Positions 1 to 64,000 of a stretch of 64,000 nucleotides of DNA are shown here, piece by piece. The notes under the pieces were generated by a model, which searched no databases, was not told the DNA's origin, and saw only the letters and a program-made list of their open reading frames with translations. A program made the translations under genes and the position numbers. Each line of letters begins with the position of its first letter. Within the stretch, counting starts at the first letter, position 1. The DNA comes from Pseudogemmatithrix spongiicola (lineage in GTDB: Bacteria; Gemmatimonadota; Gemmatimonadetes; Gemmatimonadales; Gemmatimonadaceae). The stretch spans positions 1,798,001 through 1,862,000 of the forward strand of contig NZ_CP130613.1 in assembly GCF_030623445.1 (NCBI RefSeq), read 5' to 3'.

Positions 1-2323
<2,323 letters not shown>

Positions 2324-2331
2324 CCCGCAAT

Positions 2332-3627
2332 TTACGCGGTCAGCGGAGACACCTGCAACCGCGCCATCGCGTCGCCGACGGTGTGAAAACTGCCCGTCAC
2401 GAGGACGGTCGCGCCGCGCGTCGGTGCCACGGCCAACGCCCGGTCGAAATCCCGCTCCAGCTCGGCACGCCAGCCGCGACTCGCGCAGTACGCGAGGACC
2501 TCCCCGCTATTCCAGGCGCGGCTCGCCGGCGCCGTCGGCGCGTCGGTCAACACAAAGTGGTCCACGGCCTCGGCCAGCGCCGAGAGCATGCCCCGCCAGT
2601 CCTTGTCCCCAAGGACGCTGACCAGCGCGACTACCGGGCCCTCGACGGCCATGCCCCGCAGCGTCAGGGCCGTCACGGCCGAGCCATCGGGATTGTGCGC
2701 GACATCAAAGATCCACGCGCCGTGACGCGAGAACCGTCCGGGCAGGCGTACGGCCTGGAGCGCCGGCAGGGCGTCCTCGACGGGGCGCCACAGGTCCGGC
2801 GGCAGGGTGTCGAGCATCGTCAGGGCCGTCATCGCGTTCTGCGCCTGGTGCCTGCCGGCCAGCGCAGTCGAGACCCGTAACGTGCCGGAGGGCCGGATCC
2901 AGTCGAAGGCGGTCCCCTGCGCCGTCACCTGGATGTCTGTCGCCTGCCCCTCGTCCGCCACGACGCGGATTGGCGATGCGCCGTGTCGACGGCCCTCAGA
3001 CGCCAGGATCTCCCGGATGCCTGCGTCAGGCTCCCCAATCACGGCGGGGCGCCCGGCCTTGAAGATGCCCGCCTTCTCGGGTGCAATCGCCTCGCGCGTC
3101 GTGCCCAGCCACTCGGTGTGGTCGATCCCGATGCCCGACACGCCCGCGACCATCGGCTGCACCACATTGGTCGCGTCCAGTCGGCCACCGAGCCCTGTCT
3201 CCACCACCGCCACGTCCACACCGGCGTCCACGAAGAGCTGGAAGCCCATCGCCGTGGTCGCCTCGAAGAACGTGGCGCCGCGTCGCTCGACGGCCGGCGT
3301 CCAGCGCTCGAGCCAGGCAGCGATCGCCGCGTCATCGACCGGACGCCCATCCACGATGAAGCGCTCGCGGAAGTCCACCAAGTGCGGCGAGGTGTACTTC
3401 CCCACCCGCAGCCCGCGCGCGCGCAGCGCGGCCTCGAGCATCGCGCATACGCTGCCCTTGCCGTTGGTGCCGGCCACGTGCAGCACGCGCAGGGCGCGAT
3501 GCGGGTCCCCGAGCTCGGCGAGGAAGCCCGTCACCCGTTCCAGGCCGAGCTTCCATTGTCCGGTCGTGCGGGCGAACAGCGCGTCGAGCGCTGCCCGATA
3601 CGCGGCGTCGCTCAGGTGGACGACCAC
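2332..3627 (-). CDS. folC: Folylpolyglutamate synthase / dihydrofolate synthase
   Basis: ATP-dependent Mur-ligase-family enzyme that adds glutamate to dihydropteroate and folates. It has 431 residues. The P-loop is GTNGKGSVCAML at about residues 53-64. It is followed by GKYTSPHLVDFRERF, the ETGLGGRLDATN signature and the GIDHTEWLGTTREAIAPEKA folate-pocket region. The late FDVAHNPDGS motif marks the C-terminal ligase domain. The start is GTG at 3627, which overlaps the end of accD by 16 nt and suggests translational coupling. Pairing of accD and folC is common in bacteria and supports the assignment. Whether it has both activities cannot be decided from sequence alone. Confidence 0.95.
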   Translation of the reverse strand: MVVHLSDAAYRAALDALFARTTGQWKLGLERVTGFLAELGDPHRALRVLHVAGTNGKGSVCAMLEAALRARGLRVGKYTSPHLVDFRERFIVDGRPVDDAAIAAWLERWTPAVERRGATFFEATTAMGFQLFVDAGVDVAVVETGLGGRLDATNVVQPMVAGVSGIGIDHTEWLGTTREAIAPEKAGIFKAGRPAVIGEPDAGIREILASEGRRHGASPIRVVADEGQATDIQVTAQGTAFDWIRPSGTLRVSTALAGRHQAQNAMTALTMLDTLPPDLWRPVEDALPALQAVRLPGRFSRHGAWIFDVAHNPDGSAVTALTLRGMAVEGPVVALVSVLGDKDWRGMLSALAEAVDHFVLTDAPTAPASRAWNSGEVLAYCASRGWRAELERDFDRALAVAPTRGATVLVTGSFHTVGDAMARLQVSPLTA

Positions 3628-4475
3628 CCTAGCGCCGCAGGTTTGCCGCTCATGTGCCGCAGCAGCGAACCCACGACGCGCTTGAGCTGGTGCCGATGCA
3701 CCACGCGGTCCACCATGCCCTTCTGCAGGAGGAACTCTGCCGTCTGGAAGCCCTCAGGCAGGTCTTGGCCCAGCGTCTGCTTGATGACGCGCGGACCGGC
3801 AAAGCCAATCACCGCGCCGGGCTCCGCGATGATCGCATCGCCGAGCATCGCGTAGCTTGCGCTCACGCCGCCCGTGGTCGGGTTGGTGAGGATCGACACA
3901 TACGGGATGCGCCGCTCCGCCAACTGCGCCAGCATCGCCGAGCTCTTCGCCATCTGCATCAGCGAGAGCACGCCTTCCTGCATGCGCGCGCCGCCCGACG
4001 CCGAGACGAGGATCAGCGGCCACTTCTTCTCCAGCGAGCGCTGCCCAAGCCGCGCGATCTTTTCGCCGACGACCGAGCCCATCGAGCCGCCCATGAACGC
4101 GAAGTCCATCACGCCGAGATGCACGGGCATGCCATCCATCGCCCCGCCCAGCGTCAGGATGGCATCGTGCTCACCCGCCTTCTCCAACGCCTTCTTCAGG
4201 CGTCCCTTGTACTCGGGGAACTCCAGCGGGTCCACGCTCTTGAGCTCGACGTCCTTCTCGTCGAGCGAGCCTTCGTCGAGCAGCAGCGACGCATACTCGT
4301 AGGCCCGGATGCGCCGGTGGTGGTCGCAGCTCGGGCAGACGTTGTGGTTGCGGGAGAACTTCTCGCGGATATCGGTATGCCCACAGGCCTCGCACTTGTC
4401 CCAGGCGTCTGGCGGAATCTCCAGGCGCTGCGGACGCGGCGGGCGGGGCTTCTTGTCCTTACGGAACCAGGCCAT
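3612..4475 (-). CDS. accD: Acetyl-CoA carboxylase carboxyltransferase subunit beta
   Basis: Beta half of the carboxyltransferase that moves CO2 from carboxybiotin to acetyl-CoA for malonyl-CoA synthesis. It has 287 residues. A C4 zinc ribbon is present with Cys at 28, 31, 47 and 50 (CEACG and CPSC). It is followed by the crotonase-fold core with SASGGARMQEG, NPTTGGVSASYAMLGD and IGFAGPRVIKQTLGQDLPEG. The gene begins with ATG at 4475, 24 nt after rodA, and its end overlaps folC. The alpha subunit (accA) is not in the window. The separate carboxylase genes at 27-32 kb belong to the acyl/propionyl-CoA type. Confidence 0.96.
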   Translation of the reverse strand: MAWFRKDKKPRPPRPQRLEIPPDAWDKCEACGHTDIREKFSRNHNVCPSCDHHRRIRAYEYASLLLDEGSLDEKDVELKSVDPLEFPEYKGRLKKALEKAGEHDAILTLGGAMDGMPVHLGVMDFAFMGGSMGSVVGEKIARLGQRSLEKKWPLILVSASGGARMQEGVLSLMQMAKSSAMLAQLAERRIPYVSILTNPTTGGVSASYAMLGDAIIAEPGAVIGFAGPRVIKQTLGQDLPEGFQTAEFLLQKGMVDRVVHRHQLKRVVGSLLRHMSGKPAALGWSST

Positions 4476-4499
4476 GGCTGAAAACTGGGGCCCCGTGAC

Positions 4500-5750
4500 C
4501 TATATCACCAGCCCGTCGGCCTTCCCTCGGCCCTCGGCCGAGACCAGTGCCAGGATACCGATCGCCAGCCAGCACGAGAGCATGAACGAGCCGCCGTACG
4601 AGAAGAACGGTAGCGGGATACCCGTGATGGGCATGAGGCCGATCGTCATCCCGACATTCACGAGGATGTGCGTGAAGAAGACCGCCGTCAGCCCGAAGGC
4701 CGCCAGCGAGGCGAAGGGACTGCCCGATCGCGCGGCGATGCGCGTCGTGCGCAACAGCAGCACGCAGAACAACCCGAGCGCCAGCGCCACGCCGACGAAC
4801 CCCAGCTCTTCGCCGACCACCGAGAAGATGAAGTCCGTCTCCTGCTCCGGCAGGAATGCAAGCCGCTTCTGCGAGCCGTCCGTGAGCCCTTTGCCGAGGA
4901 ATCCGCCCGAGCCGATTGCCACCTGCGACTGGATCAGGTGATAACCCGAATTGCGTGGGTCGCTCGACGGGTCGAGGAACACCAGCAGGCGACGCTGCTG
5001 GTACGGATTGAGTTTGTCCCACAGGATCGGCGCGACGACGCCCATCGCCACGTTGGCCAACACCAGCGCCGAACTCTCGAGCCACGTCGGGCGCTTCCAC
5101 GCCAGCAACGCGAGGAACAACAGGAACCACGCCCCCCACACGCCGGGCCCGAACGCCAGCACAAGCGAGATGCCTGGGCTCGCTGCCATCACGAGCAACG
5201 GCCACTGCACGCCGCTCCAGAAGAGCATCGCGAAGAAGATGCCGATGAACACGAGGCCCGTGCCCAGGTCGGGCTGCGCCATTACCAGCAGCCAGGGCAC
5301 GAAGGCGACGAGCGCCGGACGCCAGAGATCGAAGAGACCCTTCGCCGCCTCGCGCTGCGCGCTGAGTACGCGCGCCATCATCAGGACCACCGCGACCTTC
5401 GCTAACTCCGATGGCTGTCCGAGCCGGACGCCACCAATGGCCAACCAGCTCTTGGTGCTCGCCGCCGTGCCAGCACCTTGGCCGATGAAGATCAGCAGCA
5501 CGAGCAGCGCCGTGGCGCCGAGATACACCGGCAACGACGCCCACTCGAGGAAGCGCACGGACGTCCGCGTGGTGACATACGCGACCGAGATCCCCAGCAT
5601 CGCCCACACGAGCTGCGTGCGCCACAACCCTTCGACGAAGCTCGGGACATCGGTCTGGCCCGCCGAGTAGACCATCAGCGTGCCGAATCCGGTCAGCGCG
5701 AGCGCGAGCGCGACCAGCGGCCATTCCGTCGGCACGGTGCGCGCCCTCAC
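4500..5750 (-). CDS. rodA: Rod-shape peptidoglycan glycosyltransferase RodA
   Basis: SEDS-family membrane glycosyltransferase that polymerises lipid II during cell elongation together with PBP2. It has 416 residues with about ten hydrophobic segments. Visible SEDS signatures are AQPDLGTGLVFIGIFFAM, LIQSQVAIGSGGFLGKGL, LPEQETDFIFSVVGEELGF and the C-terminal MPITGIPLPFFSYGGS. The start is GTG at 5750 in a 4-nt GTGA overlap with the stop of mrdA, so the glycosyltransferase and its transpeptidase partner are translationally coupled. An FtsW assignment is less likely because of the mre/PBP2 context. Confidence 0.96.
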   Translation of the reverse strand: MRARTVPTEWPLVALALALTGFGTLMVYSAGQTDVPSFVEGLWRTQLVWAMLGISVAYVTTRTSVRFLEWASLPVYLGATALLVLLIFIGQGAGTAASTKSWLAIGGVRLGQPSELAKVAVVLMMARVLSAQREAAKGLFDLWRPALVAFVPWLLVMAQPDLGTGLVFIGIFFAMLFWSGVQWPLLVMAASPGISLVLAFGPGVWGAWFLLFLALLAWKRPTWLESSALVLANVAMGVVAPILWDKLNPYQQRRLLVFLDPSSDPRNSGYHLIQSQVAIGSGGFLGKGLTDGSQKRLAFLPEQETDFIFSVVGEELGFVGVALALGLFCVLLLRTTRIAARSGSPFASLAAFGLTAVFFTHILVNVGMTIGLMPITGIPLPFFSYGGSFMLSCWLAIGILALVSAEGRGKADGLVI

Positions 5751-7522
5751 GGCCCCTCCGTGGTGCTCGCGAAGGTGGTGCGCTGCTTCAGGTAGAACTC
5801 GAACACCCGCGAGGCCATGCGCGCCGCGCGCGACCCGCTGCCGCCGAACTCCAGGAGCAACGCCACGACGATCTTCGGATCATCCGCCGGCGCGTAGCCG
5901 ACGAACCAACTGTGGTCTCGCACCTGGTCCTGGGCGTTCTGCGCCGTCCCCGTCTTGCCGGCGATGGCGATGCCCTGCAACTGCGACGCGGCCGCGGTGC
6001 CGCGTGAGATCACGCCGGCCATCGCGTCCTGCAGCTGCTCGAGCTGCTGCGGCGTGATGTTGAACAGCTTGGCCCGCTCGGCCTGCCCGCGCACCACCTC
6101 CGGCCGCGCCGCCTCGCCGTCCGTTGCCAGCGCCGTGTAGAACCGCGCCATGTTCACGACCGTCTGCGAGTTCTCACCCTGGCCGATCGACAGGTTCAAC
6201 GTGACCGCCGTGCTCCAGCCGCGCGGCCCGAAGAGCCGATCGTAATACTCCCGTGCCGGATCCGTCGGGAACACCGAGCGCGTCTCCGCCGGCAAGTCGA
6301 TGCCCGAGCGCTCGCGCGCGCCGAGCCGCAGGCCGCCCGCCACGAGGTTCTGGAGGCCGATGCGCAGGCCCAACTGATAGAAGTACGTGTCGCAGGATTG
6401 CTCGAGGGCCTCGGCCAAGGTCACGTCGCCGTGGCCATCGCGCTTCCAACAGCGGAAGAAACGATTCCCGTACTGATAGCCGCCCCGGCACGGCACCTGC
6501 ATGCGCTCGTCGATGCGTACCTGCCCCGCCTCCATCGCGATGATCGCCGTGTGCAGCTTCCAGATCGAACCCGGCGGATACGCGCCCTTGATCGCCTTGT
6601 TGTAGAGCGGACGGCGCGCGTCGTTCTGCAGCTCGTCCCAGTAGTCGCGCGGGATGCCGCCGATGAAGCGATTGGGATCGAAGGTCGGCGCGGAGTGCAG
6701 CGCCAGCACCTCCCCGGAATGCGGCTCCATCGCGACCACCCCGCCAATCAGCGAATCCGCGAAGAGCTCGTGCACGAAGCGCTGCAGGTCGAGATCGATG
6801 TTGGTGTACAGCGCCGCCGGGCGTTCCGGCTCGAGATCCGGGCGCGCCTGCTCGCGCACCACGCGACCGCGCGCATCCACTTCGATGAACCGCGCGCCCT
6901 CGCGCCCGCGCAGGCGGTCCTCGTACTGCCGCTCGAGGCCGTCCTTGCCCACCTGCTGCCCGGGCTTGTAGTCGGCGAACCGCGTGTCCTCGAGCTCGCT
7001 CTCGCTGATTTCGCCCGTGTAGCCCACGAGGGCGGAGACGGCCGGCCCGTCGGGATAATGACGGCGCGGCGCGCTCTGGATGATGAGCCCCGGGAACTCG
7101 ACGCGGCGCTCTTCCAGCACGCTCACCAGCGCGAACGACGCGTCGGGGAACAACACCGTCGGGCGCGTGGGTTCGCGACGGAACCGACGCACCGCCGCCC
7201 CGACCTGCTCCGGCGACACGGACACGATCTCGCCGATGCGCCGCATCATCACGCGCAGCGAATCCTCGTTGCGCACCAACAGCGAAATCGAATAGCCCGG
7301 CAGGTCCTCGGCGATGATCTTGCCCGTGCGGTCGAGGATTATCCCGCGCGGCGCGGGCAACGGCACCTCGCGCAGGCGGTTCGTCTCCGCCTGCAACACG
7401 TAGCGCGCGCCCTGCAGCACCTGCGTGCGGAAGAACGAGCCGGCGAGAAAGAGGAACACCAGGAACAGCAGCGCCGACGCGACGCGCGCCCGTCCCTGCA
7501 CGGCGTTCGGATGGAAACTCAT
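5747..7522 (-). CDS. mrdA: Penicillin-binding protein 2 (elongasome transpeptidase)
   Basis: Class B penicillin-binding protein that cross-links peptidoglycan during elongation. It has 591 residues from the ATG at 7522. That start overlaps the mreD stop by 4 nt (ATGA) and directly precedes the membrane anchor at about residues 12-30. Upstream in-frame codons lie inside mreD and are not used. The dimerisation domain contains LPAPRGIILDRTGKIIAE. The catalytic motifs are Ser319-Ile-Trp-Lys322 (PGSIWK), Ser376-Cys-Asp378 (SCDTYFY) and Lys523-Thr-Gly (GKTGTAQ), the pattern typical of PBP2. It sits between mreD and rodA, as in most rod-shaped bacteria. Confidence 0.96.
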   Translation of the reverse strand: MSFHPNAVQGRARVASALLFLVFLFLAGSFFRTQVLQGARYVLQAETNRLREVPLPAPRGIILDRTGKIIAEDLPGYSISLLVRNEDSLRVMMRRIGEIVSVSPEQVGAAVRRFRREPTRPTVLFPDASFALVSVLEERRVEFPGLIIQSAPRRHYPDGPAVSALVGYTGEISESELEDTRFADYKPGQQVGKDGLERQYEDRLRGREGARFIEVDARGRVVREQARPDLEPERPAALYTNIDLDLQRFVHELFADSLIGGVVAMEPHSGEVLALHSAPTFDPNRFIGGIPRDYWDELQNDARRPLYNKAIKGAYPPGSIWKLHTAIIAMEAGQVRIDERMQVPCRGGYQYGNRFFRCWKRDGHGDVTLAEALEQSCDTYFYQLGLRIGLQNLVAGGLRLGARERSGIDLPAETRSVFPTDPAREYYDRLFGPRGWSTAVTLNLSIGQGENSQTVVNMARFYTALATDGEAARPEVVRGQAERAKLFNITPQQLEQLQDAMAGVISRGTAAASQLQGIAIAGKTGTAQNAQDQVRDHSWFVGYAPADDPKIVVALLLEFGGSGSRAARMASRVFEFYLKQRTTFASTTEGP

Positions 7523-8010
7523 CCGAACCGCCGCTCCGCCATGACGGGCCGCACGGCGCCGAGCACGAGGAGCCCGACCGCCGCCGTCGCCAGCGCCGAC
7601 AGCGGCGTCCACGCGACCAGCTGCCATACCAGCGTCATCCCCGAGAGCCGTCCCTCGGCGAGCAGCGACACCCAGTCATACGCGACCTTCCCGAGGAACA
7701 CGAACACGGCATTGAGCCCAAGCTCATCCGTGAAGAACGCCGCCTTCAGGCGCGATGCCAGGAAGCCCACGAGCGTCATCGCGAGCGCTCCCGCGCCCAG
7801 CGCTTCCGGCGTCATGGAGTCGATTGCCGTCCCGACGAGCAGGCCCGTGAGTGCCGCCACCCCCGGACGCACCCGCACCGCCACGAGCAGCACGCCGATC
7901 ACGAGGAAGTCCACGCCGGCCCGCCAGTCGAGCAGCGGCCGCAGCGTGAAGTGCAGTGTCACGAGCAGCGCAAGCATCACCGTGAGCACGAGGCGTTGGG
8001 TCAGGTTCAC
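7519..8010 (-). CDS. mreD: Rod shape-determining membrane protein MreD
   Basis: Small integral membrane protein that helps couple MreBC to the peptidoglycan synthases. It has 163 residues with about five hydrophobic segments. It starts MNLTQRLVLTVMLALLVTLHF and carries the family-like RPLLDWRAGVDFLVIGVLLVAV and GLLVGTAIDSMTPEALGAGAL stretches. Sequence conservation in this family is low, so the call rests on size, topology and the exact position between mreC and mrdA. Its start overlaps the mreC stop, and its stop overlaps the mrdA start (ATGA). Confidence 0.92.
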   Translation of the reverse strand: MNLTQRLVLTVMLALLVTLHFTLRPLLDWRAGVDFLVIGVLLVAVRVRPGVAALTGLLVGTAIDSMTPEALGAGALAMTLVGFLASRLKAAFFTDELGLNAVFVFLGKVAYDWVSLLAEGRLSGMTLVWQLVAWTPLSALATAAVGLLVLGAVRPVMAERRFG

Positions 8011-8969
8011 GGCCGCGTCCTCGCGCTATCGGGCCGCGTCGCCGAGTCCGCGGCGAGCCGCGACGAATCCGCGGCCGCGCGAGCGGCCAGCGAGTCCCCG
8101 GCCGCACGCACGCGGCGCTCCAAGGCCTCCACGCGGGCACGCCACACACTCTCGACGCCCTCTGCCGAACGTTCCGGCAGCAGCACCATCACGCTATGCA
8201 GTTCACTCGGCCGTACGGCGGGCCGCACGAGGTAGCTGCGTGACCAGCCCGTCGATTCGCCGCGCAAAGCCCGCACCACCGTTCCGATCAACACACCGCG
8301 CGGGAACACCCCGCCGAGCCCGGAGCTGACCACGGGCGTGCCGAGGGCGATTGACGAGCGGTACGGCACCCCGTTCAGCTCGAGAAGCCAGCGATCCGCC
8401 CCTTCGCCCTCGTGCGCCGACACGATGCCGACGGCCGCCCCATCCGCCGTCGTCGCGCTGACGCGAAAATCCGGATGCGGCCAGGCGATCGCGACGCTTG
8501 TGCGCGCGTCGACCGCCTGCACCAAGCCCACCAAGCCCTCGGCGTTCACGACCGCGCTAAGGCGCTGCACGCCCTGCGTCGCGCCGGCCGAGAGCAGCAG
8601 CGTGTGTTCGTCGCCGGCGCCGCGGTCCACCAACGCCTCGGCGGGCACGAAGCCCCACTGCAGCGCGCGACCGAGCCCGAGCAGCTCGCGCAGCCGGGTG
8701 TTCTCCGCCTCCACGGCGGCCAGCCGCTGCGCACGAATCGCGACGCTGTCGTGCACGAGTTGCAGCGAGTCCTGCACCGCCAACGCCCGCCCCGTCTGCA
8801 GCGCGCGCGTCTGCAGCATGGCGAGGGGCCCGATCAGGTTTCCGCGGATCGCCGCGGCCACGCGATCGCGCGGTGTCGGCGGCAGGATGAGCAGCAGCAG
8901 CGCAACCAGCGCGCAGGCGATGGCGAGGACGGTATCGGCACGCGAATCTCCCCGGGAGGCGCGAGACAC
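8007..8969 (-). CDS. mreC: Rod shape-determining protein MreC
   Basis: Bitopic periplasmic scaffold that activates PBP2-RodA. It has 320 residues. One N-terminal membrane helix spans about residues 13-30. A coiled-coil segment (about 65-97, around RLAAVEAENTRLRELLGL) follows. The beta-rich MreC core contains LSAVVNAEGLVGLVQAV, GTPVVSSGLGGVFPRGVLIG and ELHSVMVL. The C-terminus is an unusual Ala/Ser/Arg-rich low-complexity tail of about 45 residues. The start is GTG at 8969, 13 nt after the mreB stop. No close alternative family fits. Confidence 0.95.
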   Translation of the reverse strand: MSRASRGDSRADTVLAIACALVALLLLILPPTPRDRVAAAIRGNLIGPLAMLQTRALQTGRALAVQDSLQLVHDSVAIRAQRLAAVEAENTRLRELLGLGRALQWGFVPAEALVDRGAGDEHTLLLSAGATQGVQRLSAVVNAEGLVGLVQAVDARTSVAIAWPHPDFRVSATTADGAAVGIVSAHEGEGADRWLLELNGVPYRSSIALGTPVVSSGLGGVFPRGVLIGTVVRALRGESTGWSRSYLVRPAVRPSELHSVMVLLPERSAEGVESVWRARVEALERRVRAAGDSLAARAAADSSRLAADSATRPDSARTRP

Positions 8970-8982
8970 CGATGCCCGCGCC

Positions 8983-10041
8983 TCAGGTGCTCAGCACCGA
9001 CCAGTACTTCGCCTCGTCATCGAGGATGCGGCCCGTGCCGCGCACCACGCAGGTCAGCGGATCCTCATCCACGTGGATCGGCAGGCCCGTCTCCTGCGTC
9101 AGGAGCACATCGAGCCCGCGGATCAGCGCGCCGCCGCCCGTCATCACGATGCCGCGGTCCACGATGTCACTCGCCAGCTCGGGCGGCGTGATCTCCAGCG
9201 CGCGGCGCACGGCGTTCACGATCTGCTGGATCGGTTCCTGCACCGCCTCGCGGATCTCCTGCGAGTGCACGCGCACCGTCTTCGGGATGCCGGAGACGAG
9301 GTCGCGGCCCTTCACTTCCATCTCGCGCTCCTCGCCGAGCGGCGCCGCGCTGCCGATCTGGATCTTGATCTGCTCCGCCGTCGGCTCGCCGATCAACAGG
9401 TTGTAGCTCTTGCGCATGAACTGCACGATGCTCGCGTCGAGCTCGTCGCCGCCCGTGCGGATCGACGTATCGCTCACGATGCCCGAGAGCGCGATGACGG
9501 CGATCTCCGTCGTGCCGCCACCGATGTCGATCACCATGTTGCCCGTCGGCGTCTCCACCGGCAGGCCCACGCCGATCGCCGCCGCCATCGGCTCCGCGAC
9601 CATGAACACTTCCTTCGCACCCGCGCCGAGCGCGGAGTCGCGCACTGCGCGCTTCTCCACTTCGGTGATGCCGCTCGGCACGCACACGATCACGCGCGGC
9701 TTCACCTTGAACACGTGGTTCTTGATGATCAGCTCGAGGAAGAAGCGCAGCATCTTCTCGGTCACGTCGAAGTCGGCGATCACGCCGTCTTTCATCGGGC
9801 GCACCGCGATCACGCCATCCGGCGTACGCCCGAGCATGCGCTTCGCTTCGAGACCGACGCCCTTGATCTTCTTTGTTTCGCGATCGATGGCGACGACGCT
9901 CGGCTCGTTGAGCACGATGCCTTCGCCCTTCACGTAGATCAACGTGTTCGCCGTTCCAAGGTCCACCGCGATTGCGTTGGCCGGGAGGAAACCACCGTTT
10001 TGGAAGAACGGCCACTTCAGAGGCAAGGCAGGCTCTCGCAC
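8983..10041 (-). CDS. mreB: Rod shape-determining actin homologue MreB
   Basis: Bacterial actin that polymerises on the inner membrane and positions the elongasome. It has 352 residues. Phosphate-1 motif is [17 protein letters not shown]. The core carries [19 protein letters not shown] (phosphate-2), the [17 protein letters not shown] segment and the adenosine motif [14 protein letters not shown]. The listed start is GTG at 10041 ([13 protein letters not shown]). A TTG five codons downstream is an alternative, and no strong ribosome-binding site separates them. It is the first gene of the mre run. Its likely promoter lies in the 96 bp before it, but I could not identify it with confidence. 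Confidence 0.96.
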
Positions 10042-10137
10042 GTCCGGGAAATGCTCCCGGCGAAGCAGGGGGACAGGACAACTCCTTATGAGAACGGAAG
10101 TTAGTCCCCGGTCCCGCCCCCTACAAGGCGCGCGCCC

Positions 10138-11268
10138 TTAGGGAGCCCCGTTGTTCCGCTCGGGGAGCGTGAACCGGATGGGCAGCTGCACCACCTGGGC
10201 GACCCGACGTCCCTGCCGGGTCGCCGGGAAGAAGCGCGCCGTCACCAGCGCCCGCCGCACCGCATCCCCGAACAGCGGATGCGTGGCTGTCACGATATCC
10301 AGGGTCGACGACTGCACCTGGCCGTCCGCCATCACGACGAACTCCGCCAGCGCAAAGCCGGTCACCCCGGCGGAGAAGAGCGAGTCCGGGTACATCGGCT
10401 CGATCGGCAGCGACGGGTCCGGGCGGGCCGGCGTGTCCACCTGGTCTTCCGTGAAGACCTCTTCGCGCTCGACCATGGCGCTCACGGTCGACGCCGCGGA
10501 GCGTTCATTGCGTCCGCGTCGCTCCAGCCGCGGACGGATCTGGCCCTCCCGGGTCCAAATCACGATGGCGCCGCCCCGCTGGCCGCTCAGGCCCACTTGG
10601 TTGAACTCCGGGGGCATGGTCGCGTCGCCGGAGTAGACCTCCACCCCCAGGAACGTCTGCGGGTCCAGCAGTTCGATATCGATCTCACCGGCCGCCATGC
10701 GCACGCCGTCGAGGAAGACCATGGGCGGCACGCTCGAGCCGCGCAGGCGGACGTAGGTCCGGCCGCGCATCGTCTCGGTGCGCATGCCCGGGACCGTCCG
10801 GAAGAGGTCGCGCATCGTGAAGATGCTGCGGCGCTCGATCTGCTCCGCCGTCACGAAGCGCCCCTGGCCCTGATCCATGCGGCGGTAGAAGCCCAGGGCG
10901 TTGCCGCGCAGGTTCTCGCGACCCGAGACGATCACCGGCGCGAGCCGCTGCGGCAGCGCAGAGAGCTCGACCATCAGCTCCGGCGCCGCATCTGACGGCG
11001 ACCAGAGCCGGCGCTCGGGGCGGTAACCGAGCCGGCGAAACTGCACCTCCTCATCGGCGCTGCGAGCCTGCGGAAACGCAAAGCGCCCGTCCGCGCCCGT
11101 CTCCGCCCGCAGCCCGCCGCTCCCCAGGCTCACCTGCACGCCGGCAATCCCCAACCCCAACGAGTCGCGCACCACCCCGCGCAACACCTTCTGCGCGTCC
11201 GCCGCCGCCGGCAGCAGCAGCGGCAGCGCGAGCAGCACGACCACCGCCCCCGGCACCGTCTTCCGCAT
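10138..11268 (-). CDS. Exported CarboxypepD_reg / receptor-plug / TonB C-terminal fusion protein
   Basis: Starting at the ATG at 11268, which has GGAG six bases upstream (a GTG at 11289 is the longer option), the protein has 376 residues. Residues 1-25 are a signal peptide ending ADA-Q. Residues 28-100 look like a CarboxypepD_reg beta-sandwich (GVVRDSLGLGIAGVQVSL, then ADGRFAF). Residues 105-240 resemble a TonB-receptor plug: APVIVSG, then RSIFTMRDLFRTVPGMR, then RLRGSSVPPMVFLDGVRM. Residues 285-370 resemble a TonB C-terminal domain: PDSLFSAGVTGFALAEFVV, then FPATRQGRRVAQVVQLPIRF. There is no beta-barrel and no membrane anchor apart from the signal sequence. The function is unknown; a periplasmic or outer-membrane-associated adaptor is plausible. 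It lies directly upstream of mreB on the same strand. Confidence 0.8.
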   Translation of the reverse strand: MRKTVPGAVVVLLALPLLLPAAADAQKVLRGVVRDSLGLGIAGVQVSLGSGGLRAETGADGRFAFPQARSADEEVQFRRLGYRPERRLWSPSDAAPELMVELSALPQRLAPVIVSGRENLRGNALGFYRRMDQGQGRFVTAEQIERRSIFTMRDLFRTVPGMRTETMRGRTYVRLRGSSVPPMVFLDGVRMAAGEIDIELLDPQTFLGVEVYSGDATMPPEFNQVGLSGQRGGAIVIWTREGQIRPRLERRGRNERSAASTVSAMVEREEVFTEDQVDTPARPDPSLPIEPMYPDSLFSAGVTGFALAEFVVMADGQVQSSTLDIVTATHPLFGDAVRRALVTARFFPATRQGRRVAQVVQLPIRFTLPERNNGAP

Positions 11269-11360
11269 CCCACGCTCCAAGGAATCCACCCTTGACCCTA
11301 CCCCACCGCAGGCGCCGGTGCAACGGCAAGGCGGGGACCCAGCATCGCCAGGCCCCCGCG

Positions 11361-11391
11361 CTTCCAGCTTACAGCCTAGAGCTTGCAGCTG
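11361..11391. repeat. Variant 7-bp-periodic repeat downstream of ald
   Basis: On the minus strand the sequence reads as consecutive 7-base units GCTGCAA, GCTCTAG, GCTGTAA, GCTGGAA, starting about 6 nt after the ald stop codon. It is a sequence variant (GCTGNAA) of the GTTGNGA heptad arrays seen elsewhere in the window, with the same period and the same placement after a stop codon. There is only one arm, so no long hairpin is predicted here. Confidence 0.5.
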
Positions 11392-11394
11392 CCG

Positions 11395-12510
11395 TTACTT
11401 GATAAACTTCGAGGCCTCGTGATACTCCATCCCGAACGCCTCCGCGACGCCCTGGTAGGTCACCTTGCCGTCGACCACGTTCAGCCCCTTGAGCAGCGCC
11501 GGATCTTCCGCCAACGCCTGCTTCCAGCCCTTGTTCGCGAGCTTGAGCGCATACGGCAGCGTCGCGTTGGTCAACGCGAGCGTCGAGGTGCGCGGCACGC
11601 CGCCCGGCATGTTCGCCACGCCGTAGTGGATGATGCCGTCCACCGTGTACACCGGGTTCTCGTGCGTCGTCGCCTTGATCGTCTCGACGCAGCCACCCTG
11701 GTCGATCGCCACGTCCACGATCACCGCGCCCGGCTGCATCTTCTTGAGATCCTCGCGACGGATCAACTTCGGGGCCTTCGCGCCCGGCAGCAGCACGCCG
11801 CCCACCACGAGGTCCGCCGTCGCGATCGCCTCGAGGATGTTCGCGCGGTTCGAGAACACCGTCTGCACGTTCGCCGGCATCACGTCGTTCAGGTAGCGCA
11901 GGCGCGGCAGCGAGGTGTCGAGGATGATCACCTTCGCGCCCATGCCCGCCGCCATCTTGGCCGCGTTCACGCCCACCACGCCGCCGCCGAGGATCACGAC
12001 CTTGGCCGGCGCCACGCCCGGCACGCCACCCAGCAGCACGCCGCGGCCGCCGTAGAGCTTCTCGAGGTACTTGGCGCCTTCCTGCACCGCCATGCGGCCC
12101 GCCACTTCCGACATCGGCGTCAGCAGCGGCAGCTCGCGCGACGCCAGCTCCACCGTCTCGTACGCGATGCAGGTCGCGCCGGACTCGAGGTGCGCCTTCG
12201 TCAGCTCCTCGTCCGCGGCGAAGTGGAAGTACGTGAAGATCGTCTGGCCCTTCCGCATCCGCGGCCACTCGACCTTGATCGGCTCCTTGACCTTGATGAT
12301 CATCTCGGCCGACGCCCACACCTCGTCCGCGGTCGGCAGGATCTTCGCGCCCACCGCCGTGTACTGCGCGTCATCGAAGCCCGAGCCCAACCCCGCGCCC
12401 TGCTCGATGTACACCGTATGCCCCGCCGCCACCAATGCCTCGGCGCCGGCCGGGACGAGGGCGATGCGGTTCTCGTTGGTCTTGATCTCTTTCGGAACGC
12501 CGATCTTCAT
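11395..12510 (-). CDS. ald: Alanine dehydrogenase
   Basis: NAD-dependent enzyme interconverting L-alanine with pyruvate and ammonia. It has 371 residues, the usual length. The N-terminus MKIGVPKEIKTNENRIALVP is diagnostic, with the substrate arginine in the following region. Further matches are KVKEPIKVEW, TYFHFAADEELT, LTPMSEVAGRMAVQEGA, the NAD-binding VVILGGGVVGVNAAKMA and VDVAIDQGGCVET. The gene stands alone, flanked on both sides by heptad repeat elements. An assignment to transhydrogenase alpha subunit is excluded by length and C-terminal motifs (PRTSTLALTNATLPY). Confidence 0.97.
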   Translation of the reverse strand: MKIGVPKEIKTNENRIALVPAGAEALVAAGHTVYIEQGAGLGSGFDDAQYTAVGAKILPTADEVWASAEMIIKVKEPIKVEWPRMRKGQTIFTYFHFAADEELTKAHLESGATCIAYETVELASRELPLLTPMSEVAGRMAVQEGAKYLEKLYGGRGVLLGGVPGVAPAKVVILGGGVVGVNAAKMAAGMGAKVIILDTSLPRLRYLNDVMPANVQTVFSNRANILEAIATADLVVGGVLLPGAKAPKLIRREDLKKMQPGAVIVDVAIDQGGCVETIKATTHENPVYTVDGIIHYGVANMPGGVPRTSTLALTNATLPYALKLANKGWKQALAEDPALLKGLNVVDGKVTYQGVAEAFGMEYHEASKFIK

Positions 12511-12516
12511 AAATAA

Positions 12517-12633
12517 GGCAGTTGAAAGTTATGAGTAGTGAGTTGTAAGTCACTGCACACAGCAACAGCACCCGGCGGAGTTTGGCAGTTCACTCTCAAC
12601 TCCCAACTCCCAACTCGTAACTGCAGTTGTCAG
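12517..12633. repeat. Inverted heptad-repeat element between ald and the M16 peptidase gene
   Basis: Two arms of degenerate 7-bp units lie in inverted orientation about 25 bp apart. The left arm (12518-12558) reads GTTGAAA, GTTATGA, GTAGTGA, GTTGTAA. The right arm (12586-12629), read on the minus strand, is GTTACGA, GTTGGGA, GTTGGGA, GTTGAGA, preceded by the palindrome AACTGCAGTT. The arms can form an imperfect stem of roughly 35 bp. The right arm begins directly after the stop codon of the M16 peptidase gene, so the element is in position to act as a transcript 3' end. Confidence 0.75.
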
Positions 12634-13898
12634 GTCGGTCCTAGCCGTACGATCGTCTGCTGATCCACGCCGTAGAAGGAAGCGCAGACGTCAGCGACCT
12701 CCCGCATCGTGATCGCATCCACGCGCGCCAGCACTTCATCCAGCGGCCGATAGGGCTCGTCAAACAGCTCCACCGCCGCCGCCCGGTACATCCGCGCCGG
12801 CACGCTTTCCATCGACAGCGTGATCTGCCCCTTCAGCTGCTGCTTGCCCATCGCCAGCTCGTCCGCGGTGAGTCCCGCCACCTGCAACAACGCAAGCTCG
12901 CTGCGTACCGCTGAGATCGCCTCTTCAGCCCGCTCCGGCGCACATCCAAGATAAATCCCTTGGCTGCCCGCCGTGGCGTGGAAGCTCTGGAAGCTGTGCA
13001 CGCTATACGCCAACCCGAGTTCCTCGCGCACCTTCTGGAACAGCCGCGAGCTCATCCCGCCGCCGAACAGCGAGTTCACCAGGAGCAACGCGTGCCGCCG
13101 CGCGTCGCGGTGCGGCACCGTCACGTTGCCCATCACCAAGTGCATCTGCTGGATGTCACGCTCGACCCGCTGCTCCGACGGCGCCACGGGCGCCACATCC
13201 GGCACGTCAAACAGCGCCAGCGGTCCCTGCCCCTTCAGATCGGCCCAGCCCGCCGCCGAGAGTATCGACAGCAACTGCTCGTGCGTGACGTTGCCCGCCG
13301 CCGCCACCACCACGTTCTCCGGGCGATACGCCCGCGTGTGCAGCGCGCGCAGGTCGGCCACGGTGAACGACTCCACCGTCTCCGGGGTCCCCAGGATCTG
13401 GAATCCGTGCGGATGGTCCCCGAACAGCGCCGTGTTGTGCACTTCGAAGACGATGTCGTCGGGCGTATCCTCGACCATCGCGATCTCCTCTAGGATCACG
13501 CCGCGCTCCAACTCCAGGTCCTGCTCGCGCAGGGCCGGCCGGAACATCAGGTCGAAGAGCACGTCTGCCGCCTGCGGGAGGTGCTCGTCGAGCACGCGCG
13601 CCTGGTAGCTCGTGTGCTCCCGCGCGGTGTAGGCGTCGAGCGATCCGCCCAACGACTCCAGCGACAGCGCGATCTCGCGCGCGCTGCGCCGCTCGCTGCC
13701 CTTGAACACCATGTGCTCGAGGAAGTGCGAGATGCCCATCTGCTCGCGCGTCTCATGCAGCGAAGCCGCCCGGACCCAGGCCCCCAAAGCAACCGACCGC
13801 ACTCCCGGCATATGCTCCGAGAGTACGGTCAGTCCATTCGGCAGGACGGTCCGCTGGACGCCCGTCTGAGGGGCGGTCACCACGGACGGCTGGCTCAC
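12630..13898 (-). CDS. M16-family zinc metallopeptidase
   Basis: Zinc peptidase of the insulysin/mitochondrial-processing-peptidase family. It has 422 residues. The inverted zinc motif His58-Phe-Leu-Glu61-His62 (SHFLEHMVFKG) is followed by the third ligand, Glu138, in ERGVILEEIAM, the expected 76 residues later. Both M16 repeats are present; the second contains VRLG and the GMSSRLFQKVREELGLAYSV motif near residue 290. No signal peptide is visible, so it is probably cytoplasmic. The gene overlaps the end of pnp by 4 nt. An M16 peptidase next to pnp is also known from Firmicutes (ymxG/mlpA-like), which supports the family but not a specific substrate. Confidence 0.92.
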   Translation of the reverse strand: MSQPSVVTAPQTGVQRTVLPNGLTVLSEHMPGVRSVALGAWVRAASLHETREQMGISHFLEHMVFKGSERRSAREIALSLESLGGSLDAYTAREHTSYQARVLDEHLPQAADVLFDLMFRPALREQDLELERGVILEEIAMVEDTPDDIVFEVHNTALFGDHPHGFQILGTPETVESFTVADLRALHTRAYRPENVVVAAAGNVTHEQLLSILSAAGWADLKGQGPLALFDVPDVAPVAPSEQRVERDIQQMHLVMGNVTVPHRDARRHALLLVNSLFGGGMSSRLFQKVREELGLAYSVHSFQSFHATAGSQGIYLGCAPERAEEAISAVRSELALLQVAGLTADELAMGKQQLKGQITLSMESVPARMYRAAAVELFDEPYRPLDEVLARVDAITMREVADVCASFYGVDQQTIVRLGPT

Positions 13899-16120
13899 TC
13901 GCGGCCGCGGCCTCCGCGCCCGCCGCGGTCGCCACGCGGGCGATCGCCACGGTCACGACGCTCGCGGCGCTCGCCGCCCTCGCCACCTTCCGACGACGCG
14001 CCTTCGCCCTCGGCCGCCGAGTCGGCGCCCTCCGGCTTCGGCAGCAGCGCCTTCATCGAGAGGCGCAGACGGCCGCGCTCGTCGCGGTCGATGAGCTTGA
14101 CCGTCACGGTCTCGCCCTTCTTCACGATGTCTTCCGGCTTCTCCACGCGGTGGTGGCGCATCTCGGAGACGTGCAGCAGGGCCTCGGTGCCCGGCATGAT
14201 CTCGATGAAGGCGCCGAACGCCGTCACCGACTTCACCGTGCCCTGGTAGGTCTCGCCCACCACCGGCTCGGCGGTGATCGCCTGCACCATCTGCTTCGCG
14301 CGCTCCATCGCCTCGCCGCCGACGGCGGCGATGGTGACCAGGCCCGAGTCGTCCACGGTGACTTCCGCACCCGTCTCGTCCTGGATGCCGCGGATCGTCT
14401 TGCCCTTCGGGCCGATGAGATCGCCGATCTTCTCCGGGTTGATCGTCATCGTCACGATGCGCGGCGCCCACGGCGACAGCTCCGGACGCACGGTCGGCAG
14501 CGCCTTGTTCATCTCGCCGAGGATGTGCAGGCGGCCTTCCTTGGCCTGCGCCAGCGCCTCGGTCATGATCTTGAGGTCGAGCCCCTGGATCTTGATGTCC
14601 ATCTGGATGGACGTGATGCCGGTCTCGGTGCCCGCGACCTTGAAGTCCATGTCGCCGAGGTGGTCTTCGGTGCCCAGGATGTCCGTGAGGATCGCGTACT
14701 TCTTGCCTTCCTTGATCAGGCCCATCGCGACGCCGGCCACCGGCGCCTTGAGCGGGATGCCCGCGTCGAAGCAGGCCAGCGAACCGCCGCAGATCGACGC
14801 CATCGAGGACGAGCCGTTCGACTCGAGGATCTCCGACACGATGCGGATCGTGTACGGGAATTCCTCGAACGGCGGCAGCACGCCCTGGATCGCACGCTCG
14901 GCGAGCGCACCGTGGCCGATCTCGCGACGGCCCGTGCCGCGCATCGGCTTGGCTTCGCCCGTCGAGAACGGCGGGAAGTTGTAGTGCAGCATGAAGGACT
15001 TCGTCGACTCCTTCGGCTCGTCGATGTTGTCCATGCGCTGGACGTCATTCGCCGTACCGAGGGTCGCGACCACGAGCGCCTGCGTCTGGCCGCGCGTGAA
15101 TAGCGCGGAGCCGTGGGCGCGCGGCAGCACCGACGTGTCGATCGAGATGTCGCGCACGACGTTCGGCTTGCGGCCGTCGACGCGCAGGCCGGTGCTCAGC
15201 ACCTGGTCGCGCAGCGCGTTGTACTCGATGTCGCCGACGATCATGCCGACGAGGCCGTGATGCTCCGGCGCGAGGACCTCGGCCATCTCGGCCTTGACCT
15301 CTTCCTTCACCTTCTCGACGGCCTGGATGCGCGTCGCCTTGTCCTTCTGGTTGATGGCGGCTTCGATGCGCTTCTCGGCGGCCTTCGTCACCGTCTTGCG
15401 CACGTCGTCGGGGATCTCCGTCCCCTTCCACTCCATCTTCTCGACCTTGCCAGCCTTCTTGAGCAGCTCTTCCTGCATGCCGACGAGCTCGGCGAGGCCC
15501 TTCTGGGCCACCTTGAGCGCGTCGACGATGTCGGCTTCCGAGACTTCGAGCGCGCCGCCCTCGACCATCATGATCGAGTCATCCGTGCCGGCGACGACCA
15601 TGTCGATGTCCGAGAACTCGAGCGCCTGGAACGTCGGGTTGAGCACCCACTTGCCTTCGATGCGGCCGACGCGGACGCCGGCGATCGGGCCCGCCCACGG
15701 AATCTTGCTGGAGGCCAGCGCGTAGCTCGTGGCGATGAGGCCGAGCACGTCGTGGTCGTTCTCTTGGTCGGCGGAGAGGACGTAGATCACGACCTGCACT
15801 TCGTTCTGGAAGCCTTCCGGGAACAGCGGCCGGATGGAGCGGTCGATGATACGGCAGGAGAGGATCTCTTCATCGCGCGGACGACCTTCGCGCTTGATGA
15901 AGCCGCCCGGGATCTTGCCCGAGGCGTACATCTTTTCCTTGTACTCGACCGTCAGGGGGAAGAACGGGAGGGGGCTCTTCTTGTCGCTGACCGTGACGGC
16001 CGCGAGGAGGACGGTCTCGCCATAGGTGACGAGGGCCGAGCCGGCGGCCTGCTTGGCCATGCGCCCGGTCTCGATGATGAGGGGGCGGCCAGCGAAGGTC
16101 CGCTCAATACGATGCATCAT
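13895..16120 (-). CDS. pnp: Polyribonucleotide nucleotidyltransferase (PNPase)
   Basis: Phosphorolytic 3'-to-5' exoribonuclease of mRNA decay. It has 741 residues, slightly longer than usual. The first RNase PH domain contains FFPLTVEYKEKMYASGKIPGG and REGRPRDEEILSCRIIDRSI. The second contains ALFTRGQTQALVVATLG, EILESNGSSSMASICGGSL and the KVAGTETGITSIQMDIK region. A KH domain (IGDLIGPKGKTIRGIQDETG) and an S1 domain (YQGTVKSVTAFGAFIEIMPG) follow. The last roughly 45 residues are a Glu/Gly/Arg-rich tail with RGDRGGRGGRGRE. Two adjacent ATG codons (16120 and 16117) can serve as start. It follows rpsO with a strong hairpin in between. Confidence 0.97.
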   Translation of the reverse strand: MMHRIERTFAGRPLIIETGRMAKQAAGSALVTYGETVLLAAVTVSDKKSPLPFFPLTVEYKEKMYASGKIPGGFIKREGRPRDEEILSCRIIDRSIRPLFPEGFQNEVQVVIYVLSADQENDHDVLGLIATSYALASSKIPWAGPIAGVRVGRIEGKWVLNPTFQALEFSDIDMVVAGTDDSIMMVEGGALEVSEADIVDALKVAQKGLAELVGMQEELLKKAGKVEKMEWKGTEIPDDVRKTVTKAAEKRIEAAINQKDKATRIQAVEKVKEEVKAEMAEVLAPEHHGLVGMIVGDIEYNALRDQVLSTGLRVDGRKPNVVRDISIDTSVLPRAHGSALFTRGQTQALVVATLGTANDVQRMDNIDEPKESTKSFMLHYNFPPFSTGEAKPMRGTGRREIGHGALAERAIQGVLPPFEEFPYTIRIVSEILESNGSSSMASICGGSLACFDAGIPLKAPVAGVAMGLIKEGKKYAILTDILGTEDHLGDMDFKVAGTETGITSIQMDIKIQGLDLKIMTEALAQAKEGRLHILGEMNKALPTVRPELSPWAPRIVTMTINPEKIGDLIGPKGKTIRGIQDETGAEVTVDDSGLVTIAAVGGEAMERAKQMVQAITAEPVVGETYQGTVKSVTAFGAFIEIMPGTEALLHVSEMRHHRVEKPEDIVKKGETVTVKLIDRDERGRLRLSMKALLPKPEGADSAAEGEGASSEGGEGGERRERRDRGDRPRGDRGGRGGRGRE

Positions 16121-16158
16121 AGTCTTTTTGGTGTCCGCGTGCCCGGGATGGGCGATGA

Positions 16159-16204
16159 CACACGAAGCGCGCGATCCGCGTCAGTGCGGTCGCGCGCTCG
16201 TGTG
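16159..16204 (-). promoter_or_regulatory. Long hairpin in the rpsO-pnp intergenic region
   Basis: The arms 16159-16179 (CACACGAAGCGCGCGATCCGC) and 16186-16204 (GCGGTCGCGCGCTCGTGTG) are complementary except for two single-base bulges, with a 6-nt loop. The hairpin lies between the rpsO stop and the pnp start. There is no adjacent U-run on the minus strand, so it is more like an RNA-processing or attenuation hairpin than a simple terminator. In Escherichia coli the same intergenic position carries an RNase III site that controls pnp; equivalence here is inference. Confidence 0.55.
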
Positions 16205-16214
16205 AGTGATGCGC

Positions 16215-16475
16215 TTAGTAGCGCAGGCCGAGATCGGCGATGATCTTGCGGTACGCCGCAATGTCAGAGCGCTGCAGATACTTGAGCAGGCGCTTGCGCT
16301 GTCCGACCATCTTCAGGAGACCACGGCGACCGTGGTGGTCCTTGTGGTGGGTGCGGAAGTGCTCGGTGAGGTAGTTGATACGCTCAGTGAGAACCGCAAC
16401 CTGCACCTGAGTCGAGCCCGTGTCGGTCTCGTGCTGGCGGTTCTTCTCAATCACCGCCGTCTTGACAAACGCCAT
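16215..16475 (-). CDS. rpsO: 30S ribosomal protein S15
   Basis: Small-subunit primary binding protein that contacts 16S rRNA and the S6/S18 platform. It has 86 residues from the ATG at 16475, close to the usual 88-89. The sequence contains [40 protein letters not shown] and [16 protein letters not shown], all highly conserved. Longer in-frame extensions upstream have no conserved sequence and are not used. It is the first gene of an rpsO-pnp-M16 group. S15 autoregulation by its own leader is common, but I see no clear leader structure here. Confidence 0.97.
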
Positions 16476-16614
16476 CAGAAATCCTTGCCTGCGCTGCGCA
16501 GTGCTGTGAGTGCCTAATCTGTGGTAGCACAGAAACTTAGGCCGGCTGTCCGGGCATGTAAAGGGGCGCGGTCCTCCGGCCTCTGGTCCCGCTGCCGAAA
16601 CTTCGCGGCGACCG

Positions 16615-16642
16615 GTTGCGTCATATCGATAAACGATATACC
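16615..16642 (+). promoter_or_regulatory. Probable promoter of the DUF2975/XRE cassette
   Basis: A -35-like TTGCGT at 16615-16620 is followed after 16 bp by a -10-like TATACC at 16637-16642. The match is moderate. The -10 lies inside the inverted repeat described in the next entry, which is what a repressor-controlled promoter would look like. Confidence 0.4.
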
Positions 16643-16653
16643 GTTTATCGATA
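16624..16653. promoter_or_regulatory. Perfect 12-bp inverted repeat, probable operator for the XRE regulator
   Basis: The arms TATCGATAAACG (16624-16635) and CGTTTATCGATA (16642-16653) are exact reverse complements separated by 6 bp. The site ends 15 bp before the first start codon of the cassette and covers the proposed -10 box. Its A+T content stands out from the surrounding sequence. Autoregulation by the HTH protein encoded two genes downstream is the simplest reading. Confidence 0.65.
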
Positions 16654-16668
16654 ACCAACCTCGCCACC

Positions 16669-17202
16669 ATGAAGCTCTTCGCCCCCGCCCCCTCCAACGC
16701 CGTCCGCCTCGCCTGGCGGGCCCTCGGCCTCCTGACCCTCGGCAACGGGGTCTATGCCCTCTTCGTCCTGGGCATGGGGCTCGCGCTCCTCATCGCCCCG
16801 GACGCCACGATGACGGCCATCGGCGTCCGCGAGGACGTCGACCGCAGCCGCATCCTCCCCGCCATGCGCGTACTGGTGCTCATCGGGCTCGCCGGGGCCT
16901 ACCTCGTGCATCGGCTGCTCAAGACCCTGCGGGCCATCGTTAGCACGATCGGTGACGGCGACGCCTTCGTGGCCGCAAACGCCGACCGGCTCGAGACGCT
17001 CGGCCGCCAGCTCATCGGGCTCGAGCTGCTGCACCTCGCCGTGGGCCTCGTGACCTCGCTCGGCTCCACCGCCCAGCAACCCCTCGACGTGGACTGGAAC
17101 TTCTCGGTCACGCCCTGGCTCACGATCCTGCTGGTCTTCGTGCTCGCGCAGGTGTTCCGCGAGGGGGCGCGCTTGCGCCGCGAACTCGACGGCGTGGTCT
17201 GA
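16669..17202 (+). CDS. DUF2975-family membrane protein
   Basis: Integral membrane protein of 177 residues with four hydrophobic segments (about 20-45, 65-80, 110-130 and 140-155). Between segments 2 and 3 it has [20 protein letters not shown], which matches the D/N/R pattern of DUF2975 proteins (GD-PF-x-x-x-N-x-x-RL). It is followed after 3 nt by a small HTH gene, and this pairing is typical of DUF2975 proteins in many phyla. The biochemical role of the family is unknown. The start ATG at 16669 lies just after the inverted-repeat operator. Confidence 0.82.
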
Positions 17203-17205
17203 CCC

Positions 17206-17439
17206 ATGGCCATCATCGTCCGGCTGGACGAACTCCTCGCTGACCGCGGCATGACGCTCACCGAACTCTCGCAGCGCGTCGGCATCACGCTCGCCAACCT
17301 CTCGGTGCTCAAGTCGGGCCGCGCGCGCGCCGTCCGCTTCTCCACGCTCGCCGCCGTCTGCGACGCCCTCCAGTGCCAACCCGGCGACCTGCTCGCCTAC
17401 GACGCCACCGTCCCTGACCGCGAGGATGACGATGCCTGA
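17206..17439 (+). CDS. Small XRE-family transcriptional regulator (YozG-like)
   Basis: A 77-residue DNA-binding protein that is essentially one Cro/CI helix-turn-helix domain. The HTH runs through MTLTELSQRVGITLANLSVL, with the recognition helix region KSGRARAVRFSTLAAVCDAL and the characteristic ending QPGDLLAYD. The Asp/Glu-rich C-terminus is short. Position directly after the DUF2975 gene, and a perfect 30-bp palindromic site upstream of that gene, make autoregulation likely. Its last 14 nt overlap the next gene. Confidence 0.88.
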   Translation: MAIIVRLDELLADRGMTLTELSQRVGITLANLSVLKSGRARAVRFSTLAAVCDALQCQPGDLLAYDATVPDREDDDA

Positions 17440-17905
17440 CCTCCGCACGCCCCTGCTCCGCTTCCTGCGCCCCGACCACGCGCGCTGGGACGGCGTGCGC
17501 CCCATCCAGGTGGCGACGCTCCGCCTCTTCTACTTCCTCATGGCCGCGTTCGTCGCGACGGACGCGTGGCGCGGCATCCTGACCCACACGGGCCCGTGGG
17601 ATCCCGTGCGCGCCGTGGCCGTCTGCGTGTGGGCGGCGTATCCCACGCTGGGCATCCTCGGGCTGTGGCATCCGCTGCGCATGCTGCCGTTGATGCTCTT
17701 CATGGTCAGCTACAAGACGCTTTGGCTCGCCGCGGTCGCCTTCCCACTCTGGCGCGAGGGTGAGCTCTGGGGCACGCCGACCGGCGACATGGCGCAGGCC
17801 TTCCTCGCCTTGCCGGTGGTGCTGCTCGCGATCCCCTGGGGCTACGTGTGGCGCGAGTTCGTGCGGCCGCCGCGCCGCAGCCCCACCTCGGCGGCGCTCC
17901 CGTGA
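17426..17905 (+). CDS. Hypothetical membrane protein with four predicted helices
   Basis: The protein has 159 residues and four hydrophobic segments (about 27-47, 60-80, 83-105 and 123-143). I do not recognise a family. It has an N-terminal RFLRPDHARWDGVRPIQVAT and a short basic, proline-rich C-terminus. The start is ATG at 17426, or ATG at 17432. The gene overlaps the XRE regulator upstream and shares a 4-nt GTGA overlap with the next gene, so it is part of the same cassette. A role linked to the regulator is inferred only from this arrangement. Confidence 0.75.
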   Translation: MTMPDLRTPLLRFLRPDHARWDGVRPIQVATLRLFYFLMAAFVATDAWRGILTHTGPWDPVRAVAVCVWAAYPTLGILGLWHPLRMLPLMLFMVSYKTLWLAAVAFPLWREGELWGTPTGDMAQAFLALPVVLLAIPWGYVWREFVRPPRRSPTSAALP

Positions 17906-18576
17906 ACTGGCTGCACGCCCTCGGGCGCAACACGCACATCGCCATGGGCACGCTGGGCCTCCTCTCCGGCGCGCTGGCCATGATGCTCCGCAAGGGCTCG
18001 CGCACGCACGCCCGCGTCGGCCACGTGTTCTTCGTCTCGATGACGCTCATGGCGAGCACGGGCACCATCCTCTCGATGGTGCCGGAGCTCGACCGAGTGA
18101 ACATCGCCGGCGGCTCGCTCGCGCTCTACCTCACGATCACGGCGTGGGTCACGGTGGAGCGCCGCCCCGGCAGCGTGGGTCGGGCCGAATGGCTCATGGC
18201 GGCGGCTGGTGCCGGCGCGGCCATCCTGCTCTTCTCGTTCGCCGCTCGTGCGGCTGGAATCCCGGCCGAGGCGGGAGCGGTGCCGTTCTTCTCCGCCTTC
18301 GGAAGCATCCTCGCGCTCAGCGTGGCCGGAGACGTTCGGCTCATCCGGCGCGGCGGGGTCCAGGGCCGCGCCCGCACCACACGGCACCTCTGGCGCATGT
18401 GCACCGCCATGCTGCTGGCCACGCTCTCGCTCTTCCTGGGGCAGCCGCAGGTCTTCCCCGACGTGCTACGCGAGCGCGGCCTTCTCGCCGTGCCGCCCGC
18501 GCTCGTCGTCGCCGCGCTGCTGTACTTCCTGGTTCGCGAACGTGCGCGAGCGCCGCGTGCACTCCGCGCGCGCTAG
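17902..18576 (+). CDS. DUF2306-like multi-pass membrane protein
   Basis: I place the start at GTG 17902, inside the stop of the previous gene (GTGA), giving 224 residues that begin VNWLHALGRNTHIAMG. Longer forms would overlap the upstream gene by about 60 nt. About six to seven hydrophobic segments are visible. The pattern HIAMGTLGLLSGALAMMLRK, then THARVGHVFFVSMTLMASTG, fits DUF2306-like proteins, whose function is unknown. The C-terminus is short and Arg-rich. It is the last gene of the cassette and converges on rseP with only 7 bp between the stops. Confidence 0.72.
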   Translation: MNWLHALGRNTHIAMGTLGLLSGALAMMLRKGSRTHARVGHVFFVSMTLMASTGTILSMVPELDRVNIAGGSLALYLTITAWVTVERRPGSVGRAEWLMAAAGAGAAILLFSFAARAAGIPAEAGAVPFFSAFGSILALSVAGDVRLIRRGGVQGRARTTRHLWRMCTAMLLATLSLFLGQPQVFPDVLRERGLLAVPPALVVAALLYFLVRERARAPRALRAR

Positions 18577-18583
18577 GCTCGGG

Positions 18584-19762
18584 TCAGTCGCCGGCGCCGA
18601 ACCAGCCGGTGACCAAGCGCTTCAGGTCGTTGAACGTCACGGTCACGAACAGCAGCAGGATCGCCGCGAGGCCGATGCGCGCGTACCACTCCTTCACGAC
18701 CGTCGGCAGCGGCTTGCGGATGGCGCCTTCCACCAAGTTCAGGACGATCTGGCCGCCATCGAGCAGCGGGATCGGCAGCATGTTCAGGATGGCGAGGTTG
18801 ATGCTCAGGAACGCCACCAACGCCCACATGTTCTCGAGCCCCGACTGAGCGGCCGTCACGCTGGCCCGCGCGATCTCCACGGGACCGCCGAGCTGGCTCA
18901 CCGACACATTGCCCTTGAACAAGCCGCCGAGCACACCGAGCACGCTGGCGCCCATGTCCACGGTCGCATTGACGCCCGCGACCACGGCCGCGCCAGCCGC
19001 CATGGGCTCGCGCTGCGCCGTCCCGCGCGGGCCAACGCCGATACGGCCGACGCGCCGCAGTTCACCCGTGGAATCCGAGGGAATCTCCTGCGCCTCAGGG
19101 GTGATGGTCAGGCTCAGCGTCTCGCCGCCACGCACCACCGTGAACGTCAACGGTTGCTCGGGCGCGGCGCTGACGCGCGTCAGCACCTCATCCCAACGCT
19201 TGATGGTCACGCCATCGATCGCCGCGATGCTGTCGCCGCGCTGCATGCCCGCCCGCGCCGCCGGACGCTCGGCCACCACGCTGTCCACCACCGCCGGCAG
19301 ATAGCCGCTGCCGTAGTACATGAACACGCCCGTGCTCACGACCACCGCGAGAATCACGTTCATGACCACGCCGGCGACGAGGATCACGAGCTTCTTGTAG
19401 AGCGGCTTCGACTCGAACCAGCGATCGGGCGGGATCGGCTTCGGCCCGTGCGGGATCATCGAGTGCTCATCCCAATGCTTGCTCCGCTCCACGGGCGCCC
19501 CGTCGCCGCGCAGCTCGGGTCCGCCCTCGAGCGTCGAGGCATGCTCGTCTTCCTGCGAGGCCATGCGGACGTAGCCGCCGATCGGCAGCGCGCTGATCGC
19601 GTACTCCGTCTCGCCGCGGCGGAAGCTCCAGATGGGGCTGCCCCAGCCCAGCGAGAAACGCGGCGCATACACGCCGGCCCACTTGGCGGCGAGGAAGTGC
19701 CCGAGCTCGTGCACGAAGATCACGAGCCCGAGGACCAGCAACGGTGCGAGCCAACTCAGCAT
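18584..19762 (-). CDS. rseP: RseP-type site-2 metalloprotease
   Basis: Intramembrane zinc protease that releases anti-sigma factors or clears signal peptides. It has 392 residues. The HExxH motif is His18-Glu-Leu-Gly-His22 in the first membrane helix. The second metal motif is in MLPIPLLDGGQIVLNLVEG near the C-terminus. A single PDZ domain follows the second helix (AGMQRGDSIAAIDGVTI). Compared with Escherichia coli RseP, which has two PDZ domains, it looks like the shorter single-PDZ type. An insertion of about 45 residues (SQEDEHAS to PIPPDRWFE) precedes helix 2. Its start overlaps the dxr stop (TAATG). Confidence 0.94.
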   Translation of the reverse strand: MLSWLAPLLVLGLVIFVHELGHFLAAKWAGVYAPRFSLGWGSPIWSFRRGETEYAISALPIGGYVRMASQEDEHASTLEGGPELRGDGAPVERSKHWDEHSMIPHGPKPIPPDRWFESKPLYKKLVILVAGVVMNVILAVVVSTGVFMYYGSGYLPAVVDSVVAERPAARAGMQRGDSIAAIDGVTIKRWDEVLTRVSAAPEQPLTFTVVRGGETLSLTITPEAQEIPSDSTGELRRVGRIGVGPRGTAQREPMAAGAAVVAGVNATVDMGASVLGVLGGLFKGNVSVSQLGGPVEIARASVTAAQSGLENMWALVAFLSINLAILNMLPIPLLDGGQIVLNLVEGAIRKPLPTVVKEWYARIGLAAILLLFVTVTFNDLKRLVTGWFGAGD

Positions 19763-20913
19763 TACGCCAACTCCTGCACGATGCGCCGCGCCGCGGCATC
19801 CGCGGCGAGCAAGGAATCTCGATCATCTCCGCGCGCGCCGGCCAGCTGCGCCAACGCGCGTTCGATCGCGACGGGAATCCGCGCGAACATCAACGAACCA
19901 TCCAGCACCCGCGCGACCGCCGCTTCGTTCGCGGCGTTGAACACGGCCGGTGCCGCCCCGCCCTGCTTGCCCGCGGCAATGCCGAGCGACAGCGTGGGAA
20001 ACACGTCGTGCCGCACCGGCTCGAAGGTCAGCGCCGGATGCTTCACGGGGTCGAAGCGTGGTACCCCATCGTCCTCGAGCCGTTCGGGATACGTCAATGC
20101 ATACAGCACCGGCAGCTCCATCGAAGGAACCCCCATCTGCGCCAGGACGCTCCCGTCCTCGAACTCGACCATCGAGTGAATGATGCTCTGCGGGTGCACC
20201 ACCACTTCGATCTTCTCGTACGGCACGCCGAACAACACATGCGCCTCGATCACCTCGAGCGCCTTGTTGGCCAACGACGCCGAGTCGATGGTGATCTTCC
20301 TGCCCATCGCCCACGTCGGGTGATTCAGCGCCTCGGCGATGCTCGCGTTCTGCACACGCTCAGCGTCCCAGGTCCGGAATGGGCCGCCGCTGGCCGTGAT
20401 GATGAAGCGCTTCACGCCCTGCACGGGCAGCAAGCCCTCTCCGCTGCCCCCGACACGTCCCGCGAGGCACTGCAGCAGCGCCGAGTGCTCGGAGTCGACC
20501 GGGATCACGCTGCCGCCGTGGGCGCGGGCCGCGCGCTGCACCAGCGCACCGCCAATCACCAAGGTCTCCTTGTTGGCCAGCGCCACGCGCTTGCCGGCGG
20601 TCAACGCGGCTAGCGTGGCGTCGAGCCCCGCGGCGCCGACCACGGCGTTCAAGACGACGTGCACATCCGGATGCTGCGCGGCGTCCACCAAGCACTGCGC
20701 GCCGCTGCCCCAACCCTGCGGCAGCGCCGCGCCCTTGGCGTCCACGAGCCCCACGTACGCGGGCGCCCAGCGGGCCACGGCCTCAGCGAGGCCGTCCCGA
20801 TTGCCGTTCGCGGTCAGTGCGGCGAAGCGGAAGCGCTCGGGATGGCGCGCCACCACGCGCTGCGCCGTCTCCCCGATGCTGCCCGTGGCTCCGAGCAGCG
20901 CGATGCCGATCAT
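19762..20913 (-). CDS. dxr: 1-deoxy-D-xylulose 5-phosphate reductoisomerase
   Basis: Second enzyme of the MEP isoprenoid pathway, which converts DXP to MEP with NADPH. It has 383 residues. The NADPH-binding LLGATGSIGETAQRV is at residues 6-20. ALANKETLVIGGALV and PVDSEHSALLQCL carry conserved active-site residues. Further matches are ITASGGPFR, HPTWAMGRKITIDSASLANK and the late IEAHVLFGVPYEKIEVVVHP. It overlaps cdsA upstream by 4 nt and rseP downstream by 1 nt. The frr-uppS-cdsA-dxr-rseP order is a widespread bacterial arrangement. Confidence 0.97.
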   Translation of the reverse strand: MIGIALLGATGSIGETAQRVVARHPERFRFAALTANGNRDGLAEAVARWAPAYVGLVDAKGAALPQGWGSGAQCLVDAAQHPDVHVVLNAVVGAAGLDATLAALTAGKRVALANKETLVIGGALVQRAARAHGGSVIPVDSEHSALLQCLAGRVGGSGEGLLPVQGVKRFIITASGGPFRTWDAERVQNASIAEALNHPTWAMGRKITIDSASLANKALEVIEAHVLFGVPYEKIEVVVHPQSIIHSMVEFEDGSVLAQMGVPSMELPVLYALTYPERLEDDGVPRFDPVKHPALTFEPVRHDVFPTLSLGIAAGKQGGAAPAVFNAANEAAVARVLDGSLMFARIPVAIERALAQLAGARGDDRDSLLAADAAARRIVQELA

Positions 20914-21764
20914 CGCGCCACCACGAGCAACTGCTCAAGCATCACGTAGGCGATCGGCACCGTGAACAGCAACGAGTCCGTGCGGTCGAGGACGCCGCCG
21001 TGGCCGGGGATCAGGTTCGAGCTGTCCTTCAGCCCTGCCTCGCGCTTCAGCATGCTCTCCACGAGGTCGCCCACCTGTGCGGCCAGGCTCATGACCGCCC
21101 CGAAGATCACCACGCCCACGAGGGTGAGCCCGAGCCCGGCGTACGGCTTGAGCACGAACTGCGAAATCAGGTACGTGCTGACGATCGTCGTGCCGAGCGC
21201 GCCCCACGCACCCGCCCACGTCTTCCCGGGACTCACCGTCGGCATGAGCTTCGTCTTGCCGAGTTTCTTGCCGAAGAAGAACGCGCCACTGTCGTTCAGC
21301 CAGGTCAGCACGACCGGCAGCGCCACCAGCAGCGACCCCGCCACTGCGGTGATTGCGAAGCGGTGGTAGCGCAGCGCGTACACGAAGGCGAGCATGCCGC
21401 CGGTGTACCACACGCCGAAGAGCGTCGTGGCCACGGATTCGATCGGCTTCCCGGCGCTCCCGCGCGTCCACAGGGCGATCGAAAGCAACAGCGGAATGAG
21501 CATGGCGATCCATGCGATGCCGGGCACGGCGTACCCGAGCCGCAGGGCGTGCAACGCGAGCGGAATCAGCGCCGCGAGGACAATCGTCCACTTGCCCATC
21601 GGCCGCGCCCCCGCCGCTTCCGCGAGGCGCGCATACTCCCAGGCGCCCAAGGCACTCGCGATCGAGAGCAGGACGGCCAACGGCGCGTCCCCGATGTAGA
21701 CGGCGCCAGCGACCACCGGAATGGCGGCGACGGCAAATGCGATGCGTTTCGCGAGCTCGCTCAC
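20910..21764 (-). CDS. cdsA: Phosphatidate cytidylyltransferase
   Basis: Membrane enzyme that makes CDP-diacylglycerol from phosphatidic acid and CTP for phospholipid synthesis. It has 284 residues from GTG 21764, which lies 7 nt after the uppS stop with GAGG just upstream. A longer frame would start inside uppS and adds an unconserved Ser/Thr-rich stretch. About eight membrane segments are present. The C-terminal family signature is LKREAGLKDSSNLIPGHGG followed by VLDRTDSLL. The ending overlaps dxr by 4 nt. Confidence 0.95.
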   Translation of the reverse strand: MSELAKRIAFAVAAIPVVAGAVYIGDAPLAVLLSIASALGAWEYARLAEAAGARPMGKWTIVLAALIPLALHALRLGYAVPGIAWIAMLIPLLLSIALWTRGSAGKPIESVATTLFGVWYTGGMLAFVYALRYHRFAITAVAGSLLVALPVVLTWLNDSGAFFFGKKLGKTKLMPTVSPGKTWAGAWGALGTTIVSTYLISQFVLKPYAGLGLTLVGVVIFGAVMSLAAQVGDLVESMLKREAGLKDSSNLIPGHGGVLDRTDSLLFTVPIAYVMLEQLLVVAR

Positions 21765-21771
21765 GCGGGCC

Positions 21772-22515
21772 TCAGACGGCGACCTTTCCGAACCGGCGGT
21801 CGCGCTGTTGGAAGTCGACGATGGCCTCGTACAGGTTGGCACGCGACCAATCCGGCCACAGCACGGGCGAGATGAACAGCTCCGCGTAGGCCACCTGCCA
21901 GAGCAGGAAGTTGCTGATGCGCCGCTCGCCCGACGTCCTGATCAGCAGGTCGGGGTCCGGGCAGCCCTGCGTGTACAGGCGTGCGCTGAGCGCCGCCTCG
22001 TCCACGTCCTCGGGCGCCAAGCGCCCTGCCGCCACGTCCTCGGCGATCAACCGCGCCGCGCGCGTCAGCTCGGCGCGCGACCCGTATGAGATGAACAGGT
22101 TCAGCGTGAGCTTGGTGTTGCCCGCCGTCTGCGCCACGACGCGGTCCACCGCCGCCTTGGCGGCCGAGGCCAGCCGCGAGAGGTCACCGAGCATCTGCAC
22201 CTTCACGCCCTGGCGGTGCAGCTCGTCGGCTTCCTTCTGAATGTATTCCTCGAGCAGCGACATCAGGGCGTTCACTTCGCCCTCGGGGCGCTGCCAGTTC
22301 TCCTGGCTGAACGCAAAGAGCGAGAGCGCCTCGAGGCCGACTTCGAGCGCGCCCTCGACGACCTCGCGCACCGCCTTCATGCCGTTGCGGTGGCCGATCG
22401 GCCGCGGCAGCATGCGCTCCCGCGCCCAGCGGCCGTTGCCATCCATGATGATGGCCACATGCCGCGGCACCACGCCGTTGAGGCGGATCTTCGCGAGCAG
22501 CTCGGGAGCGGTCAT
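21772..22515 (-). CDS. uppS: Isoprenyl (undecaprenyl) diphosphate synthase
   Basis: cis-Prenyltransferase that builds the C55 lipid carrier for peptidoglycan and other envelope polymers. It has 247 residues. HVAIIMDGNGRWARER contains the catalytic Asp25. RPIGHRNGMKAVREVV, LSLFAFSQENWQRP and the C-terminal PDPDLLIRTSGERRISNFLL are all conserved. The WPDWSRANLYEAIVDFQQRDRRFG ending is typical. It is followed by cdsA and lies 25 nt after frr. The chain length of the product cannot be read from the sequence. Confidence 0.97.
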   Translation of the reverse strand: MTAPELLAKIRLNGVVPRHVAIIMDGNGRWARERMLPRPIGHRNGMKAVREVVEGALEVGLEALSLFAFSQENWQRPEGEVNALMSLLEEYIQKEADELHRQGVKVQMLGDLSRLASAAKAAVDRVVAQTAGNTKLTLNLFISYGSRAELTRAARLIAEDVAAGRLAPEDVDEAALSARLYTQGCPDPDLLIRTSGERRISNFLLWQVAYAELFISPVLWPDWSRANLYEAIVDFQQRDRRFGKVAV

Positions 22516-22540
22516 AGACCGGAAATCGGAGCCCGAGGGC

Positions 22541-23089
22541 TCAGACCTCCATAATCTCGGCTTCCTTCGCCTTGAGCGCCGCTTCGATCTTCGCGATCTC
22601 GTCGTCGTGGAGCTTCTGCAGGTCCTTCTCGGCGTGCTTCACGTCGTCTTCCGAGACGCCCGTGAGCTTCTTGAGGGCATCGCGGGCCGCCGTGCGCGCG
22701 TGTCGCACCGCGATGCGGCCGTCCTCGGCGTACTGGTGCAGCAGCTTCGCGAGCTCCTTGCGGCGCTGTTCATTCATCGCCGGCAGCGGCACGCGGATGA
22801 TATGGCCCTGCACCGACGGATCCAGCCCGAGATTGCTCTCGCGGATCGCCTTCTCGACGGCCTTCACCTGGCCCTTGTCGAAGGGCGTCACGAGTAGCAG
22901 GCGGGGCTCCGGCGCCGAGACGTTCGCCACCTGGTTCATGGCCATCCACTGGCCGTACATCTCGACCTTCACGGTGTCGAGCATCGACGGGTTCGCCTTG
23001 CCCGAGCGCACGGACGAGAACTCGCGCTTGGCGGCCTCGACGCCCTTGTCCATCGCGACTTTGCAGTCCTTCAGGATGTTCTGGATCAT
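22541..23089 (-). CDS. frr: Ribosome recycling factor
   Basis: Splits post-termination ribosomes together with EF-G. It has 182 residues (family about 185). Matches include [58 protein letters not shown] and [19 protein letters not shown]. The ending, [20 protein letters not shown], is the long helical bundle end. The start overlaps the pyrH stop by 4 nt (ATGA), as in many genomes with the rpsB-tsf-pyrH-frr order. Confidence 0.97.
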
Positions 23090-23796
23090 GAGACGAGGGT
23101 CCCCACGGGCTCGCCCCGCAATGCAGCGGCGACGATACCCTTGGTGTGGATGTTGAGGACGATGAGCGGGAGCGCGTTCTCCTTGCAGAGCGTGATGGCC
23201 GTGTGGTCCATCACCTTCAGCTCCTTGCTCACGACGTCCGAGAATGAAATCGCATCGAACTTCTGCGCCGACGAGTCCTTCTTGGGGTCGGCGTTGTACA
23301 CGCCGTCCACGCTGGTCGCCTTGATGATCACGTCCGCCTTCATCTGGATGCCGCGCAGCACGGCCGCGGTGTCCGTCGAGAAGTACGGGTTGCCCGTACC
23401 CGCCGCGAAGATCACCGCGCGGCCCTTCTCGAGGTGGCGGATGGCGCGGCGCCGGATGTAGGGCTCGGCGATCTCTTCCATGCGGATCGCCGTCATCACG
23501 CGCGTATCAAGGCCCTCGCGCTCCAGGACATCCTGGAAGGCGAGGGCGTTGATCACGGTGCCGAGCATGCCCATGTAGTCCGCGGACACACGGTCCATGC
23601 CCATCTTGGAGATCTGCGACCCGCGGACGATGTTGCCGCCGCCGATCACCATGCCGATCTGCGCGCCCATCTCGCTGATGGCCTTCACCTGCCGGGCGAA
23701 CTCCCGAATGGTATCGAAGTCGAAACCGAAGCCCTTGTCTCCGGCGAGGGCTTCGCCGGAGAGCTTGAGCAGGACTCTGGGGTACTTGAGCGCCAT
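23086..23796 (-). CDS. pyrH: Uridylate (UMP) kinase
   Basis: Hexameric amino-acid-kinase-family enzyme that makes UDP from UMP, usually allosterically regulated by GTP and UTP. It has 236 residues. [32 protein letters not shown] and [20 protein letters not shown] are conserved, as is [19 protein letters not shown]. It is positioned between tsf (23 nt away) and frr (4-nt overlap). The ATG at 23796 gives the expected N-terminus [16 protein letters not shown]. Confidence 0.97.
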
Positions 23797-23819
23797 GCGG
23801 GAGTGTGGGTCGGGGTGGC

Positions 23820-24719
23820 TTAGCTCTCGCCCATCTTGAAGCGCACGAAGCGCTTCACGGCGAGCGGTTGGCCGGCCGCCTTCGCCGTCGCCGCCACGAG
23901 GTCGCCGACCGTCTGCTTGTCGTCGCGGACCCAGGGCTGGCCGAGCAGCGTGACTTCGCCCAGCAGCTTCTGGATGCGGCCCTCGACCATCTTCTGCGCG
24001 ATGGCTTCCGGCTTGCCGCTCTCGACGGCCTGCGCCACGAAGATCTCGCGCTCCTTGGCGAGGAACTCCTGGCTGACGCCATCCTTGTCGACCGCGATCG
24101 CCACGACGGGCACGCCCGCCGCCACGTGCTCGGCGACATGCTTGCCGAGCTCGTTGGCCTGCTCACCCTTGCCGCCCGCGATCTCGACGAGCACACCGGC
24201 CTTGCCGTTGAAATGCAGGTACGAGCCGGCGACGCCGCTGGTCGCGAAGCGCGCGATGCGACGCAGCTCGACCTTCTCACCCGTCTTGGCCGAGGCCGCC
24301 TTCACGATGTCGCCCACCGTCTGCGCCTTGTCGAAAGCCCACGGCGTGGAGAGGTACGCACCCTCGGCGCCGACGGCGACGAGGCCGTCCACCGCGGCGT
24401 CCTGGCCGAGGTGCTCGGCGAGCTTCTTGGAGAGCGCGACGAACTCGTCGTTGCGACCCACGAAGTCCGTCTCGCAGTTGAGCTCGATCATCGCGGCGAC
24501 GGTGGCGTCGGCGTTGGTCCAGATCACAATCTGGCCCTCGGACGCGGCACGGTCGGCGCGCTTGTCGGCCTTGGCGATGCCCTTCTTGCGGAGGATGTCG
24601 ACGGCGAGGTTCATGTCGCCGTTGGCCTCCTCGAGGGCCTTCTTGCAATCCATCATGCCGGCGCCCGTGCGGGCACGGAGCTCGGCAACATCCTTGGCAC
24701 TGATCTGCGTGGCAGACAT
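23820..24719 (-). CDS. tsf: Elongation factor Ts
   Basis: Guanine-nucleotide exchange factor for EF-Tu. It has 299 residues. The UBA-like N-terminal domain reads [20 protein letters not shown], followed by [20 protein letters not shown]. The core has the hallmark [15 protein letters not shown]. It is separated from rpsB by 127 bp that contain a G+C-rich hairpin-like stretch around 24758-24789 but no clear promoter. The C-terminus includes an extra coiled segment, as in other full-length EF-Ts proteins. Confidence 0.97.
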
Positions 24720-24846
24720 CGGAATTCTCAGGTAGGGATACTCAGGTGTGACGTCGCCGCCGGGAGCGAGCTGCTACTCGACCGGCGGCGACCGAAAGAT
24801 ACGTCTGGACGCGGGGTCGGACCAATCCGAGCCGCGGAACGGCCGC

Positions 24847-25764
24847 TTACTCCGCGGCGGGTTCCCCGGCCTCGCCACCCTCGGCGCCGCCCTTCAGGCG
24901 CGCGGCGATGGCTTCCGGCTTGGCGCGACGACGGCGCGGACGGCCGCCCTTGTCCTCGCCACCGCGGCCACCGCGATCGCCGCCGCGGCCACCGCGGTCA
25001 CGGCCTTCGCGCTCGGTGCCGCGCTCCGACGAGTACGTCGTGGCTTCGCCCGACTCCTCGACCTCGTTGCGCACCGGGGCTTCGCGACGGGCCTCGGCGA
25101 TCGCATCGCCCAGGGCCTTCGTGATCAGCTCGACCGAGCGGATCGCGTCGTCGTTGCCCGGGATCGGCGCCGTGATGAGGTCCGGATCGGCGTTCGTGTC
25201 GCAGATGGCGACGATCGGGATGCCCAGCTTGTTCGCTTCCTCGACGGCGATGCGCTCCTTCTTGGCATCGATGACGAAGAGCAGGCCCGGCAGGCGACCG
25301 AGGGTCTTGATGCCGGAGAGATTCTTCGCCAGCTTGTCGCGCTGGCGGGTCATCATCAGCTGTTCCTTCTTCGTGTAGTTCTCGAAGGCGCCGCCCTCGA
25401 CCGAACCCGCCTCGAGCTCCTTGAGCTTGCGGAGCTGCTTCTTGACGGTGGCGAAGTTCGTGAGCAGGCCGCCGAGCCAGCGCTCGGTGACGTGCATCGA
25501 GCCCGAGCGCTCGGCTTCCGCCGAGACGATCGCCGCGAGCTGCTGCTTGGTGCAGACGAAGAGGACCTGCTCACCGCGCATCACGACCGAACGGGCCAGT
25601 TCCTTGGCCTTCTCGATCTGGGAGACCGTCTTCTGGAGGTCGATGATGTGGATCCCATTGCGCTCCGCGAAGATGAAGCGGCGCATCTTGGGGTTCCAAC
25701 GGCGGGTCTGGTGGCCGAAGTGGACGCCGGCCTGGAGGAGATCGTTGATGCTCGGGCTAGACAT
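24847..25764 (-). CDS. rpsB: 30S ribosomal protein S2 with an Arg/Gly-rich C-terminal tail
   Basis: Structural protein of the small subunit. Residues 1-235 are a canonical S2: LLQAGVHFGHQTRRWNPKM, FIFAERNGIHIIDLQKT, RWLGGLLTNFATVKKQLRKL, then LLFVIDAKKERIAVEEANKL and PIVAICDTNADPDLITAPIP. Residues 236-305 are an extension not found in typical S2 proteins of 230-260 residues. It contains several RGG/RG units (RDRGGRGGDRGGRGG at 255-269) and an RPRRRR cluster. A similar RGG tail occurs on PNPase in this window. rpsB heads the rpsB-tsf-pyrH-frr group. A 210-bp leader precedes it, including a heptad repeat element. Confidence 0.97.
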   Translation of the reverse strand: MSSPSINDLLQAGVHFGHQTRRWNPKMRRFIFAERNGIHIIDLQKTVSQIEKAKELARSVVMRGEQVLFVCTKQQLAAIVSAEAERSGSMHVTERWLGGLLTNFATVKKQLRKLKELEAGSVEGGAFENYTKKEQLMMTRQRDKLAKNLSGIKTLGRLPGLLFVIDAKKERIAVEEANKLGIPIVAICDTNADPDLITAPIPGNDDAIRSVELITKALGDAIAEARREAPVRNEVEESGEATTYSSERGTEREGRDRGGRGGDRGGRGGEDKGGRPRRRRAKPEAIAARLKGGAEGGEAGEPAAE

Positions 25765-25892
25765 TGTGCTGTACTCGGTGGTTTTGGAGACGTTGCCTTG
25801 CGTCGTTGCCTTCCGCTGACCTCGCCACGTTGGCGCGGCACCCAGGGTTGGCTCGGCTTGGCTGAGAGATGGGACCGCTTCCTACGACCTAC

Positions 25893-25967
25893 AACTGCAG
25901 TTACGAGTTGGGAGTTGTGAGTTGAGAGGGGGTTTCTGCCAACTCCCAACTCACAACTTCCAACTTT
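25893..25967. repeat. Inverted heptad-repeat element between rpsI and rpsB
   Basis: The left arm (25893-25930) reads AACTGCA, GTTACGA, GTTGGGA, GTTGTGA, GTTGAGA. The right arm (25939-25967), read on the minus strand, is GTTGGAA, GTTGTGA, GTTGGGA, GTTGGCA. The arms are inverted and can pair over about 28 bp with a short loop. On the minus strand the element starts 8 nt after the rpsI stop codon and lies upstream of the rpsB leader, the place for a terminator between the two ribosomal operons. Confidence 0.75.
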
Positions 25968-25974
25968 GGTGAGC

Positions 25975-26370
25975 TTAGCGCTTGGAGAACTGGAACTTCT
26001 TACGCGCCTTCGGACGGCCCGGCTTCTTACGTTCGACCGCGCGGGCATCGCGGGTCAGGAGGCCGAGGCTGCGGAGCTTGCCGCGGTGCGCTTCGTCGAT
26101 CTTGACGAGCGCGCGCGAGATGCCGAGGCGGAGCGCGCCGGCCTGGCCGGTCTGGCCGCCGCCGGTGAGGTTCGCCTTCACATCGTAAGCCCCGAGCGTG
26201 TCGGTGGCCGTGAACGGCTGCTGGATCGCCGTCACGAGCGCCGGGCGCGGGAAGTAATCGCCGAGCGTGCGGCCGTTGAGGTCCCACTTGCCGGTGCCGG
26301 GCGTGAGGTACACGCGGCAGACGGCTTCCTTACGGCGGCCAATGGTGTGCGTGGTGTTGGTCGTCGACAT
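25975..26370 (-). CDS. rpsI: 30S ribosomal protein S9
   Basis: Small-subunit protein whose C-terminal tail reaches the P-site tRNA. It has 131 residues. The N-terminus is TIGRRKEAVCRVYLTPGTGK. The middle has GGGQTGQAGALRLGISRALV, and the canonical basic end is GLLTRDARAVERKKPGRPKA, then RKKFQFSKR. It lies 3 nt after rplM, the universal L13-S9 pair. A heptad repeat hairpin follows immediately after its stop. Confidence 0.98.
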   Translation of the reverse strand: MSTTNTTHTIGRRKEAVCRVYLTPGTGKWDLNGRTLGDYFPRPALVTAIQQPFTATDTLGAYDVKANLTGGGQTGQAGALRLGISRALVKIDEAHRGKLRSLGLLTRDARAVERKKPGRPKARKKFQFSKR

Positions 26371-26373
26371 GGG

Positions 26374-26826
26374 TTACTTGGCCTCGGCCTTCGGGAAGGT
26401 GAGCGACTCGGGCTTCTGGGCGGCGTGCGGGTGCTGGGCATCCGCGTACACGCGCAGCTTGAGGCGCAGCTTCTGACGGCCGAGCGCCGTCTTGGGGAGC
26501 ATGCCGAACACGGCCTTCTCGATCACGCGCTCCGGGTGCTTCGCGAGCATCGTCGAGAACTTCGTGTAGAGCTCATGGCCCATGTAGCCGGTGTGGCGGA
26601 AGTAGTTCTTCTGCTCCGCCTTGCGGCCCGTCACCTTCACCTTCGAGGCGTTGATGACGATGACGTTGTCGCCCGTGTCCATGTGGGGCGTGAAGATCGG
26701 CTTGTGCTTACCGCGGATGATCCGCGCGATTTCGGTCGCGAGGCGACCGAGGACCATTCCCTCGGCGTCGACGATGAACCACTTGGGTTCGATGTCGGCG
26801 GGGGTGGCCGTGAACGTGCTACGCAT
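26374..26826 (-). CDS. rplM: 50S ribosomal protein L13
   Basis: Early-assembly large-subunit protein. It has 150 residues from the ATG at 26826; a TTG four codons upstream is less likely. Conserved segments are [40 protein letters not shown] and [11 protein letters not shown], followed by [20 protein letters not shown]. It is the first gene of the rplM-rpsI operon, about 95 nt downstream of a near-consensus promoter. L13 is known to autoregulate in other bacteria, and the leader length allows it, but no structure is recognised here. Confidence 0.97.
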
Positions 26827-26919
26827 TGTGAAAACCAACTAGAGAGGTACTGCGCCTCACCGGTGCGGGATGCAACCCGGGTCTCGGCACCCATTGAAGG
26901 GTTTTTGGGACAGACTCCA

Positions 26920-26948
26920 AATATGGGCGGGAGAGGGACTTAGGTCAA
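26920..26948 (-). promoter_or_regulatory. Near-consensus vegetative promoter of rplM-rpsI
   Basis: On the minus strand TTGACC (26943-26948) is separated by exactly 17 bp from CATATT (26920-26925), matching 5/6 and 4/6 of the sigma-70 consensus. It lies between the heptad-repeat hairpin that follows the biotin-carrier gene and the rplM start, so it fits a terminator-promoter boundary. Confidence 0.6.
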
Positions 26949-26980
26949 CGGGGGCCGCCTAGCGGGACAGACCGGCTCCG

Positions 26981-27067
26981 AACTGCAGTTGGGAGTTGGA
27001 AGTCGGGAGTTGTCAGTAGCTGCAGTTCCCTTCCAACTCATAACTCCCAACTCGCAACTGCAGTTTT
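26981..27067. repeat. Inverted heptad-repeat element downstream of the biotin carrier gene
   Basis: The left arm (26981-27023) reads AACTGCA, GTTGGGA, GTTGGAA, GTCGGGA, GTTGTCA. The right arm (27030-27067), read on the minus strand, is ACTGCA, GTTGCGA, GTTGGGA, GTTATGA, GTTGGAA. Both outer ends carry the palindrome AACTGCAGTT. The arms can pair over about 35 bp. On the minus strand the element begins 5-6 nt after the stop codon of the carrier gene and precedes the rplM promoter. Confidence 0.78.
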
Positions 27068-27072
27068 GAGGC

Positions 27073-27576
27073 TTAGCCCTCCAACTCCACTAGGACGGTC
27101 CCCTTCTCCACCGCCTTGCCCGCCTGGGCGTGCACCGCCTTGACCGTCCCCGCCACCTGCGCCCGAAGCTCGTTCTCCATCTTCATGGCTTCCATGACGA
27201 CCACCGGCTGGCCGGCCTCGACCCGGTCCCCCGGCTGGACGTGCACCCGGACGATCAGCCCCGGCATCGGCGCCACCACCGGGGCCGGCCCCTGCGCCCC
27301 GGCAGCCGCCGCGCTCAGGTCGCGAATGGCCCGGGCCCGTTCGTCCAGCGCGTCCAGCTCAAAGCGCCAGCCGTCGATCCACAGGACGTAGCGGCCCTTG
27401 GGTCCCTCACGCTTCACGACGGCCTGGTACTGCTTGCCACCGATGTTGACGACGTGCACGGGCGAACCGGGCACTTCGAGCAGGGCCGCGGCGGCGCTCT
27501 GACCGGCGTAGCTCGCCTGCCCGTCGATCAAGTCCAGCTCGTGACGGTCACCGGCGATTTCGACGATGTACTTCAT
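27073..27576 (-). CDS. Biotin carboxyl carrier protein of an acyl-CoA carboxylase
   Basis: Carries the covalently bound biotin between the biotin carboxylase and the carboxyltransferase. It has 167 residues from the ATG at 27576, which overlaps the methyltransferase stop by 4 nt. The biotinyl domain covers about 98-167. The attachment site is Lys132 in VVVMEAMKMENELRAQVAGT. Residues 1-90 form a small beta-rich part resembling the C-terminal linker/BT region of propionyl-CoA carboxylase alpha chains (YVLWIDGWRFELDALDERAR), so the gene looks like a detached alpha-chain C-terminus. It ends the five-gene carboxylase operon. An oxaloacetate decarboxylase-type carrier is less likely in this context. 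Confidence 0.9.
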   Translation of the reverse strand: MKYIVEIAGDRHELDLIDGQASYAGQSAAAALLEVPGSPVHVVNIGGKQYQAVVKREGPKGRYVLWIDGWRFELDALDERARAIRDLSAAAAGAQGPAPVVAPMPGLIVRVHVQPGDRVEAGQPVVVMEAMKMENELRAQVAGTVKAVHAQAGKAVEKGTVLVELEG

Positions 27577-28811
27577 GGGGACTCCGGGCGCAGTTCGCAC
27601 AGCGTCTCGACGTGCGCGGTCTGCGGGAAGAGGTCGTAGCACTCGATGTGTTGCACAGCCCAGCCGGGGAGGCGCGAGACATCGCGCGCCAAGGTGGCGG
27701 GGTCGCAACTGACGTAGATGATGGCCTTCGGCGGAGACTTGAGCAGCGCGGCGGTCACCTTGGCATCGACGCCGCTGCGGGGCGGATTGAGGATCACCAC
27801 ATCGGCGGGAAGGTGCGCGGGGAGCACGTCTTCAACGCGCGCGGCGATCGCGCGCGAGCCGTTCGCGAGGCGCGTCGCGAGGCGCGTCGCCGCGTAGGCT
27901 GTTGCGTCTTCGTCAGCCTCGATGGCCACCACCCGCACGCCCTGCGCCGCGATGGCCGCGGCGGTATCCCCCGCGCCGCTGAACGCGTCGATCACGCGCT
28001 GCGGCGCATGCGCCATCACGCGCTGCACGACCACCGCATGCAACGCCTCGGCCATCTCCGGATTCACCTGTGCGAAGCTCGCGCCGGGTTCGTTCGCCGG
28101 GCGACGGTCCGCCACCAGGCGACGACGCTTCCCCTCCGCCTGCCACCACACGGCGGCGAGCGTCGGCACCGCGTCGAGGAACGCCGAGAGTTCCGACCAC
28201 TCCTTGCCGCCTTCGAGCACGAAGTGCGGCCGGTCCTGGATCACACGCACGGTCCCACGCAGTCGCGGTTCGTCGGGCAAGTGCACCGCCGCAGCCATGA
28301 CTTCGCGCCAGCCGGCAAGCACCGGCTCAGCGGTGATGAGGCAGTCCTCGAGCTCGAACACGTCCTCGGGATCGTCGAAGGCGCGGAGTCCGGCGTACCA
28401 CTCGCCGCTCGCGCGCTTGCGCATGGCCAGCGTCAACGAGCGGCGGTACCGCCACGGCTCGCCGGCGTGCATCGCGGGGAGCGGGATCTCGCGCTTGCCG
28501 ATCCGCTGGAACGCATCGCGCAGCATCGCGCGCTTCGCATCGCGCTGCGCCGCGATGTCCACGTGCTGCCACTGACAGCCCCCGCAGCGATCCGGGGCCT
28601 CGTAGTGCGCGCAGCGCGCGGGAATCCGCACGCTGCCTTCGCGCTCGACCCGCACGAGCCGGCCGCGGCCGACGCGCCCCTGCACGCTGACCTCGGCGAC
28701 CACGCGGTCGCCCGGCGCCGTGCGCGGCGTGAACACCACGAGCCCGTCGTGACGGGCGACGCCGTCGCCGCCCGCCGAGATGCTCGCGATGTCCAGCGTG
28801 GTGAGCGTCAC
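27573..28811 (-). CDS. TrmA/RlmD-type 5-methyluridine RNA methyltransferase
   Basis: SAM-dependent enzyme that probably methylates a uridine in 23S rRNA or tRNA. It has 412 residues. The N-terminal roughly 55 residues form a TRAM domain (LDIASISAGGDGVARHDGLV). Cys67, Cys76 and Cys79 (RCAHYEAPDRCGGCQWQH), with a later Cys in LEDCL, match the 4Fe-4S ligands of the family. The SAM-binding region is VIDAFSGAGDTAAAIAAQGV. The catalytic Cys lies in YVSCDPATLARD, and the base Glu is in AHVETLCEL. The start is GTG at 28811 (GTGA overlap with accC). Which uridine it modifies cannot be told. Its position inside a carboxylase operon is unusual. Confidence 0.93.
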   Translation of the reverse strand: MTLTTLDIASISAGGDGVARHDGLVVFTPRTAPGDRVVAEVSVQGRVGRGRLVRVEREGSVRIPARCAHYEAPDRCGGCQWQHVDIAAQRDAKRAMLRDAFQRIGKREIPLPAMHAGEPWRYRRSLTLAMRKRASGEWYAGLRAFDDPEDVFELEDCLITAEPVLAGWREVMAAAVHLPDEPRLRGTVRVIQDRPHFVLEGGKEWSELSAFLDAVPTLAAVWWQAEGKRRRLVADRRPANEPGASFAQVNPEMAEALHAVVVQRVMAHAPQRVIDAFSGAGDTAAAIAAQGVRVVAIEADEDATAYAATRLATRLANGSRAIAARVEDVLPAHLPADVVILNPPRSGVDAKVTAALLKSPPKAIIYVSCDPATLARDVSRLPGWAVQHIECYDLFPQTAHVETLCELRPESP

Positions 28812-30352
28812 GCGCCGCGCAGCGCCTCGCGGCGGGCCTGCTCAGCCCAGCTCGCGCGCGACGGATCCGACGGCGCGGCCCCGGATGGCGTCTGCGCCGA
28901 GCCCGCGACACCCGTTCCCGGCCGGCCCGCACGGTCCTTCTGCGCGAACAGCGCGCCGGCGATCACCGCCACGCGCAGCGTGTCCGCCGAAGGCTTGCGC
29001 GCGAGGAGCTCGGGCAGCTTCGCCTCCAGCCACTGGATCGTCACGTTGCTCGTACGGTAGTCCTCATCGGCCATCATGCGGAGATGGAACTCGCGCGAGG
29101 TCTCCACGCCGTGGATCACCAGCTCGCGCAGCGCGCGTTCCATGCGCGCGATCGCCAGCTCGCGCGTCGGCGCGTGCACGATGAGCTTGGCGAGCATCGG
29201 GTCGTAGTTGAGCCCGACGACGGAGCCCGTGGTGATGCCGCCGTCCCAGCGCACCCCCGGCCCCGCCGGCAGCTGCAGGTGCGTGATGCGCCCCGTGCTC
29301 GGCAGGAATCCGTTGGCCGGATCCTCCGACGTGATGCGGCACTCGATGGCCCAGCCGTTGGGCTTGGGCGTCTCAAGGAACGGCAGCGTCTCGCCGCGCG
29401 CAATGCGCAGCTGCCATTGCACGAGGTCGATGCCCATCACGAGTTCCGTGACGGGATGCTCGACCTGGATGCGGGTGTTCATCTCGAGGAAGTAGAAGTT
29501 CCCGTGCTTGTCGAGCAGGAACTCGCAGGTGCCGGCGTTCACGTAGCCCGCAGCCTTCGCGGCGGCGACGGCGGCCGCGCCCATCTTCGCGCGCAGCTCC
29601 GGTGAGACCGCCACCGACGGCGCTTCCTCGATCATCTTCTGGTGCCGACGTTGGATGCTGCACTCACGCTCCCCCAGCGAGATGCAGTTGCCGTGTTGGT
29701 CCGCAAGCACCTGAATCTCGACGTGCCGCGGGCCTTCGATGTACTTCTCGATGTACACGGCGTCGTCGCCGAAGGCGTTCTTAGCTTCGCGCTGGGCGGA
29801 GCCGAGCGCGCCTTCGATCTCGCTGAGATCGCGCACGACGCGCATGCCCTTGCCGCCGCCACCGGCCGCGGCCTTGAGCAGCACCGGCAGGCCGAACTCC
29901 TGGGCGAGCTTCTTCGCCTCGGCGGCGTCCTTCAAGGCCTCGGTGGTGCCCGGCACCACCGGCGTGCCAGCCTTGATGGCCAGCGTACGCGCGGCCGTCT
30001 TGGAACCCATCGCGGCGATGGCCGACGCCGGCGGGCCGATCCAGATCAGCCCCGCGTCTTCGACGGCCTTGGCGAACCACTCACGCTCGGAGAGGAATCC
30101 GTAACCGGGGTGGATGGCATCGGCGCCGACCTGCTTGGCCACCTCGATCAGGTGATCGCCGCGGAGATAGCTCTGGCTGGCCGGCGCCGGGCCGATGTGC
30201 ACCGCCTCGTCGGCGGCGCGCACATGCGGGGCACCGGCGTCCGCGTCCGAATACACCGCGACGCTCTGGATGCCCAGTTCGCGGCAGGCGCGGATGATGC
30301 GGACCGCGATCTCGCCGCGGTTGGCAATGAGGACCTTGCGCAGTTCCTTCAC
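28808..30352 (-). CDS. accC: Biotin carboxylase subunit of acyl-CoA carboxylase
   Basis: ATP-grasp enzyme that carboxylates biotin on the carrier protein. It has 514 residues, about 65 more than a minimal AccC. The start is GTG 30352, inside the stop of the preceding gene (GTGA). Earlier codons would run through that gene. The N-terminus is KVLIANRGEIAVRIIRACRE. The glycine loop GGGGKG is at 164-169. Catalytic residues lie in EMNTRIQVEHPV at 290-301, and NYDPMLAKLIVHAPTRELA marks the C-terminal subdomain. The last about 40 residues are an unconserved Ala/Ser/Arg-rich tail. Neighbouring carrier and beta-subunit genes suggest an acyl- or propionyl-CoA carboxylase. Confidence 0.94.
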   Translation of the reverse strand: MKELRKVLIANRGEIAVRIIRACRELGIQSVAVYSDADAGAPHVRAADEAVHIGPAPASQSYLRGDHLIEVAKQVGADAIHPGYGFLSEREWFAKAVEDAGLIWIGPPASAIAAMGSKTAARTLAIKAGTPVVPGTTEALKDAAEAKKLAQEFGLPVLLKAAAGGGGKGMRVVRDLSEIEGALGSAQREAKNAFGDDAVYIEKYIEGPRHVEIQVLADQHGNCISLGERECSIQRRHQKMIEEAPSVAVSPELRAKMGAAAVAAAKAAGYVNAGTCEFLLDKHGNFYFLEMNTRIQVEHPVTELVMGIDLVQWQLRIARGETLPFLETPKPNGWAIECRITSEDPANGFLPSTGRITHLQLPAGPGVRWDGGITTGSVVGLNYDPMLAKLIVHAPTRELAIARMERALRELVIHGVETSREFHLRMMADEDYRTSNVTIQWLEAKLPELLARKPSADTLRVAVIAGALFAQKDRAGRPGTGVAGSAQTPSGAAPSDPSRASWAEQARREALRGA

Positions 30353-30632
30353 CACGGCTCCTTCCCTGCCTCGCCCACAGGCGCGCCGGAGAGGAACCGG
30401 CGCACGAACTCCAGCACCTCCATCACGAGTACGAATACCACGGCGCTCAGGATCGCCCGCGGGAGCGACCAATCGGTGGCGACGAGCTCGATCAGCGTGA
30501 TACCCACCAATGAGCCCGCCCAGTAGCGCCAGGAGCGCGGCGCGGCGACGCGACTGACGGCGTAGCGCCACGCGGACGTCCATGGCATCACCGAGGTTGC
30601 GCCCTCTGCCGGGGCGTTGCGCGTCTCGCCCG

Positions 30633-30636
<4 letters not shown>
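30349..30636 (-). CDS. Small two-helix membrane protein inside the carboxylase operon
   Basis: The protein has 95 residues. Two hydrophobic segments are visible at about 40-52 ([16 protein letters not shown]) and 58-76 ([20 protein letters not shown]), and the N-terminus is polar. I do not recognise a family. It shares 4-nt ATGA/GTGA overlaps with the carboxyltransferase gene upstream and the biotin carboxylase gene downstream, so its translation is likely coupled to theirs. A role as a membrane tether or an epsilon-like accessory subunit is possible, but nothing in the sequence shows it. Confidence 0.7.
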
Positions 30637-32183
<1,547 letters not shown>

Positions 32184-32278
32184 GCGCGAAAGTTACTCGC
32201 CCTTCATGTTCCGTGCCCATCCGCGCGGACCGTCGACTCCCCGCCCCACCGCGTCCCCAGCGGCGGAGCCGACGAGCA

Positions 32279-32644
32279 TCACGGCTTCACACGTAGCGTG
32301 GGCCAGCCGTCGAGGATGACGACGCCAAAGCGACCTTCCTCGCGATAGAGTTCGCGAGCGGCGAACGGACGGATGAACCGGATCTCAACCGAGCCGTCGA
32401 GCGCCCGAGAGTCGGGGCACGCCGGGAACCGCCGGACCGGCCCGAGGCGCCGTTCTCCGACGACGAGCAGCGGAGGGCGCGCGGAGTCCACCGCTTGCTG
32501 CACAACGGGCAGGCTTCCGGCGACGCAGTGTGCCAGCCGAATCGCGCTACTGTCCGGAGGCAGCCGATCCTGCGCCGACAGCGGCGCCGATCCGACCACT
32601 ACGCAGGCAAGTACGCACAGCGGAATCCGGCTCGCATTGCTCAT
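32279..32644 (-). CDS. Small secreted protein with a receptor-plug-like ending
   Basis: The protein has 121 residues from the ATG at 32644, which overlaps the upstream gene by 4 nt (ATGA). Residues 1-25 are a signal peptide ending LSAQ. The mature part has two cysteines (40 and 76), which may pair. Residues 84-112, VEIRFIRPFAARELYREEGR then FGVVILDGW, resemble the last strand block of TonB-receptor plugs (pattern I-x-V-L-x-P-x-x-A-x-x-LYG-x-x-G-x-x-GVV-I). There is no barrel or other plug element. I do not recognise a family. It probably shares a transcript with the beta-propeller lipoprotein. Confidence 0.65.
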   Translation of the reverse strand: MSNASRIPLCVLACVVVGSAPLSAQDRLPPDSSAIRLAHCVAGSLPVVQQAVDSARPPLLVVGERRLGPVRRFPACPDSRALDGSVEIRFIRPFAARELYREEGRFGVVILDGWPTLRVKP

Positions 32645-33816
32645 GGCTTCTCGCTCCCCGTCAGCGGGACGTCGCCCTGAAGTGATGTCCACGAGCACTC
32701 GCTTGTATCCAGCCGGTACGCTCGCAGCATGAGTCGTGGCCTCAGGGCATCGTCGTCCACGACGTGGTCGAGCACAAACAGCAAGTCGTCCTGCATCGCC
32801 GTCCAAGGGATGACGTCAGAGGAGACCGGGATCTCGGCATCCATGCACGCGCGTGACCGGTCAGGGGAGATCACGCCGGCGAACACTCGCGCCGAGAGCA
32901 GTCGGCCGGCAATCTCGGTGTCGTGATGGATCGTGACGACGGAACCGTCGGATCGACGATGCAAGCGCATCAGGCCGGACGCTGCACGGTACATCGCAGT
33001 CGGTGGGAGACTGACGTCGCTCAGGATGGCCGCGAGATTCGCGGGTACGCCACGCCTCGCTCGTGCGGGCAATGGCACCGTGTCCACGATGACGCCGTCG
33101 GCCGTCACTAGCAAGAGGAAAGGCGACGCGGCGAAGCCAACGAAGGCGGTGTCTGCCCACGCGACCACACTCGCGAAGCCGAATATCCCGTTCAACGGCT
33201 CGACCGTGAGATACGCCTCGGGAATGGCGACCAAGTTCGCCTGGACGGGCGTCGTGTCCGTCGCGACCAGCCCCGCGGCGTGCTCCACGGCGATGGCTCG
33301 CGCGTTGGCCGGATCGAAGATTCCGTACCACAGCCTTCCGTCGGCAGCAGCGAGACTGCCCAGCTTGCCAACGAAGGCGCGCGTCCCCAGCAATCGGCCG
33401 TCGTTTCGGTCGAACGTGGTGATCCGACGCAGCGAGACGTCCGTCAGCGTGAGTACCCCGTCCGAGCGAGATAGCATCGCGTCACCGATGCCGCGGAACT
33501 CGCCCGGACCTCGACCCGCGGCGCCATAGCGTCGGACGAAACGCCCGGCCGAGTCGAACTCGAGCAGCGTGTTCGCTACCGCGTCCGCGACGAGGATTCG
33601 TCGGCGATCATCGACGGTGAGTCCGGCGGTTCGACCCACGAATACGGCGTCGGTCTCCTCAAGCATGAGCGAGTCGACCAACACTGCCTGAATCGACCCG
33701 CCCGCCTCTGTTCCGCCTTGGCAGCCCAGCGAGGAGAGAACCAGCAACGCGCCGACGCTGGTGCAGCGGGCGCCACGAAGCTCTGGCAGGAGCCGACGCA
33801 GTCCCATCATGGACAC
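32641..33816 (-). CDS. Six-bladed beta-propeller lipoprotein
   Basis: The protein has 391 residues. The N-terminus has a hydrophobic signal followed by a lipobox-like SSLGC at Cys32. The mature part contains propeller-type repeats. VDDRRRILVADAVANTLLEF is followed by the hallmark RYGAAGRGPGEFRGIGDAML, typical of NHL-like 6-bladed propellers common in Bacteroidota and Gemmatimonadota. Further blades are suggested by LTDVSLRRITTFDRNDGRLL and later segments. A C-terminal stretch (about 300-391) contains three cysteines. The function is unknown; such proteins are thought to bind ligands or partners on the cell surface. It lies in the envelope island and overlaps the small secreted protein gene. 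Confidence 0.75.
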   Translation of the reverse strand: MSMMGLRRLLPELRGARCTSVGALLVLSSLGCQGGTEAGGSIQAVLVDSLMLEETDAVFVGRTAGLTVDDRRRILVADAVANTLLEFDSAGRFVRRYGAAGRGPGEFRGIGDAMLSRSDGVLTLTDVSLRRITTFDRNDGRLLGTRAFVGKLGSLAAADGRLWYGIFDPANARAIAVEHAAGLVATDTTPVQANLVAIPEAYLTVEPLNGIFGFASVVAWADTAFVGFAASPFLLLVTADGVIVDTVPLPARARRGVPANLAAILSDVSLPPTAMYRAASGLMRLHRRSDGSVVTIHHDTEIAGRLLSARVFAGVISPDRSRACMDAEIPVSSDVIPWTAMQDDLLFVLDHVVDDDALRPRLMLRAYRLDTSECSWTSLQGDVPLTGSEKP

Positions 33817-33824
33817 CCGCGAAA

Positions 33825-34355
33825 CTACTCTCCGCGTGCGGCCAGCGAGGCGCTACGGACCTGAAACACCGGTGAGGGCCGCCGCACTCTCGTGCCGCTG
33901 CCGTCCGCGCGACTGGAGAATGGTGCAAGCACCCTGTACTCACCATCGACCAGATTCTCCGGCACTGTGGTCGCGAAGGTTCTCGATCCGCCCGGCGGGA
34001 CCTCCAACGGGGCCCATGTCAGCCTGTCCGGGTCCGACGACGGCTCCACGAGAGCCAGTCCGCCGGTGACGGGAAAGTACTCGTACGCCGGCGCCCAATC
34101 GTCCCCATCACGCCGCTGCAGGTCACTGTTGCAGACGCCGTTGTAATACCAACTGCGATCGGAACCGTTGCGCAGTGTCACCTCAATGCCGCCGCCCGGT
34201 GCCACTGACTCCGCCGACAGTTCCACCGTCAGGCCTGCAACCTCGGGCTCTGTGATCAATCCGCAGCCAGTAGCCACGAGGGGCGCGATCAGCGCGCCTG
34301 CGAGCCGGAGGGCGCGCCTAGGGGCGCCACTTCGAGACGAGATATCGAAGGGCAT
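33825..34355 (-). CDS. Putative lipoprotein with an Ig-like beta domain
   Basis: The protein has 176 residues from the ATG at 34355, which has GGAGG and GAGG motifs in the 25 nt before it. A signal peptide ends in a lipobox-like VATGC (Cys31). The mature domain (about 40-170) is beta-rich and resembles immunoglobulin-like modules: LTVELSAESVAPGGGIEVTL, then SWYYNG, then PLEVPPGGSRTFATTVP. The pattern of a residue-poor loop followed by LVDGEYRVLAPF is also seen in small inhibitor-like domains, but no specific family is certain. The gene is followed by the beta-propeller lipoprotein gene after 8 nt. Confidence 0.65.
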   Translation of the reverse strand: MPFDISSRSGAPRRALRLAGALIAPLVATGCGLITEPEVAGLTVELSAESVAPGGGIEVTLRNGSDRSWYYNGVCNSDLQRRDGDDWAPAYEYFPVTGGLALVEPSSDPDRLTWAPLEVPPGGSRTFATTVPENLVDGEYRVLAPFSSRADGSGTRVRRPSPVFQVRSASLAARGE

Positions 34356-34513
34356 ACAGAAGTTTACCTCACCACCTCCGCAAGGCGTCACGTCCCGAGA
34401 GAACGCGAAACGCCCCGACCGAGCCAAAACTCGAGCGTGAGCTCGACCATCGCCATCACGACCGGAGCCCCTTGGCGCAATGCGTAAGAACAGCGATCAC
34501 TGAGGTAACGCAC
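34356..34513. other. Intergenic stretch with a partial copy of the rpsA terminator
   Basis: The 158-bp gap holds no gene that I can support. The segment 34411-34427 (CGCCCCGACCGAGCCAA) matches the left half of the rpsA terminator at 36581-36597 in 16 of 17 bases, but the second half of the hairpin is missing. This suggests a degenerate or incomplete terminator copy. Confidence 0.4.
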
Positions 34514-34993
34514 CTAGTCCGCTCGCAGCCAACGGTACACGGCACCGGTCGCATGTGGACCAGCAAGCTGTCGCCCTCCGTCCAGCACGTCGTAATGAAC
34601 GACATCCTCGTACCCGCCACCGGAAGGGTAGCGGACAACGATTAGCCCATCTCGCCGTTCGATTCTGCCACGTGTCGTGCTGCTTAGCGGCTCAATCACA
34701 TCTCCGTTCAGTTTCCGGAGCGCGGTCGAAGAGCGCATGAACGTGTCATCGGAGAAAAGAGTCAGGTGACTCTCCACCATTTCGAGCGTCCATACGTTGC
34801 CGTCTATGTCTCTAGTCTCGAAGAACGTCGCCGGCAGGTCAACGCCGGCGATGCTCGCCAAAACGTACCTTACTTCGCTGGGCGGACCGGAGAGCGCCGT
34901 GCACCCGACGAGCACGCCGGAACCGAGCGCGCAAACCAATGCAGTGAACCATGCACGCCAACGCCGCGCCGCATCGAGCCGAAGTACTGGCAT
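34514..34993 (-). CDS. Hypothetical lipoprotein
   Basis: The protein has 159 residues. It starts MPVLRLDAARRWRAWFTALV with a classic lipobox LVGC at Cys31. The mature part looks like a small all-beta domain: SEVRYVLASIAGVDLPATFF, then VESHLTLFSDDTFMRSSTAL, then DGLIVVRYPSGGGYEDVVHY, ending AVYRWLRAD. I do not recognise a named family; lipocalin-like folds are a possibility. It is 12 nt downstream of the S1 protease lipoprotein gene, so they may be co-transcribed. The codons look less G+C-rich than in the flanking housekeeping genes. Confidence 0.6.
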   Translation of the reverse strand: MPVLRLDAARRWRAWFTALVCALGSGVLVGCTALSGPPSEVRYVLASIAGVDLPATFFETRDIDGNVWTLEMVESHLTLFSDDTFMRSSTALRKLNGDVIEPLSSTTRGRIERRDGLIVVRYPSGGGYEDVVHYDVLDGGRQLAGPHATGAVYRWLRAD

Positions 34994-35005
34994 CGCTCGA
35001 TTCCC

Positions 35006-36460
35006 CTAGGGCGTGGCGTCATGAATGGTGGGGCCCAAACCGCCCCCAGTTACCGCTCGGAGCTCAGCTAGTACAGCGTTCATTGGACTGAACCCACCGT
35101 TGCCACGCCAGTGAATGCCGCGAGCGACCAAGGTGCCGTCGGACAACACTTCCACCACCGGTCCGCCGCTGTCGCCTGACGCCGACGCGTAAGTGGCTCG
35201 CGATTGGCAGAGAAACATCCGCCCGGTATCGAAGCCCTCGTCGTAAACCACGAAATTGGCGCAGGCTTGGTCCACGGTGCCGACGCTACGCCCAGTCGTG
35301 CGCCCGATCCGGTGGACGACCATTCCCACAACCGGATCGCCGCCCGCAACTACTTCACGTTGCAAGCCGACGTTCAGTTGTCCGAGGTTGGGGAATGCGA
35401 CGCGTCCGTGCGCCCCGAGCGTAGGAGAGTAATACTGGAAGAGAGAAGCATCCGAGTATCGGCACAGGCGCCCAGGGGGACACATTGCGTCGGTACCGGC
35501 ACTAAAGAAAGGCGGATCCGCGAGCTCGTTGGAAACGTTCTCGAAGGCGGTCGACTGGCCCATCGACATACCCGTCATTTGTCCAATGGCGCCGCAATGA
35601 CTGTTGGTGACGAAGTAGCGATTCGCACTCAGGGTTCCCACGGCATCGCGGTGCACGATGTTGTAGCCAAGCGAACAGTTAAAAGCGGAGAAGCCTTCGC
35701 TGTACTGAATCTGCAGACCACCGATGATCGGCCTTCGTGTCGCCCGAAGACTCGTGGTGTCTCCGGATGCGCCGGACGGAGGTTCCGGGCACTCGATGAT
35801 TGCTGTCATCGGATCACAGTCTTCCGCGTTCTGCGTGGACGCGGGCATCTCCAGCCCAGCGACATCATACTCAGCGACGTCGTACGCGTCGCGCGGCAGA
35901 CCAAGCGCTGCCATACTGGCCCTCGCCCGACCCAGCGACGCCCCATCGCGGACGCCGACGACAATCCTGTTGCGCCGCTCGTCAATGTCCGTCATCACGA
36001 CGCCTGAAACGGCAAATGCTGCAGGCATCACCATATCTTTGTACCAATCGTACAGCTCGCGGAAGTCGAAGCGCGCGTGCTCGACCCGAAGGCTCGCCAT
36101 CTGGCCAGCCACCTGTGCCACTCGGGCCGCATTGCCGTTCGCTCCCCGCAGGAGCAGTTCCGAGATGCGTCCGCGGGCCTCCGAAGCGGCCTGGGAGTTC
36201 TTGAGCAGGACGACAGGGACTCCGCTCCCGTCGAAGTACATGCCAGCGAAGCCAGGTACCTCGTCGGCAATCCGAGCGTACTCGTCGTCGATTGTCAGCC
36301 GGGCGATAGAAGCTGGCGAGCCCTGGCTTCGAACCGCGCGTGCTTCACCCCGGTGCTCGGCTGGCGTAAGTGGACTGTCGGGCAAGCACCCTGCAACGAC
36401 AAGTGCAATTCCAAGTACGAACCAGGCACCCAGCCTATTCCGGAGGGGGGGGCAGGACAT
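35006..36460 (-). CDS. Lipoprotein serine protease of the trypsin (S1) fold
   Basis: Probable surface or periplasmic serine protease. It has 484 residues. The signal ends with a lipobox VVAGC (Cys25). Residues about 50-205 look like a pro-domain related to alpha-lytic/streptogrisin pro-regions (DERRNRIVVGVRDGASLGRA). The protease domain starts near 245 (IIGGLQIQYSEGFSAFNCSL). The triad is His288 in FVTNSHCG, Asp337 in RYSDASLF and Ser431 in SASGDSGGPVV. Six or more cysteines suggest disulfides. Combining an N-terminal lipid anchor with a streptogrisin-like precursor is uncommon. It is the first gene of the envelope island. Confidence 0.82.
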   Translation of the reverse strand: MSCPPLRNRLGAWFVLGIALVVAGCLPDSPLTPAEHRGEARAVRSQGSPASIARLTIDDEYARIADEVPGFAGMYFDGSGVPVVLLKNSQAASEARGRISELLLRGANGNAARVAQVAGQMASLRVEHARFDFRELYDWYKDMVMPAAFAVSGVVMTDIDERRNRIVVGVRDGASLGRARASMAALGLPRDAYDVAEYDVAGLEMPASTQNAEDCDPMTAIIECPEPPSGASGDTTSLRATRRPIIGGLQIQYSEGFSAFNCSLGYNIVHRDAVGTLSANRYFVTNSHCGAIGQMTGMSMGQSTAFENVSNELADPPFFSAGTDAMCPPGRLCRYSDASLFQYYSPTLGAHGRVAFPNLGQLNVGLQREVVAGGDPVVGMVVHRIGRTTGRSVGTVDQACANFVVYDEGFDTGRMFLCQSRATYASASGDSGGPVVEVLSDGTLVARGIHWRGNGGFSPMNAVLAELRAVTGGGLGPTIHDATP

Positions 36461-36579
36461 TGTGCGCCTCGAGGGACGAGTTTCAGCGAAAGTGAAGTGT
36501 TGGCGCTAGTGCCGTCAAGGCAAACGTGAGAATTCCTTCCCGAGGACTCACGGAGGTTGAGCGTTCTGTCCGCGCCAAA

Positions 36580-36612
36580 GCGCCCCGGCCGAGCCAAGCT
36601 CGACCGGGGCGC
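36580..36612 (-). terminator. Rho-independent-type terminator of rpsA
   Basis: Arms 36580-36593 and 36599-36612 form a 14-bp stem with a 5-nt loop. Read on the minus strand, all 14 pairs form, including one G-U wobble; on the plus strand that pair is a mismatch, so the hairpin is built for the rpsA transcript. It is followed by only three Us on the minus strand. Confidence 0.65.
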
Positions 36613-36618
36613 CTCTTT

Positions 36619-36650
36619 CAACTCCCAACTCCCAACTCGTAACTGCGGTT
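36619..36650. repeat. Single-arm heptad repeat directly after rpsA
   Basis: Read on the minus strand it gives CCGCA, GTTACGA, GTTGGGA, GTTGGGA, GTTGAAA, beginning at the rpsA stop codon. There is no inverted second arm, but a terminator hairpin follows 6 nt later. It keeps the same period and the same placement at a stop codon as the two-armed elements. Confidence 0.7.
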
Positions 36651-38439
36651 ACTCCTCGTCTGCCACGGCATCAAGGTCCGCCGGAATCGGAACGTTATCC
36701 TCATCTTCCGTATGCACCTTGGACGGCTCCGCCGGCCGCTCCTGGCCCGCCGGGATGTCCACCACGCCGAGCACGATGCGACGGTGGATCGGATCGACCT
36801 CGAGGATCCGCACATTCATCGCCATCCCTTCCCACGCCACGTCAGCAGAGCTGTTGACCTGCTGGCCGGTGAGGTTGAGGTGCGAGAGCGGCACGAAGCC
36901 TTCGATGTCGTTGCCGATGTCGACGACGACGCCCTTGTCCATCAGGCGGGCGACCTTGCCCGGGAGCTCGGTGCCGACCGGGAAGGTCTCACCGATGCGC
37001 AGCCACGGATCCTCGGACGCCTGCTTGAGGCCGAGCGAGATGCGCTTGTTCTCGGCGTCGATGTTGAGGATGACCACGTCCACCGCGTCGCCCTTCTTCA
37101 CGACTTCCGACGGGTGCTGGACACGCTTCGTCCAAGACATATCGGAGATGTGGATGAGGCCGTCGATGCCCGGCTCGATCTCGACGAAGGCGCCGAACGA
37201 GGTCAGGTTGCGGACCTTGCCGTTGAGGCGCGTGCCGACCGGGTACTTGAGCGGCAGCACCATCCACGGATCCTGCTCGGTCTGCTTCATGCCGAGCGAG
37301 ATCTTCTCTTCGGCTGAATCGACCTTGAGCACCACCGCCTCGATGGCCTCGCCGATCGAGACGAGCTTCGAGGGATGGCGGACGTTGCGCGTCCAGCTCA
37401 TCTCAGAGATGTGCACGAGGCCTTCGATGCCCGGCTCGAGCTCGATGAAGGCGCCGTAGTTCGTGATGCTGACGACCTTGCCCGAGACGCGGGTGCCGAC
37501 CGGGAACTTCTCGGCGACATCCTTCCACGGGTAGGCCTGGAGCTGCTTGAGGCCGAGCGAGATGCGCTCGCGCTCCCAATCGATGTCCAGGACCTTGACC
37601 TCGAGCTCCATGCCGATCTGGACCATCTCGCTCGGATGCGAGATGCGGCCCCACGACATGTCGGTGATGTGGAGCAGGCCGTCCACGCCGCCGAGGTCGA
37701 TGAAGGCGCCGAAGTCCGTGATGTTCTTGACCACGCCCTTCCGCACCTGATCCTTGTTGAGCTCCTTCATCAACTTCTCGCGCTTGCCGGCCCGCTCGGT
37801 CTCGAGGATCACGCGGCGAGACACGACGATGTTGCGGCGACGCTTGTTGAGCTTGATGATCTTGAACTCGTAGGTCTGGCCGAGGAGCTCGTCGATGTTC
37901 GGGACGCGACGGAGCGCGATCTGCGAACCCGGGAGGAACGCGTCGACGCCCATGAGGTCGACGACCACGCCACCCTTGATCTTCTTGACGAGCGTGCCGG
38001 TGACCGGCTGGTCGGACTCGTACGCGACGCGGATCCGCTCCCACACGCGCATGAAGTCGGCCTTCTTCTTCGACAGGACGACGGAGCCCTCGGAATCCTC
38101 GAGGTGCTCAAGGAGGACTTCGACTTCGTCCCCGACCTTGAGCTCCGGCATGTCCTTGAACTCTTCGAGCGGGATCGTGCCCTCGGACTTGAAGCCGATG
38201 TCGAGCACGACGAGGTTCTCGCGGATCTCGAGCACACGGGACTTGACGATCTCGCCTTCTTCGATCGAGGCGAGCGTCCCGTTGTACATCTCCATCATCG
38301 CTTCGAACTCGTCGGACGAGAATTCATCCTCGTCGTAGAGCTCGGGGCGGCGGTTGGCGAGGGGGCGGAGCTGCGCGCGCTGGGCGTCGCGCTTCTGGCG
38401 CGCGATTTCCTCAGGGGTCAGCGTATCGACTGCGGTCAT
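36649..38439 (-). CDS. rpsA: 30S ribosomal protein S1
   Basis: mRNA-binding ribosomal protein that recruits and unfolds mRNA at initiation. It has 596 residues with six S1 OB-fold repeats. Typical blocks are KGVVKNITDFGAFIDLGGVD, VSGKVVSITNYGAFIELEPG and NGKVRNLTSFGAFVEIEPGI, each followed by GLVHISEMSW-like segments. The first repeats are divergent and bind the ribosome in studied S1 proteins. The N-terminus is Arg/Glu-rich. The gene has a near-consensus promoter about 85 nt upstream and a heptad repeat plus hairpin after its stop. Confidence 0.96.
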   Translation of the reverse strand: MTAVDTLTPEEIARQKRDAQRAQLRPLANRRPELYDEDEFSSDEFEAMMEMYNGTLASIEEGEIVKSRVLEIRENLVVLDIGFKSEGTIPLEEFKDMPELKVGDEVEVLLEHLEDSEGSVVLSKKKADFMRVWERIRVAYESDQPVTGTLVKKIKGGVVVDLMGVDAFLPGSQIALRRVPNIDELLGQTYEFKIIKLNKRRRNIVVSRRVILETERAGKREKLMKELNKDQVRKGVVKNITDFGAFIDLGGVDGLLHITDMSWGRISHPSEMVQIGMELEVKVLDIDWERERISLGLKQLQAYPWKDVAEKFPVGTRVSGKVVSITNYGAFIELEPGIEGLVHISEMSWTRNVRHPSKLVSIGEAIEAVVLKVDSAEEKISLGMKQTEQDPWMVLPLKYPVGTRLNGKVRNLTSFGAFVEIEPGIDGLIHISDMSWTKRVQHPSEVVKKGDAVDVVILNIDAENKRISLGLKQASEDPWLRIGETFPVGTELPGKVARLMDKGVVVDIGNDIEGFVPLSHLNLTGQQVNSSADVAWEGMAMNVRILEVDPIHRRIVLGVVDIPAGQERPAEPSKVHTEDEDNVPIPADLDAVADEE

Positions 38440-38525
38440 GACTTCTCCACACGCGGGGTGTTTAGGCTCGCCGCGGACGAGGTATGGGGTGAGTGTGACT
38501 GGCCCGGATTTCGGGCAAGCCTAGT

Positions 38526-38554
38526 AACATATGCCGTTTTGGGGAGGGCGTCAA
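38526..38554 (-). promoter_or_regulatory. Near-consensus vegetative promoter of rpsA
   Basis: On the minus strand TTGACG (38549-38554) is followed after exactly 17 bp by TATGTT (38526-38531), matching 5/6 and 4/6 of the sigma-70 consensus. The predicted transcript begins near 38519 and has a leader of about 80 nt before the rpsA ATG. Confidence 0.65.
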
Positions 38555-38663
38555 CCTCGAAAGCTATGACCTGCAACACCTTACGGCTCGGTCGCGCAAC
38601 GTGCCGCTGCGACTCGCAATCGCAGGCATTGCCACCGCGGTCACGGCCCGCAACATTGACCCC

Positions 38664-38909
38664 ATGTCGAAAGCCCCCGTGGACATGGCCACACTCACCG
38701 CCCTCAGTCCAGAGGAGCGGCTGCAGCTCATTGGCGAGCTCTGGGACTCGCTCAGCGTCGCGGAGATCGAAGCCCTCGCCCCAATCTCTGTGTCCTTCGG
38801 TGATGAACTGGAGCGTCGTGCGCGAGCCGTCCGTGAGGGGGCGGAGCCGCTGATCTCTCTAGATGAAGCGCTGCGACGAGCCCAAGCGGCGGACGAGTCA
38901 CCCGGGTGA
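38664..38909 (+). CDS. Addiction-module antitoxin
   Basis: The protein has 81 residues from the ATG at 38664; an upstream in-frame ATG would add an unconserved stretch. LSPEERLQLIGELWDSLSVA matches the short helical antitoxins annotated as addiction-module proteins (Unstab_antitox type), which neutralise RelE/ParE toxins. The C-terminus is acidic and probably unstructured when free, as is usual for such antitoxins. The stop overlaps the toxin start by 4 nt (GTGA). The pair is on the plus strand between rpsA and cmk, both on the minus strand. Confidence 0.85.
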   Translation: MSKAPVDMATLTALSPEERLQLIGELWDSLSVAEIEALAPISVSFGDELERRARAVREGAEPLISLDEALRRAQAADESPG

Positions 38910-39217
38910 CGAGAGTGCCAACCGCCGACATTCGATTCACAGCCAGAGCCGCGTCCGAACTGGGCGCGGCTTTTCGTTGGTACCGGCAAAGAAACGCTGT
39001 CGCCGCGGAGAAGTTGCTAAGTGAGGTGGCAGCAACCGTCGGCCGGATTGCATCGTCGCCTGGCTCGCACAGGTCGGTGCGGCACAACGTCCGGCGCGCA
39101 TTCGTCCGCAGGTTCCCCTACGCGGTGTACTTCGAGAGCACCGATGCCAGCATCGTGATCCTTGGAATCGTGCACTTGAGACGATCGTCGGCGGAGTGGC
39201 CGCCCGGCACCAACTAG
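38906..39217 (+). CDS. RelE/ParE-family toxin
   Basis: The protein has 103 residues with a GTG start inside the antitoxin stop. It carries the family pattern IRFTARAASELGAAFRWYRQ near the start, SPGSHRSVRHNVRRAFVRRF and FPYAVYFESTDASIVILGIV in the middle, and the ending HLRRSSAEWP. It is basic, as expected. Whether it acts as a ribosome-dependent mRNA endonuclease (RelE) or a gyrase poison (ParE) cannot be told; the pattern of FPYAVYF then IVILGIVH is closer to ParE-type toxins. Its TAG stop is shared in a palindromic CTAG with the cmk stop. Confidence 0.87.
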   Translation: MTRVPTADIRFTARAASELGAAFRWYRQRNAVAAEKLLSEVAATVGRIASSPGSHRSVRHNVRRAFVRRFPYAVYFESTDASIVILGIVHLRRSSAEWPPGTN

Positions 39218-39909
39218 GCCGCGGGACGATCCGGCCCCGCGAGGGCCGCCCGTGCCAGCGCTACGATCCGCTCGACCTGCTCCTCTTGGGTGAGGTAGGT
39301 AGTGTCGATCAGCACCGCATCCGAGGCCTGCTGCGTCTGCGCCTCGTCCTTGGCGTCGCGCTGCGTCAGCGCATCGACTTCGGCCGCGATCTCCGCTTCC
39401 TCCGGCGCGCGCTGCAGGCGCTGCACCAGGCGGCGGCGCGCCCGCTCCCAAGGATCGGCGATCAAGAAGACCTTCACCCGCGCCTGCGGGAACACCGCCG
39501 TGCCCATGTCGCGCCCGTCGACGACGATCGGGTGGCCCTCGGCGGTCGCCTGGACCTGACGGTTCACCCAGGCACGCACGGCAGGCATCTGCGCCACCTG
39601 GCTCACATGTGACGTCACGTCCTTGCCGCGGATGACGAACTCGAGGTCCTCGTCGCCGAGGTGCGGATGGAAGGTCGTCTCGCCGGGGACGAGGTGAATG
39701 GGCGCCGCGGCGGCGAGCACGCTCGCCTCGGTCCAGCGGGCGCTCTCCGGCTCCGTGCGAAGGGCCGCGGCGGTAGCCGCGCGGTACAGCGAGCCCGAGT
39801 CCACGTGGCGGAGCCCGAGCTCGCGCGCGACCCACTTCGCGGTCGAGCTCTTGCCCGAGGCGGCGGGTCCATCGATGGCGACGACGAGGGGGCGGCGGCG
39901 GTCAGTCAT
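39214..39909 (-). CDS. cmk: Cytidylate kinase
   Basis: Makes CDP and dCDP from CMP and dCMP with ATP. It has 231 residues. The P-loop is AIDGPAASGKSSTAKWVA at residues 11-28. RHVDSGSLYRAATAAAL, the CMP-binding VVDGRDMGTAVFPQARVKVF and a late catalytic region (LIDTTYLTQEEQV) fit the family. Its start overlaps the end of aroA by 8 nt. In many genomes cmk is followed directly by rpsA; here a toxin-antitoxin pair lies between the two. Confidence 0.95.
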   Translation of the reverse strand: MTDRRRPLVVAIDGPAASGKSSTAKWVARELGLRHVDSGSLYRAATAAALRTEPESARWTEASVLAAAAPIHLVPGETTFHPHLGDEDLEFVIRGKDVTSHVSQVAQMPAVRAWVNRQVQATAEGHPIVVDGRDMGTAVFPQARVKVFLIADPWERARRRLVQRLQRAPEEAEIAAEVDALTQRDAKDEAQTQQASDAVLIDTTYLTQEEQVERIVALARAALAGPDRPAA

Positions 39910-41158
39910 GCGTGAGGCGTTGGAGATCGTCCCAGAAGCTAGGCCAGCTCACGGCGCAGCACGATGGGTCGTCGACAGTGATGGCGTTACCGGGCACGGC
40001 ACCGAGCACGCCGAAGGCCATCGCGATGCGATGGTCGCCATGCGTGACCACGCGGCCCGTGAGCGGGCGGTCGCTGCCCCGCACGACGAATCCATCGGGC
40101 AGTTCCTCGGCGTAGACGCCGACCGCGCGCAGGCCGCTCACGACCGCGGCGATGCGGTCGCTCTCCTTCACGCGGAGCTCGGCGGCGCCGGTGACCCGCG
40201 TTTCGCCCGCCGCGCGCGCCGCGACCACCGCCAGAAGCGGTAGTTCGTCGATCAAGCTCGGCACTTCCTCCGGCGCAATCGAAATGCCCTGAAGCGCACC
40301 CGGACCGCAGACGACGGTCGCGACGGGTTCGCCGCCCTGCAACGCCTCGTCCTCGTAGCGGAGGAGCGCCCCCATCCGCCGCAACGCACGGAAGCCGCCG
40401 ACGCGCCAAGGATTCACGTCGACGTTCTCGATGCGCACCTCGCGGCGGAGGGCGCCCAGTGCGGCGAGCCCGGCAATGAACGCCGCCGAGGACGGGTCGC
40501 CGGGGACGTCGACGTCGGCGGCGTCGAGGCGCGCGGCCGGCAACAGCGAAACGGTATCGCCCTCGACGCGCAGGTCCACGCCCCGGGCCTGCAACATCCG
40601 CTCGGTGTGATCGCGCGTCGGCACGGGCTCCTGCACCTCGACGGGCACGTTGCCCACGAGTCCCGCCAAGAGCACGGCGCTCTTCACCTGCGCGCTGGCG
40701 ACGGCGGGACGCCACGTGACGCCCTGCACACTGCCGCGGTGGAGGCGCATCGGCAGGCCGCCATGCTCGGGCCGCGTGACCTCGATGCCCATCGCGCGCA
40801 GCGGCGCGGCGACGCGGCCCATCGGCCGCCGGCTCAGCGACGCATCACCCACGAACTCGGCGTCGAACCCCGCGCCCGCGACGATGCCCGCGACCAGGCG
40901 CGCCGTGGTACCGGAGTTCGCGCAATCCAACGGCACACTCGGCGGCTGCAGCCCACGCAGGCCCACGCCTTCGATGACTAGCTCCGATGCGTCGAGCGGC
41001 GGAATCGTTGCGCCGAGCGCACGCAGCACGCGCGCCGTCGCCTCGATGTCTGCGCTCTGCAGGATGCCCCGCACGCGCGACGTCCCGCGCCCCAGCGCGG
41101 CGAGCATGAGCGCGCGATGGGAGATCGACTTGTCGCCGGGAACGCGGATGCGGGTCAC
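39902..41158 (-). CDS. aroA: 3-phosphoshikimate 1-carboxyvinyltransferase (EPSP synthase)
   Basis: Shikimate-pathway enzyme that makes EPSP from shikimate-3-phosphate and PEP. It has 418 residues. PGDKSISHRALMLAALGRG is the N-terminal signature. LDCANSGTTARLVAGIVAGA and GDASLSRRPMGRVAAPLRAM are the PEP/shikimate-binding blocks, followed by ASAQVKSAVLLAGL. ELRVKESDRIAAVVSGL is in the C-terminal half. Sequence features (SAQVKSA) are those of class II-like enzymes, which are often less glyphosate-sensitive; that is inference. The gene lies 19 nt after dapD. Confidence 0.96.
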   Translation of the reverse strand: MTRIRVPGDKSISHRALMLAALGRGTSRVRGILQSADIEATARVLRALGATIPPLDASELVIEGVGLRGLQPPSVPLDCANSGTTARLVAGIVAGAGFDAEFVGDASLSRRPMGRVAAPLRAMGIEVTRPEHGGLPMRLHRGSVQGVTWRPAVASAQVKSAVLLAGLVGNVPVEVQEPVPTRDHTERMLQARGVDLRVEGDTVSLLPAARLDAADVDVPGDPSSAAFIAGLAALGALRREVRIENVDVNPWRVGGFRALRRMGALLRYEDEALQGGEPVATVVCGPGALQGISIAPEEVPSLIDELPLLAVVAARAAGETRVTGAAELRVKESDRIAAVVSGLRAVGVYAEELPDGFVVRGSDRPLTGRVVTHGDHRIAMAFGVLGAVPGNAITVDDPSCCAVSWPSFWDDLQRLTHD

Positions 41159-41177
41159 GGGCGTCCTAAGATTCGGC

Positions 41178-42035
41178 TCAGCGCAACCAGGATTCGAGCG
41201 CCGTCGCGAGATCCGTCTTCTCGTCGCGGTACTTCACGATGACGGGCGTCTGCAGCGAGAGCCCCTGCTCCGCCGCGAAGCCGCCCTTCACCGCACGGGC
41301 ACCCGGCACGACCACCGCGCCAGCGGGAATCTCCAGCGGCGCATCCGCAGTGCCGCGGTAGACCTTCTCCTTCACGAGGTCGAACACGGGCGTGCCCCGC
41401 GTGAGCACCACGCCCGCCGCGAGCACGGCCTTCTCGCGCACCACGGTGCCTTCGTACACGCCGCAGTTGCCGCCGACGATCACATCATCCTCGATGATCA
41501 CCGGCGAGGCGTTCACGGGCTCGAGCACGCCGCCGATCTGCGCGGCGGCGCTCAAGTGCACGCGCTCGCCGATCTGCGCGCAGCTGCCGACCAGCGCGTG
41601 CGAGTCCACCATCGTGCCGCTGCCCACGTAGGCGCCGACGTTGATGTACATCGGCGGCATGCACACGACGCCGCTGGCCACGAAGGCGCCGCGGCGCACC
41701 GACGAGCCGCCCGGCACGAGCCGCACGCCCTTGGCCACCGTCATGCGCTGCGGCGGATACGTGTGCTTGTCGAAGAATTGGAACGGGGAGTCCTTGCCTG
41801 AGAGCTCGACGATCTTGCCGGCGCGGAAGCCGAGCAGGATGCCGCGCTTCACCCACGCGATAGCCTTCCAGTTGCCCTTCTTGTCCTTGGTCGCCGAGCG
41901 CACGTCGCCGGCTTCGAGCGCCTCGAGCAGCGCGCCGACGACGGCCTCGGTCTCCGGCGGCTGCTTCTCCACTGCCAACGGGAACAGGCGCTCGACCTGC
42001 TGCTCGAGCTGTTCGGGCGTGAGCTTGAGCGTCAC
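41178..42035 (-). CDS. dapD: 2,3,4,5-tetrahydropyridine-2,6-dicarboxylate N-succinyltransferase
   Basis: Succinylase-branch enzyme of lysine and diaminopimelate synthesis that uses succinyl-CoA. It has 285 residues. The N-terminal helical domain contains [20 protein letters not shown]. The left-handed beta-helix (about 105-235) shows hexapeptide repeats such as [40 protein letters not shown] and the [20 protein letters not shown] segment. This full-length pattern distinguishes it from the acetyl-type DapH. The gene overlaps dapA by 4 nt, and dapE in the same operon completes the succinyl route. Confidence 0.95.
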
Positions 42036-42919
42036 AGCGTCACCCCCGCGATGCGCAGCGCAGCGCTCATGCGCGCCTCGTGCTTGGCGTCCATGGCGAC
42101 CAGCGGCAGGCGCAGCACGTTCTTGACCTTGCCCATCATCGCGAGGCCCGCCTTGATGGGAATCGGATTGCTCTCGATGAACGCCGCATCCACGAGCGGT
42201 GCGAGGCGATGGTGGATGAGCGACGCCGTGGCGAGGTCGCTCTTGGCGAGCGCGTCCGTGAGCTGCGCGCAGAGCTTGGGCACGGCATTGGAGATCACCG
42301 AGATCACGCCGTCGCCGCCGGCGGCCATCACCGCCAGCGTGAGGCCGTCATCGCCGCTCAGCACGCCGAAGCCCTCGGGACGGCCGCGCAGAATGGCGTC
42401 GATCTGCCCGGTGTTGCCGCTGGCTTCCTTCACGGCGCAGATGTTGGCGTGCTCGGCCAACTTCAGCGTCGTCTCGGCCGTCATGTTGCTGCCCGTGCGC
42501 CCGGGCACGTTGTACAGCACGACCGGCAGCGGCGACGCATCGGCGACAGCCGTGAAGTGCGCCACGATGCCGCGCTGTGGCGGCTTGTTGTACATCGGCG
42601 ACACATGCAACAGGTGCGTGGCACCGGCCTTACCGAGCAGCTTCGACGCCTCGATGGCCGCCGCGGTGTCGTTGGACCCCGCGCCGGCGATTACCGGCAC
42701 GCGGCCCTTCGCCGCCTCGGCGACGACGCGCACCACGCGCTCGCGCTCCGGCAACGAGAGCGTCACCGCCTCGCCCGTCGAGCCCACCGGCACCAGCCCG
42801 TGGATGCCCTCGGCGATCTGCCAATCGACCAGGGCGGCGAGTGCCGCTTCGTCCACCGAGCCGTCGGACTTGAACGGCGTGACGAGCGCGGTGATCGCAC
42901 CGCGAAGGGGAGCGGTCAT
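42032..42919 (-). CDS. dapA: 4-hydroxy-tetrahydrodipicolinate synthase
   Basis: Schiff-base lyase that condenses pyruvate with aspartate semialdehyde at the start of the lysine branch. It has 295 residues. [20 protein letters not shown] begins the barrel. [20 protein letters not shown] holds the GTTGE-like site, here [45 protein letters not shown] and the Schiff-base Lys in [13 protein letters not shown] follow. The GSTGE instead of GTTGE is a small departure from the most common signature. It overlaps dapD downstream by 4 nt and dapB upstream by 1 nt. Confidence 0.96.
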
Positions 42920-43611
42920 CAGATCACGTCTCCAAGGAAGTCATCAAGGGTGAACACGCCGCGCCGCCCCGCCAGCCACTTGGCGGCCGCCAGCGCGCCG
43001 GAGGCGAAGACGCGACGGTCGCGGGCCTCGTGCACGAGCCGCACCTGCTCGAAGGCGGCATCGAACACCAACTCGTGCGTCCCGGGCACATGTCCGGTGC
43101 GCACGCTGGTCACGGGCATCGCCTTACCCTGCGCGCGCTCGGCGACCATCGCGAGCATGCGGGCCGTGCCACTCGGCGCATCGAGCTTCTTGCTGTGATG
43201 CGTCTCGATCAAGTGCGCATCGAACCCCGCGCGGTCACTCGCAAAGCGCCGCGCCGCTTCTTCCACCACCTTCGCGAACAGGTGCACGCCCAACGCGAAG
43301 TTCGGCGCCCAGAGCAACGCGCCCTTGCCGTTGCGCACGAAGGTCTCGACCAGCGCCCGCTCGGCGTCCCAGCCCGTGGTGCCGCTGACGACCGGCACGC
43401 CCAACTCCGCGCACTGCCGCACCAGCGCGGCCGAAGCCTGCGGCTCCGTGAACTCAATGACCACGTCCGCGCCGTGCAGTGATTGTGCCGTGAGGCCGCG
43501 GGCCGTCTCGGCTTTGTCGAGCTGCGCGACCAGGGTGAACCCGCTCTCGGGCGCGAGCTGCGCGAGGAGCTTGCCCATCTTGCCGGCGCCGAGAATCGCG
43601 AGCTTGGTCAT
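42919..43611 (-). CDS. dapB: 4-hydroxy-tetrahydrodipicolinate reductase
   Basis: NAD(P)H-dependent second enzyme of the branch. It has 230 residues, at the short end of the family. The cofactor motif LAILGAGKMGKLLAQLA opens the protein. VIEFTEPQASAALVRQCAEL, VVSGTTGWDAERALVETF and the catalytic ETHHSKKLDAPSGTARMLA are conserved. Towards the C-terminus VRTGHVPGTHELVFD matches the family. Its start overlaps the lysC stop (TAATG) and its end overlaps the dapA start, so it is tightly coupled in the operon. Confidence 0.95.
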   Translation of the reverse strand: MTKLAILGAGKMGKLLAQLAPESGFTLVAQLDKAETARGLTAQSLHGADVVIEFTEPQASAALVRQCAELGVPVVSGTTGWDAERALVETFVRNGKGALLWAPNFALGVHLFAKVVEEAARRFASDRAGFDAHLIETHHSKKLDAPSGTARMLAMVAERAQGKAMPVTSVRTGHVPGTHELVFDAAFEQVRLVHEARDRRVFASGALAAAKWLAGRRGVFTLDDFLGDVI

Positions 43612-44963
43612 TAGGCCGCTCCGAAGAATGCCGCGTGCAGGCGCTGCATCGCCTCGTTCACCTGGTCGCCGTCGACGATCAGCGTGAGGTTGATGCCCGT
43701 CGCCGAGAGCGAGACCATATGCAAGCGCAGGTTGCCCAGCGCCTGCAGCGCCGTGGCCATCGCTTCGGTGTGCTCCCCGAGGCCCGCGCCGACGAGCGCG
43801 ACGATGCCGCGATGCCGCTCCACCGAGACGTCACCGAAGGCGCTGAGCTGTGCCACCACGGCGTCGAGGTGCTGGTCGTCGTCGAGCGTCACGCTCACGC
43901 TGACCTCGGAGGTCGCGACCACGTCCACCGACGTGCGGTTCTGCTCAAACACCTCGAAGATCTTCCGCAGCGCGCCAGGCGTGGCCAGCATGCGCGGCGA
44001 GCGGATCTTCACCACGACGGTGCGCGTCTTGCCGGCGATGGCGCGCACGGGCGTACGCGGCGCGTCGAAGGTGATGCGCGTGCCCGTGCCCTCAGGCTTC
44101 CGCGAGTTGAACACGAACACCGGGATGCCCTGCTTCACCGCCGGCGCGATGGTGCTGGGGTGCAGCACCTTGGCGCCGAAGTTCGCCAGCTCGGCGGCCT
44201 CGTCGAAGCGGATGTGGCCGATGAGCCGCGCGCCGGAGACCACGCGCGGGTCGGCCGTGAGCATGCCGTCGACGTCGGTCCAGATCTCGATCGCCTCGGC
44301 GTCCATGGCTGCGCCGAAGAGCGAGGCCGAGAAGTCCGAGCCGCCGCGGCCGAGTGTGGTGGTCACGCCGGACCGCGTGGAGCCGATGTAGCCGCCGAGG
44401 ACCGGGACCTTGCCGTCGCGCAAGAGTGGCGCGAGGGCCGCACGGCAGGCGATGGCGATGTCGTCGGTGAGCGGCTCGGCGCGGCCGAAGTCCTCGCTGG
44501 TGACCATGACGCGGCGGGCGTCTACATATACGGCAGGCAAGCCTGCCTTCGACATCGCCGCCGCGACGATCGGCGCCGAGAGACGCTCGCCCATCGAGGC
44601 GACGGCGTCGTGCGACCGTGGCGTGAGGTGGGCGAGCACCGACAGCGCCTCGGCCAGGTGCGCGAGTTCGTCGAACATCGCGCCCGTGTCGGCGGCGACC
44701 TCATCGTGGCTGGCGTGATCGCCGATCAGTTCTTCGATCGTCGCGAGATGCCGCGCGCGCAGTTCCTCGCAGATGGCCAGCGCGACGATGAGATCGCCCT
44801 TGGCGGCATGCTCGGCCAGCTCGATGAGTCGGTTCGTCGTGCCCGCCAGCGCGGACACGACCACCACCGGCTCGCGTTCGAGCTTGCTGCGCACGATGCC
44901 CACCGTGCGCGCAATCGCCGCGGAGTCGCCGACCGACGTGCCACCGAACTTGCAGACGATCAT
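43611..44963 (-). CDS. lysC: Aspartate kinase
   Basis: Phosphorylates aspartate, the committed step to lysine, threonine and methionine. It has 450 residues from the ATG at 44963, which overlaps the asd stop by 4 nt; a long upstream extension of this frame runs through asd and has no conserved sequence. KFGGTSVG is at residues 5-12. VLGGYIGSTRSGVTTTLGRG and SDFSASLFGAAMDAEAIEIW, with TDVDGMLTADPRVV, are the active site blocks. Two ACT domains follow from about 305 (VVKIRSPRMLATPGALRKIF). The class is the monofunctional lysC-type, and lysine feedback inhibition is likely but not proven. Confidence 0.95.
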   Translation of the reverse strand: MIVCKFGGTSVGDSAAIARTVGIVRSKLEREPVVVVSALAGTTNRLIELAEHAAKGDLIVALAICEELRARHLATIEELIGDHASHDEVAADTGAMFDELAHLAEALSVLAHLTPRSHDAVASMGERLSAPIVAAAMSKAGLPAVYVDARRVMVTSEDFGRAEPLTDDIAIACRAALAPLLRDGKVPVLGGYIGSTRSGVTTTLGRGGSDFSASLFGAAMDAEAIEIWTDVDGMLTADPRVVSGARLIGHIRFDEAAELANFGAKVLHPSTIAPAVKQGIPVFVFNSRKPEGTGTRITFDAPRTPVRAIAGKTRTVVVKIRSPRMLATPGALRKIFEVFEQNRTSVDVVATSEVSVSVTLDDDQHLDAVVAQLSAFGDVSVERHRGIVALVGAGLGEHTEAMATALQALGNLRLHMVSLSATGINLTLIVDGDQVNEAMQRLHAAFFGAA

Positions 44964-46041
44964 GCGCGCCCCGGCGGCGTCCAGCCGAGCCGCCCCGTCG
45001 CCACCAGCGCCTCGGCGTTGAGCACCGCGCTGCCCGCCGCCCCGCGGATGGTATTGTGCCCCATCGCGACCAGCTTGAGGTGGAAGATCGCGTCTTCGCG
45101 CACGCGGCCGACCGTGACGGTCATGCCGTTGCCGGCGTTCACGTCGCGGCGCGGCTGCGGGCGGTCCGGCTGTTCGGCCAGCACCAGCGGCTCGCGCGGT
45201 GCGCTCGGCAAGTTCAGGTCGGCGATCTCGCCCTTCCACGCGCGGATGACGGCAATCGCCTCGCTCACCGACGGCTTCTGGCGGAACTTGGCCGACATCA
45301 CGACGGTGTGGCCGTGTTCGACGGGCACGCGGTTGGCGTGGGCGCTGACGACGAAGGGCGCCTGCGCGATGCGCGCGCCCTCGACGGTGCCGAGCATCTT
45401 CTGCATCTCGCGCTCGATCTTCCCTTCCTCGTCGCCGCCGATGTACGGAATGACGTTGCCGAGGATGTCGAGCGAAGGCACGCCCGGGTAACCCGCGCCA
45501 CTCAGCGCCTGCATCGTCGCGATGAAGAGCTCGGTCAGCCCAAAGCGCTCATGCAGCGGCGCGAGGGCCATCGTCGCGGCAATGGCGGCGCAGTTCGCGT
45601 TCGTCACTACGCCACCGCTCCAGCCCTTGGCCTTCTGGGCGTCGAGCAGCGCGAGATGGCTGGCGTTCACTTCCGGAATGACGAGCGGCACGTCGTCCGT
45701 CATGCGGAAGGTCTTGGTGTTGCTGAGCACGAAGCGGCCGGCCATGGCGAACGCGGGCTCCACGGTGGCCGCGGCGTCAGCGTCCATCGCCGAGAACACG
45801 ATCGTCGCGGACACCTGCGTCGGATCGCAGGTGGTCACGATGAGATCCCTCACCTCGTCGGGCATCACGCCTTCGATCCATTTCGTCGCATCCGCATAGC
45901 GCTTGCCTGCCGAGCGGTCCGAGGCCGCGACCTCGGCGAGCCGGAACCACGGGTGGCCGGCGAGCAGGCGGACGAAGGTCTGGCCCACGGCGCCCGTGGC
46001 ACCGAGGACCGCGACCGGCAGGCGGGAGTCAGTCACTGGCG

Positions 46042-46045
<4 letters not shown>
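44960..46045 (-). CDS. asd: Aspartate-semialdehyde dehydrogenase
   Basis: NADPH-dependent enzyme that reduces aspartyl phosphate. It has 361 residues from the ATG at 46045 (ATGA overlap with dapE); a longer frame reads through the upstream genes and is not real. The cofactor motif is VAVLGATGAVGQTFVRLLAG. The catalytic Cys152 is in VVTNANCAAIAATMAL. The active-site block is SAHANRVPVEHGHTVVMSA. Length and the NANC pattern fit the archaeal/fungal-like class of the enzyme rather than the Escherichia coli class. It lies directly upstream of lysC. Confidence 0.95.
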
Positions 46046-47046
<1,001 letters not shown>

Positions 47047-47113
47047 GGCTGGAGAAACTTACTCGTAAGGCGTAGCGTCTTGCAGAGCGACCGCCCCCCC
47101 TCTCGCCCTGCCG

Positions 47114-47626
47114 ATGCCCTACGAAATGCTTGCCCTCCGGGCCATCCACATCCTCTGCGGAATCTTCTGGGTGGGCGGCGGGATCTACTCCTCCGTGTTC
47201 GCCGTGCCGGCCATCACCCGCTCCGGCCCGGCTGCCGGACCGATCATCGCCGAACTGCAGCGGCGCAAGCTGTTCACCATCCTCCCGCTCGCCGCGCTTG
47301 CGACGATGCTCTCCGGCGTGCGGCTGCTGTGGATCGTCTCCGGCAGATTCAGTGCGGACTACTTCCACAGCACACAAGGCCACACGTACGCGGCGGCCGG
47401 CGCAGCCAGCATCATCGGGTTCATCGTGGCGCTCGTTGTCTCGCGTCCCGCCTCGGTGCAGTTGGGGGCCTTGGCGGCGCAGATGGCGACGCTCGACGGC
47501 CCGGCCCGCCAGGCGGCCGAGGCGAGCATCGCGCGGCTGCGGGTGCGGGCGAACGTGAGCACGAGCATCGCCGTTGGACTGCTGACGCTCTCGGCCCTCG
47601 GGATGGCGGTCGCTCGGTATCTGTAG
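47114..47626 (+). CDS. Hypothetical membrane protein with four predicted helices
   Basis: The protein has 170 residues. Hydrophobic segments are at about 7-28 (LRAIHILCGIFWVGGGIYSS), 55-74 (FTILPLAALATMLSGVRLLW), 88-112 and 148-168. A conserved-looking His and Trp in the first helix (RAIHILCGIFWVGG) recall DUF2269/CopD-like membrane proteins, but the match is weak, so I leave the function open. It is divergent from dapE, with 67 bp between them, and is followed by the tRNA-Gly gene. Confidence 0.65.
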   Translation: MPYEMLALRAIHILCGIFWVGGGIYSSVFAVPAITRSGPAAGPIIAELQRRKLFTILPLAALATMLSGVRLLWIVSGRFSADYFHSTQGHTYAAAGAASIIGFIVALVVSRPASVQLGALAAQMATLDGPARQAAEASIARLRVRANVSTSIAVGLLTLSALGMAVARYL

Positions 47627-47638
47627 GCCCGGCCCCGC

Positions 47639-47667
47639 TTGTCGCTCCGCGTCGGGTACGATAGACT
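47639..47667 (+). promoter_or_regulatory. Possible promoter of tRNA-Gly
   Basis: TTGTCG (47639-47644) and TAGACT (47662-47667) are separated by 17 bp and lie so that transcription would begin near 47674, just before the tRNA 5' end at 47677. The match to the consensus is moderate, so this is tentative. Confidence 0.35.
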
Positions 47668-47676
47668 TGGGGGCAC

Positions 47677-47749
47677 GCGGGAATAGCTCAGTTGGTAGAG
47701 CACAACCTTGCCAAGGTTGGGGTCGCGGGTTCGAGTCCCGTTTCCCGCT
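47677..47749 (+). tRNA. tRNA-Gly (anticodon GCC)
   Basis: The 73-nt cloverleaf has acceptor arms GCGGGAA and TTCCCGC, a D arm AGCTCAGTTGGTAGAGC, an anticodon stem CAACC/GGTTG with loop TTGCCAA, and a T arm with GGTTCGAGTCCC. The discriminator is T. CCA is not encoded. Confidence 0.97.
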
Positions 47750-47770
47750 CTGATCGGAGCGACGCAGGAC

Positions 47771-47809
47771 CGACGGGAGCGCCTCAGCGAGGCGCTCCCG
47801 TCGTGTTTT
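47771..47809 (+). terminator. Rho-independent-type terminator after tRNA-Gly
   Basis: A perfect 15-bp stem, arms 47771-47785 and 47789-47803, with a 3-nt loop is followed by TGTTTT. It lies 21 nt downstream of tRNA-Gly and 17 nt upstream of tRNA-Leu, so the two tRNA genes are probably separate transcription units. Confidence 0.78.
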
Positions 47810-47825
47810 CGGCATGTTGAGGCGT

Positions 47826-47912
47826 GGCCGGGGTGGCGAAATTGGCGATACGCGAGGGACTTAAAATCCCTTGGAGGGCAACCTCCGTGTGGGTTCGATC
47901 CCCACCCCCGGC
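47826..47912 (+). tRNA. tRNA-Leu (anticodon UAA)
   Basis: The 87-nt class II tRNA has acceptor arms GCCGGGG and CCCCGGC, a D arm beginning TGGCGAAATTGG, an anticodon stem AGGGA/TCCCT with loop CTTAAAA, a long variable arm (TGGAGGGCAACCTCCG) and a T arm with GGTTCGATCC. The discriminator is A. CCA is not encoded. Confidence 0.97.
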
Positions 47913-48026
47913 ATGCGGGACCCCGGCGCAGGCGCGCGGGGCGGAACTCGCGGAACCCACGGCACCTTTGCGCTGAGCCGGGGTTACGACGGCGCAACAG
48001 CGGTTCGTCCCCTGCGGAGGACTCCC

Positions 48027-48461
48027 ATGCGCGCCGTCCGATCGTTCGCCCTCGTGTTCGCCCTCGCCCTGCCCGTCGCCGCCTGCGTCGACGTCACGGG
48101 CCCGGACACGGTGATCGTCGAAGACCGCTGCGCGGCGCGGCGCGTGTATCAGCCCTCGACCGTCGACGCGGCCCTCACCGGCTACGACTGCCTCACCGAC
48201 GACGCCACCGAGAGCTACGTCGACTACTACGAGCTCCGCGTCCACGAGACGACGTGGGTGGACCTGTACCTGGAGTCGACGGAGTTCGATGCCTACCTCA
48301 TGCTCTTCGATGAGTGGGACGAGCTCGTGACCTCCGACGACGACAGCGGCGAGAGCGGCGACGCCTGGGTGACCGTGCGGCTGCCGCCGGGGCGCTACTA
48401 CATCGCGGCGACGTCGTACCGCGGTGGTGAGACGGGCGCGTATCGCCTCTACATCGAGTAA
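48027..48461 (+). CDS. Lipoprotein with a pre-peptidase C-terminal (PPC)-like domain
   Basis: The protein has 144 residues from the ATG at 48027, which has GGAGG six bases upstream. The signal ends with the lipobox PVAAC (Cys20). The mature domain (about 45-144) has the PPC pattern: ESYVDYYELRVHETTWVDLY, then FDAYLMLFDEWDELVTSDDD, then VRLPPGRYYIAATSYRGGET, and GAYRLYIE at the end. It is strongly acidic in the middle (SDDDSGESGD), a likely calcium-binding loop. Such domains usually occur at the ends of secreted proteases; here the domain stands alone with no enzyme attached. The function is unknown. Confidence 0.82.
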   Translation: MRAVRSFALVFALALPVAACVDVTGPDTVIVEDRCAARRVYQPSTVDAALTGYDCLTDDATESYVDYYELRVHETTWVDLYLESTEFDAYLMLFDEWDELVTSDDDSGESGDAWVTVRLPPGRYYIAATSYRGGETGAYRLYIE

Positions 48462-48494
48462 GCGCCACGCGCCGGCGGGAACGGGGGTGATGCG

Positions 48495-48908
48495 ATGCCC
48501 CGCCTCCGGCGCGCCGCTTATGTTTCCGATGTGCCCTCCCTGTCCGTTCTCCTCGGCGTCGCCGGCGGCGGCGCGATCGGATCCCTGCTCCGCTTCGGCG
48601 TAGGGCGGCTGCTGCCGACCGCTTCGACGGCGATGCCATGGGGCACGCTCGGCATCAACGTCGCGGGTTCCTTCGCGCTCGGCCTGCTCGCCGGCGCCTC
48701 GATGCTGCGCCCCGACGCGTCGCCGGCACTGCGCGCGTTCCTCGGAGTCGGGCTGCTCGGGGGCTTCACGACCTTCTCCACGTTCTCGCTCGAGACGGTC
48801 GTGCTGGCGCAGTCCACATCCCTGGCGAAGGCCACCGCATACGTCCTCCTCAGCGTCGGGCTCGCCGTGGTCGCTGCGGCGGCTGGGTTCTCGCTCACCC
48901 GTGCCTGA
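48495..48908 (+). CDS. crcB: Fluoride channel CrcB/Fluc
   Basis: Dual-topology fluoride channel of the inner membrane. It has 137 residues from the ATG at 48495. A GTG at 48531 would give 125 residues, the usual family length, but it lacks a visible ribosome-binding site, while the ATG has GGGGGTG upstream. Hallmarks are GGGAIGSLLRFGVGRLLP, PWGTLGINVAGSFALGLLAG and the signature GGFTTFSTFSLE. Four membrane segments are predicted. No fluoride riboswitch is visible upstream. Its end overlaps the next gene. Confidence 0.95.
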   Translation: MPRLRRAAYVSDVPSLSVLLGVAGGGAIGSLLRFGVGRLLPTASTAMPWGTLGINVAGSFALGLLAGASMLRPDASPALRAFLGVGLLGGFTTFSTFSLETVVLAQSTSLAKATAYVLLSVGLAVVAAAAGFSLTRA

Positions 48909-50010
48909 GATGACGGTGCGCCCGTTCGGCCGCTTCCTGTTTCCCGGGCCCACCGACGTGCGCCCGGAGATCCTTCAGGCGATGGCGCAGCCGATGCAGT
49001 CACACCGCGGCGAGGCGTTCCTGGCCCTCCACGCGCGCGTCGTGGCCAACCTGCAGCAGGTTTTCCGGACGACGCGGCCGGTGTTCGCGGTCTCGGCCTC
49101 CGCCACGGCGCTGATGGAGATGGCGATCCGCGGCGCGCCGGAGGGACCGATCCTCTCGCTCGTGAACGGCGCGTTCTCGGAGCGGTTCGCCACCGTCGCG
49201 CAGCAATGCGGCCGACGCGTGCGCCGCGTGTCGGTGCCATGGGGCGAGGTGCACCCGCTGGGATTGATCGAGCGGCACCTGGTCGAGGAGCCCTTTGCGG
49301 CGCTGACCGTGGTGCACTCGGAAACCAGCACCGGTACGCTCTGCGACCTGCGCGCGGTCACCGAGCTGGCGCATCGCTACGGCGTGATGTGCCTCGCGGA
49401 TGCCGTGACCAGCGTGGGTGCGAGCCCCGTCGAGACGGACACGTGGGGGCTCGACTTCGTCCTGACCGGGTCGCAGAAGGCGCTGGCGCTGCCGCCGGGA
49501 CTCGCGTTTGCGGTCGCGAGTGAACCGTACATCCTGCAGGCGGCGGTGGTCCCGGGCCGCGGACGTTACCTCGACCCGCTCGAACACGAGGAGGCCGCAC
49601 TGCGCGGCGGACCGCCATCGACGCCCGCGATTCCGCTGTTCTACGCCGCGGACGCGCAGCTCCAGGACATCGCCGCCGAGGGCATCGAGGCTCGCTGGGC
49701 GCGCCACGCCGAGATGCAGGCGATGGTCGAGCGCTGGGTCAGCGATCGGCAGGCCGAAGGCATCGCCATCACGTTCCAGGCGCCGGCCGGGGCACGCAGC
49801 CTCAGCGTGAGCTGCCTCGCGCTCCCGCCGGATCGGGAGTCACGCGAGGTCGTCGCGGCCTTGGAGGACCGCGGCTTCACAATCGGCCGCGGCTACAGCC
49901 AGCTCAAGGACTCGACCATCCGCATCGGCCACATGGGCGACCTGCGGCCGGAGCACCTCGCGCCCTGTCTCGAGGCGCTGACCGACGTGCTGCGCGCCGC
50001 CCCGCGCTAG
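48901..50010 (+). CDS. Class V PLP-dependent aminotransferase (alanine-glyoxylate family)
   Basis: The protein has 369 residues. FLFPGPTDVRPEILQAM is the typical opening of the alanine-glyoxylate/serine-glyoxylate group. PLP contacts are Asp167 in CLADAVTSVGASP and the Schiff-base Lys193 in LTGSQKALALPPG. IRIGHMGDL near the end is the conserved C-terminal motif. The listed start is GTG at 48901, which overlaps the crcB stop; an ATG at 48910 is an alternative. Substrates cannot be decided: alanine-glyoxylate, serine-glyoxylate and related reactions are all possible. Confidence 0.9.
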   Translation: MPEMTVRPFGRFLFPGPTDVRPEILQAMAQPMQSHRGEAFLALHARVVANLQQVFRTTRPVFAVSASATALMEMAIRGAPEGPILSLVNGAFSERFATVAQQCGRRVRRVSVPWGEVHPLGLIERHLVEEPFAALTVVHSETSTGTLCDLRAVTELAHRYGVMCLADAVTSVGASPVETDTWGLDFVLTGSQKALALPPGLAFAVASEPYILQAAVVPGRGRYLDPLEHEEAALRGGPPSTPAIPLFYAADAQLQDIAAEGIEARWARHAEMQAMVERWVSDRQAEGIAITFQAPAGARSLSVSCLALPPDRESREVVAALEDRGFTIGRGYSQLKDSTIRIGHMGDLRPEHLAPCLEALTDVLRAAPR

Positions 50011-50017
50011 CGCTCCG

Positions 50018-51823
50018 CTACGGTCTCAGCCCGTACGCGTGCACCGTGTACCACACGGCGTAGGCCAGCAACCCGCTCAGGGCCGCGTCCCCACCGTATC
50101 CGAGCGCCGCGCCCTGCTCGTCCACGGATTCGGCGGCGAGTCCTTGGTACAGCGGCGCCACGCGCAGCCACTCGAGCGTCTCGCCGGCCTCGGGACCGAA
50201 CAGACGGGCGATCTTCATCACCAGGCGATCCGTCTCCGGCAGGCGCTTGGCGGTGCGCCGGTAGAGCGAGTCGCTGCGCTCGATGCCCTCCCACATCGGG
50301 AGCCAAAGCGCTGAGCCAACCGGATCATCGTCGAGATCGTGCTTGCCGCCGAGGTCGGTGGCGGCGGCGAGTGTGGCCTTGGCCTCGCTGCCCACGCTGA
50401 AGTGACGCCGCAGGGCGGCGCGCACGGCGGCCGCGTTCTGGATGTCGGCGGCCGCTTCTTCGTCGAGGGTGCGCGAGAGCGCGTCCAGTGCATAGGCGAC
50501 GACCGCGTTGCCGTGCAGCGTGAACGGCTGCGCCGCCGGACGGCGATCGAGCGTGACCTCGGTGTGGTACAGCGGATGCTGCTCGTCGCGGCGCGCGGCG
50601 AGGTCGTCGCTGGTGGCGTAGAGCGTGTCGGCGAGGATGGGCTCCTCGACGATCTGGTCGTCGCCGGTCTCGCGGATATAGCGCTCGGTGGCGACGGCGT
50701 ACGACGCGCAGCCTTCGAGCGTGAAGCCGGGCTCGAAGAGCGTGCCGTCGAGGTAGTGGACGCCACGCCCCGGCGCGTAGCCGTGGAGCTCGCAGGCGCG
50801 GAGGATCAACTCGCGCGCCAAGGGCGCGTCCGCCAGCTGCACGGCGGGCACCGTCCAGGCCAAGGCTTCCCAGTCGCGCACCGTCACGCCCCAGGCACAC
50901 CACGGCGCGCGACTGCGCACGAGGTAGTACTGCGCGTCGTCCAGCGCGCGGCCCACACCGTAGAAATACGCGAAGCAGAGATTGCGGTTGATGAGCGCGT
51001 CGAGCGAGTCCATGCCCGTGCTCTGCTCGAGCAGGCGCAGCGCGTCACGCGTGATGGTGAGCAGGGCGCGCCAGCCGCGGCGGCGCATCACGCCCACCGT
51101 CGCTTCGGCACCGTCGCGCTCGGGGCCGGCGGCGATGTAGAACGCCTGCTCCGTGCGTTCGCCTGCGCCGAGCGTGAGCGTGCGCGTGATGGCATAGCTG
51201 GGCGTCGCCGCCTCGGTGAGCGCCACCCGTGCGTCGCCGTCCGCGGCGAGGGCCAGCGCGGCGATGCCCGGCACCGCCACGCCGTCGAGAATGACCACGC
51301 CGCCCGCGGCCTCGCGGATGCGATGGGCGTCCTCGGCCGGCCGCGGCGTGCGGACACGCAGCTGCCGATGGCCCAGCGTGCCTTCGAGCCCGACCTCGAG
51401 CTGCACCGGGCGCTTGCCGCGGTTCTCGAACGCCAGCGTGTACACCGCGCCGGCGATGTCCGCGTCCTGGCCGAAAGGCGCGAACACGGTTCCGCGCACC
51501 ACGAGGTCGCCCGCGATCGACGTGAACGTCGGCAGCCAATGCAGCGCGCGCTCCCAGGCGATGCCGGCGCGCGCGAGCTCCACCGGCGCGCCGTCCACGC
51601 GGATCACCGGCCGCGCCAGCGCCGGCCCCTCGCCCTGCACAAAGCCCGCCGCACCCGCGAACTCCACGGCAGACCGCGCTCCCCGGTGGAGGAGCCCGAC
51701 GGCGTGGATGGCCCCGTCGTGCGGGTGGATGCACGGCAGCGAGAGCCAATGGTTGCCGGTGACCTGCCAGGGCACAGATGGCAGGGGGGCCAGCGCGGGA
51801 TCGAGCGAAGATTGGAGCGTCAT
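50018..51823 (-). CDS. Glycosidase-like protein of the six-hairpin fold
   Basis: The protein has 601 residues and no signal peptide. Residues 1-250 are beta-rich and resemble the N-terminal super-sandwich of six-hairpin glycosidases (LENRG, VGLEGTLG, TLTLGAGERTEQAFYIAAG). Residues 265-601 are helical, with W/D/E-containing blocks such as WGVTVRDWEALAWTVPAVQL, YLDGTLFEPGFTLEGCASYA and the LYATSDDLAARRDEQHPLYH stretch. The pattern recalls amylo-alpha-1,6-glucosidase/trehalase-like (alpha/alpha)6 enzymes, but catalytic residues are not certain. It may cleave an alpha-glucan, but this is inference. It converges on the aminotransferase gene and diverges from the outer-membrane-type gene. Confidence 0.65.
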   Translation of the reverse strand: MTLQSSLDPALAPLPSVPWQVTGNHWLSLPCIHPHDGAIHAVGLLHRGARSAVEFAGAAGFVQGEGPALARPVIRVDGAPVELARAGIAWERALHWLPTFTSIAGDLVVRGTVFAPFGQDADIAGAVYTLAFENRGKRPVQLEVGLEGTLGHRQLRVRTPRPAEDAHRIREAAGGVVILDGVAVPGIAALALAADGDARVALTEAATPSYAITRTLTLGAGERTEQAFYIAAGPERDGAEATVGVMRRRGWRALLTITRDALRLLEQSTGMDSLDALINRNLCFAYFYGVGRALDDAQYYLVRSRAPWCAWGVTVRDWEALAWTVPAVQLADAPLARELILRACELHGYAPGRGVHYLDGTLFEPGFTLEGCASYAVATERYIRETGDDQIVEEPILADTLYATSDDLAARRDEQHPLYHTEVTLDRRPAAQPFTLHGNAVVAYALDALSRTLDEEAAADIQNAAAVRAALRRHFSVGSEAKATLAAATDLGGKHDLDDDPVGSALWLPMWEGIERSDSLYRRTAKRLPETDRLVMKIARLFGPEAGETLEWLRVAPLYQGLAAESVDEQGAALGYGGDAALSGLLAYAVWYTVHAYGLRP

Positions 51824-51843
51824 GACGGGTTCCGGGGACAGCG

Positions 51844-51856
51844 GGGTAAATTACCC
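51844..51856. promoter_or_regulatory. Small palindrome between divergent genes
   Basis: GGGTAA and TTACCC are separated by one base in the 45-bp gap between the glycosidase-like gene (minus) and the outer-membrane-type gene (plus). It could be an operator for either gene. There is no second copy to support it. Confidence 0.3.
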
Positions 51857-51868
51857 GACCGATCCGCC

Positions 51869-53530
51869 ATGCGCTCACTTTCGCTCGCCCTCGTCGCGCT
51901 GCTCCTGGCGCCTGTCCTGCCCGCTGCCCTGCAGCCGGCTGCGCTCGCGCAGCGCGTGCTGGGGCCGTCGCAGGACGCGACGACCATCAAGCGCGGGACC
52001 CTGCGCACGTCCATCACGGGCGAAAACATCCTCCTGCGCGGCCGCTGGAACCAGGGCGTGTCGCAGCCGCTCGGCGCCGGCCTCGACGCCCCGCTCGACG
52101 GCACGGTGCTCCGCGAGATGGCGGTGGTGCAGGACGTCTTGCAGTCCCTTGGTGCGCCAGACGCCATCGCGACGCTGGGGCACCCGCAGACGGACCTGCG
52201 CCAGCGCCTGGCCATCACGAGGCTCGGCTTCGACTACGGCATCAGCGACCGGCTGATGCTGCGTGTGCAAGCGCCGTTCGTGCGGGTGCGCGCCGAGGCA
52301 CAAATGGGTCCGATGTACGGCATGATCACGATGGGGCCGAATCCCATCACCCTCGGCAGCGGAGTCGCCGCACAGAACCGCGCGGTCGTCGACGCGTACA
52401 CCGCCGCCGCGAGTGCGCTGACGGCGCGCCGTGATGCCTGCACCGCCAACGCCAGCGCCCACCCGGAGTGCGGCAGCATCCTCGCCGCGGGCCCGCAGGT
52501 CGCGGCCACCATCACCCGCGCGAACCAGTTCGCCTCGGCGCTGGCCACGATCTACGGAGCCTCAGGCCTCGCCGCCGGCCAGCCGTTCGTCCCCACGCAG
52601 GGCAACGCCGTCGAGCTCGCCCTCGCCCAGGTCGGCAACGGCCTCGTCGCGAACTTCAATCAGTGGGGCGTCACCAACGTCTCGACCAGCACCGGCCTGC
52701 CCGTCGCGGCGCAGACGCCGATCACGGCCGACCAGCTCGCGGCCATCCTGCGCGATGCAGCCCCCGACGGACTCGAGGCGAAGGGCACGGGCAAGAGCAC
52801 GCGGCAGAACCTCGGCGATGTCGATGTCGGCCTCACGTTCAACGTCTTCGACCGGGTGCCATCGGCCGCGGATACCGCGGCGCGCGGCATCGCCGTCCGC
52901 CAGAGCCTCGCGCTCACGTATCGCGTCGGGGGCGGGCACTACGACTTGCCCGAGGACTTCATCGACCTCGGCACGGGCAGTGGGCACGACGCCATCGCCC
53001 TGCACGCGATGACGGACGTCGTGCTCACGCGGCGCCTCTGGGCGACCGTCACGCTCGGCTGGGCGCAGGCGTTCGCCCACGAGCGGACGCTCCGCGTGCC
53101 GGTGATCGCCGGCGTGGATCTCATCGGCGCCGAGCAGCTCGCGCAGGTTCGCATCGAGCCGGCAGGCCTGCTCGACCTGCGCCTCGCCCCGCGCTACGTC
53201 CTCAACGATTACATCGGCATCGGCGGCGAATGGCGGTATCGCGTCCGCGGCGCCGACCGCGTGTGGCGCATCGACGACGGCACCGCGGTCACCACGCCGG
53301 TGCCCTACGGTGACGGCGGCATGCAGGCGCCCAGCGACAGCGACGAGCACCGCTGGGCGTGGACGTTCTCCTACTCCACGCTCGACTCCCGCCGCCGCGG
53401 CGTCGCGAGACTGCCCCTCGAGATCTTCTACACGCACGAGCAGTCGGTGGGCTCCAGCCGCGGTGTCGTGCCGCGCCGCTGGGAGGACCGGGTGCAACTC
53501 CGTTTCTACACGCGCCTCTTCGGACGCTGA
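51869..53530 (+). CDS. Outer-membrane beta-barrel-type protein
   Basis: The protein has 553 residues from the ATG at 51869; a much longer in-frame reading upstream is only the antisense shadow of the glycosidase-like gene. Residues 1-28 are a signal peptide ending ALAQ. The rest shows alternating beta segments with aromatic ends: LAITRLGFDYGISDRLMLRV, ALTYRVGGGHYDLPEDFIDL, LWATVTLGWAQAFAHERTL, and a final VQLRFYTRLFGR that fits a barrel C-terminus. A region at about 165-290 is less barrel-like and Ala-rich. I do not recognise a family. Its last 25 nt overlap recN on the other strand. Confidence 0.75.
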   Translation: MRSLSLALVALLLAPVLPAALQPAALAQRVLGPSQDATTIKRGTLRTSITGENILLRGRWNQGVSQPLGAGLDAPLDGTVLREMAVVQDVLQSLGAPDAIATLGHPQTDLRQRLAITRLGFDYGISDRLMLRVQAPFVRVRAEAQMGPMYGMITMGPNPITLGSGVAAQNRAVVDAYTAAASALTARRDACTANASAHPECGSILAAGPQVAATITRANQFASALATIYGASGLAAGQPFVPTQGNAVELALAQVGNGLVANFNQWGVTNVSTSTGLPVAAQTPITADQLAAILRDAAPDGLEAKGTGKSTRQNLGDVDVGLTFNVFDRVPSAADTAARGIAVRQSLALTYRVGGGHYDLPEDFIDLGTGSGHDAIALHAMTDVVLTRRLWATVTLGWAQAFAHERTLRVPVIAGVDLIGAEQLAQVRIEPAGLLDLRLAPRYVLNDYIGIGGEWRYRVRGADRVWRIDDGTAVTTPVPYGDGGMQAPSDSDEHRWAWTFSYSTLDSRRRGVARLPLEIFYTHEQSVGSSRGVVPRRWEDRVQLRFYTRLFGR

Positions 53531-55245
53531 GTCTCGCCGGCGCGGCCGCGCGTCGCCGCGCCACTCGCGGTCGCAGCACCAGCCGCCGCCGTCGCCAGCA
53601 ACTCCCGCGCGTGCTCGCGGCTCGTCACGCTCTCGGAGTCGCCGCCGAGCATCCGTGCGATTTCGTCCACACGATCGGCTTCGACGACCACGCCGACGTC
53701 TGAGGTGGTCACGCCGCCCTTCGCCGCCTTCTGCACCACGATGTGATGGTGCGCGCGCGCCGCGATCTGCGGCAGGTGCGTGATGGCGAACACCTGATGG
53801 TGCGCCGCCACATCGCGCATGGCGTCGCCGATCATGAGGCCGGTGCGCCCGCCGATGCCTGCATCCACTTCGTCGAAGATCAGCGTGGGCACGTTGTCCA
53901 GCCGCGCGAGGATGGTCTTGAGGGCGAGCATCACGCGCGCCAGCTCACCGCCCGAGGCGACGCGCGCGAGCGCCCGCGCCTCGTGTCCCACGTTCAGTGC
54001 CACGCGGAACTCCACGTCCTCCGCGCCTGACGCACCGATCGTCTCTCGCGGCGCGAGGTGCACGAGCACGCGGCCGTCGGGCATGCCTAAGTCCGGCAAC
54101 CGCGCTTCGACGGCCTTCGCCAGCGCCGTCGCCGCGGCCCTGCGCTTCTTGGTGAGCGCCGCCGCCGCCCGCTGGAGCGCAGCATCGGTCTCCTGCACCC
54201 GCTGCTCGAGGCCGCGCATGTCGAGCGACGCCGTGTCCAGCAAGTCCAGTTCCGCGCGCGCGTCCTTGCCCGTGCGCATCACGGCCTCGATGCTGCCGCC
54301 GTACTTCTTCATCAGCCGGAACAGCAGGTCACGCCGCGCATCCACCTCGGCGAGGCGCGCCGGATCGTGCTCCACCGTCTCGGCGTACGCCTGCGCTTCG
54401 CGCGCGAGTTCTTCCAGCGCGTACCAGGCGTTGTCGTAGAGCTCCTGCAACTTCGCCGTGCTCGGGTCGATCTTCTGCAGCGCCGCCAGCGGCTTCTGCA
54501 GGTGCCCCAGCGCGCGCATCGCTTCGGCGTCGCTTTCGACGGTGCCCGTGAGCTCGCCCACCAGCTGCTGGAGCTCCTCGGCGTGCGTGAGACGCCGCGC
54601 CTCTTCGTCGAGGCGCTCGTCCTCGCCCTCCTTGAGCTGCGCCTCGCCGATCTCCTTCGCCACGTGCGACAGCCAATCCGCGCGCTTCGCCGCGTCGTCG
54701 CGCCGGGATTGCAGCGAGGCAATCGCCTGCCGCGCGGCCTCCGCCTCGCGCCAGGCCTCGGCCACCGCCTGCACGTCGCGCTCCGCTTCGCCGAAGGCAT
54801 CGAGGATATGCCGCTGTGCCTCCGGCTCGAGCAGCGCCTGCGCTTCATGTTGCCCGTGCACGTTCACCAGCGTGCGGCCGATCTCGGCCAGCACGCTCGC
54901 CGTCACCGGCGAGCCGTTCACCCAGGCCCGCGCACGGCCGCCACCCGACGCAACCTCGCGCTTCAGGACGAGGATGCCGTCCTCGCACTCGATGCCGCGT
55001 TCGTCGAGCGCCTTCAGCAGGTCAGGACGGTCGTGGAGGTCGAACACGCCCTCGACCGTCGCCTTGTCGGCGCCCGTGCGCACGAGATCGCTCGAGGCCC
55101 GCTCGCCGATCAGCAGGCCCAGCGCGCCGACGATGATGCTCTTGCCGGCGCCGGTCTCGCCCGTGAGCACGTTGAAGCCGGACGCGAGCGGCAGCGTCAC
55201 GGCGTCGATGATGGCGAGGTTCTTGATCCGGAGTTCGGTGAGCAC
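53506..55245 (-). CDS. recN: DNA repair protein RecN
   Basis: SMC-like ATPase that holds broken DNA ends together during double-strand-break repair. It has 579 residues. LTELRIKNLAIIDAVTLPL and the Walker A GETGAGKS at 29-36 open the N-terminal head. A long coiled-coil region lies between about 155 and 360. ARVASGGELARVMLALKTIL is the ABC signature, and TLIFDEVDAGIGGRTGLMIG is Walker B. The protein ends with a low-complexity Ala/Arg tail. It lies 0 nt after nadK and ends inside the stop region of the outer-membrane-type gene (convergent overlap of 25 bp). Confidence 0.96.
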   Translation of the reverse strand: MLTELRIKNLAIIDAVTLPLASGFNVLTGETGAGKSIIVGALGLLIGERASSDLVRTGADKATVEGVFDLHDRPDLLKALDERGIECEDGILVLKREVASGGGRARAWVNGSPVTASVLAEIGRTLVNVHGQHEAQALLEPEAQRHILDAFGEAERDVQAVAEAWREAEAARQAIASLQSRRDDAAKRADWLSHVAKEIGEAQLKEGEDERLDEEARRLTHAEELQQLVGELTGTVESDAEAMRALGHLQKPLAALQKIDPSTAKLQELYDNAWYALEELAREAQAYAETVEHDPARLAEVDARRDLLFRLMKKYGGSIEAVMRTGKDARAELDLLDTASLDMRGLEQRVQETDAALQRAAAALTKKRRAAATALAKAVEARLPDLGMPDGRVLVHLAPRETIGASGAEDVEFRVALNVGHEARALARVASGGELARVMLALKTILARLDNVPTLIFDEVDAGIGGRTGLMIGDAMRDVAAHHQVFAITHLPQIAARAHHHIVVQKAAKGGVTTSDVGVVVEADRVDEIARMLGGDSESVTSREHARELLATAAAGAATASGAATRGRAGETQRPKRRV

Positions 55246-56115
55246 TCAGCCGTCGCGCGCCGGCGGCCCGCCCCACCCGAGCTTGTGCCGGAGCCGCGTG
55301 AAGAACGTGACGTCTGCGAAACGCACCAGCTTCACGGGCCGGGCGCTGCGCTGCACCGTCAGCAGGTGTCCCGGCGGGATCGCGATGCCCACCTGCCCGT
55401 CCGCGGTGAGCAGCACTTCGTCCTGCTCGTCATCCATCGTGATGCGCAGCGTCGTCTCGGGCGGGAAGATCGTCGGACGGATGGCCAGCGTGTGCGCGGC
55501 CACCGGCGTGACGATCAACGAGTGCAGCGTCGGCACGACCACCGGGCCGCCCGCCGAGAGCGAATACGCCGTGGAGCCGGTCGGCGTCGCCACGACGACG
55601 CCGTCGGCCGCGAGGTTCGCGATCGGTTCGTCGCCGGCGGACAACTTCATGCGTAGCACGCGCGCGTAGCCACCCTTGTGCACCACCACGTCGTTGAGCG
55701 CGCGCACTTGGATGCCCAGCGCGCCCGACGGCGTCCACGTGCGGGCTTCGAGCGCCATCCGCGCCTGCACGTTGTGCCCGCCCGCGGCGAAGCGCCGGAA
55801 CGCCTCGGGAAACTCTTCGCCTTGGCAGGTGGTGAGGAAGCCCAGCTTGCCGAGGTTCACGCCGAAGATCGGCACGTCGGCGCCACCGAGGAAACGCGCG
55901 GCCCGAATCAGCGTGCCGTCGCCGCCCAAGGTGATGAGCGTGTCGATCTGGCTCGGATGGCCCAGCCGCGTCGCGCCGGATGGCGCGATGGCCGCGAGTT
56001 CCCCTTCGTACGCCAGGCTGTAGCCCATCGCCGTGGCTTCGCTGGCGAGGAACCCGAGGATCTCCTCAAGTCCCTCGTAGCCGACGTGCCCGACGACGCC
56101 GAGCCGCGTTGTCAC
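55246..56115 (-). CDS. nadK: NAD kinase
   Basis: Makes NADP from NAD and ATP or polyphosphate. It has 289 residues. The GGDGT motif is at 64-68 in LITLGGDGTLIRAARFLG. NLGKLGFLTTCQGEEF follows. NDVVVHKG, then the conserved DGVVVATPTGSTAYSLSAGG block, complete the active site. LIVTPVAAHTLAIRPTIFPP is typical of the C-terminal half. It overlaps dxs by 4 nt and abuts recN, the familiar nadK-recN pair. Confidence 0.97.
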   Translation of the reverse strand: MTTRLGVVGHVGYEGLEEILGFLASEATAMGYSLAYEGELAAIAPSGATRLGHPSQIDTLITLGGDGTLIRAARFLGGADVPIFGVNLGKLGFLTTCQGEEFPEAFRRFAAGGHNVQARMALEARTWTPSGALGIQVRALNDVVVHKGGYARVLRMKLSAGDEPIANLAADGVVVATPTGSTAYSLSAGGPVVVPTLHSLIVTPVAAHTLAIRPTIFPPETTLRITMDDEQDEVLLTADGQVGIAIPPGHLLTVQRSARPVKLVRFADVTFFTRLRHKLGWGGPPARDG

Positions 56116-58004
56116 CCCGCGAGGGCCTCGGACTCGCGCAGCGCGCGCACCTTGGCCGCGATGCCGGCGGCGTCGAGGCCCACCTGCGCCAGCTGCTTCG
56201 CGCGCGACGCCGCGTAGATGATGCGGTCGGGCACGCCGTGCGCCACGACGCGCACGCCCGGATCCATCTGGTTCACGACCGCCGCCATGTACGCGCCGAA
56301 GCCGTTCACCACCGTGCCCTCCTCGACCACCAGCAGCTGCTGGTGCGTGGCGAGCAGCGCCGTGAGCGTGGTCGCGTCATGCGGCTTGAGATAGCGGCAG
56401 TTCACCACGGTCACGCTCAATCCCTCGGCGGCCAGCGCCTCCGCGGCCTTGAGCGACTCCTGCACCATCGTGCCGACGGCGAGAATGGCGAGACCCTCGC
56501 CCTTGCGCAGTACTTCCCAAGTGCCGTGCGGCACCGCGGGAATCTCCTTCGCATGCGCCGGCACGTCCGGCGACAGATCGCGCGGATACCGGACGCAGAA
56601 CGGCCCGTCCGTGTGCGCGAGGCCGCTGCGCAGCAGGCCGACGAACTCCGTGCCGTCCTTGGGCGCGGTCACGACCATGTGCGGCACGGCGAGCATGTAC
56701 GCGATGTCATAGAGCCCCGCGTGCGTCTCACCGTCCTCGCCGACCAAGCCGGCGCGGTCCATGCAGAACATCACCGGCAGCGACTGGATCGCCACGTCGT
56801 GGATGATGTTGTCGTAGCCGCGCTGCAGGAACGTCGAATAGATCGTCACCACGGGCTTGATGCCCTCGGCGGCCATGCCGGCCGCGAAGGTCACGCCGTG
56901 GCCCTCGGCGATGCCGACGTCGAAGAAGCGCGTCGGATGCGCCTTCGCCACCGTGCCCGTGCCCGTGCCGCTGGGCATGGCCGCCGTGATGGCGATTGCC
57001 TTCGGGAACTCCTCCATCAACTCGGCCAGCGCCTTCCCGAACACCGCCGTGTAGTTCGGATTGCCCGTCGCGGCCTTCAGCTGCTTGCCCGTCTGCGGAT
57101 CGTGGCCCGGCGGCAGTGCATGCCACTTTTCGCCGTGCTCGCCGGCCGGGAAGCCCTTGCCCTTCTTGGTGATCACGTGGACCAGGCGCGGGCCCTTGAA
57201 CTCGCGCACGGCCTTGAACGTCTCGACCAGCTGCGGGATGTCGTGACCGTCGATGGGCCCGAAGTAGCGGAAGCCGAGTTCCTCGAAGAGCACGCCCGGC
57301 GTGAGGAAGGCCTTCACGGATTCTTCCCAGCGGCGCAGCAGCGAGCCCGCTTCCTTGAACGGCCCCTTCGCGTGATCGGCCAGGTCGCCGATCTTGTTGC
57401 GCAGGCGGTTGTAGATCGGGTTGCGCTGCACCTGCGTGAGGTACTTGTGCATCGCGCCCACGTTCGGCGCGATCGACATCTCGTTGTCGTTGAGCACGAC
57501 GATGAAGTCGCGATCCGAATGCCCCGCGTTGTTCAACGCTTCGTAGGCGAGGCCCGAACCCAGCGAGCCGTCGCCGATGATGGCGACGACCTTGTTCTTC
57601 CCGCCCTTGATGTCGCGCGCCGCAGCCATGCCCAGCGCGGCGGAGATCGACGTCGCCGCGTGGCCCGCGCCGAAGGTGTCGTACTCGCTCTCCGTGCGCT
57701 TGAGGAAGCCCGAGAGGCCGCCCTCCTGGCGCAGCGTGTGCATGCGGTCCTTGCGGCCCGTCAGCACCTTGTGCGGATAGCCCTGGTGCCCCACGTCCCA
57801 GACGAGCTTGTCGTCCGGCGTGTTGAAGGCCGTGTGCAGCGCGATCGTGAGCTCCACGACGCCGAGCCCGGCGCCGATGTGGCCGCCGGTCACCGAGCAG
57901 GTCGCGATCAAGAACTCGCGAATCTCCTGCGCGAGGGTCTCCAGTTCGGCAGGCGTCATTCGCCGGAGGTCGGCGGGATCCTGCACGCGGTCGAGAAGGC
58001 TCAT
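56112..58004 (-). CDS. dxs: 1-deoxy-D-xylulose-5-phosphate synthase
   Basis: TPP-dependent first enzyme of the MEP pathway, condensing pyruvate and glyceraldehyde 3-phosphate. It has 630 residues. GGHIGAGLGVVELTIALHTA is the N-terminal block. TPP/Mg binding is AIIGDGSLGSGLAYEALNNA. DNEMSIAPNVGAMHKYLTQV and the transketolase-like MFCMDRAGLVGEDGETHAGL (Glu-containing pyrimidine domain) follow. The C-terminal domain starts near 500. It lies 46 nt after ispA, so the prenyl chain gene and the DXP synthase gene are neighbours, and it overlaps nadK by 4 nt. Confidence 0.97.
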   Translation of the reverse strand: MSLLDRVQDPADLRRMTPAELETLAQEIREFLIATCSVTGGHIGAGLGVVELTIALHTAFNTPDDKLVWDVGHQGYPHKVLTGRKDRMHTLRQEGGLSGFLKRTESEYDTFGAGHAATSISAALGMAAARDIKGGKNKVVAIIGDGSLGSGLAYEALNNAGHSDRDFIVVLNDNEMSIAPNVGAMHKYLTQVQRNPIYNRLRNKIGDLADHAKGPFKEAGSLLRRWEESVKAFLTPGVLFEELGFRYFGPIDGHDIPQLVETFKAVREFKGPRLVHVITKKGKGFPAGEHGEKWHALPPGHDPQTGKQLKAATGNPNYTAVFGKALAELMEEFPKAIAITAAMPSGTGTGTVAKAHPTRFFDVGIAEGHGVTFAAGMAAEGIKPVVTIYSTFLQRGYDNIIHDVAIQSLPVMFCMDRAGLVGEDGETHAGLYDIAYMLAVPHMVVTAPKDGTEFVGLLRSGLAHTDGPFCVRYPRDLSPDVPAHAKEIPAVPHGTWEVLRKGEGLAILAVGTMVQESLKAAEALAAEGLSVTVVNCRYLKPHDATTLTALLATHQQLLVVEEGTVVNGFGAYMAAVVNQMDPGVRVVAHGVPDRIIYAASRAKQLAQVGLDAAGIAAKVRALRESEALAG

Positions 58005-58050
58005 ATCAACGAGTGGGACTGGGAAATGGGGGTGCCGTACGATATACCGC

Positions 58051-58953
58051 TCACGAACGCCGGGCCACGATGAAGCGCGCCAGGAACTCCAGCTCCGGCG
58101 TCAGCGCCTCGTGCTCAGCCAGGCCCTTGCAGGCCTCTTGGACCAACGCTTCGGCGCGCGCCTTCGCTCCCGCAATACCCAGCAGCGCGGGATACGTGCT
58201 CTTCTTGAAGGCGAGATCCTTCCCCGCCGTCTTGCCGAGTTGGTCCGTCGTCGCCGTGATGTCGAGCACGTCGTCGGCGATCTGGAACGCCAAACCGACC
58301 GACGCGCCGTAAGTCGCGAAGGTCTGCAGCAGCGCCGGAGACGCACCGGCCGCAATGCCGCCGATCGTCATCGCCGCTTCGATCAAGGCGCCGGTCTTCC
58401 AGCGATGGATGCGCTCGAGTTCCTCGAGATTCAACTCGCGCCCTTCGCCTTCGAGGTCGAGCAGCTGCCCGCCGATCATTCCCGTCGCGCCTGAGGCCTG
58501 CATCAGCGTGCGAACGATCGCCCCGCCCTGCTTGGACGTGAGGCCGATGTCCATCGCCGCATCGAGCGCGACGCGCGCCGCCAACGGCACCATCGCCATG
58601 CCGGCCGCCGTCGCCGCCGGCACGCCGAAGACCTTGTGCACGGTCGGCCGCCCGCGCCGCATGTCGTCGTCGTCCATGCAGGGCAGGTCGTCGTGCACCA
58701 ACGAGTACGCGTGCACCACTTCGACGGCGGCCGCGAGCCCGGACACGTCCTTCTTGCCACCCGCCGCACGATGCGCCGCCATCACGAGCACGGCGCGCAG
58801 GCGCTTGCCCTCGCCCTGCAGCGCGTAGCGGATGGAATCGGACACGGCGCCCTTCTGGTCGCCGAGGTAGCGCAGCTGCAGCGCGTCGAGCGCACGTGCC
58901 ACCGCCGCGCGATCCGTCCCGAAGTCGATCGGCGTCACGCCCGCTTGGGTCAT
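58051..58953 (-). CDS. ispA: Short-chain prenyl diphosphate synthase (farnesyl/geranylgeranyl type)
   Basis: Trans-prenyltransferase that extends DMAPP/GPP with IPP. It has 300 residues, the usual length of IspA. The first Asp-rich motif is Asp88-Asp89 to Asp94 in VHDDLPCMDDDDMRRGRPTV, and the second is QIADDVLDITATTDQLGKT. GEGKRLRAVLVMAAHRAAGG carries the IPP-binding region. Product length cannot be decided from sequence, so FPP or GGPP are both possible. The start overlaps the xseB stop by 4 nt, the common xseA-xseB-ispA-dxs order. Confidence 0.93.
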   Translation of the reverse strand: MTQAGVTPIDFGTDRAAVARALDALQLRYLGDQKGAVSDSIRYALQGEGKRLRAVLVMAAHRAAGGKKDVSGLAAAVEVVHAYSLVHDDLPCMDDDDMRRGRPTVHKVFGVPAATAAGMAMVPLAARVALDAAMDIGLTSKQGGAIVRTLMQASGATGMIGGQLLDLEGEGRELNLEELERIHRWKTGALIEAAMTIGGIAAGASPALLQTFATYGASVGLAFQIADDVLDITATTDQLGKTAGKDLAFKKSTYPALLGIAGAKARAEALVQEACKGLAEHEALTPELEFLARFIVARRS

Positions 58954-59162
58954 GCCTTGGTCCCGAACACGCCGTCCGCCTGCTCGAGCAGCGTGCGCAC
59001 CTTGCCCTCGGCGTCGGCAAGCGCCGCCGAGGCCTCGCGCAGGCGCGTGATGCCTTCCTCGAAGAGCTTCAACGCGTCTTCGAGTGGCAAGTCATCGCGA
59101 TCGAGCGCGCCCGCGATCTGTTCGAGGCGCGCCAGGGATTGTTCGAAGTTCATACCGCTCAT
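58950..59162 (-). CDS. xseB: Exodeoxyribonuclease VII small subunit
   Basis: Small helical subunit that binds the C-terminus of XseA and is needed for stable activity. It has 70 residues. FEQSLARLEQIAGALDRDDL and PLEDALKLFEEGITRLREAS are the family core. ALADAEGKVRTLLEQ follows. The start overlaps the xseA stop by 4 nt and its end overlaps ispA by 4 nt. Confidence 0.95.
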   Translation of the reverse strand: MSGMNFEQSLARLEQIAGALDRDDLPLEDALKLFEEGITRLREASAALADAEGKVRTLLEQADGVFGTKA

Positions 59163-60427
59163 GCGTCCGTCCGCAGATGGGGGGCATCGGCGTGCACCGC
59201 GTCCGTCGTCGCCCGGACCCGGCCATCCTTCACCAACAGTTCAAACTGCGCTCCCGGGACAAACGCCGCGAGCGTCGTCAAGGTTCGGCCCTCGGCGTCG
59301 CGGGCCACCGAGAAGCCGCGCTGGAAGACCTGCAGCGGACTGCGCGCCTCGAGACCTGCAGCCAGCGCCGCCACGCGCGCCTTGCGGCGCTCGACCAGGC
59401 GCGGTGCCGACTGCGCCAAGCGCTGCGCGATGCGCTCCGTGCGGGCCCGGCGCCGCTCGCTCACCAGCTGCGCGCGCTGCGAGAGGCCTTCGGCACGGCG
59501 CTGCAACTCGCGGCGGCCGACCTCGATGCGATCCTGCAGGCCATCGGCCATCATGCCCGCGAGCTGCTGCACGATGTCGCGCAGCTCGTCGAGCAGCGGC
59601 ACCGCATGTTCGGCGGCCACACTCGGCGTGGCGGCACGCAGGTCGGCCACGAGGTCGGCGATCGTCGTGTCGGTCTCGTGTCCGACCGCTGAGATCGTCG
59701 GGATCGCGCAAGCGGCGATCGCCCGCGCGACGGATTCGTGATTGAAGGCCCAGAGGTCCTCGCGCGAGCCGCCGCCGCGGCCAATGATCAGCACCTCGGG
59801 CAGCGGGATGCCGTCCACAGGCGCATCCGCGTCGAGCAGGCGCCCCAAGCGATCCAGCGCCGCCACCAGCGACTCCGGAGCGCCCTCGCCCTGCACCAGG
59901 GCCGGGATCAACAGCACATTGACGCCCGGATGCCGACGCGCAATCACGGATTGGATGTCGCGCAGGGCGGCGCCTTCGCTGGACGTGATCACCGCCACCG
60001 TGCGCGGCACACGCGGCAACGCCCGCTTGCGCGACGGATCGAGCAAGCCGTCCTGCTCCAGCTTCTTCTTCGTCTCGTCGAACTGTCGCTGCCACAGGCC
60101 TTCGCCGTCGGCGGCCATCTGCGTCACGGCGAACTGCATGTTGCCGCGCTGCGGATACACCGTGAGCTGGCCGAAGGCCGTGACCTGGTCGCCGTCCTTC
60201 GGCTTCGCGGGAATCTTGAAGGTCGCGCCCTTCCACACGACGGCGCTCACCGCGGCGTCGGCGTCCTTGATCGTGAAATACCAGTGGCCGCTGGGATAGC
60301 TCTTGAAGCCCGAGACCTCGCCGCGGATCCACAGCTTGGGGATGCCACCTTCGAGCAAGTCCTTCGCCGCGCTCGTGAGATCGAGCACGGAGATGGCTTC
60401 CGCAGCGGTGGCGCCGGGGTGCGTCAC
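59159..60427 (-). CDS. xseA: Exodeoxyribonuclease VII large subunit
   Basis: Single-strand-specific exonuclease that acts on both ends. It has 422 residues from GTG 60427, one base after the folD stop. The longer frame runs into folD and is not conserved. An N-terminal OB-fold begins with ISVLDLTSAAKDLLEGGIPK and LWIRGEVSGFKSYPSGHWYF. The catalytic core shows ITSSEGAALRDIQSVIARRH, EVLIIGRGGGSREDLWAFN and IPTISAVGHETDTTIADLVA. A C-terminal coiled coil binds XseB. It lies between folD and xseB in the operon. Confidence 0.95.
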   Translation of the reverse strand: MTHPGATAAEAISVLDLTSAAKDLLEGGIPKLWIRGEVSGFKSYPSGHWYFTIKDADAAVSAVVWKGATFKIPAKPKDGDQVTAFGQLTVYPQRGNMQFAVTQMAADGEGLWQRQFDETKKKLEQDGLLDPSRKRALPRVPRTVAVITSSEGAALRDIQSVIARRHPGVNVLLIPALVQGEGAPESLVAALDRLGRLLDADAPVDGIPLPEVLIIGRGGGSREDLWAFNHESVARAIAACAIPTISAVGHETDTTIADLVADLRAATPSVAAEHAVPLLDELRDIVQQLAGMMADGLQDRIEVGRRELQRRAEGLSQRAQLVSERRRARTERIAQRLAQSAPRLVERRKARVAALAAGLEARSPLQVFQRGFSVARDAEGRTLTTLAAFVPGAQFELLVKDGRVRATTDAVHADAPHLRTDA

Positions 60428-60428
60428 C

Positions 60429-61334
60429 TCAGCGCGCGCCCTCAGGGGTTCCCGCGAGGGACAGCTGCGCCGCGCGCACCGTATTGGCAAGCAGCATCGC
60501 GATCGTCATCGGCCCTACGCCACCCGGCACCGGCGTGATCTTCGAGGCCCTCGCGGCGACTTCGTCGAACTTCACGTCGCCGACGATGCGATAGCCCCTC
60601 TTCTGCGAGGCATCGTCCACGCGATTGATGCCCACGTCGATCACCACCGCGCCCGGCTTCACCATGTCGGCGGTGACCATCTCCGGCTTGCCGATGGCCG
60701 CAATCAGGATGTCCGCGCGCCGCGTATGCTCGGCGAGGTTCTTCGTGCGCGAATGACAGATCGTCACCGTGCAGTCGGCGCCCTTCCCGCTCTGGATGAG
60801 CAGCGCGGCCATCGGCTTGCCGACGATCGTGCTGCGGCCGAGGATGACCGCTTCCTTGCCCGAGGTCTCGACGCCCGCCTCCTGCAGCATCACCTGCACG
60901 CCGGCCGGCGTGCAGGGCGCGAAGCCGTCGGCATCGCCGATCAGCACCTTGCCCGCGTTCACCGGATGGAAGCCATCCACGTCCTTCATCGGATCGATGC
61001 GGCGGATCACCTTCTGCGCGTCGATGTGCTTGGGCACCGGCATCTGCACGAGGATGCCGTGCACCGCCGGATCGGCGTTGAGCTTGTCGATGACCGCGAG
61101 CAACTCGGCTTCTGGCGTCGAGGCGGGCAAGCGAATCGTCTCGCCGTTCATGCCCGCTTCCTTGCAGGCCTTCTCCTTGGCGCCCACGTAGAACGCACTC
61201 GCCGGGTCATCGCCGACGAGCACGACGGTGAGCCCCGGCGTGACACCCTTCGCCTTCAGCGCCTCGGCGTCCTGCGCCACCTTGGCGCGGACCTTCGCGG
61301 CAATCGCGACGCCATCGATCCGTTCAGCGGGCAA
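60429..61334 (-). CDS. folD: Bifunctional methylenetetrahydrofolate dehydrogenase/cyclohydrolase
   Basis: Interconverts methylene-, methenyl- and formyl-tetrahydrofolate. It has 301 residues from the TTG at 61334. This is a rare start, but GAGGAG lies 8 nt upstream, and other starts either lie inside rny or cut off the conserved N-terminus ([20 protein letters not shown]). [20 protein letters not shown] contains the catalytic region. [18 protein letters not shown] and the NADP-binding [16 protein letters not shown] follow. [20 protein letters not shown] is the C-terminal signature. It overlaps rny by 11 nt. Confidence 0.95.
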
Positions 61335-62913
61335 TGTTCGTGCTCCTCTTTTCGCGGATCGCCACGACCTTGATCTGGCCCGGATACTGCAACTCGGACT
61401 CGACGCGGCGTGCGATCTCCTCGGTGAGTGAATCCATGCGGGCGTCATCCACGTTGTCGGGATCCACGATGACGCGGACCTCGCGGCCCGCCTGGATCGC
61501 GAACACGCGGTCCACGCCCTTGTAGCTGCTGGCGATCTTTTCCAGCCCTTCGAGGCGCTTCACGTAGGTCTCGAAGGCCTCGCGGCGCGCGCCAGGGCGC
61601 GAACCCGAGATCGCGTCCGCGGCCTGCACCAGCACCGAGACTTCGCTCTCGTGCGGGACGTCGTCGTGGTGCGCGGCGATGCAGTTGATGACCATCGGGT
61701 TCTCCCCGTACTTGGTCGCCACTTCCACGCCGAGCTGCACGTGCGTGCCCTCGTGCTCGTGCGTGAGCACCTTGCCGATGTCGTGCAACAGCGCGCCGCG
61801 CTTGGCCATGGCGACGTCGAGTCCCAGCTCGGCGGCCATCATGCCGGCCAAGTACGCCACTTCCTTGCTGTGCGCGAGGATGTTCTGGCCGTAGCTCGTG
61901 CGCCACTTCATGCGGCCGATGAGCTTGATCAGCTCCGGATGCAGGCCGTGCACGCCCACTTCATAGGCCGCCTGCTCACCCGTCTCGACGATGCCGGCGT
62001 CCACTTCCTTCTTGGACTTCTCGACGACTTCCTCGATGCGTCCCGGATGGATGCGGCCGTCGGCCACCAGTTTCTCCAGCGCCAGCCGCGCGACTTCGCG
62101 GCGCACGGGGTCGAAGCAGCTCACGACCACCGTATCCGGCGTGTCGTCGATGATCACGTCCACGCCCGTGGCCAGTTCGAAGGCGCGGATGTTGCGCCCT
62201 TCGCGGCCGATGATGCGGCCCTTCATGTCGTCCTTGGGCAGCGCCACGGCGCTGGCCGTGATCTCCGCCGTGTGCTCGGCGGCGATGCGCTGCACCGCCA
62301 GCGCCACGATCTTCTTGGCCTCGCGGTCGGCGTTGCGCTTGGCGCTCTCGCGGATCTCGCGCAGCTTGTTGGCCGCGTCGGCCTGCGCCTCGTCCTCCAG
62401 GCGGCGGATGAGCTCCGACTTGGCAGCGTCGGCCGAGAGGCCGGCCAGTTGCTCCAGCCGGCGGCGCTCCTCGCCCACCATCTGGTCCAGCTCGGCCTGC
62501 TTCTCCTCGAGCTGCTTCTCGCGGCGGCCCAGTTCGGAGGCCCGGCGGGCGACTTCCTTCTCCTTGCCGTCCACCATCTCGAACTTGCGGTCCACCTGCT
62601 GCTCGCGCTCGGTGACGCGCTTCTCTTCCTTCTCGATCTCGCTGCGGCGCGTGCGGGCCTCGGACTCCCAGGCCTCACGGACCTTCATGACCTCTTCCTT
62701 GCCGGAGAGGACGGCTTGTTTGCGGGCGGCATCCGCCTCGCGCTCGGCGTCGGCCATGATCTTCTTGGCGACCTGGTCGGCGGCTTCGCCGGCAGCGCGT
62801 CGGGCGGCGTCTTCTGCGGCACGCCCCGTCTTCTTTCCCATCACCCACGCGATCGGCGTCCCGACGGCGAACAGCACGCCAAGGGCGATCGTCACGTACA
62901 ACGGCACGGTCAT
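61324..62913 (-). CDS. rny: Ribonuclease Y
   Basis: Membrane-anchored endoribonuclease that starts mRNA decay in many bacteria lacking RNase E. It has 529 residues from the ATG at 62913. Residues 5-25 are a membrane helix. A long coiled coil rich in Glu, Lys and Arg runs to about 215. A KH domain ([20 protein letters not shown]) and the HD domain ([11 protein letters not shown], then [17 protein letters not shown]) follow. The HD motif is intact. It is the first gene of the rny-folD-xseA-xseB-ispA-dxs-nadK-recN run. Confidence 0.96.
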
Positions 62914-63194
62914 CGGTTGTCTCGTATGCGCAAGGCGGTCCTCACTGCGACCGCGTCCGGAGGGAGGGCGCCGCAGGCTCGCGGGAGACAACTCGCATCT
63001 GGTGTTGGACCGGCCGGGCCGGCGCCGGCGTAGGGCGCGGGTCGGGACGGGCTAACTGCCGGACGGACTTGCACCTACGGGCTTCGCGCCCACTCGTATC
63101 GCAAGCTACGGACGCGCTGCGGAAATCGCAACGCGGCGCGGGGTCTGCCGATACTCTCTTGCGCCCATCCCTGTCAGTCCGTCCCTTACAATCC
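62914..63194. other. Intergenic region upstream of rny and the PAS-domain gene
   Basis: This 281-bp gap between divergent genes holds no gene that I can support. It contains a G+C-rich, partly palindromic stretch around 63010-63030 (CCGGGCCGGCGCCGGCG) and no clear promoter match. It must contain the promoters for both directions. I do not recognise a structured RNA. Confidence 0.4.
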
Positions 63195-64000
63195 GTGCCC
63201 CTGCCCTCCGGTCCGCCATCCGAACTGCCCGGCCAGCCCCGGCCGTCCGAGGCCGAGACGCTGCGCGTCCTCGAGCTCGGCTTCGAGCTCGCGGTCACCC
63301 CTACCGCCGTGCTCGACGGCGAGGGTCGCTATCTGCGCGTCAACGAGGCCTTCGCCCAGCTTTTCGGCCATCCCAAGGCATGGTTTGTCGGACGCTCCTT
63401 TCTCGAGATCACGCACCCCCTCGATGTCGAGCGGGACCGGGGCTTCATCGACCGGCTCCGGGAGAAGCACGTGAACCGGGCCACCGTCGAGAAGCGCTAT
63501 CGTCGCGCGGATGGCGCGCTCATCTATGCGCAGACCTCCGTCGCCGTGCTGGAGCGCGACGGCGACCGGCCGACCCTCCTGATGTCGGAAGTGCAGGACA
63601 TCACCGCCCTGCACACGGCGCTCGAAGCCCTCCGGTCCAGCGAGGAGCGCCTCGCGTACGCGCTCGATGCGTCCAACGACGGGCTCTGGGACTGGGACGT
63701 CCCGACGGGACGGCTCTTCTTCAACGCCCGCTGGGCAGAGATCTTGGGCTACGACCCGGACGAGCTCGACCGCCACATCTCGACATGGGAAGGACTGATC
63801 CACGCCGAGGACCGCGAACGGGCCGACGCCGCGTTGGTCGAGCACATCGCCGGCCGCACGTCCGGCGTCGCCGTGGACCTGCGCATGCGGCATCGCGACG
63901 GACACTGGGTCTGGGTGCACGACCGTGCGAAGATCGTCGTCCGGGACGCGAATGGCAGTCCGCGGCGGATTGTCGGCACGCACTCGGATATCTCCGCGCG
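63195..64000 (+). CDS. PAS-domain sensor protein, C-terminus cut by window edge
   Basis: About 268 residues are visible from the GTG at 63195, which is a tentative start; the frame is open further upstream. No membrane segment or signal peptide is seen. Residues about 22-145 form a first PAS/PAC unit (VTPTAVLDGEGRYLRVNEAF, then FLEITHPLDVERDRGFIDRL). Residues about 150-268 form a second PAS_3-type unit (ASNDGLWDWDVPTGRLFFNA, then WVWVHDRAKIVVRDANGSP). The output domain lies outside the window; a histidine kinase, GGDEF or EAL domain are all possible. Confidence 0.75.
   Translation, partial: MPLPSGPPSELPGQPRPSEAETLRVLELGFELAVTPTAVLDGEGRYLRVNEAFAQLFGHPKAWFVGRSFLEITHPLDVERDRGFIDRLREKHVNRATVEKRYRRADGALIYAQTSVAVLERDGDRPTLLMSEVQDITALHTALEALRSSEERLAYALDASNDGLWDWDVPTGRLFFNARWAEILGYDPDELDRHISTWEGLIHAEDRERADAALVEHIAGRTSGVAVDLRMRHRDGHWVWVHDRAKIVVRDANGSPRRIVGTHSDISA

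Follow-up and report, generated by a model that had tools for sequence, protein, structure and literature searches.

What can a protein do that carries a receptor plug and a TonB C-terminal domain (CTD) in a single chain? The question is raised by a gene, here called gene X, in a stretch of 64,000 nucleotides from Pseudogemmatithrix spongiicola (the window). The gene and its parts lie as follows.

10138..11268, minus strand: gene X, a predicted periplasmic NTE-plug-TonB_C protein of 376 aa (open reading frame, Pfam, structural model)
11194..11268, minus strand: predicted type I signal peptide, residues 1-25, ending in AADA before Q and without a lipobox Cys (sequence)
10951..11193, minus strand: CarboxypepD_reg or SusC-type NTE, residues 26-106 (PF13620; 9hfj, Z 13.1)
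10918..10944, minus strand: TonB-box-like segment LAPVIVSGR, residues 109-117 (pLDDT <50; motif found in relatives)
10543..10899, minus strand: plug, residues 124-242, with no barrel behind it (PF07715; 4epa, 6z9a)
10426..10542, minus strand: linker between plug and CTD, residues 243-281 (low to mixed pLDDT)
10159..10425, minus strand: TonB CTD, residues 282-370, with an invariant YP, Tyr293-Pro294 (PF03544, TIGR01352, 6i97_D)

The earlier note had read a signal peptide, a CarboxypepD_reg module, a plug and a TonB CTD in one chain, and both the profile searches and the predicted structure agree. In Pfam, CarboxypepD_reg at residues 29-87 scored 32.9 bits against a cut-off of 32.3, the plug (PF07715) at 139-217 scored 38.9 bits against 23.9, and TonB_C (PF03544) at 290-368 scored 32.5 bits against 24.6. 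The NCBIfam model tonB_Cterm (TIGR01352) gave 37 bits against a cut-off of 27.1, and the A-Q at the signal-peptide junction is nearly invariant among relatives. An AlphaFold2 model built from 21 aligned sequences has a mean pLDDT of 73 and a pTM of 0.40, the domains being confident and their relative placement not. By fold comparison, residues 25-109 resemble the NTE of a SusC dextran transporter (9hfj; Z 13.1, rmsd 2.0) and residues 124-241 the plugs of FyuA (4epa; Z 9.8) and of the SusC BT1763 (6z9a; Z 9.2). Residues 278-370 resemble the TonB CTD 6i97_D (Z 11.9, rmsd 1.8 over 89 residues) and that of BtuB:TonB (2gsk_B; Z 10.2), both of them CTDs solved in receptor complexes. A predicted structure in which one of these two folds was wrong would have refuted the earlier note; both the plug and the TonB CTD fold were found. 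The absence of a barrel and of a membrane anchor is likewise borne out: a beta-barrel (PF00593) had no match after the plug, where the linker and TonB_C alone come, and neither sequence nor model has an N-terminal inner-membrane helix or a proline-rich spacer, the signal peptide leading instead into the NTE. Nor does the sequence contain a lipobox.

Protein X therefore resembles two known systems, each in part. With SusC/RagA-type transporters (Bt1763, the BT3090 dextran SusC) it shares signal peptide, NTE, TonB-box position and plug, arranged alike, but a TonB CTD stands where these have their outer-membrane barrel, and the plugs of most of its relatives carry a pair of cysteines. With TonB it shares the fold and sequence of the CTD, including a Tyr-Pro that is invariant in the alignment of X relatives. 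The best match to this CTD in its own genome, at 43% identity, is an anchored TonB of 237 aa, an ordinary TonB with a TM helix, a proline-rich stretch and a CTD. Unlike TonB, X has no inner-membrane helix or proline-rich spanning segment, and a type I signal peptide is predicted. Because it lacks the barrel of the one and the anchor of the other, a defining feature in each case, X is neither a TonB-dependent receptor nor a TonB. A CTD inside a TonB-dependent receptor does appear to have precedent, since positions 8-89 of the NCBIfam model for the myxochelin receptor MxcH (NF038079) match the X CTD (E 5.5e-6), with a whole-protein score of 24.7 bits, far below the cut-off of 925. However, MxcH is a barrel receptor matched close to its N terminus, whereas the CTD of X is C-terminal and no barrel is present.

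The genome encodes three anchored TonBs (L002, L060, L061) and three unanchored TonB_C proteins, X included. As TonB_C also occurs in unanchored proteins other than X, the domain may have further binding functions in the phylum. At L067:4288-4929 (C1 about 2344287-2344928) is a protein with a signal peptide, a weak CarboxypepD_reg match and TonB_C, without an anchor. At L065:3744-5408 (C1 about 1009743-1011407) a CinA open reading frame runs in frame into a lipoprotein-like signal (ending in VAPAAC) and TonB_C, which is either a fusion or two genes with no intervening stop.

The earlier note had the architecture right but overlooked the large family of barrel-less plugs in this phylum. Many barrel-less CarboxypepD_reg-plug proteins in the class are about 240-280 aa long and have nothing beyond the plug. 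All of the features of this family, an NTE, an LxxVxV linker and a plug without a barrel, are present in X, which belongs to this Gemmatimonadota family and carries a TonB CTD in addition. The unusual step is therefore the added CTD, which the other members lack, and not the loss of a barrel. Family members share with most X copies the cysteine pair in the plug (positions 180 and 232). Both cysteines occur in 91 rows (66 X and 25 plug-only), neither in 14 (all X, the window copy and 13 others) and a single one in none, a pattern in the alignment that would fit a disulfide kept or lost as a unit. The pair was treated as a variable trait and was not used to exclude family membership. In the tree, plug-only rows sit among X rows at weakly supported forks, so that it fits either one fusion of the CTD or several.

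Other members of this group were seen along the way. A plug-only protein of 278 aa in the same genome (C1:346514), with the cysteine pair, is divergent from a SusC/SusD-type pair, the locus lying at L066:3-4850 (C1 about 342002-346849). One genome has four tandem barrel-less CarboxypepD-plug paralogues (L161:3043-8693). Proteins of 464-501 aa adjoin or lie near X copies (L038:7595-10566, L046:3699-5093), and the two that were tested have several CarboxypepD_reg repeats followed by a plug, with no TonB_C. Searches of a literature library returned nothing relevant on plug-TonB_C fusions or barrel-less plugs.

Relatives were searched in 395 genomes of the phylum Gemmatimonadota. All copies found there with the three-domain architecture, whose taxonomic distribution the earlier note had raised, belong to one GTDB family; elsewhere in the class, matches cover just the N-terminal half of X. 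Neighbourhoods were read for 80 relatives, and 75 of these keep all three domains, the TonB CTD included. Ten pairs of close relatives gave dN/dS values of 0.04-0.33 across the whole protein and below 0.5 in each domain, so purifying selection acts on every domain. Because of these 75 relatives and this selection X is not a broken receptor, and a frameshifted receptor or a chance open reading frame is ruled out by the 75 relatives. A search of named records with the single X protein as query found no relatives, and one with a 12-row alignment as query found 25 loci, nearly all titled Gemmatimonadota (Gemmatimonas, Gemmatimonadaceae). One record titled Candidatus Kuenenia stuttgartiensis (L096, CALQGY020000042.1) carries a full-length X gene of the Gemmatimonadaceae type and is probably a mislabelled bin.

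The segment between NTE and plug offers a first indication of what X might contact. Residues 107-121 are disordered in the model (pLDDT <50), and LxxVxV is kept at this place in nearly all rows, within LAPVIVSGR in the window copy. SusC-type receptors adjoining X carry RLEEVVVTG or similar at the equivalent place. In the SusC Bt1763, DEVVVTG stands at the TonB-box position and is needed for function, and deletion or replacement of the TonB-box core causes growth defects like those of SusD loss (PMC7782687). The motif in X thus sits where SusC proteins have their TonB box; judged by sequence it is TonB-box-like, and its binding is a prediction.

The genes beside X provide a second indication. 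In the window, the neighbouring features are the following.

8983..10041, minus strand: downstream neighbour, taken to be mreB (open reading frame; used as search query)
10079..10105, minus strand: 27-bp stretch, possibly a separate mreB promoter (89% identical in G004, a relative without gene X)
11395..12510, minus strand: upstream neighbour, probably alanine dehydrogenase, ald (open reading frame; conserved in the genus)

Neighbours were counted with a purpose-made gene caller, contig ends being scored as no neighbour. By this count, a TonB-dependent receptor is the next gene on the same strand in 19 of 75 X copies, usually followed by SusD. The chance expectation for X directly upstream of a receptor gene, based on 10-38 barrels per genome, is about 0.6, although the binomial figure overstates independence because the linked rows are related to each other. 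Eleven more copies have a receptor or SusD-type gene no more than three genes away (30/75 altogether), and 45/75 have none within three genes; the window copy is without adjoining receptor genes. Gaps between X and receptor are about 130-490 bp, which is not proof of an operon. Receptor linkage is found in 23 of the 24 rows that make up group B of the tree (18 + 6 rows; supports 99 and 100). Group A (36 rows, support 99) holds the window copy, and there receptor linkage occurs only in the window's genus: X, SusC-like and SusD-like genes stand together between ald and mreB in G126 and G205, and elsewhere in the genome in G087. Linkage therefore either came about in two branches apart from each other or was retained in both. 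The partners of a second family, 414-499 aa long, are divergent SusDs (hhalign probability 98.3% over 382 columns), with no Pfam match in the one member tested. Divergent SusD-like lipoproteins lie downstream of SusC-like receptors at L074:10665-12038 and L068:9728-10972, and similar ones in L126, L136, L141 and L143. We considered whether X complements a plug-less receptor and rejected this, as the neighbouring receptors checked have a full NTE and plug.

We infer, tentatively and at somewhat less than an even chance, that X is a periplasmic, non-energised mimic of TonB that binds the TonB boxes of SusC-like receptors and modulates their coupling. X would consist of a SusC-type receptor's N-terminal half, with its NTE, TonB-box-like linker and plug, and a TonB CTD where the receptor has its barrel. 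Strand addition, TonB's own mode of binding, would join the CTD to the TonB boxes of SusC-like receptors. It could not deliver force because X has no inner-membrane anchor and no ExbB/ExbD-coupled segment. By occupying the TonB box, X would keep a receptor uncoupled, or hand it over, until displaced by TonB. The TonB-box-like segment and the plug of X may shield the CTD, through autoinhibition or pairing with a second copy; alternatively, they may draw TonB to the occupied receptor. We favour modulation because a soluble CTD can occupy TonB boxes without force and because there is a precedent for inhibition in E. coli, where Howard and colleagues in 2001 reportedly found FecA and FhuA transport to be inhibited when the periplasmic domain of TonB is expressed in vivo. 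The idea in the earlier note of an adaptor docking to a receptor or to TonB-like partners gains support from the TonB-box-like linker, the TonB-close CTD and the frequent SusC/SusD linkage, and is plausible, with the docking itself a prediction from sequence. Doubtful, on present evidence, is the fuller proposal that the Gemmatimonadaceae evolved a dedicated soluble regulator in which an NTE-plug joined to a CTD captures SusC-like TonB boxes, possibly also its own, and selects which receptors are coupled.

We rank modulation of receptor coupling above other binding roles, self-association, bridging, biogenesis and cell shape. It is possible that the domains were re-used as general binding or structural modules outside TonB-dependent transport, for example in ligand sensing or envelope scaffolding. 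Many barrel-less plug proteins have no receptor neighbours, the 45 unlinked X copies show the same, and the other unanchored TonB_C proteins of the genome point in this direction too. However, both the TonB-box-like motif and the Tyr-Pro are retained and receptor linkage is found in two branches, and we think such re-use unlikely.

Two further arrangements, each of which we regard as quite unlikely, would also make use of the linker. In the first, the CTD binds the linker of its own or of another chain, giving autoinhibited monomers or head-to-tail chains, and the plug binds a substrate or an envelope ligand. The two halves of a TonB/TonB-box pair do lie in one chain with a disordered linker between NTE and plug, and this segment is conserved together with the CTD. 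Yet the model, with a linker pLDDT below 50 and a pTM of 0.40, does not dock the CTD on the linker, and plug-only relatives keep the motif without having a CTD. In the second, X is a bridge: a genuine TonB binds the linker segment and plug, while the CTD binds a receptor. The motif is rightly placed for this and the genome has three anchored TonBs to recruit, but direct contact between TonB and receptor needs no bridge, and the binding of the motif is hypothetical.

A role in SusC biogenesis, with X holding or screening the plug or NTE of a receptor in the periplasm before barrel assembly, would fit the SusCD linkage. In Bt1763, deletion of the NTE abolishes growth, and the authors suggest that biogenesis may explain this (PMC7782687). 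X itself has no chaperone or BAM feature, and no plug was missing or incomplete in those neighbouring receptors that were checked, leaving this role improbable.

The position of X directly upstream of mreB on the same strand, stated in the earlier note, is correct, with a gap of 96 bp. We take the open reading frame at 8983..10041 to be mreB, followed by mreC, mreD, pbp2 and rodA-like genes, and that at 11395..12510 to be probably ald. The functional tie that this position seemed to imply did not survive comparison. X is present in 9 of 13 genomes of the window's genus and most of these copies are upstream of mreB, but the order ald-X-mreB occurs in this genus only, and ald adjoins mreB without X in G004 (MreB 99% identical), G073 and G188. 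In G004, a candidate X remnant in the interval from ald to mreB was discounted, being just 13 residues long (E 2.9). The 27-bp stretch upstream of mreB may, from its sequence conservation, be mreB's own promoter. Because the arrangement is confined to one genus, with close relatives lacking X there, the mreB neighbour says little on function. A part for X in cell shape with MreB, suggested by its place directly before mreB both in the window and in the majority of copies from the genus, is thus very improbable, given that three genomes keep ald-mreB without X, that X lies elsewhere beside a receptor in G087 and has other neighbours in other genera, and that mreB may have its own promoter; we reject it on gene order.

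The barrel-less, cysteine-paired plugs suggest that the plug can exist as an independent domain across a whole bacterial class. For X, the modulation of receptor coupling that we favour touches an open question, namely the way in which coupling is divided among the 10-38 receptors of a genome when the cell has few TonBs. With both sides of the contact between TonB and receptor in one soluble, naturally occurring chain, and with SusC/SusD-type pairs often encoded next to it, X would lend itself well to examining this. X is a possible natural brake on, or selector of, receptor coupling, and if it is indeed a regulator, it would set which receptors couple to the cell's few TonBs.

Follow-up and report, generated by a model that had tools for sequence, protein, structure and literature searches.

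The window, a stretch of 64,000 nucleotides of the Pseudogemmatithrix spongiicola genome with a G+C content of 0.68, contains a gene for a DUF2975 membrane protein followed by one for a small XRE-type DNA-binding protein, with a palindrome ahead of the pair that coincides with a putative promoter. The features of the locus, in window coordinates, are:

16616-16621, forward strand: putative -35 hexamer TTGCGT, aligning with the TTGACG/TTGCCG of homologues, 17 bases before the -10
16623-16639, no strand assigned: candidate operator O1, ATATCG-ATAAA-CGATAT, with 2/12 mismatches to TTATCG-N5-CGATAA
16638-16654, no strand assigned: candidate operator O2, ATACCG-TTTAT-CGATAA, with 2 mismatches and its centre 15 bp from that of O1
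16639-16644, forward strand: putative -10 hexamer TACCGT, at the same place as TATCGT/TATTGA/TATTGT in homologues and within the left half of O2
16669-17202, forward strand: DUF2975 membrane protein, 177 aa (PF11188, 41.7 bits against a cut-off of 27, E 1.3e-10)
17206-17439, forward strand: XRE-type DNA-binding protein of the HTH_26 family, 77 aa (PF13443, 81.5 bits against a cut-off of 22, E 5.3e-23)
17426-17905, forward strand: membrane-like protein, 159 aa, the third gene, overlapping the XRE gene by 14 bases
17848-18576, forward strand: ORF of 242 aa with an uncertain start, a possible fourth gene (weak DUF2306 match, PF10067, E 8.5e-4, below the cut-off)

The DUF2975 gene is present as a single copy in the genome. 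Both members of the pair score above the Pfam gathering cut-offs for DUF2975 (PF11188) and HTH_26 (PF13443), families to which the sources searched assign no mechanism, while the XRE protein, at 33.2 bits, falls well short of the 150-bit cut-off of the VanU model (NCBIfam NF000090). The predicted structure of the DUF2975 protein, with a mean pLDDT of 94.6, has four long helices and a short one, and a search of the PDB by fold at E 0.001 gave no match to it. The model of the XRE protein, with a modest pLDDT of 70, has a short strand at either end of a helical bundle; it too had no PDB match at E 0.001, the best, at 1.8e-3, being to a generic helix-turn-helix protein. The nearest solved chain to this protein is VanUg (3tyr), with a sequence E of 7e-7 and a fold rank of 8. 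The label "YozG-like", which the earlier note had given to the XRE protein, is one that we take on assumption, and YoaS is presumably a DUF2975 protein.

No Pfam family matches the 159-aa protein, which is 51-54% identical to the product of the third gene in five other loci (L031, L038, L043, L061 and L080), mostly Lysobacter-like. Among the genes downstream of the pair across loci no common Pfam family was found, and 32/75 loci lack a downstream ORF of at least 90 aa. The predicted three-gene operon is conserved and is common to Gemmatimonadota and Gammaproteobacteria. The ORFs on the other side of the palindrome, transcribed away from it, resemble what we take to be ribosomal protein S15 and polynucleotide phosphorylase.

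The earlier note had drawn attention to a perfect 12-bp inverted repeat with a 6-bp spacer in front of the pair, and this is found at 16624-16653 as TATCGATAAACG-ATATAC-CGTTTATCGATA, with exact arms and 15 bases between its end and the ATG of the DUF2975 gene (16669). Its description as an unusually A+T-rich exact palindrome also holds: TATCGATAAACG occurs just once in the whole genome (3,257,781 bases searched), and dinucleotide shuffles of the window (n=60), which contained a mean of 0.4 exact inverted repeats with arms of at least 12 and loops of 0-12, gave arms equally A+T-rich in 0/60. The window itself has three such repeats, and the two besides the palindrome, at 47771-47803 (arms 15) and 60893-60916 (arms 12), are G+C-rich (0.8). 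The spacer had been said to cover the -10 box, which is correct for one half of the inferred -10, but the other half lies in the right arm. Likewise the palindrome is a real site but not, as it seems from comparison with other loci, the real unit, which was redefined as the 17-bp dyad TTATCG-N5-CGATAA, present here twice. The palindrome appears to be two abutting 17-bp operators rather than one 12-6-12 unit; two such operators take on this exact form when they meet in opposite orientation. Within the genome, TATCGATAAACGATA is found with no mismatch only at O1, and with at most one mismatch only at O1 and O2.

O1 sits between the inferred -35 and -10, and O2 overlies the -10. These hexamers are poor matches to consensus in the window; a strict sigma-70 consensus scan found no promoter at the palindrome, and no Shine-Dalgarno sequence is evident ahead of the DUF2975 gene. 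The same frame is visible among relatives. DUF2975 relatives were found in 7/148 genomes of the family and 16/395 of the phylum, from which 11 family or class genes (the window's own included) and one further locus (L026) were kept, weak partial matches within ORFs of about 900 aa (L024, L025, L027 and L028) being dropped. CGATA/TATCG half-sites lie upstream of 11/11 of the family and class genes, in most cases on a promoter-like frame of TTGACG/TTGCCG, about 17 bases and TATCGT/TATTGA. The site is present with at most 2/12 mismatches upstream of 9/11 and with at most three upstream of 11/11.

To go beyond the phylum, 12 aligned XRE proteins served as the query in a scan of species genomes and the best 80 of 584 confirmed loci were kept; going by record titles, these span Pseudomonadota, Actinomycetota, Verrucomicrobiota, Acidobacteriota, Bacteroidota, Planctomycetota, Chloroflexota, Bacillota and Gemmatimonadota. 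Removed before counting were L034 and L037, on the same contigs as L004 and L008, L062 at a contig edge, and L056 and L092, where no upstream ORF of 120 aa was found (in L092 a short match to DUF2975 and a single site came to light). The protein encoded upstream was DUF2975 in 75/77 cases tested, that is 76 loci and the window's own. By neighbourhood and Pfam the upstream protein of L039 is a tRNA synthetase, and in L094 the adjoining upstream ORF is unlike DUF2975 and the sites lie further up. In the alignment of 12 XRE proteins the recognition region TLANLSVLK is nearly invariant; the scan selected for a near-identical recognition helix in most sequences, and covariation of helix and site is absent from the data set.

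A de novo count of 8-letter words ahead of the 76 loci was led by AAACGATA, present in 32/76 regions compared with 0.4 expected in shuffles, followed by AACGATAT, AACGATAA, ATCGATAA and TATCGATA. Expectation-maximisation on 86 regions, seeded with the window's sequence, converged on tTATCGAAAAACGATAa (25.6 bits), which is the dyad TTATCG-N5-CGATAA. The earlier note had predicted the palindrome to be the XRE protein's DNA target, suggested looking for it ahead of other DUF2975/XRE pairs and named its absence there as a refutation. The prediction withstood this check. With at most 2/12 mismatches the dyad is found in 79/85 regions from nine named phyla, the window included, the loci being kin by descent so that these counts are not independent events. 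The regions extend up to about 1.26 kb, and L061, at a contig edge, and L039 were left out of them. At least two sites, each with at most two mismatches, occur in 47 of the 85, and allowing three mismatches raises the number of regions with a site to 84/85. The six regions without a site at two mismatches are L007, L022, L040, L070, L073 and L076, and L073 has none even at three. By group, with labels assigned from record titles, sites with at most two mismatches are present in Alphaproteobacteria 28/28, Gammaproteobacteria 11/11, Actinomycetota 19/19, Gemmatimonadota 9/11 (plus L026), Acidobacteriota 3/3, Bacteroidota 3/3, Verrucomicrobiota 2/4, Chloroflexota 1/1, Planctomycetota 1/1, Bacillota 1/2 and one Pseudomonadota MAG 0/1. 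TTATTG/CAATAA halves are seen in Bacteroidota and some others.

The 119 other half-site permutations, arranged as dyads, were present in at most 16 of the 85 regions (median 1), and compared with the 79 regions at a spacer of 5, any other spacer from 0 to 15 gave at most 24, a number reached at a spacer of 14, where it may come from neighbouring sites. In regions of fixed length, which include L039, a site with at most two mismatches was observed in 58/74 compared with 0.82/74 in shuffles. Within the DUF2975 gene itself it was found in 0/74, and in far-upstream stretches in 11/73, which is put down to promoters located further up. Even at three mismatches the site is missing from the fixed 360-base windows of 13/74 regions; in 11 of these it lies at a greater distance, sometimes with small ORFs in between, and the remaining two are L039, which is not a DUF2975 locus, and L073.

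Bacillaceae pairs, fetched after the rule had been fixed, gave a similar result. DUF2975/XRE pairs are common, PF11188 being present in 89/101 genomes of a Bacillaceae-centred sample, and 30 loci, a subset of all matches, were taken. The XRE gene adjoins DUF2975 in 30/30, and a site, typically TTATTGTAAAACGATAA, lies ahead of the pair with at most two mismatches in 28/30 and with at most one in 23/30, the genomes being related and representing few independent events. Permuted half-sites reached at most 2/30 and other spacers 0.

Throughout the genomes the site is concentrated at the pair. In 20 other genomes the 17-bp rule, at no more than one mismatch, was matched at 65 places, compared with 73 for a reversed control pattern; 19/65 fall within the pair's own locus, in 13/20 genomes, although that locus makes up only about 0.1% of the bases. 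Two further places of the 65 lie before an unlinked DUF2975 gene in a Nocardiopsis genome. No larger regulon was found in the window's own genome (at most one mismatch) or in the 20 genomes, and because the excess of sites is seen only at the pair's locus the regulator looks to be a local one. Together with the presence of the dyad ahead of the pairs and its fixed spacing, this locus-only excess supports the prediction that the XRE protein has its DNA target here. It is very improbable that the site is owned by some other, genome-wide regulator and stands here by chance. The absence of a site from L039, with its XRE gene behind a tRNA synthetase, could be cited in favour of such a regulator, but L039 lacks both DUF2975 and the site and is consistent with the target belonging to the XRE protein. 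A separate owner is also difficult to reconcile with a site that tracks the gene pair across phyla and shows no excess outside it in the 20 genomes.

The genomes G432 and G428 each have a second site, surrounded by ORFs that give no hint of the pair. In the Nocardiopsis locus (L165) the DUF2975 gene is at 1732-2343 on the reverse strand, with no XRE gene within the 5 kb read, and sites at 2347 and 2377 lie between it and a divergent ORF at 2427-3128 on the forward strand, CAAX protease-like by eye. The Nocardiopsis gene is a candidate trans target, as if it were served by an XRE protein encoded elsewhere.

The geometry of the sites also bears on how they would be read. The two half-sites of a dyad are separated by 11 bp, a single helical turn, which suits a dimer of the Cro/CI type. 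Within arrays the distance from dyad to dyad is mainly 22 bp (32 pairs, 29 regions) or 16 bp (22 pairs, 22 regions); 21 bp (12 pairs, 8 regions) and 15 bp (5 pairs, 5 regions, among them the window and L020) also occur. Several of the 22-bp arrays have one half-site on the -35 and one on the -10, and in the Gemmatimonadota arrays of this spacing the -35-like hexamer is one half-site and the -10 the next. Between the operators and DUF2975, several Parvularculaceae-like and Erythrobacteraceae loci have small ORFs of about 40-60 aa, membrane- or signal-like by eye; loci with such ORFs are among L057, L063, L068, L084, L089 and L102 (Parvularculaceae-like) and L065 (Erythrobacteraceae).

An RNA hairpin, acting as an attenuator or mRNA stability element in place of an operator, is scarcely credible as an explanation of the palindrome. 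A 12-bp stem could form in the window, with a folding energy of -14.0 kcal/mol, but the inferred -10 lies within the palindrome, most of which would consequently stay untranscribed, and no terminator-like site was found there. Nor would a hairpin explain why the conserved unit is a 17-bp dyad with copies set at intervals of 15, 16, 21 or 22 bp; the lone site in Bacillaceae has a folding energy of just -1.9 kcal/mol.

The nearest characterised relative of the XRE protein is VanU_G (PDB 3tyr), itself a small XRE protein, from the vanG operon of Enterococcus faecalis. VanU_G represses its own promoter, where its binding sites are two adjoining, imperfect palindromes that span -70 to -20; once mutated, the palindromes are not bound (PMC4405338). 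The layout in the window is similar, with the adjacent palindromes O1 and O2 overlapping the inferred -10 and adjoining the inferred -35, and the XRE protein would resemble VanU_G in repressing itself from two palindromes over its own sigma-70 promoter. In contrast to the XRE pair, VanU_G governs a resistance operon together with VanR_G and has no DUF2975 partner described in the portion of the literature available on it.

It would seem very probable that the XRE protein represses its own operon through abutting operators that cover the -35 and -10, and autorepression is the best reading because the arrangement is of the same kind as that of VanU_G. A dimer of the 77-aa protein would read each TTATCG-N5-CGATAA dyad; bound over the -35 and -10 it would block RNA polymerase, and the operon for DUF2975, the XRE protein and the 159-aa protein would in this way repress itself. 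Action of the XRE protein as an activator or mixed regulator from the same sites is quite unlikely. Arrays with at least three copies over at least 70 bp, for example in Parvularculaceae, would suit an activator, as would the weakness of the inferred -35 and -10 in the window. Against this, the sites of the window, like those of several 22-bp arrays, are placed on or between the -35 and -10, where a bound dimer would be expected to block the polymerase, and VanU_G represses from sites so placed.

DUF2975 may relieve the repression in answer to a signal at the membrane or from outside the cell. For this role the nearest model to work from is CylR1/CylR2, belonging to the cytolysin operon of Enterococcus faecalis: a membrane protein is encoded there together with a small DNA-binding protein, and the two are thought to relay a signal to the promoter (PMC3709268). 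The window has the same type of layout, its genes pairing a small XRE protein with a membrane protein of several helices. The structure of CylR2 (2xiu) is a weak fold match to the XRE model, at rank 32, with TM 0.71/0.83 and 12% identity. The two systems differ in that CylR1 has three predicted membrane helices compared with the four long helices of DUF2975, and in the genes regulated. Pairs of the kind seen in the window, a membrane protein gene beside an Xre gene, were listed by Makarova, Wolf and Koonin in 2009 as YoaS-like/Xre, with 32 cases of a "likely permease" and Xre, and were set aside as not toxin-antitoxin; the accessible part of that paper gives no operator or mechanism for them (PMC2701414). 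No operator, function or regulation of the DUF2975/XRE pair was found in the literature searched, whose coverage mostly excluded subscription papers. What appears to be new is a widely conserved candidate operator for an uncharacterised module, the regulator itself being of an ordinary kind.

A wider proposal, which we put forward tentatively and consider rather doubtful as a whole, is that DUF2975/XRE modules from at least nine phyla have retained a single repressor-operator code, TTATCG-N5-CGATAA, and that DUF2975 counters the repressor directly, tethering the XRE protein to the membrane in response to a signal. If true, the pair would be a widespread two-protein relay from membrane to promoter that works without phosphorylation, with CylR1/CylR2 as a distant parallel. 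A rule that spans Gemmatimonadota to Bacillaceae offers a probe for gel-shift experiments and would allow the regulon of a strain, mostly the pair itself, to be read from its sequence; with it, the part played by the membrane partner becomes a question for a reporter assay. In seven of the Bacillaceae-centred genomes (G478, G517, G489, G474, G467, G528 and G532) two DUF2975 matches lie about 500 bases apart, possibly as tandem genes.
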